Shown here: piece after piece, positions 1-22,261 of the stretch | Position numbering within the stretch: the first letter of the stretch is position 1 | How the letters are laid out: each line of letters starts with the position of its first letter | Virus record (IMG/VR): IMGVR_UViG_3300022198_001111 | Coordinates: 1 to 22,261 of that record | Origin: a virus | Length of the DNA stretch: 22,261 bases | Strand: one strand, 5' to 3' | Made by a program: the position numbers and the translations under genes | The notes under the pieces: generated by a model | Database searches by the model: none | Told to the model about the DNA's origin: nothing | What the model saw: the letters and a program-made list of their open reading frames with translations, nothing else

Positions 1-1495
1 AAACAGTGCCGTTTTTGACTACATCCCCGTAATACCAAAAATCAACGCAAAACTCTCCAGTAAAATTAAATGAAGAATCACTAGGGCCAGTTAAATAATC
101 GCCCGTACCATCAAAATAAATCGACCCCCCGTTGTCGGCAGTCGAATAACCACCGTGGGTATAGGGGCTGAAGGGTTCTGTTTTGGTATTACCGTTTACA
201 GTAATAGAGTGACCGTTTGTCGAACCATCCGCTATGTAAGGCAAGTGACAAGTGAGTAGCGTTGTATTAGTAATTGCTGTTAGTGGTTCAGTGGGAACTG
301 TGATAGATGTTTGAGTAGCATCGTATGCTGAACTGCCTTTTAGCCATCTCATATCACGTATATAACCATCTATTTCATAGCCTCCGCTATCATAACGTCC
401 GATAGAGGCATTAGAAAAATCTGCGCTATAAGATGAAGTTGTAGATCCTGTTCTTGTGCCGTTATGGAATATACTCAAAGTAGTTCCAGTTCTACAAAGA
501 ACTACATGATTCCAAGCTTTTGCAGTAGCTGGCCCATTTCCACTACTACCTACTTTGACTGCTCCACCGCTTCCTGCTCCATAATACCAATAAGTTGATT
601 CGTTATAAATTAATTGATTATGACTATCATTTGGAGCAGAGATAGCAATATGTAAACCTCCTGTTCCACCTGTCAATGATTCGGGCCACCACCAAAACTC
701 TATACTAAAATCGCCCGTTCCAAATTCATGTTCTGTAGAGTCTGCTACTTTTAGATAATCCCCGTTCCCATCAAAATAAGTCGAATACCCGCCGTGCCTA
801 TAGGGACTAAACGCGCCCTGCGTTACGTTACCGTTAGCGGTAATCGTATGGCTGTTTGTGGAGGAGTCAATAAACGAATTGTTAACTGCATTGTTCGCGC
901 CGACAGAAGTGATAAGCGCTGTGGTGTAGTTGCTATTTGCGACTGAGAATTGAAGCTCAAAGCTGCTAACGGCTGTAGCAATGTTTACCCCATCGCTCGC
1001 CCTAAACGTCAGGCTAAACGTACCCGCGTTAGCCGTATTGGTTGATGGCGTGATAGTAAAGACATTGGTGTTAGCTCCAGTACCCTGCGTGACAGTCGCC
1101 ACGTTTCCAGAGGTATCTGACGCGATGCTATAAGTGATCGGGATGCCTTCGGGGTCGGTCGCCGTTATAGTGACTGTAGTAGCGGTGCCGTCACTTGCTA
1201 AAGTATAAGACGACGCCGCACCGCTAATGCTAGGCGTGGTGTTAATCAGCGCAATGTTATACCAGCCGGTGCCATTCCAGATGTACAGGCGGTTATTGCC
1301 CGATACATACGCTTGGTCGCCGGTTGATGCACCAGATAGGGGCAGATCATCAATCGTTGCATATACCGTGGTGCTTGAACCTGATGGTGCTGCACCATCC
1401 CAGCGCGTCTTCGAGCTGCTGTAGGTGTAAGTAATCCCGTTCGAGGTTACCGTGTCGCCGTCAGAAGGTGAGTTGGGAAAGTTATACGCGGCCAT
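1..1495 (-). CDS. Multi-LamG tail adhesin (partial, 3' end outside window)
   Basis: This is a probable phage tail adhesin that binds glycans on the host surface. I read 498 codons from the ATG at 1495 to the window edge without a stop. Residues 1 to 35 form the short module shared with the other fibres (NFPNSPSDGD and a tyrosine/tryptophan pair). Residues about 90 to 190 form a cadherin/Ig-like domain (ATDPEGIPITYS). LamG (concanavalin A-like) domains begin near residues 240 and 460, each opening with YFDGxGDY. The second is cut by the window edge. AGAGGG lies 7 bases before the ATG, and the start is 3 bases after the stop of the upstream gene. It is a paralogue of that gene and lacks about 37 N-terminal residues found there. 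Receptor binding is inferred from the family; the ligand is unknown. Confidence 0.85.
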   Translation of the reverse strand, partial: MAAYNFPNSPSDGDTVTSNGITYTYSSSKTRWDGAAPSGSSTTVYATIDDLPLSGASTGDQAYVSGNNRLYIWNGTGWYNIALINTTPSISGAASSYTLASDGTATTVTITATDPEGIPITYSIASDTSGNVATVTQGTGANTNVFTITPSTNTANAGTFSLTFRASDGVNIATAVSSFELQFSVANSNYTTALITSVGANNAVNNSFIDSSTNSHTITANGNVTQGAFSPYRHGGYSTYFDGNGDYLKVADSTEHEFGTGDFSIEFWWWPESLTGGTGGLHIAISAPNDSHNQLIYNESTYWYYGAGSGGAVKVGSSGNGPATAKAWNHVVLCRTGTTLSIFHNGTRTGSTTSSYSADFSNASIGRYDSGGYEIDGYIRDMRWLKGSSAYDATQTSITVPTEPLTAITNTTLLTCHLPYIADGSTNGHSITVNGNTKTEPFSPYTHGGYSTADNGGSIYFDGTGDYLTGPSDSSFNFTGEFCVDFWYYGDVVKNGTV

Positions 1496-1498
1496 CTG

Positions 1499-4108
1499 TT
1501 AACCCTCTAAAGCGGCTGATGGTGGTGTGAAGTTGGATGTGTAGCGGGCTAGGCCTTTGGTGATTCGGAAGTCAGATATGTGGCCGCTAAAACATTGCGC
1601 GTTAGCCGCCCCATAAATACTGCCTATTCCAAAATAAGTTCCAGTATAGTCTGCAGTATCCGCTACAGATAAAGCCTGAGTACCATCGATGTAAAGCTTT
1701 GTAACAGAGGACGCTCTCACGACTGCAAAGTGATACCATTGATTTAAAGCGTAATTTACTGTGGATTCATGATAAGCGTTTGCAGCATATATTGCCCATT
1801 CAGAATCTGCAGGGGCTGCGTTAGTGATTTGAAGTGCCACAGAGTTAGTATTTGTTGCAGGAAAATTACTTGTTCCTTGTTGAAATAACCCTTTATCACC
1901 ACTGGCAGTAATATATGCCCAACCTTCTATAGTAAAATCTCCTGTTCGGAATGCAAAAAGATTTGAAGGAGACATTGTTAAATAATCCCCCGTCCCATCA
2001 AAATACATAGACGAAGTAAGGTATTTGCTCTGAGTAGTAGACGACTTAACGTCGCCGTTTAACGTGATTGTTTTGACAGACTGTGACTTATCAATAATGC
2101 CAGCGTCTGTTCCGTTAAGGAGCAGAGAGGTGTTGGTGATAGCCGTTAGGGGGGCTGTGGGTGGGGTAAAAGCGGACGTGTAGACGGCGGTGCCTTTTAC
2201 AATACGCACATCCGCAAGACTACCCTTAAACACCTGAGAGGGGGCGGCGCTGTCGTATCCTATGCCTATCCCCGTCGTCGCGTTTTGATTGTAACTGTTA
2301 GACGCTGTGCGTTGTGAAACACCATCAACGTAACAAGTAACAGTTCCACTTTCTCGAACAATAGCAATGTGAGTCCACTTATTAATTGCGTAATTAATAG
2401 ACGAAGTGAAAACGGCGCTAGTACCAAACACGAAGTCAAATGTGCCGTTTGAAAGCATCACGATTGACCAAGACCCCGCGCCTGTTCCTAGAACGCAAAG
2501 AGGGCGCATTGTTGCGTAGTGATCGGGGTTCCACCACCATTCAAAAGTAAAATCACCAGTCCCCATTTGCAACGACGCATCGTTTGCAACTACTGCGTAA
2601 TCACCAGAGCCATCAAAGTAAATCGACCCGCCATGGTCGGCAGTCGAATAACCAGCGTGTTCGTAGGGGCTAAATGCCTCTGTCTTGGTGTTGCCATTTA
2701 CAGTAATAGAGTGAGCGTTAGTTGAGCCGTCTGCTATGTAAGGCAAATGGCACGTTAGTAGTTTTGTGTTCGTAACCGCTGTGAGACGCTCTGTTGGGCC
2801 ACCGGAGGCTGGCGTTATAGCAGTTCCGCTTACACAGCGAAAATCTGTAAGGTATCCTTGAAATTCATATTGAGCACCTCCGAGACCAAGGTGGTAAGCG
2901 CTTGTCCCAATTAATGGTCGGTTTGTTACTGCCGTGTAATTAGTAGATGATGTAAATGTTGAAGTTTCTACAACACCATCAATATATAATTTAATTATGT
3001 TGCTCGAATCTCTAACAAAGCAAATGTGAACCCACTGGCTTATTGGTAAAGCTGAAGCAGACAGTAAAGCCCATTGTGTATTTGAATATATGCCAATTTT
3101 GTCAGTAGAATCGATCCAAACAGCAATATAGCTTCCATTAGTATTGCTAGGTCGCCAATCGATAATTGATTGAGATGCGCCAACGCTACTAGGTAAATAC
3201 ACCCAAAATTCGAGTGTAAATTCTGATGCGCCTAAAGCAACGCTACTAAGTGACAAATAATCACCAGCCCCATCAAAATAAGTCGAATACCCACCGTGTC
3301 GATACGGACTAAACGTATTCTGCGTTACGTTGCCGCTAGCAGTAATCGTGTGGTTATTAGTAGAAGAATCAGTAAACGAATTATTGACTGCATTATTAGC
3401 ACCCACAGAAGTAATTAGCGCTGTGGTGTAGTTACTGTTTTCAACTGAAAACTGAAGCGTAAACGTAGAGCTTGCCGACGCGACGTTTGTGCCATCGCTA
3501 GCTCTAAATACCAGAGTGAAACTGCCTGCGTTCGCAGTGTTTGTGCTCGGCGTGATCGTCCACTGGTTAGTGTTCGATCCAGTGCCTTGGGTAACCGTCG
3601 CAACATTCCCTGACGTATCGCTGACAATACTGTAGGTGAGCGGGACGCCTTCTGGGTCAGTGGCAGTAACCGTGACTGTGGTGGCCGTGCCATCTGTAGC
3701 AAGGGTGTAAGTAGCGCTAACGCCGCTGATAGAAGGCGTAGTGTTCACTATGCTGATTGAGTACCAACCCGAATCACTAAAGATATAGAGCTTGTCCGTA
3801 GAATCGACTAGCGCCATCGACCCCTCTGCCACTCCACTCAAAGGCAGATCGTTGATTGTTGCGTAAACCGTGACGCCAGCAGATGAATCAGCCGGTTGCC
3901 ACTCGCTATCCGTGCTATTCCACTGCAACACTTGCCCGTTGGTCGGCGCTACTGTGGACGTATCTACGTCTGTGAGCGCGTCGATGGCCTGAGTCAAACC
4001 TTGGGGGCTGTCAGACCAAACGCCTTGCGTAGAGTCATAGGCGTAAGTAATCCCGCTGACCGTAATCGTCTGGCCGTTAGTGGGGTTGCTTGGGAAATTA
4101 ACTGCCAT
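1499..4108 (-). CDS. Tail adhesin with Ig-like domain and three LamG domains
   Basis: This is a probable virion surface adhesin of 869 residues. In order it has a short fibre module (NFPSNPTNGQ, residues 3 to 30), an LTDVDTSTVAPTNGQVLQW module (about 45 to 75), a YATINDLP linker (about 83), a cadherin/Ig-like domain (about 123 to 224), and three LamG-type lectin domains starting near 276, 497 and 699. Each LamG domain opens with YFDGxGDY and has a W- and F-rich core. AAGGAA lies 7 bases before the ATG. It follows a tail-assembly chaperone gene and precedes a partial paralogue. It has no signal peptide or membrane segment, as expected for a virion protein. LamG domains bind carbohydrates or proteins in known families; the target here is unknown. 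The C-terminus ends on the third lectin (FTPPSAALEG), so the tip is probably a lectin rather than a cleaved chaperone. Confidence 0.88.
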   Translation of the reverse strand: MAVNFPSNPTNGQTITVSGITYAYDSTQGVWSDSPQGLTQAIDALTDVDTSTVAPTNGQVLQWNSTDSEWQPADSSAGVTVYATINDLPLSGVAEGSMALVDSTDKLYIFSDSGWYSISIVNTTPSISGVSATYTLATDGTATTVTVTATDPEGVPLTYSIVSDTSGNVATVTQGTGSNTNQWTITPSTNTANAGSFTLVFRASDGTNVASASSTFTLQFSVENSNYTTALITSVGANNAVNNSFTDSSTNNHTITASGNVTQNTFSPYRHGGYSTYFDGAGDYLSLSSVALGASEFTLEFWVYLPSSVGASQSIIDWRPSNTNGSYIAVWIDSTDKIGIYSNTQWALLSASALPISQWVHICFVRDSSNIIKLYIDGVVETSTFTSSTNYTAVTNRPLIGTSAYHLGLGGAQYEFQGYLTDFRCVSGTAITPASGGPTERLTAVTNTKLLTCHLPYIADGSTNAHSITVNGNTKTEAFSPYEHAGYSTADHGGSIYFDGSGDYAVVANDASLQMGTGDFTFEWWWNPDHYATMRPLCVLGTGAGSWSIVMLSNGTFDFVFGTSAVFTSSINYAINKWTHIAIVRESGTVTCYVDGVSQRTASNSYNQNATTGIGIGYDSAAPSQVFKGSLADVRIVKGTAVYTSAFTPPTAPLTAITNTSLLLNGTDAGIIDKSQSVKTITLNGDVKSSTTQSKYLTSSMYFDGTGDYLTMSPSNLFAFRTGDFTIEGWAYITASGDKGLFQQGTSNFPATNTNSVALQITNAAPADSEWAIYAANAYHESTVNYALNQWYHFAVVRASSVTKLYIDGTQALSVADTADYTGTYFGIGSIYGAANAQCFSGHISDFRITKGLARYTSNFTPPSAALEG

Positions 4109-4119
4109 CTTCTAATTCC

Positions 4120-4410
4120 TTACGCCGGTTGCGTAGGCCAACTAACATTGTTCGGGAAGCCTTCCTGACTTGTTATGTCGCGCAAACTCTGCCTATAGGT
4201 GGCCCACTCTGTCTTTTTTTCAGAAGACAAAGGCGCATCAGCGACCTGTGTCCAATCAGATACCAGCAGCAAGCCATCTCGCTCAGCACGTACCTGTATA
4301 GCAACAAGAGCGTCTCCGTCAGGAAGATCGGCGGGAGGGCCGAATAACGACAGGTATTCTGCTTCAGAAATCTCATGCTGGCCGTTAGAGTCGGCGTATC
4401 TGTACGTCAT
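4120..4410 (-). CDS. Tail fibre assembly chaperone (Phage_tail_APC-like)
   Basis: This is a 96-residue acidic protein with the signature of phage tail assembly chaperones: RAERDGLLLVSDWTQVADAP, then a helix with WATYRQSLRDI, then GFPNNVSWP at the end. Such proteins help fibres trimerise and are usually encoded next to the fibre they serve. This one sits between the 936-residue fibre and the LamG adhesins, so either could be the client. The ATG at 4410 forms an ATGA overlap with the stop of the fibre gene and has GGTGGA about 4 bases upstream. A GTG at 4419 would add three residues, but ATGA coupling is the rule in this genome, so I prefer 4410. Confidence 0.85.
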   Translation of the reverse strand: MTYRYADSNGQHEISEAEYLSLFGPPADLPDGDALVAIQVRAERDGLLLVSDWTQVADAPLSSEKKTEWATYRQSLRDITSQEGFPNNVSWPTQPA

Positions 4411-7217
4411 ACTTTCCACCCATACAAACCGAATTTGCCAGTTTTCATAGTTCCAGTACCTGTCCTAATAATTGACACGCCGGTAATCTGATTGCTGCCA
4501 GATACAGTCCCAGAATAAAGTCCGGTGAGCATGTTGTTAATCGCGTACACCGTCCCACTAGTTGTAGTACTTGCAGAGCGACCATGGTAAAAAGCTCGTT
4601 TTCCTGTTGTAGCCCGGTTGTTATCAACAACTATGAAAATCTCGAACCAAAACGGATACTCCGCATTTGTAGTATATGTGGCGTACAACGGCCAGTTATT
4701 TGCTCCATTGTCGGCTACAGTGGAAAACGTATCTGTACCGTACCGGTTAGCTTTATTAGTGTAGGAATACTCCGACGCTGATTGAGTAACCCCGTTCCTA
4801 CGAACACGCAGATACGCAGCCCCATCGTAATCATGATCAAACTCCCCTATAACTTTGTAGATGTTATAGGCGGCAGTCATACCATCAAGGTTAACAGCGG
4901 TTGCACCGGTGCTATCTGTTGTTGCTGTTGCCAGTTCTGTCCATTTTCCGCCGCCTCCAGCTGACGGAGTTGTAGCATCCCACCGACTGTTTGCGTTGTC
5001 CCAAGTTAATACCTGACCATCAGTCGGCGTCATGGTATTTACGTCGGACAGGTTCTCTATGCTCTGACCAGCAATGTTCGTCAGATAAGACTGGAGATCA
5101 GAAATTTGAGACTCTGTGATAGACAACGCCGCTTGATGTTGCGTTACAGAAGATTGTGTGATGTTTGCGTCCGGTACGTTTGCCCAAGTTACAGCCGCTG
5201 TAAGATTGTTCGTCTCCGATGTTAGGTACGAGGACAAATCAGGCGGCGTGTAACTAAACGCTCCAGTGGTGTTGTTATAGCTAAGCGCTGCCGTGCCTGC
5301 AGCGTTAGTAGTAACAGAGAGATCAGTAAGCGCGATACCGGCGGAGTCTGCCGCGTTAACCCACGCAGTACCGTTGTATTTTAAAACTTGGCCGTTAGAC
5401 GCCGTTGTAATTGTTACGTCTGAAACATCATTCAAAGCCACACTAGTTAAATATGTGCCAAAGTCACTAATCTGACTTTCCGTAATAGATAATGCAGCTT
5501 GGTGAGCAGTCACATCACTTTGAGTAACAGTGTAGCTCGTTAAATAACTAGACAGGTCTGGGGGCGTGTAACTAAATGCGCCTGTCGAACTGTTGTAGCT
5601 AAGCGCGGCGGTCCCTACCGCGTTAGTCGTAACAGAAAGATCGGTCAACGCAATACCGCTAGAATCCGTAGCGTTAACCCATGCAGTACCGTTGTATTTC
5701 AAAACTTGGCCGTTAGCCGCAGTTGTAATAGTTACATCTGAAACGTCATTTAACGCCACACTAGTTAAATATGTGCCAAGGTCACTGATTTGCGATTCAG
5801 TAATCGACAACGCGGCTTGATGTTGAGTGACACTGGTCTGCGTGATATTCGCATCCGGTACGTCCGCCCAAGTCACAGCTGCAGTTAAATTGTTTGTCTC
5901 TGTATAACTGGTCAAATAGCTAGACAAATCGGGCGGCGTGTAAGTAAACACGCCGGTAGTGTTGTTGTAAGTAACCGACCCATCACCGCTAGCAGTCCCT
6001 TCTGCGCCGACAGAAAGATCAGTTAGAGCTATACCACTGCTGCCGCCACCTGTCGGGTTAGCCTGAACCCACTGGCTTGAATCGCCGTCGTTGTAATAGA
6101 TGTAGGTCTTTAGCGCATTAGGGTCAAACCACATGTGCCCCGTGCTAGGATTACTTGGCGCGGTTTCTTGAACAGCAACAAGTGGGTTTGATGGGCCAGA
6201 GGGGTTCGCCTTGACCCACTGCGAAGATGTGCCGTCGTCGTAGTAAACATAAAGGCGCAGAGTAGTTGTGTCGTACCAGAGGTCACCATCTGACGGAGAG
6301 CTTGGTGCTGTATCTGCGGTAGTTACCGACGCCCCGCCTCCTCCAGACTGTGCCACCCAATCGTAATCTGTGCCATTCCAACTCAAAACTTCGTTGGTGG
6401 CGGCTGTGCTAGTGTTGAGGTGCGTGTCTACACTGGCATCGTTATAACTGCCGCCTGATGGCGAGGCAGCGTCCCACCGGCTGTTTGCGTTATCCCATGT
6501 AAGCACTTGCCCGTCTGTTGGGGTCATAGTGTTTACATCAGACAAGTCCTCAATACTCTGACCTGAAATGCTTGTCAGGTAGCCCGACAAGTCAGGCGGC
6601 GTATAAGTGAACACTCCGGTGCTGTTGCTGTATGCAAGCGCCGCTGTACCTGCGGTGTTGGTCGTAACAGAAATGTCAGTCAGCGCAATGCCGCCGCTCG
6701 CTGTAGCAGGCTCCCACTTACTGTTCGCATTGTCCCAAGTTAGAACCTGCCCATCAGTCGGCGCTGTCGTCGATGTATCTACATCACTAAGATCATCAAT
6801 TTGTGCAGCCCTGGGGATGATAATTTCCCCTGCCATCGCAGCATGAGCAGAACAGTTGTAATAAAGCTTAGACGGCGCGTCCTGCGGAACAACAAACTTA
6901 ATCGTCCCGCTAGCAGTTCCGTTGTTGGTTACACCATCGGAGTAAGCGTTGCCCGTGCCGGTGCCAGATACCGTCTTGATGTAGAACGGATGGCCGGTGG
7001 CGTTTACTGCAAACTCGTAAGTCTTACCCCTGTGCAGGTAAAGCGTCGGGTTACTGTCGCTATCGGTGCCGAATCCGTTGAAGACATAAGCACTAGAAGC
7101 ATTGTTGGTAACAGCGAAGTATCCGTCAGATGTGGCAACGTCCCACACGCCGAGTGTGGCGTTATAGATAAATCCGTTGAAAAGGTCGCCGCCTGATGGG
7201 TTGTCTGGGAAATTCAT
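4407..7217 (-). CDS. Long tail fibre with N-terminal cupredoxin-like domain
   Basis: This is a 936-residue tail fibre. Residues 1 to 30 are the fibre module also found in the LamG adhesins (NFPDNPSGGD). Residues about 35 to 137 look like a cupredoxin, with GHPFYIKT giving H76 and YYNCSAHAAMAG giving C122, H125 and M128. The shaft has repeated LSDVxTxxPTDGQVLTWDNA modules, two SSQWV modules (APSSPSDGDLWYD) and a duplicated 96-codon unit. The C-terminal domain from about 760 (GKWTELATATT to YGWKV) is unique in the window and is probably the receptor-binding or trimerisation tip. GGAG lies 7 bases before the ATG, which overlaps the previous stop as TAATG. The fibre role is well supported by composition and context. 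Copper binding is an inference from ligand residues only. Confidence 0.88.
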   Translation of the reverse strand: MNFPDNPSGGDLFNGFIYNATLGVWDVATSDGYFAVTNNASSAYVFNGFGTDSDSNPTLYLHRGKTYEFAVNATGHPFYIKTVSGTGTGNAYSDGVTNNGTASGTIKFVVPQDAPSKLYYNCSAHAAMAGEIIIPRAAQIDDLSDVDTSTTAPTDGQVLTWDNANSKWEPATASGGIALTDISVTTNTAGTAALAYSNSTGVFTYTPPDLSGYLTSISGQSIEDLSDVNTMTPTDGQVLTWDNANSRWDAASPSGGSYNDASVDTHLNTSTAATNEVLSWNGTDYDWVAQSGGGGASVTTADTAPSSPSDGDLWYDTTTLRLYVYYDDGTSSQWVKANPSGPSNPLVAVQETAPSNPSTGHMWFDPNALKTYIYYNDGDSSQWVQANPTGGGSSGIALTDLSVGAEGTASGDGSVTYNNTTGVFTYTPPDLSSYLTSYTETNNLTAAVTWADVPDANITQTSVTQHQAALSITESQISDLGTYLTSVALNDVSDVTITTAANGQVLKYNGTAWVNATDSSGIALTDLSVTTNAVGTAALSYNSSTGAFSYTPPDLSSYLTSYTVTQSDVTAHQAALSITESQISDFGTYLTSVALNDVSDVTITTASNGQVLKYNGTAWVNAADSAGIALTDLSVTTNAAGTAALSYNNTTGAFSYTPPDLSSYLTSETNNLTAAVTWANVPDANITQSSVTQHQAALSITESQISDLQSYLTNIAGQSIENLSDVNTMTPTDGQVLTWDNANSRWDATTPSAGGGGKWTELATATTDSTGATAVNLDGMTAAYNIYKVIGEFDHDYDGAAYLRVRRNGVTQSASEYSYTNKANRYGTDTFSTVADNGANNWPLYATYTTNAEYPFWFEIFIVVDNNRATTGKRAFYHGRSASTTTSGTVYAINNMLTGLYSGTVSGSNQITGVSIIRTGTGTMKTGKFGLYGWKV
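4957..5090 (-). repeat. Dispersed shaft module QVLTWDNANSRWD, distal copy
   Basis: This segment encodes SIENLSDVNTMTPTDG and QVLTWDNANSRWD. It matches the proximal copy at about 6450 to 6582 almost residue for residue, with many silent differences. The two copies bracket the repetitive shaft. Confidence 0.75.
5217..5504 (-). repeat. Fibre shaft repeat, copy B (288 bp)
   Basis: This is the second full copy of a 96-codon unit in the 936-residue fibre, running from HQAALSITES to PDLSSYLTS. Protein identity with copy A at 5535 to 5822 is very high, while the DNA differs mainly at third codon positions. The two copies have exactly the same length. Confidence 0.85.
5535..5822 (-). repeat. Fibre shaft repeat, copy A (288 bp)
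   Basis: This is the first full copy of the 96-codon unit (HQAALSITES to PDLSSYLTS). A third, partial copy begins at 5138 and diverges after the ISDL codons near 5093. Copies A and C are preceded by a further 16-codon stretch (NNLTAAVTWA, VPDANITQ) that is missing before copy B, which suggests unequal recombination during fibre growth or shrinkage. Confidence 0.85.
6450..6582 (-). repeat. Dispersed shaft module QVLTWDNANSRWD, proximal copy
   Basis: This is the proximal partner of the module at about 4957 to 5090. A weaker relative with DVDTSTTAPTDG lies closer to the cupredoxin-like domain near 6715 to 6800, and related modules occur in the LamG adhesin. Confidence 0.75.
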
Positions 7218-7990
7218 TAAACGTCTCCGACCTTGACGGCTGTTACTTCAGCAGAAATATCGCCCGTTCTGTTAAATTGGTCATAACTAGTCCTGATTTG
7301 ATAAGAGCTGCTAACAGACACGAGCCGCACCCAAGCGCCTTCTAAAGGCTCATCTGCCGAGTTATCACGAATTGTTGCCGTAGCTGCAAAACCCCCGAAC
7401 CATAAGTCGTATGGGTTCTGCGTCACCCACCCATTTCCGTCATTAGTCTCCAGTCGTACTGAGGCGCTGGGGACACCACCAGACGCCGTGCTTTTTCCGA
7501 TAGACATCCTTACATCAACAAGCCACGTTCCAGCCGTAAGGGTATAAGTCCCAAACGCAACACCATGAACAAAGCTGTTTTTATTAGAAGTTAGCCAATC
7601 AGAAGACGTGCTCTCGTAACTCAAAGAGTTGCCCGCCGTGACAGATGTTAGGTTTACATCCTGCATTGCGGCTAAAGAGCGGACGCCAGACTCTCCAGTT
7701 GATGTCCCCACCGCAATCCAATCGCCCGAAGCTGAGTCGTACACGTAGGTCACTCCGTTACTTTCGGAGAACCAAGCGTGGCCGTCGATTGGGTTCGAGG
7801 GTTTTGTGGACGATGTCTCAACAAGCGCATCTACGGTAAATGTTGCCCACGACCCGTTTTGTCGGATGTATTGGGAGCCATCTGAAGTCGCATCTTCTAA
7901 CTTATCTGTGTTTAGGTTAGAGAAATTGGCGTCCATCTCAGTGGCGGTGAGCGGCGACCCTTTGCCTGATACTGTGACAACCGTAGCCAT
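7217..7990 (-). CDS. Short tail fibre protein, paralogue 1
   Basis: This is a 257-residue probable tail fibre or appendage protein. The N-terminus carries a SGKGSPLTATEMDANFSNL adaptor segment also present in the gene upstream. It is followed by YIRQNGSWATF, a module with PSNPIDGHAWF and a YVYDSASGDW element, an AMQDVNLTSV segment, and a C-terminal beta-rich domain from about residue 140. That domain contains GTYTLTAGTWLVDVRMSIG, which is reminiscent of C1q/TNF-like jelly rolls. AGGGG lies 7 bases before the ATG, and the start overlaps the previous stop as TAATG. The shared N-terminus suggests that both paralogues dock on the same virion site while their C-terminal heads differ. The jelly-roll assignment is tentative. 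Confidence 0.8.
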   Translation of the reverse strand: MATVVTVSGKGSPLTATEMDANFSNLNTDKLEDATSDGSQYIRQNGSWATFTVDALVETSSTKPSNPIDGHAWFSESNGVTYVYDSASGDWIAVGTSTGESGVRSLAAMQDVNLTSVTAGNSLSYESTSSDWLTSNKNSFVHGVAFGTYTLTAGTWLVDVRMSIGKSTASGGVPSASVRLETNDGNGWVTQNPYDLWFGGFAATATIRDNSADEPLEGAWVRLVSVSSSYQIRTSYDQFNRTGDISAEVTAVKVGDV

Positions 7991-8874
7991 TAGGTCGCCC
8001 CTAATCGCTGAAACAGCACATGAACATCTAACTTGTCACTTGAGGCAGCGTTTGAGTCTGATTTGGCTCTAAGCCTTATTTTATGTGTGCTAGTGCTAGT
8101 TACATCAAAAACAAAAGAAAGCGTGGCTGTTGAATTATGCTCCGCCGTGTTAGAAGAGCTAGTCTGATGCGATCTATCAGCAAAGCTATTCCCAGTGAGG
8201 TTCGAGTAGGTCGAGCCGTCTGTAGTTTTTTCTATACTTCCTCCAAGAATTGCTGCAGTCCGATTTGAAGAGGAAGTGCCGTAAAAAGAAAAGTCAGCTC
8301 TAACAAGCCAATGACCAGTAGAAGGGAAGGTAAAAACACCAGATGTCTGCGTCATTGCGCCGTTAATATTTGTCTGCCGCGCCCAACCTGAACTAACAAC
8401 GGAGTTTGTGCTCGCGCCGAAGGTCAGCGTTCCGCTTTCCCACTGCTCAATAACAGGCGCTTCATTAATCCACTTAGAAGTTCCGCTGTCGTAAACGAGG
8501 ATGTCTTTATCTTGAACAGACGTGATTGCTACGTCACTCATCTCAGACAGATTGCTAAAACCACCTAGCGAACCAGTCGGTGCACCAGTAGCCACCCATT
8601 GCGAAGACGTTCCGTCGTCGTAATACACATACGTGACGCCATTGCTTTCTGAATACCAGACATCGCCATCAGAGGGAGAAGACGGCGCTGTGCTGGACGT
8701 GACAACCGTCGCCGCAGCAGACACCGCTGCCCATGCGCCAGATTGACGGGCGTACTGATTCCCGTCAGATGGAGCGTCCTCGATCTTGTCTGTATTTAGG
8801 TTAGTGAAATTAGAGTCCACCTCTGTGTTAGTCAGAGGTGAACCCTTTCCACTACGAGTGACAATGGTTGCCAT
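7990..8874 (-). CDS. Short tail fibre protein, paralogue 2 (C1q-like head)
   Basis: This is a 294-residue probable tail fibre protein. The N-terminal SGKGSPLTNTEVDSNFTNL matches the neighbouring gene. It is followed by YARQSGAWAAV, an APSSPSDGDVWYSESNG module with YYDDGTSSQWV (also in the 936-residue fibre) and a MSDVAITSVQDKDIL segment. The C-terminal head, from about residue 145, has SGVFTFPSTGHWLVRADF and ends in VHVLFQRLG, a pattern like C1q-type beta sandwiches. AGGAA lies 7 bases before the ATG. The gap to the preceding gene is 14 bases. The role as fibre is inferred from module sharing and position; the head fold is tentative. Confidence 0.8.
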   Translation of the reverse strand: MATIVTRSGKGSPLTNTEVDSNFTNLNTDKIEDAPSDGNQYARQSGAWAAVSAAATVVTSSTAPSSPSDGDVWYSESNGVTYVYYDDGTSSQWVATGAPTGSLGGFSNLSEMSDVAITSVQDKDILVYDSGTSKWINEAPVIEQWESGTLTFGASTNSVVSSGWARQTNINGAMTQTSGVFTFPSTGHWLVRADFSFYGTSSSNRTAAILGGSIEKTTDGSTYSNLTGNSFADRSHQTSSSNTAEHNSTATLSFVFDVTSTSTHKIRLRAKSDSNAASSDKLDVHVLFQRLGAT

Positions 8875-8888
8875 CGTCGTTTCCTATA

Positions 8889-9335
8889 TTAGGTAGCTGA
8901 GACCGTAATAGTCCACGTAATGGTCATGCTGTCGCTTGCGCCTTTGGTCACAGTGCCAAAGACCGTGCGACAGAGCATGGTTCCTGCTGAAGCAGCATTG
9001 AAGATACCGGCTTCGGTTAATGAACCAGTTCCGTCGCCTGCAGCCCAGCTACACACGTAAGCAATCGCGTTATTGGTTACGGTGGTGCTGGTAAGCGCAT
9101 TACGATCCAGCTCTGTTCCCAGAGTCGTGTCGCCCGCTGCCGCAGCAGTTGAACCAGTGCCCACTGCCATGTGAGACATAGCTGTAGCAGTAGCGTCTTT
9201 CATGCGCGAAGCAATGTAATCTAATCCAGTGTCGACAATCAGGTTGTTAACCTTCTTCTCGTCTTTGATTTTTCCGTCAGGGCCACGAACTACAATGTCC
9301 AGTGTTCCCTTCGCTTTGAGTCCATCGATGATCAT
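8889..9335 (-). CDS. Small tail appendage protein, function unknown
   Basis: This is a 148-residue protein with an N-terminal beta-rich part (LDIVVRGPDGKIKDEKKVNN), a helix (GLDYIASRMKDA), and a C-terminal half with SHMAVGTGSTAA, SLTEAGIFNAASAGTMLCRT and ITWTITV. The EAGIF...R..F...K...D...ITW pattern is one I associate with small tail proteins of marine tailed phages, but I cannot name a family with certainty. It lies between a repeat protein and the short fibres, so it is probably a virion component that caps or attaches fibres. AGGAT lies 7 bases before the ATG. It has no signal peptide or membrane segment. Confidence 0.75.
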   Translation of the reverse strand: MIIDGLKAKGTLDIVVRGPDGKIKDEKKVNNLIVDTGLDYIASRMKDATATAMSHMAVGTGSTAAAAGDTTLGTELDRNALTSTTVTNNAIAYVCSWAAGDGTGSLTEAGIFNAASAGTMLCRTVFGTVTKGASDSMTITWTITVSAT

Positions 9336-9347
9336 GGCTTATATCCT

Positions 9348-10628
9348 TTAGGTGAGGGTTCGTTTAACTCCGACAAAGTCGTCGCTGAAGTAATCAGTGC
9401 TACTGACGTAGCCCTGAGCCAGAAGAACGCCCGAGTCGGAGCTGTTAGCGGGGTCTTCCAGATTTTTTGAGAACGCAGCAGCGTAAGCGTCGGCTGCGTC
9501 AAATGTGTTGGTCTTGATCGAACTAAAAGAAAAGGCTGTCGAATCGGAAGCGTCTGCTGTGTTGCTTGTTATGACACCTTCCGAAAAGCTTGCTGATTCA
9601 CTGATATCAGCTGTATCAGAAATAGCTTTAGAGAAAGACTTAGCTATAGTCTCCGAAACAGACGGTGCTTCTACTTTCACTAGCGATACAGCGAGTGAAA
9701 TGCTTTCGGACGCGTCTGCCGTATCTCCAGTGCTAATGCCGGACCCTAGATTTTTCTCAAGCAAAATCAGCGCGGAATCTGTGCCCTCTGCGGTGTCTGA
9801 TTTCCCTGAAGATATAGACTTAGCAAGCAGCTCAGAAACGGATGGGGATTCGCTCAAAGTTTTGCCAAAGTTATAAGAGCTGATGTCCGTGGCTGTGGGC
9901 GACTCAGACAACGGCTTACTAAAACCAATTGCGGCCACATCTGCCACGCCAGCCGAATTTTGAGGAATTTGGTTCAACCCCTGAACCACATTCGGGGAAA
10001 TTGAATCAGTAACAACTATTGAGTCAGAAAACGAACGGCTGTACGCCATTACCCGCTGAAAATCTTCGGTTATACCTGTGACATCCGATAAGGCCTTACC
10101 TACGACAAATACTTGCGCGTCGGTGACAGCGGGCGTTTCGCTGGGATTCTTCCCGAACGCATTTGTATATGCGTCTGAGCTGCTAAAAGAGTCCGTTACC
10201 GGGCGGCTAAATGCTTTAGCAGCCACATCTGCTACAACCCCAGCATCAACAAGCCGCTTGTCAAAACCATACGTCAGCAACTCTGCGGCACTTGGCACGT
10301 CGATTAGACCTTTACCGACATCCTTTGTGACGATATCTGACACCGTGCCCATTGAGACAACTTCAGAGACATTCTTGAACAAGTGCGCTGCAAACAGCTC
10401 ATTGATGCCAGCAGAATCTGCGAGGGCTTTATCAACCGCAAACTGGATAAGATCAATAAATAAAGGGTCTTCCGTAAGGTATCGCACCTTGCCAACAACC
10501 AACGAACCCGAATCCAGATGTACATTCGTTGCAATCATCTGCGCCGTGCGAACGTCAGCCGCAGAAATCTGACCATTAGCCCGGCTAATGGCTTGCAGCA
10601 GGACTCGTTGTATAGAAGCGCGAATCAT
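9348..10628 (-). CDS. Ser/Asp-rich repeat virion protein, function unknown
   Basis: This is a 426-residue acidic protein. After an N-terminal segment of about 75 residues (IRASIQRVLLQAISRANGQI, then LVVGKVRYL), it consists of degenerate repeats of about 18 to 24 residues. Each resembles FxKxLSExPxVSE or ADxSDS, for example FSKPLSESPTATDISSY followed by FGKTLSESPSVSELL. The C-terminus (YFSDDFVGVKRTLT) is not repetitive. The regular alternation of small and acidic residues suggests an elongated fibrous shaft, but no known family is recognised. Its ATG overlaps the previous stop as ATGA, and no strong ribosome site is visible, so translation is probably coupled. The position between a BppU-like protein and fibres supports a structural role. 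Confidence 0.75.
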   Translation of the reverse strand: MIRASIQRVLLQAISRANGQISAADVRTAQMIATNVHLDSGSLVVGKVRYLTEDPLFIDLIQFAVDKALADSAGINELFAAHLFKNVSEVVSMGTVSDIVTKDVGKGLIDVPSAAELLTYGFDKRLVDAGVVADVAAKAFSRPVTDSFSSSDAYTNAFGKNPSETPAVTDAQVFVVGKALSDVTGITEDFQRVMAYSRSFSDSIVVTDSISPNVVQGLNQIPQNSAGVADVAAIGFSKPLSESPTATDISSYNFGKTLSESPSVSELLAKSISSGKSDTAEGTDSALILLEKNLGSGISTGDTADASESISLAVSLVKVEAPSVSETIAKSFSKAISDTADISESASFSEGVITSNTADASDSTAFSFSSIKTNTFDAADAYAAAFSKNLEDPANSSDSGVLLAQGYVSSTDYFSDDFVGVKRTLT

Positions 10629-10999
10629 CCGAAAGCGGCTCTAACCTTTAATTTCAGTAGGTCAACTACTGTCTGGATTGATCCGTCTTGGAATGTGGCT
10701 TCGATTTCCCCCTCAAAAATGCCTGCTGTATCCAGCGCGGGTGCAGGAAAATCCGTCGTAGCAATACCGTTGTCAGGGTCACTGACGGTCATCGTCAAAG
10801 TTGACTTAACAGTCGATGAACCAAGCTCCCTGATACGTAATTTCACAGTCGCCCCGTTAAGGTCAATTGGGGCCCAAGTATCAGGATTATTAGGGTCGAG
10901 CGTAGCCCCCGAAGCAGCTTCGCTAGCGTCTTTCAGAGTAACTACTACCCTCGGCAGCGTATCTCCCTGAACGAGTTCGAGTGTATCCGAGTAAGCCAT
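10625..10999 (-). CDS. BppU N-terminal-like baseplate or fibre adaptor protein
   Basis: This is a 124-residue protein with the layout of the N-terminal domain of phage baseplate upper proteins. It has LVQGDTLPRVVVTLKD near the start, then a second strand block IDLNGATVKLRIREL, then TLTMTVSDPDNGIATTDF, and GIFEGEIEATFQDGSIQTV at the end. In known phages this Ig-like domain anchors side fibres to the tail. It is the first gene after the lysis cassette and its stop is overlapped by the repeat protein (ATGA). A gap of 24 bases separates it from the endolysin. The ribosome site is weak (GGTAATATAAG). The family match rests on my reading of strand and motif order, so it is moderate. Confidence 0.65.
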   Translation of the reverse strand: MAYSDTLELVQGDTLPRVVVTLKDASEAASGATLDPNNPDTWAPIDLNGATVKLRIRELGSSTVKSTLTMTVSDPDNGIATTDFPAPALDTAGIFEGEIEATFQDGSIQTVVDLLKLKVRAAFG

Positions 11000-11023
11000 A
11001 TCTTATATTACCACTGCTAATAG

Positions 11024-11377
11024 TCAAACGTAAGTCCATAGCATCGGAGAACTATCACGCCGATCCACATGGATGAAGGTTTTTGCTACTCCAATTCCGG
11101 TAAATCCTTGCTCTATCGCCTTTGTTACGATAGTCCATCGCTGCGCCCCACCACTTACCGCTATATCTGCTGCAATCCCTTGAGCATGTTGACCGGGCGA
11201 ACTTTTTTTAGCTTCGAGGCTGTGTCTGGGAGATCTATAACCAGAAGTAATGACAAATGGAAAGCCACACGCTTCTCGCAATTCATCCAAGCTCATAATG
11301 AAGTCAAGATCCATCTCGTTCTCGCCTGTCTCCTGACAGTTGAAATCGCTCAACTTGAAATATTTGAACGCACTCAT
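11024..11377 (-). CDS. Endolysin, M15A-type zinc D-Ala-D-Ala peptidase
   Basis: This is a 117-residue single-domain cell-wall peptidase of the M15A type, which cuts peptide cross-links of peptidoglycan. Zinc ligands are visible as H64 and D71 (HAQGIAAD) and H103 (FIHVD), with the usual TSGYRSP motif at 44 to 50. It has no signal sequence, so it would need a holin to reach the wall, and two holin candidates lie immediately upstream. The frame stays open to 11545, but the ATG at 11377 forms an ATGA overlap with the preceding gene, has AGGGAA about 7 bases upstream, and begins the conserved SAFKYFKLSDFNCQETG segment. I therefore reject the longer form. Confidence 0.92.
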   Translation of the reverse strand: MSAFKYFKLSDFNCQETGENEMDLDFIMSLDELREACGFPFVITSGYRSPRHSLEAKKSSPGQHAQGIAADIAVSGGAQRWTIVTKAIEQGFTGIGVAKTFIHVDRRDSSPMLWTYV

Positions 11378-11568
11378 TCTTTTTTCCCTAAAAACAGGCC
11401 AAACGCGCCCGTTAACGCTCCGGTCATAACCGATACCATCGCCGCCTGCTCGGGCATTGGCGCGGGCAGCGTCATAAACCACTCGACGACCCGATAAGTC
11501 ATAACCACCATCGCCAGCATTAATAACCTGGGGATGATTCGCCAAGCATTAAGGTTTTCGGGCGTCAT
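11374..11568 (-). CDS. Small holin-like protein with two membrane segments
   Basis: This is a 64-residue protein with two hydrophobic segments, about residues 11 to 33 (IIPRLLMLAMVVMTYRVVEW) and 42 to 61 (AAMVSVMTGALTGAFGLFLG), joined by a short Pro-rich turn. It ends in KKE. This topology fits a class II holin or an antiholin. It overlaps the upstream holin by ATGA and the endolysin start by ATGA, placing it at the usual holin position. AGGAG lies about 13 bases before the ATG, farther than usual, which may lower its translation. Which of the two holin-like proteins makes the lesion and which regulates it cannot be told from sequence. Confidence 0.75.
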   Translation of the reverse strand: MTPENLNAWRIIPRLLMLAMVVMTYRVVEWFMTLPAPMPEQAAMVSVMTGALTGAFGLFLGKKE

Positions 11569-11966
11569 TTTTCGCGTGACACTCCTTTGGTTTTCTCAAA
11601 GGTTCGCAGGCCTCCAAGCCCCAACATTCCGAGAAGCACTGTCAGCAAGCTGTCCATGTCAAACTCAGGAAGCGGGGGCGCTTCCACACCCGTGTACGCA
11701 ATCACAAACGTAGCCAATGGCTGTAAAACGAAATGCCACATCAAGGCGATTGAACAGCACCAACCGGTTGCCGGACGCCAGCCCGCCACAAAGATAGATT
11801 TGTGCGTCGCTTCAGCTTTATTTATCTCAATTTGACCTTTCGCCAGTTCGTGAGCATGCCGCTCCGACATGGTGGCAATTTCATGGGCCAGACGATTACG
11901 CTCATCCGCGTCAGGGATAAACTTGTCTAGAAGCCCCGTAACGGGGCCGATTAATGCTTCAAGCAT
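11565..11966 (-). CDS. Holin of the GTA/3TM holin type
   Basis: This is a 133-residue protein with an amphipathic N-terminal half (IGPVTGLLDKFIPDADERNR, then a charged helix to residue 54), the diagnostic HKSIFVAGWRPATGW at 55 to 69, and hydrophobic segments at about 68 to 91 and 105 to 121. This is the pattern of the 3TM holins found in gene transfer agents and many phages. Its role would be to permeabilise the inner membrane so that the endolysin can act. The start overlaps the previous stop as TAATG, with GGAG 6 bases upstream. It is directly followed by the second holin-like gene and the endolysin. Confidence 0.85.
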   Translation of the reverse strand: MLEALIGPVTGLLDKFIPDADERNRLAHEIATMSERHAHELAKGQIEINKAEATHKSIFVAGWRPATGWCCSIALMWHFVLQPLATFVIAYTGVEAPPLPEFDMDSLLTVLLGMLGLGGLRTFEKTKGVSREK

Positions 11967-12346
11967 TACTCACTCCAACCGTCGTCATTTTCGTCGTACT
12001 TGCCGTCGTTGTTGGTGTCGCAGGCTCGCTGCCAAGAGATCATGTCGAAGGTTAAACCTTCATGCCACGGGATATAGGCTTTACACCATTCATGGGAGCC
12101 TATAGCCATGTCATCAGTACCATCTGGATCGGGGACGTAATCACGCTTAGACCAAGGCTTTTGGACACGAAAAAACGTATCCTTGTTCTTCATCAGTTGC
12201 CGCTTGAATAAGGCGCTATCTGGAGTGCTGATGTAAATCTCCTGATTAGCTTCCAGCGTGTATGTAGACCCGTCTTCATAGTTAATAACGGTTTCCGCTG
12301 ACGCTACGCTTGCCGCCAGTAATGCTGCCAGTGCTATCTTTTTCAT
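11966..12346 (-). CDS. Secreted protein with EF-hand-like loop, function unknown
   Basis: This is a 126-residue protein with a clear Sec signal peptide (MKKIALAALLAASVASA, cleavage predicted after A17). The mature part has INYEDGSTYTLEANQEIYIS, two cysteines (C88, C109) that could form a disulfide, and a C-terminal D-x-N-x-D-G-x-Y-D-x-x-D loop at 110 to 121 that fits a calcium-binding EF-hand or dockerin-like loop. It has no lipobox, so it is not an outer-membrane spanin lipoprotein. It starts the lysis cassette, right after the gp16-like gene, with GAAGG just before the ATG. It probably acts in the periplasm, perhaps in lysis or superinfection control. That role is inferred from position only. 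Confidence 0.8.
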   Translation of the reverse strand: MKKIALAALLAASVASAETVINYEDGSTYTLEANQEIYISTPDSALFKRQLMKNKDTFFRVQKPWSKRDYVPDPDGTDDMAIGSHEWCKAYIPWHEGLTFDMISWQRACDTNNDGKYDENDDGWSE

Positions 12347-12356
12347 GACCTTCCCC

Positions 12357-15300
12357 TCATAGGACGTTGTAAACAGGTAACAAGCGATCTTTTAACGTGC
12401 GATCTACACGCCAACCGTTCTCTAACGCTTCTGTGATCGTTTCTGCAGTTGGGCCAAGGATTGAGGTAGCCCCACCAATAGGGCCATCCCATTGATACTG
12501 TTGATGTGCCATTACCCCAAGTGATAGCGGGCCTAAGAAACCTGACCGGTCGATTGTCTCGAATAGGTACTCGTCCCAATCCATGCGATCAGTTCTGAAG
12601 TACCGCGCTTTCGGCTCGACACCGGGGAGCGCCCACGCTAGCCCTGTCTTCGCGTACTCGCGCAGTTCCATGCCCAACATGGCGAGCGGCATCGTTGCAA
12701 CCGCTGCCAAGGCGAACACACTCAGCGTCGCGCTAATCTGCGCCGCGTTGAGTTCGCCGGGGTTCTCTGCCATCCGCGACTGCGCTTCTCGAACGATTCC
12801 GCCGCCGATGACTTTTGAATAAGCGTAGAAGTAGGACTTCAGCTGCCAGACCAACGCCCACCGTGGATCAGATGCCCAGATCGGTCGCTCAGCAGCATTG
12901 GGTCGCAGGATCGAAGACTCAGTGAAACGCTGGATGGCCTGCTTCACCTTCTTGCCTTCAGGGGTCGAGAACTTACGACCCTCTTTGTTCCACTTGTTCA
13001 CATCTTCGGCAGTCAGACCGAGCTCACGCAGGTAGCGCTCAGAACGGGGGTTATCAAATTCGTTCCGCGCATGGTGCGTGATAAATGAAGCGCCCATGCC
13101 TGCTGCAAACTCACGGCTAAACCGCGTGAACTGATCCAGCATGATGACCCTAAAATACGCGTCCGACAGCTTTCGTACCTTCGGGTCCATGTAATCCTGC
13201 TCGGCCTGTGTGACCCAGCCGTTAGCGACAGTCTCGTTCGTTACAACTCCAACATCTCTTGCAAACTGTCTTCGCTCTTCAGGATCACGCAAGCCGTCTT
13301 TGATCTGTTTCATAGCCATACCGAAGGTATGGAGAGAAAACTCTTTTGAGTTGATTACCGGACCCGCAAGGTCGGTAAGTGACGCAATAGTGGCAAAAGG
13401 CAGAATCGTGACGAACTGTAGGAACTGACCGTAGCTGTTGAGCTTTCGCCATAGCGGGCTTATCGGACTCGATTGATAACCCATGTAAGCATTCAGCACC
13501 TCTAACGCAGCCGCTCTATCCTCTTCGGAAAGTTTCGACAGCTCTTCTTTTAGCGCGAGACCGTTATTGGTGGCTTTGTTAAATTCAACGCGCTTCGCAA
13601 CGTGACGCAGGTAGGACACCAACGCTTCCTCTGGTTCTTGCAGGAAGCCCGCGTCTTGTAGCGTTTTACGGTCGATACCGCGCGTGAGCATAATGTCTTG
13701 CTCAACGCCTGCCGCTGGGTTAGTCGGGTCATAATCAACCGGCTTGTCGTCACGCATCGCTTGGCTGTACTGTCGCAACCGATAGATAGCCGCCTCTGCA
13801 CGGGCCGGTGAGATGCCTTGCTGCTCAGCAAGGATCAGGTTCTTGAACTCTTCCGTCCGATTTTCAATCTCCAGCATGTTCAGCAAGACCGGGAAATAGT
13901 CTTTCTGAAAACCGATGTCTGTATTCGACGGCTGGATATAGTCGGTATACACGTCTTGTAAAAACTGTCTGACTTGCTGAGCCTTGGGAGACAGCGTCTC
14001 TGTAGCGTCAGACGACGCGGCCTCACGCAATGCTGCTTTCACATCTGCGTCATCTAAATTTCCGATGGTATCTTCGAATGTGTTCTGAAATTCTGCGACT
14101 TTCAAAGCCGACGCTCGCAACATGCCTAAATTACCGCCAGACCCATCTTCTTGAGAGCGACGGTAAAACATGTCCGCGACTCGGTTTCCTGCATGCATTC
14201 GCAGCACGCCGTCTGCGGTTGCAACAAACTTCATCAAAGGTCGAGACGCACGGCTAATGCTGCGTTCCCAGTGGCGCGCCAACGCTTCGCCGCCCTCTTT
14301 GACGACAGCCTCTTTAACCGCATGCGGCATGGCTTTTTCGGTAAAGGTAAGCGGTGGCTCAGAGGGTGCTGGACCTGCATCTTCCTGAACTTGCCCAGTT
14401 ATTTGGGTAGGCGCTGGCCTGCCCCCGTACTGATACTTAACCTGCCCTCGCACTACTTCATTTACGAACGCGCTTTGCTTCTTAGAAGCCACCACGCCTT
14501 CGATGTACTGTTCAAACTCGGGTGATTTTGGTCCTTTACGTGCTCGGAATCCCTGTTTCATGGCTCGCCACATCTGACGTAACTTTGCAGCTAGTCCCTT
14601 GAAGTGACGATCAGCCATGCTTTTTGCAGCCTTGTTGATGTAGCGCTTCGTCGCCCAGCGAGACAGCTGGTCGGCGTACCACTCTTCAAAGCCTTTCTCG
14701 AACCCGTAAAGCTCGACATACCGATCATGCTTAGGGTGACGCTTGTATGACTCAACAAGTCGTGGTCGTAGTGCGTCGTTCTCCAGCGCGGCCTGTTGCT
14801 CCTGCTGATACACCGCATGTCCAATTTCATGCGCTGCAGTCATCGCGTCACTTAACGCGTTGCCACTACTATTGATTACAGCGATGTTTACCTTGCCATC
14901 GTAACTGCCACCAATTTCGTTATTGTCGATCTGGCGCTGCAGCATTCGTTTCACTGCAACAAGTTCGACCTCGGAAAACAATTTTGAGAGCTGCAAATCA
15001 GACAGCTGTGCCAATCTCGCCCCGTTGAATATACGAGGGGGGTTGACGAGCTTGACGGCTTTCAATACGTCGTCTATGACACCTTTTACAATCGGGCTAT
15101 CAAACCCCTGCGGATCTTCTTTCGGAGGAGGCGCAAAAACTGGATCCGCGCCAGCCTCCCCCGTGCCAGTAAAGGGCGCGCGACCGGTACGACGATCAGG
15201 ATCAATATCGTCACGGGGATCACCGGCAAACACCTCGGTCTCAGACATGCCCTCGGCAGCTTGTTCTATCGGCACCTGCCTAAAGGTACGTTGTCCCTCA

Positions 15301-17915
15301 ACGTAGTCAGGGTCACCTGGGACTACTTCCTCGCTACGTGTCTCGCGGGGCATTTGATACGGCACGTTCTGCCGCAGTGCGGGGTCGTTGTAGGTCTGAC
15401 GCAACTGACGTTTATTTTCAGCCTTCTGGTCTTCAGTTATAAATCGCTGCTTGCTTGGATCTTTTACGCCGTTGAATAGATCTGCTAAGCCAATTGTCTG
15501 ACCCGCAATCCTAGCGGCAGGTACATTTAGTCTCTCATCTACCCGCCCGCTCAGTACCTCGTTAATAGGTTGGCCGAGCACCTCAACCTGATACCCCTCA
15601 AGCAGCAGATCACCCAGCACTTCTGACAGCCCTTGCTGTGCGGACTGTATCGGCTCTGCGCCGACAAAGGGCTTACCTTCTCTGTTCTCTACCAACCTCT
15701 GCCCAGAGAAAGTCAGGTCTGCCAGATTGATGCGATGGGTCTTACCGTCAGGCGCGATCAAAACAACGCCAGACTGACGCGAGAACTTGCCCTGCTTCGC
15801 CTTAGTAATAGCCCGGCTAATAAACTCAGGCAGCGTAAGACGCAGCTCTTTGCCGCCAGCTTGGAACCGATAGAGCTTGTCAAAATCTGTCCGCACAACC
15901 TCAAACTGCCCGTCTTGGTTCTTGGTGATCTCAACGATTGAGTTCGGGTTGTTTCGGGACTCTTGGACCGCGCGATTTAACGTAGACTCACTGATGCCCG
16001 CAAACTCTGGCGAATTGAAGTCTGTTTCACCAAACGCCGCTACATAATCTGCTCTAGCCTGTTCAGTGTTGTCGAACGTTCGCGCAGGATCAGTCTTAGG
16101 CGCATAAGTTTCGACTATGGTGCGCTCACCTTCCTGTTCAGTCATCGCGAGTTCTGACTTCAAGGCAGACAACTCTTCAAACTCAGAGCCAAATGTAGGT
16201 GTTTCTGTTTGATCGGGAGCGTCGAAAGAGTCAGGGTCGTCATCAACAGGCTCTACAGTCGGTCCTCGCTCTCCATTAAACCGCTTGGCGCGCTCTTCAA
16301 GTGCTTGTTCGGCATCAACGCGCTGTACACTGCCGCCCTCTGGCATCAAACCGCGCGCTGCCTCCATAGCCGCGTCGATAGTGTCCTCGCTGGCTAATTC
16401 CTCGGAGACGACGTTGCCGTCTGCGTCTAGCGCCCGCGCTACTAACAACGATTCACCGCTTCCAAAACTCTGGGGTTTTACGTTGCTATACCCAAGCGCT
16501 GTGCCGATTGCGGCGTCCGAAGCTCCCGACGCTACTACCTCGTCGACTATTTTCCGACTAGTACTGACGATTGTCCCACGACCGGGTATGAAAGCTGCAA
16601 ATGCCAGCTGACCATCTACAGTAATCTCAGTGGATTTGTTGGGGCGAGCGCTGTACTGAGCTTCATCACCAGATACCCATACCGCTTGCTTCTTACTGGT
16701 TGGGTTCACCATTGCGCTCAGCTGAGCATTAATGTCCGCCGCCGCTTCGGGCTGAGTCTGTCCCTGCGGCACGTCGCCTACGGTCTCTTCAGCAATCGTC
16801 TCTTCTGTACGCTGCGTCTGAGCGTCGTCTTTATACCGCCTTACTTTGTCGAATACCGTAGCGACTTTTTCAGTCACCGCTCTAACTGGCTCAGCCCCTT
16901 TAGCAATAACACCGGGCGCTGCAGAAATAGCGGCTCCTCCAGCTGTAGCGCCACCAGCCAACGCACCGCCGCCAAAAAATCCGGTGAACGCCGCCTCCGC
17001 CAACTGTAATTGAGCATCTTCAGCAGTAAATGTTTCATCCAAATCAGACTTATTGACTACTGCGATGCCTTCCTGCAGCACTTCAGTAGAGCTCTCTATA
17101 GCAGCGCCTTTACCAGTACGTCGCGCTATGTCAGCCGCAAGCTGTCCATAAAGGCTATCGGACTTTACAGTCCTCCGTTTCGCTACATCTCCAAGCAGCT
17201 TCAAAACAGCTACGTCTGCAAACGTTCCTATCGCTGCTTGCGGCACAGCAACCCCAACCGCTCTTAGTGCTTGCCCTCTATCAAGCTCCTGCCCACCATC
17301 AATTGCGTCGGAAAGATTTGATCCTGCTAATGGTGCAAGCTCAGATCCAAATGCGCCCGCAAGCGCGCCGCGTCTGAAAGTACTGTAAGCCGCGTCCGCT
17401 AGTCTTAACTCATCAGGGGTAGCAATACCTTCCGCTTTTTTACGCAACGCATCCTTTACTAACTTCTGAGCGGTTTTTTGACTCGCAGTGCTAAGAACGC
17501 TTTTTCCAAATGCAGCAGCAATACCACCTACAAAACCGCTAGAAATAGTCCCTATCGCGTAAGGCAGCATCTGCCCGGTGCCTTTCTTTACTTGCTGTGT
17601 AAAACCGTCCCAGGTCGGGGCTTCAAGAAATTCTTCGAAGGGCTGTATACCCTGCAAGGAATTGGCAGCGCGAGCTTCGTCATAACGAGCCTGCTCAATA
17701 TTCTTAGCAGCGGCTTCGTCGTCGCCAGCTAAGGTATTTCCGAGCGCTTTGAAATACTCAATGTCGGCAGAAAAACCTGCTGCGCCTGCTCGCACACCCC
17801 TACCGAACTCGCCCCCTGCTGGGCGGGGAGCTGAACGGTCATCAAACGCCGCGCTCTGCGCTTCAGCTAGAGAAGTATCCGTCTCTAAAAATAGCCGGAC
17901 TGGATCGACAGCCAC
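12357..17915 (-). CDS. Giant internal virion protein (gp16-like) with zincin motif
   Basis: This is an 1852-residue protein, the largest in the window, in the place of the T7 gp16 ejection protein. It has Gly/Ala-rich hydrophobic stretches near residues 110 to 130 and 308 to 340. Around residue 1029 there is a gluzincin-like site, AAHEIGHAVY (H1029, E1030, H1033), with GFEEWYADQ at about 1075 to 1083 offering a third ligand. The C-terminal third is helical, with ERPIWASDPRWALVWQLKSY, a segment typical of large podovirus internal proteins, and a hydrophobic helix at about 1725 to 1745. Start: GTG at 17915, preceded by GGAAGGG with a 7-base spacer and 4 bases after the upstream stop. It probably enters the host with the DNA. 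I see no transglycosylase motif like that of T7 gp16. Confidence 0.85.
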   Translation of the reverse strand: MAVDPVRLFLETDTSLAEAQSAAFDDRSAPRPAGGEFGRGVRAGAAGFSADIEYFKALGNTLAGDDEAAAKNIEQARYDEARAANSLQGIQPFEEFLEAPTWDGFTQQVKKGTGQMLPYAIGTISSGFVGGIAAAFGKSVLSTASQKTAQKLVKDALRKKAEGIATPDELRLADAAYSTFRRGALAGAFGSELAPLAGSNLSDAIDGGQELDRGQALRAVGVAVPQAAIGTFADVAVLKLLGDVAKRRTVKSDSLYGQLAADIARRTGKGAAIESSTEVLQEGIAVVNKSDLDETFTAEDAQLQLAEAAFTGFFGGGALAGGATAGGAAISAAPGVIAKGAEPVRAVTEKVATVFDKVRRYKDDAQTQRTEETIAEETVGDVPQGQTQPEAAADINAQLSAMVNPTSKKQAVWVSGDEAQYSARPNKSTEITVDGQLAFAAFIPGRGTIVSTSRKIVDEVVASGASDAAIGTALGYSNVKPQSFGSGESLLVARALDADGNVVSEELASEDTIDAAMEAARGLMPEGGSVQRVDAEQALEERAKRFNGERGPTVEPVDDDPDSFDAPDQTETPTFGSEFEELSALKSELAMTEQEGERTIVETYAPKTDPARTFDNTEQARADYVAAFGETDFNSPEFAGISESTLNRAVQESRNNPNSIVEITKNQDGQFEVVRTDFDKLYRFQAGGKELRLTLPEFISRAITKAKQGKFSRQSGVVLIAPDGKTHRINLADLTFSGQRLVENREGKPFVGAEPIQSAQQGLSEVLGDLLLEGYQVEVLGQPINEVLSGRVDERLNVPAARIAGQTIGLADLFNGVKDPSKQRFITEDQKAENKRQLRQTYNDPALRQNVPYQMPRETRSEEVVPGDPDYVEGQRTFRQVPIEQAAEGMSETEVFAGDPRDDIDPDRRTGRAPFTGTGEAGADPVFAPPPKEDPQGFDSPIVKGVIDDVLKAVKLVNPPRIFNGARLAQLSDLQLSKLFSEVELVAVKRMLQRQIDNNEIGGSYDGKVNIAVINSSGNALSDAMTAAHEIGHAVYQQEQQAALENDALRPRLVESYKRHPKHDRYVELYGFEKGFEEWYADQLSRWATKRYINKAAKSMADRHFKGLAAKLRQMWRAMKQGFRARKGPKSPEFEQYIEGVVASKKQSAFVNEVVRGQVKYQYGGRPAPTQITGQVQEDAGPAPSEPPLTFTEKAMPHAVKEAVVKEGGEALARHWERSISRASRPLMKFVATADGVLRMHAGNRVADMFYRRSQEDGSGGNLGMLRASALKVAEFQNTFEDTIGNLDDADVKAALREAASSDATETLSPKAQQVRQFLQDVYTDYIQPSNTDIGFQKDYFPVLLNMLEIENRTEEFKNLILAEQQGISPARAEAAIYRLRQYSQAMRDDKPVDYDPTNPAAGVEQDIMLTRGIDRKTLQDAGFLQEPEEALVSYLRHVAKRVEFNKATNNGLALKEELSKLSEEDRAAALEVLNAYMGYQSSPISPLWRKLNSYGQFLQFVTILPFATIASLTDLAGPVINSKEFSLHTFGMAMKQIKDGLRDPEERRQFARDVGVVTNETVANGWVTQAEQDYMDPKVRKLSDAYFRVIMLDQFTRFSREFAAGMGASFITHHARNEFDNPRSERYLRELGLTAEDVNKWNKEGRKFSTPEGKKVKQAIQRFTESSILRPNAAERPIWASDPRWALVWQLKSYFYAYSKVIGGGIVREAQSRMAENPGELNAAQISATLSVFALAAVATMPLAMLGMELREYAKTGLAWALPGVEPKARYFRTDRMDWDEYLFETIDRSGFLGPLSLGVMAHQQYQWDGPIGGATSILGPTAETITEALENGWRVDRTLKDRLLPVYNVL

Positions 17916-17919
17916 TTAT

Positions 17920-19863
17920 TCACCCTTCCGCTCTTGCTTTAAGTATGGCTTCTCTGTTTCTCCGCCCAGCGTCAAGTAAAAAACGATAAAGCGCGGGATC
18001 AATTTCTTGAATTCTGCGCGCGCTTACCGCCCTGTCGGTTTGCTCCATATTAGCGTCTAAAAAATAAAAGTATTCAGGGTTGCCCGTAGCATCCTTCGTT
18101 ACTTCAACTCGACTTGCAGCAAAATCTGTTGCAGACGCAGTGTCATCTGCATCGGGTCGCCAATAATTTGCAACAGATTCATAAATAGCATCAAAACCTA
18201 ATATGCTTAGACCTTGATCATCTGCGTAGCTAGCTAACGCTAAACTGGCACCTTGGTTTATTCCGTCCATGATTGCATCGGCTTCTTCATTAGAAGTAGC
18301 TAGTCGCAACGCTCTCATCGCTCCCGGCAGAACCTCTCTAGACCATCTCTGCGCGTTCGTAGTGCTAAGATTTGGTGAGCCGTCATCAGAAAAAAAGATT
18401 TTGCTCGTATTTTCCACGGAGGCTTTCGCCGCTTCTACTGCATTATCAATCCTCTGTTGCTTCGTCGCCCCTTCTTGAGCAGCAATTCTCGCCCACGTAG
18501 CTTCCAAGTTACCGAAGCTTACTTCCAACTGCTTATCCGCGCGCCTGTCATCAATAACATCCTTCCGGCTCATGGACGGTGAACCGGTTTCGATAATGTT
18601 ATCGATTTGCGTGGCGATGCTATTCCGCAGTGTCGAGTCCTTTGTCGAGGCCATAAGTACTGCTTTGGCTAATGCTAGCTCTTTCGCTTTAAGGCGTTTC
18701 AGCTGCTGCAGCTCCTCCACGCCCGCTTTACGCATCATGTCTGCCGTTTCGCTTTGCAGCTCGGGGGTAACAGTAAGTGCGCCGCTTTCAACAGCTTCAT
18801 TTATTTGCGGACCCGTTAAATTTTCGGTAGATGCAACTATCTGCGCGGCTTCTGTGCGAGTACCACTATTCTTAAAACCAAGCTCGGCGAGTTCTGCATC
18901 GATTTCAGCAATTCTTGCAGTAGTGCGTTCTTGATTGCCGCCCAGTTTTCCTCTCTCTTGAGCCTGCCTACGTTGCTCTAACAAAACCTGAGCGCGTGGA
19001 GTTAAACCCGCATCTTGAGCGATGGCATCAGTAACTTGCGCCCGCTCCTCTTCAGTCTCGGCAGATGCAATAACGGCTGAAGCCACTCGCTGTGCTTGCG
19101 GTGGCAATGCAGTAACCACTTCCGCTTCGTTTTGAAACCCAGCTTCGATGACGCCTTGCATCCCACGGAACTCGCCCATGTTGAGGGAGCTATTAGCTAC
19201 TACACCAGTTTGATAACCCCACTCTGCGTACTTTGCTAGAGATTCAGGTGTAAATCGAACAGTTTTGGAATTAGGGTCACTCGACCCATCTTCCGTCAGT
19301 ACGCCGATAGACCCATCTTCATTTTGAATGCGAATAACAAGCGCGCCGTCTGGCAATGTATCTATGCCAACTGCCTTGGACCCGGCGGGGATATTTATCT
19401 GAGAAGTTATTTGGGTAAGGACGGCGTCCACTATGGGCTTGTTACCCGATCTAATACCCTCAGCTAGCCTAGGGCGATTAAGTTTACTAGGATCTGTAGG
19501 GTCAATTATGTCTAAAGCTGCGTATTGATTTCTGATAACGTCATTTTGCTGTCCTTTCAGCGTAAGACCCGCCGTCTGATTAGTTATCCGCTTTCCCTCG
19601 TTGTCTAACGACGCTCCTTCAACCTGCGCTTCGGTGAGCGCTAGAGTTGCAGCGCGTTGGCCCTCTCCCGCAGCAAACTGATCAGCGCTTTGCTGAAGAG
19701 TATCCCTTCGATACTCAGCAAGCGCCCGCGATTCTGCTAGCCGATCCGCACGATTTATCGCATCCTGCTGCCGCTGATACTCAAGCTCGTCCCTAGCCAT
19801 GCGATTTCTCTGCATGGCTTGAAACATAGAAATTGCGCTGGTAGCCCCTTCAGCAATTGACAT
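17920..19863 (-). CDS. Internal virion protein, gp15-like
   Basis: This is a 647-residue, mostly helical and charged protein. The N-terminal 110 residues look like a coiled coil (MARDELEYQRQQDAINRADR, then LAESRALAEYRRDTLQQ). The middle contains a beta-rich part (AVGIDTLPDGALVIRIQNED), then long helices. It ends in helices with ALYRFLLDAGRRNREAILK. There is no signal peptide or catalytic motif that I recognise. Size and place directly before the giant gp16-like gene fit the T7 gp15 role, a component of the ejected channel. The start is either GTG at 19866 or ATG at 19863. AAGGGG is 6 bases before the ATG and only 3 before the GTG, so I prefer the ATG. Function is inferred from synteny. Confidence 0.75.
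   Translation of the reverse strand: MSIAEGATSAISMFQAMQRNRMARDELEYQRQQDAINRADRLAESRALAEYRRDTLQQSADQFAAGEGQRAATLALTEAQVEGASLDNEGKRITNQTAGLTLKGQQNDVIRNQYAALDIIDPTDPSKLNRPRLAEGIRSGNKPIVDAVLTQITSQINIPAGSKAVGIDTLPDGALVIRIQNEDGSIGVLTEDGSSDPNSKTVRFTPESLAKYAEWGYQTGVVANSSLNMGEFRGMQGVIEAGFQNEAEVVTALPPQAQRVASAVIASAETEEERAQVTDAIAQDAGLTPRAQVLLEQRRQAQERGKLGGNQERTTARIAEIDAELAELGFKNSGTRTEAAQIVASTENLTGPQINEAVESGALTVTPELQSETADMMRKAGVEELQQLKRLKAKELALAKAVLMASTKDSTLRNSIATQIDNIIETGSPSMSRKDVIDDRRADKQLEVSFGNLEATWARIAAQEGATKQQRIDNAVEAAKASVENTSKIFFSDDGSPNLSTTNAQRWSREVLPGAMRALRLATSNEEADAIMDGINQGASLALASYADDQGLSILGFDAIYESVANYWRPDADDTASATDFAASRVEVTKDATGNPEYFYFLDANMEQTDRAVSARRIQEIDPALYRFLLDAGRRNREAILKARAEG
17923..17929 (-). 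promoter_or_regulatory. Strong ribosome binding site deciding a GTG start
   Basis: GGAAGGG on the minus strand ends 7 bases before the GTG at 17915. It overlaps the end of the preceding gene and supports GTG initiation of the 1852-residue protein. Confidence 0.75.
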
Positions 19864-19873
19864 CACTTACCCC

Positions 19874-20461
19874 TTAAAACGCGAACGCAAAAATAGCCAT
19901 AGCGCCCAACTGGCCGAGGGTGCTGTAGGTTTGTGCTCGGGAATTCGCTTTGGCCTGACGGTATGCGTTATCTAACTGCACCTTGTTAGCAGCAGATGCC
20001 GCGAGCTGCTGCTGACTGGAGCGGTTTACGCCCTGCCCGATATTTATCAAGTCAGACAACAGCCGCGTATTAGACTCTCGCTGAGCGATTTTGGCGTCGC
20101 TCACCGCCTGTATACCCCCCAGGGTGTTACCTAACTGTAACCGCCTCTCCTGTTGCTGTTGCTGCACGGGTGTCAACGCCGCCCCGTACCGGCTACGATT
20201 TCGTTCAGCCATGCCTGCAGTAAGCGCCGAAGCTTTCTCGCGGTCCTCTCTCGCTTGATCAATCAGACTCGTGTCCGTCGTCGCTTTATTAATCAGACCA
20301 AGCTCAAAATCACGGTAGTTCGTGACGTAATCAAGGTACTCCTGACGGGTAAGGTCAGCGTAGGCCTTGTCGGGGTCAGAGACTGTTGGTAAATCATTCG
20401 CGGTTTGCCCCGCAATGATTCGATCTATTTGCTCTTTTGTTAAGTTAGAAAAAAGGCTCAT
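19874..20461 (-). CDS. Internal virion protein of gp14-like character
   Basis: This is a 195-residue helical protein. It has an N-terminal charged part (LFSNLTKEQIDRIIAGQTAN), a Gln-rich stretch (PVQQQQQERRLQLGNTLGGI), and an Ala/Gln-rich helix (QQLAASAANKVQLDNAYRQA). It closes with a short hydrophobic tail LGQLGAMAIFAFAF that could touch membrane. T7 gp14 is similar in length and also Ala/Gln-rich, and it forms the outer-membrane part of the ejected channel. The ATG at 20461 overlaps the previous stop as ATGA. A TTG one codon upstream is less likely. With the preceding gene it forms a pair of small Ala-rich proteins, and I cannot say which is the true gp14 equivalent. Confidence 0.7.
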   Translation of the reverse strand: MSLFSNLTKEQIDRIIAGQTANDLPTVSDPDKAYADLTRQEYLDYVTNYRDFELGLINKATTDTSLIDQAREDREKASALTAGMAERNRSRYGAALTPVQQQQQERRLQLGNTLGGIQAVSDAKIAQRESNTRLLSDLINIGQGVNRSSQQQLAASAANKVQLDNAYRQAKANSRAQTYSTLGQLGAMAIFAFAF

Positions 20462-21096
20462 CAACCCATCCCGTACTTGAATCGATTTTTAAAGCCCTGA
20501 ATGGGCTGACCATACTTATTAACCGGTGTAAAGAAAGTACCCGTACCCTGTTTTGCCTGCCCCGCTTTATTGTATGAAGTGCCACTTGTTTGCATATTGT
20601 CGTAGCCCTGCAGCGCAGCAGATGTAATTAATTGAGCACCAGCTCCGTACAACGCGTCTTTTTCGGTCTGCTTAGCTTGCGCTCTAGCAAGCGCTTCAGA
20701 TGTGCCTAACCGCGCTGCTTGCGCCATGCCTGTTTGTGCGTCCGCAGCCTGACCGCGCGCTGTACCAAGTACGTTAGTCTGCATCGTATTCTGGATCTCT
20801 TTACCTGCGGCGCTAGCTCCTTGCAGCTGTCCTTGCAACGCCGTGTTTATATCGCTAGGTAAATCACTCATCTGGGTACTTCTGTAGCCAGACGGCGTTA
20901 ACGCTTGCATCGTGTCGGCGTTAGCGCGGCCTCGCAGCGTTGCAGAGAAATCCTCGTTCATGGACTTATCGCGCATCTGCTGCAAAAGTGGGTCATAGTT
21001 CTGCTTGAAGAACCGATATTCAGCCATGGCAACCGACGCGTTTGCCTTGTCGGCTTCGCTCGGTTTGTAGTCAGCTGCTTTTGGTTTACTAGCCAT
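20461..21096 (-). CDS. Small Ala/Gln-rich internal virion protein
   Basis: This is a 211-residue protein. It opens with a Lys-rich segment (ASKPKAADYKPSEADKANAS), then AEYRFFKQNYDPLLQQMRDK, a LRGRANADTMQAL segment, and a long Ala/Gln/Thr-rich helix (ARGQAADAQTGMAQAARLGT). A weakly hydrophobic GAGAQLITSAALQGY patch and a basic, aromatic C-terminus (FKNRFKYGMG) follow. The layout, a helix followed by a small hydrophobic segment and a basic tail, recalls T7 gp14. It lies between the GNAT-like gene, whose end it overlaps by 8 bases, and the second Ala-rich gene. No enzymatic motif is visible. Role in the ejection apparatus is inferred from context. Confidence 0.7.
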   Translation of the reverse strand: MASKPKAADYKPSEADKANASVAMAEYRFFKQNYDPLLQQMRDKSMNEDFSATLRGRANADTMQALTPSGYRSTQMSDLPSDINTALQGQLQGASAAGKEIQNTMQTNVLGTARGQAADAQTGMAQAARLGTSEALARAQAKQTEKDALYGAGAQLITSAALQGYDNMQTSGTSYNKAGQAKQGTGTFFTPVNKYGQPIQGFKNRFKYGMG

Positions 21097-21517
21097 TTCT
21101 CAGATCTCTTCTGTAGACAACTGTCTCTTTTTCCCAACCAACAGACTGTTCTATGTATTGGCCCAACTGTTCATGGCGGGTTCTTACTTCGATAGAACTA
21201 AAACCCGCGTCGTAAGCGACTTGCTCAAAAAATCCTACGCACTGTGCCGCTATGTTCATGCCTTTCTTCTTTGCCCAAGCGAACCAAATCAGCAATGTTC
21301 GTCTACCGCTGTAGGGGTCGGTCAGCCCCGTCGTTACCACAAACCCATCATCTGTAACCCACAGATGTGCAGACTCTGTTTTGCATGCCGTAAAAACATC
21401 TTCGGGGATGACATCAATAAAGGGATCTTCATTAAGAATCTCTTCAAGCCCCGGCCTAACCCAACCCCAATGCTCGCGAATATCTGCAAAAACTGGGTCA
21501 CGCGATTTCTCGTCCAT
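21089..21517 (-). CDS. GNAT-fold virion protein, T7 gp13-like
   Basis: This is a 142-residue protein that reads like a GNAT acetyltransferase fold. It has an N-terminal helix pair (VFADIREHWGWVRPGLEEIL), strands LWVTDDGFVVTTGLTDP and RTLLIWFAWAKKKG, a helix AQCVGFFEQVAYDAGF, and the closing SIEVRTR...YIEQSVGWEKETVVYRRDL. The usual acetyl-CoA loop (R/Q-x-x-G-x-G/A) is not visible after the fourth strand, so catalysis is doubtful. T7 gp13 (138 residues) holds the same place before gp14. An open frame extends to 21712, but AGGAAG sits 4 bases before the ATG at 21517, which overlaps the adaptor gene by 20 bases, so I use that start. Confidence 0.75.
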   Translation of the reverse strand: MDEKSRDPVFADIREHWGWVRPGLEEILNEDPFIDVIPEDVFTACKTESAHLWVTDDGFVVTTGLTDPYSGRRTLLIWFAWAKKKGMNIAAQCVGFFEQVAYDAGFSSIEVRTRHEQLGQYIEQSVGWEKETVVYRRDLRNG

Positions 21518-22187
21518 ACTTCTTCCTAGAAAGACCATAGGACCGGTGAACTCCTCCGTACCGGACCTTCCTTGCGATTGGCATGTCGCCATGTCGCGCT
21601 TTTGTTTCAGCATCTTTGATGCCTTGCTGGAACAAACTGCCGTACACCTGCGCGCCCGCGTAGTCCGTCCACTCTTTGCTTGGCAGACGAAGCAAACGGA
21701 ACAGCGCTCCATTGATAATAGTGTCTCGGTAGTCGTCCATAATTTCGTTTTCGCAAGCTGTCGACGTATGCGTCGGCTTCAGCTGCACACGTAGCACAGT
21801 GCTAGACACAATGGTTTCGTCTGGGACAGGCACTAGCCAAAACAGCGACTGCGAGGGCTTCACGAAATACTCGGGCTCGCCGCGCTTATCCGCATCCCGC
21901 CAGCTGGGCTTACGTTGCTCCAACAGACCAGTAGATATCGGCTCAAGATCTTTGCCCTTGTGTACTACCCACAGAACCTTTTCAACTACTGTGTTCGCCG
22001 GAGGCTCAAGGTCGTACTCATATAACCCCGCTACAGTAGTCACTGGGTCAAGCTCGGCCTGATACACCCCAGACTTTTCACACAGCTCTATCACCGCCGC
22101 TCGAATATTGCTTTCGATTAGCGTATCGGGGCATCCCGGCACCATAGGGATGACCTCGGGGAGTAACGATTCGTAAAGTATCGCCAT
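21498..22187 (-). CDS. Probable head-tail adaptor (tail tubular A-like)
   Basis: This is a 229-residue protein with N-terminal helices (LLPEVIPMVPGCPDTLIESN, then IRAAVIELCEKSGVY), a beta-rich centre (LYEYDLEPPANTVVEKVLWV, then QSLFWLVPVPDETIV) and C-terminal helices (IMDDYRDTIINGALFRLLRL, EWTDYAGAQVYGSLFQQGI). This helix, beta-sandwich, helix arrangement is that of phage adaptors that sit between portal and tail, such as T7 gp11, and of the adaptor families annotated in many marine podoviruses. The stop of the previous gene directly precedes the ATG (TAAATG). No strong ribosome site is visible, so translation is probably coupled. A C-terminal basic tail (RSYGLSRKKYGREIA) closes the protein. 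Confidence 0.7.
   Translation of the reverse strand: MAILYESLLPEVIPMVPGCPDTLIESNIRAAVIELCEKSGVYQAELDPVTTVAGLYEYDLEPPANTVVEKVLWVVHKGKDLEPISTGLLEQRKPSWRDADKRGEPEYFVKPSQSLFWLVPVPDETIVSSTVLRVQLKPTHTSTACENEIMDDYRDTIINGALFRLLRLPSKEWTDYAGAQVYGSLFQQGIKDAETKARHGDMPIARKVRYGGVHRSYGLSRKKYGREIA
21522..21527 (-). promoter_or_regulatory. Ribosome binding site deciding the GNAT-like start
   Basis: AGGAAG on the minus strand lies 4 bases before the ATG at 21517, inside the 3' end of the adaptor gene. It is the best site in the open frame and argues against starts farther upstream. Confidence 0.7.
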
Positions 22188-22261
22188 TTACTGAGCCATC
22201 ATCTGCCCACCGGCAGTCAGATTAGGATTTGAACGTGACTCGGCGTTCGGCGTTGTGATGA
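22188..22261 (-). CDS. C-terminal end of an upstream structural gene (partial)
   Basis: The frame ending in TAA at 22188 to 22190 is open to the window edge and gives 23 residues ending GGQMMAQ. It abuts the adaptor start without a gap, like every other gene border here, so it is probably a real gene end. Too little is present to name it; a portal, capsid or other virion gene would be expected. Confidence 0.5.
   Translation of the reverse strand, partial: ITTPNAESRSNPNLTAGGQMMAQ

Follow-up and report, generated by a model that had tools for sequence, protein, structure and literature searches.

Phage receptor-binding proteins are already known to show domain mosaicism (Smug et al., 2023; PMC10684548), in a study that does not mention LamG/ConA domains. 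A second close parallel to the locus described here is found in metaviromic islands and flexible gene modules, in which host-recognition genes differ between otherwise similar phages and homologous variants shuffle independently (Mizuno, 2014, PMC3909814; Bellas, 2020, PMC7468147). Tandem LamG domains also occur in LamG/ConA-like baseplate/adhesin proteins (phrog_24074, phrog_3545 and phrog_13163; Synechococcus phage S-SKS1; phage DSL-LC04), which are homologous to the adhesins studied here, with 31-38% amino acid (aa) identity.

The present locus lies in the IMG/VR record IMGVR_UViG_3300022198_001111, of which we analysed positions 1 to 22,261 (22,261 nucleotides, hereafter the window). We propose, with a probability of about 85%, that its adhesin genes A and B are built on a fixed scaffold with three lectin slots, and that single cores are exchanged between phages by recombination at the YFDG motif.

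Two tandem adhesins with a common scaffold and dissimilar cores

Genes A and B (Table 1; names of the type L002 denote other contigs) both match PF13385 above the curated cut-off of 27.6, gene A with 51.8 bits and gene B with 180.6 bits over three stretches. Gene A is cut by the contig end after about 38 aa of its second LamG domain, and gene B has three such domains, so that only the first pair of cores can be compared within the window. The second adhesins of L002, L009 and L024 share 65-68% aa identity with gene A, and gene B carries an additional N-terminal insert of about 38 aa relative to A. We infer that the two genes encode receptor-binding adhesins, arranged in tandem, of a tailed phage that has not been cultured and whose genome is probably about 60 kb in size; the assignment of a receptor-binding role is based on the LamG domains, the tail-gene neighbourhood and hypervariability. 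No near-identical DNA to the window was found in the phage collection. A prophage search for the host returned only remote and uninformative matches, in one MAG each of Gracilibacteria, Omnitrophota and Lentisphaeria. The ends of the L024 contig overlap over 160 nt with only 94% identity, and we therefore make no claim of circularity.

Table 1. Features of the adhesin locus in the window
Feature	Position	Strand	Evidence and relatives
Gene A, LamG adhesin, 5' part, 498 codons	2..1495	-	open ORF, PF13385
Gene A N-terminal anchor, aa 1-35	1391..1495	-	97-100% aa in A-type genes of L002, L009, L024 and L057; 44% aa vs B
Gene A Ig-like domain, aa 85-183	947..1243	-	79% aa vs B, pS 0.83
Gene A conserved block 1 (ALITSVGANN...FSPYRHGGYSTYFDGNGDYL)	755..943	-	89% aa / 82% nt vs B; direct repeat D1
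Gene A LamG core 1, variable cassette	284..754	-	30% aa vs B core 1; ~75% aa vs slot-1 cores of L015, L021 and L027
Gene A conserved block 2 (LTCHLPYIADGSTN...YFDGTGDY)	95..283	-	76% aa vs B; direct repeat D2
Gene B, complete adhesin, 869 aa, N-anchor, Ig-like and three LamG domains	1499..4108	-	ORF, PF13385, AF2 model
Gene B N-terminal anchor, aa 1-48	3965..4108	-	96-100% aa in L036, L030, L002, L009, L003 and L004; 83% in L005
Gene B Ig-like domain, aa 122-220	3449..3745	-	83-96% aa among B orthologues
Gene B conserved block 1 (lk1)	3257..3445	-	predicted ordered strands, packing with core 3
Gene B LamG core 1, variable cassette	2786..3256	-	allele in L001 only (IMG/VR scan); next match 30%
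Gene B conserved block 2 (lk2), putative C-terminal strands of LamG domain 1, to YFDG of domain 2	2597..2785	-	structural models
Gene B LamG core 2, shared cassette	2171..2596	-	96% aa L002 (pS 0.08); 92% aa L009 (pS 0.11); 68% aa slot 3 of L025
Gene B conserved block 3 (lk3)	1982..2170	-	
Gene B LamG core 3	1502..1981	-	87% aa slot 3 of L002; 55-57% aa slot 1 of L010 and L009 A
Putative tail-fibre assembly chaperone, adjoins adhesins	4120..4419	-	phrog_4912, E 8e-22

The protein pattern shared by A and B is far above chance (tblastn E 8e-144). Two direct repeats, of 207 nt (755-961/3257-3463, 81% identity) and 200 nt (96-295/2598-2797, 79%), are both spaced by 2502 nt, so the constant offset reported in a preliminary description of this DNA is real. 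That description held the Ig-like domain and the adjoining linkers to be nearly identical in protein around a LamG core with little similarity. The Ig-like domain turned out to be only 79% identical in protein and 65% in DNA, with saturated synonymous sites (pS 0.83). Block 1 is 89% identical in protein, and block 2 is 76% identical, with >90% in its central 30 aa. Core 1 is indeed poorly conserved (30% aa, 43% nt), both copies still being LamG domains, and identity falls abruptly at the YFDG motif. The equal core length also noted earlier holds for A and B (220 aa from YFDG to YFDG in each) but seems coincidental, as it varies in other genes.

Predicted structure of the conserved blocks

The AF2 model of gene B has a mean pLDDT of 81.6, and its structural matches span residues 225..866. 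In a fragment model, block 2 reaches a pLDDT of 93-97, with structural matches that cover full-length residues ~271-483; this prediction aligns with PAPP-A, pentraxin and laminin/neurexin LG domains (Z 15.7-21.7; 157-201 residues, rmsd 2.4-3.2). These models point to a LamG/pentraxin-like beta-sandwich fold, of which the conserved blocks are predicted to be the ordered terminal beta-strands, and the name 'linker' is thus unsuitable. Block 1 of gene B scores 91-94 in the full model and ~58-80 when core 3 is left out of the modelled fragment, and is predicted to pack with core 3. Co-inheritance gives a mixed picture of which block packs with which core: core 1 follows block 2 (partial correlation 0.41) and core 3 follows block 3 (0.23), no such link is seen between core 3 and block 1, and the predicted N-to-C closure is unsupported by this measure. 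It is rather unlikely that the genes form a widespread, slot-locked cassette system in which block 1 completes core 3 to latch three LamG domains N-to-C, the blocks also act as position-specific homology guides and are kept partly for enabling exchange, and unrelated phages draw each lectin from slot-specific shared pools.

Cores and scaffolds have different histories

Among 122 three-LamG genes from IMG/VR, core and backbone identities are uncorrelated (Spearman -0.05 to 0.15; 7372 pairs), and where the Ig-like domains are at least 80% identical, 88-95% of pairs have cores at the same position with less than 45% identity. Phylogenies of linkers, cores and backbones disagree: the Ig-side tree splits A from B at 100/100, and a clade of A genes is rejected for block 1 (AU p 0.002) and for core 1 (AU p 0.0001). 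In L009, core 2 is 92% identical (aa) to that of gene B with pS 0.11, the Ig-like domain has pS 0.62, and cores 1 and 3 are 24% and 39% identical. This core is an example of domain mosaicism as defined by a fragment of at least 70-90% identity in otherwise dissimilar proteins; the scaffold is still homologous, and the exchange thus took place within one family. The converse is seen in L004, in which the insert (pS 0.10) and the next segment (pS 0.16) are close to those of gene B, yet core 1 is only 34% identical. Overall, 48 of the 53 mosaic pairs had a lower pS in the core than in the Ig-like domain (medians of 0.25 and 0.65, respectively; Wilcoxon p 1.4e-9), and mosaic cores at least 80% identical were in the same slot in 54 cases and in different slots in one, the 53 and 54 pairs being only partly independent because several genes recur. 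By their synonymous divergence, shared cores are thus mostly younger than their backbones.

An alternative reading is that A and B are ancient paralogues in which strong diversifying selection drove the cores apart in place and the scaffold was retained, as would fit two LamG cores with 30% aa identity within a conserved scaffold. The ratio dN/dS between these two cores is uninformative, since synonymous and non-synonymous sites alike are almost saturated (pS 0.74, pN 0.52). Among shared cores, by contrast, dN/dS has a median of 0.15 (range 0.02-0.64, n=63), indicating purifying selection, and diversifying selection is not supported as the source of the pattern. Moreover, the identities of same-slot cores do not form a gradient but a bimodal distribution (most at 0.2-0.5, others at 0.7 or above), cores are younger than backbones, and core 1 of gene A is ~75% identical in phages whose compared loci share only fibre-repeat stretches of the window's neighbouring genes. 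Divergence in place is thus highly unlikely, and of the two causes put forward in the preliminary description, cassette exchange is supported by discordant histories, near-identical cores in diverged backbones and the reverse, and breakpoints at the YFDG blocks. Cores A1 and B1 are not recent copies of each other, their relatives being found in other phages; the evidence of exchange concerns different phages, rather than A and B directly within this genome.

Junctions at the YFDG motif

As had been suggested, breakpoints in related phages are located at the YFDG blocks: after deduplication, 95 of the 107 ends of high-identity DNA blocks in the LamG region lie within conserved blocks, against 33% expected from their length (p 3e-33). 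The pile-up at block edges partly arises because similarity persists through conserved sequence until an unrelated core is reached. In the meta-profile, identity climbs from ~0.7 to 0.9 at YFDG on the left side; on the right side it declines gradually, down to ~0.4 just past the next YFDG, and exits are spread across about 60 aa. The wB/L009B junction was resolved at the base level, and in most pairs the breakpoint can be placed to a conserved block rather than to a base.

Entry at a single motif could also mean that the blocks are dedicated sites of a site-specific recombinase, an invertible cassette or a diversity-generating retroelement, and the codons of YFDG are more uniform than those of the genes as a whole for Phe (TTT 93% vs 78%) and Asp (GAT 93% vs 73%). 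However, the Tyr codon is unbiased, the exits are scattered, and the cores are whole distinct alleles rather than point-mutated variable regions. Neither the reverse transcriptase domain of such retroelements (PF00078, RVT_1) nor the serine resolvase/invertase domain of Gin/Cin-type invertible tail-fibre cassettes (PF00239) was detected in any of 20 related records, many of them fragments (the window's own genome is also partial), and positions 1-8000 of the window contain no inverted repeat. We consider dedicated sites very unlikely.

All mosaics are metagenome assemblies, and contigs could have been wrongly joined at conserved blocks; in addition, the window and L001 stop at the same point inside core 2 of gene A, as expected at an assembly fork. 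On the other hand, exact stretches common to non-identical same-slot blocks are short, with a median of 11-14 nt, a 95th percentile no higher than 28 and a maximum of 55 nt; L001, a separate contig, repeats the full combination of A and B cores with 7 mismatches in 4.4 kb, and shared cores display synonymous divergence with low dN/dS. Chimeric assembly is therefore an unlikely source of the mosaics. A search among relatives of S-SKS1 for an isolate pair showing exchange yielded no such pair, with nothing above 60% except S-SKS1 itself.

Discussion

At the level of sequence, the comparisons establish that the genes are mosaics, that cassettes are younger than their backbones, where the junctions lie, that recent exchanges favour the same slot and that cores are under purifying selection. 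In the exchange that we propose, the N-terminal anchor, the Ig-like domain and the conserved strand blocks would form the scaffold that holds three LamG/pentraxin-like cores in fixed slots. Recombination would enter sharply at the YFDG opening a LamG domain and exit at some point in the conserved strands that end this domain, no further than the next YFDG; one lectin core would in this way be replaced in frame, with anchor, Ig-like domain, closing strands and interfaces retained. Cores, mostly faithful to one slot each, could thereby travel across phage groups, and A and B would have a common scaffold and unrelated cores because phages trade cores singly. The enzyme involved may be a general phage or host recombination system using short homology. 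The cores presumably bind host surface glycans, their exchange would then alter adsorption specificity, and core trading most likely serves to match changing bacterial surfaces.

The exchangeable unit of phage host recognition may thus be closely defined as one lectin core with a YFDG entry and a tail-strand exit; each gene offers three independent slots, and a phage often has at least two such genes. Should adsorption specificity be set by the cores, many receptor specificities could arise by combination from a shared pool, and core alleles could be used as markers of host-surface types in metagenomes. 'Hypervariable' need not, in these genes, imply fast point evolution.

As in the receptor-binding proteins studied by Smug et al. 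(2023; PMC10684548), high-identity fragments are common to otherwise different proteins, in line with recent exchange of tail-fibre domains. In their tail-fibre example the C-terminal part is swapped behind a conserved N-terminus, whereas here the swapped units are single internal cores, flanked on either side by conserved sequence, in three fixed slots and with a slot preference. Metaviromic islands were recognised from read recruitment, mostly at the level of genes or domains (PMC3909814; PMC7468147), while the present cassettes are smaller than a gene and have their junctions at one motif. The LamG/ConA-like proteins of cyanophages and other phages (S-SKS1, DSL-LC04) are found in different genome contexts, and core exchange is demonstrated here only for the family of the window. 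Core swapping as such is known; three internal, slot-specific positions per gene are an unusually orderly form of it.

Gene content of the window and related genes

The window, a virus record of 22,261 bp, has all its main genes on the minus strand. Besides two adhesins (A and B) at the left end, their products are virion proteins, a holin, an M15-type endolysin, tail-fibre proteins and a tail-fibre chaperone-like protein. One of the smaller virion proteins shows a distant relationship (24-29% amino acid identity) to Bcep22-like podoviruses of about 60 kb. In a related 61 kb contig (L024), two adjoining genes together contain exactly six LamG domains. The 936-aa fibre gene consists of repeated modules (ISDLGTYLTSVALNDVSDVT..., LSDVDTSTTAPTDGQVLTWDNANSKWEPA), and the insert that sets B apart from A is the same module. 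At the position of gene A, two related contigs (L003 and L007) carry a 194-aa gene whose first 36 residues are 100% identical to those of A and which had no match in a Pfam search; from its sequence, this gene appears to mark another exchange behind the N-anchor, on a larger scale.

Features of the adhesin region and of related contigs
Feature	Position	Strand	Size	Description
Gene A	window 2-1495	-		same gene type as B; ends at contig end, about 38 aa into second LamG domain
Gene B	window 1499-4108	-	869 aa	complete; N-anchor, ~38-aa insert, Ig-like domain, three LamG domains
Insert of B	window 3875-3964			fibre-gene module
Fibre gene	window 4407-7217		936 aa	repeated modules
Mismatch tract	window 1409-1454		46 nt	N-anchor of gene A
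Contig end near that of L001	window 1-5			inside A core 2
Gene at A position	L003:10774-11358		194 aa	
Gene at A position	L007:11211-11795		194 aa	

Two scans of IMG/VR led to 122 usable genes, and exactly three anchors of the motif opening each LamG domain (YFDG) are present in 118 of the 137 full-length ORFs with this motif. Orthologues with neighbouring genes in common were found in L002, L003/L007, L009, L030 and L036. Three further contigs (L015, L021 and L027) carry A core 1, the variable lectin segment of the first domain, at about 75% amino acid identity and share with the window, over the stretches compared, only LamG and fibre-repeat sequence.

LamG cores are exchanged independently of the backbone

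The A/B comparison, complete within the window for the first of the three LamG domains, bears out the pattern of conserved blocks and a diverged LamG core seen in the preliminary description. The Ig-like domain, then called near identical, is conserved but only to 79%, and its synonymous sites are saturated (pS 0.83); at the DNA level, block 1 is the closer of the two (82% nt, pS 0.58). Within this genome, the cores of A and B did not arise by recent copying of one from the other.

Among the 122 genes, core identity is hardly correlated with Ig identity (Spearman -0.05, 0.15 and 0.15), its histograms are bimodal, and the cores fall below 45% in 94%, 95% and 88% of the pairs with Ig identity of at least 80% (slots 1, 2 and 3, respectively). 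Mosaicism runs in both directions. Close backbone segments carry unrelated cores in L004 (insert pS 0.10, next segment 0.16, core 1 only 34%) and L024 (segment pS 0.13, core 1 only 40%), whereas B core 2 and its L009 counterpart (pS 0.11) sit in diverged backbones (Ig pS 0.62). In 48 of the 53 same-slot mosaic pairs at at least 80%, the core has a lower pS than the Ig domain (median 0.25 versus 0.65, p 1.4e-9). The median dN/dS of the cores is 0.15 and none exceeds 0.64 (63 pairs at at least 70%), indicating purifying selection at the sequence level. Since the cores vary independently of the backbone, and shared cores are mostly younger than it and show low dN/dS, the alternative initially posed between cassette exchange and strong diversifying selection is answered in favour of exchange, which is also favoured over drift.

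The trees of linkers, cores and backbone disagree, as a phylogenetic test proposed at the outset revealed. In the anchor-side tree (pre-Ig and Ig), A-type and B-type genes form separate groups (support 100/100), and a clade of A genes is rejected for block 1 (AU p 0.002; 63 columns, trees short and mostly unresolved) and for core 1 (AU p 0.0001).

Junctions, slot preference and possible mechanisms

Changepoint fits place most junctions at conserved blocks, which also contain 95 ends of high-identity DNA blocks versus 12 in cores (33% expected in blocks); an earlier set gave 106 versus 14. At the left junction of core 2 between B and its L009 counterpart, about half of the bases match until roughly 10 aa before YFDG, followed by near-identity. 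The profile averaged over 42 pairs is asymmetric, with a sharp entry at YFDG and a gradual exit across the following block, complete just past the next YFDG. In the 122 genes, the YFDG codons are more often TTT for Phe (93 versus 78% gene-wide) and GAT for Asp (93 versus 73%), the Tyr codon being no more uniform; shared ancestry may be the reason for the uniform Phe and Asp codons.

Same-slot to cross-slot mosaic pairs number 54:1 at at least 80% identity, 41:7 at 60-80% and 85:42 at 45-60%; recent exchanges therefore keep the slot, and slot changes are rare or occurred long ago. For the top 10% of random pairs, block DNA identity reaches 68-74% nt within a slot versus no higher than 59% across slots, so that homology at the blocks could explain the slot preference; alternatively, selection for compatible interfaces could produce it.

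Exact stretches common to non-identical same-slot blocks are short (median 11-14 nt, maximum 55 nt), which makes it unlikely that the mosaics are assembly chimeras. Identity of 11-14 nt is short for RecA-type recombination; it would fit lambda-Red-like recombinases, exchange between closer alleles, or illegitimate events of which selection retained those giving proteins that are in frame and fold. Neither a reverse transcriptase nor a serine invertase was detected in 20 related records, inverted repeats were absent from window 1-8000, and no isolate showing the exchange pattern was found among S-SKS1 relatives.

L001, a separate contig, stops within 4 nt of the point where the window ends, and several further 3'-truncated relatives stop 26-49 aa beyond a YFDG motif; judged by such shared ends, it is as if assemblies forked at the block/core junction. 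Over 4420 nt, the window and L001 differ by 7 mismatches, all in a single tract resembling a small gene-conversion tract.

Predicted structure of the conserved blocks

In the full-length AF2 model of B (pLDDT 81.6), the so-called linkers contain ordered strands and, as modelled, are not loose linkers. In a model of the fragment that runs from block 1 through core 1 to block 2, the pLDDT of block 2 is 93-97. PAPP-A, pentraxin and laminin-type domains match this model structurally over residues about 271-483 in full-length numbering; YFDG is therefore the start and block 2 the end of the predicted LamG domain 1. The pLDDT of block 1 is about 58-80 in the fragment and 91-94 in the full model, whose matches of other topology reach from residue 225 to 866. 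The AF2 model and the range limits of these alignments suggest that core 3 is completed by block 1, so that the three domains would close end to end; co-inheritance data lend this closure no support. The fold matches of the models include many unrelated ConA-like proteins and are uninformative on function.

Comparison with known systems

Searches of open-access literature turned up no account of LamG cassettes exchanged internally and in a slot-specific manner. Domain exchange itself is known: it is established as a recent process in phage receptor-binding proteins (PMC10684548). Environmental phages, too, are known to have variable modules for host recognition (PMC3909814, PMC7468147).
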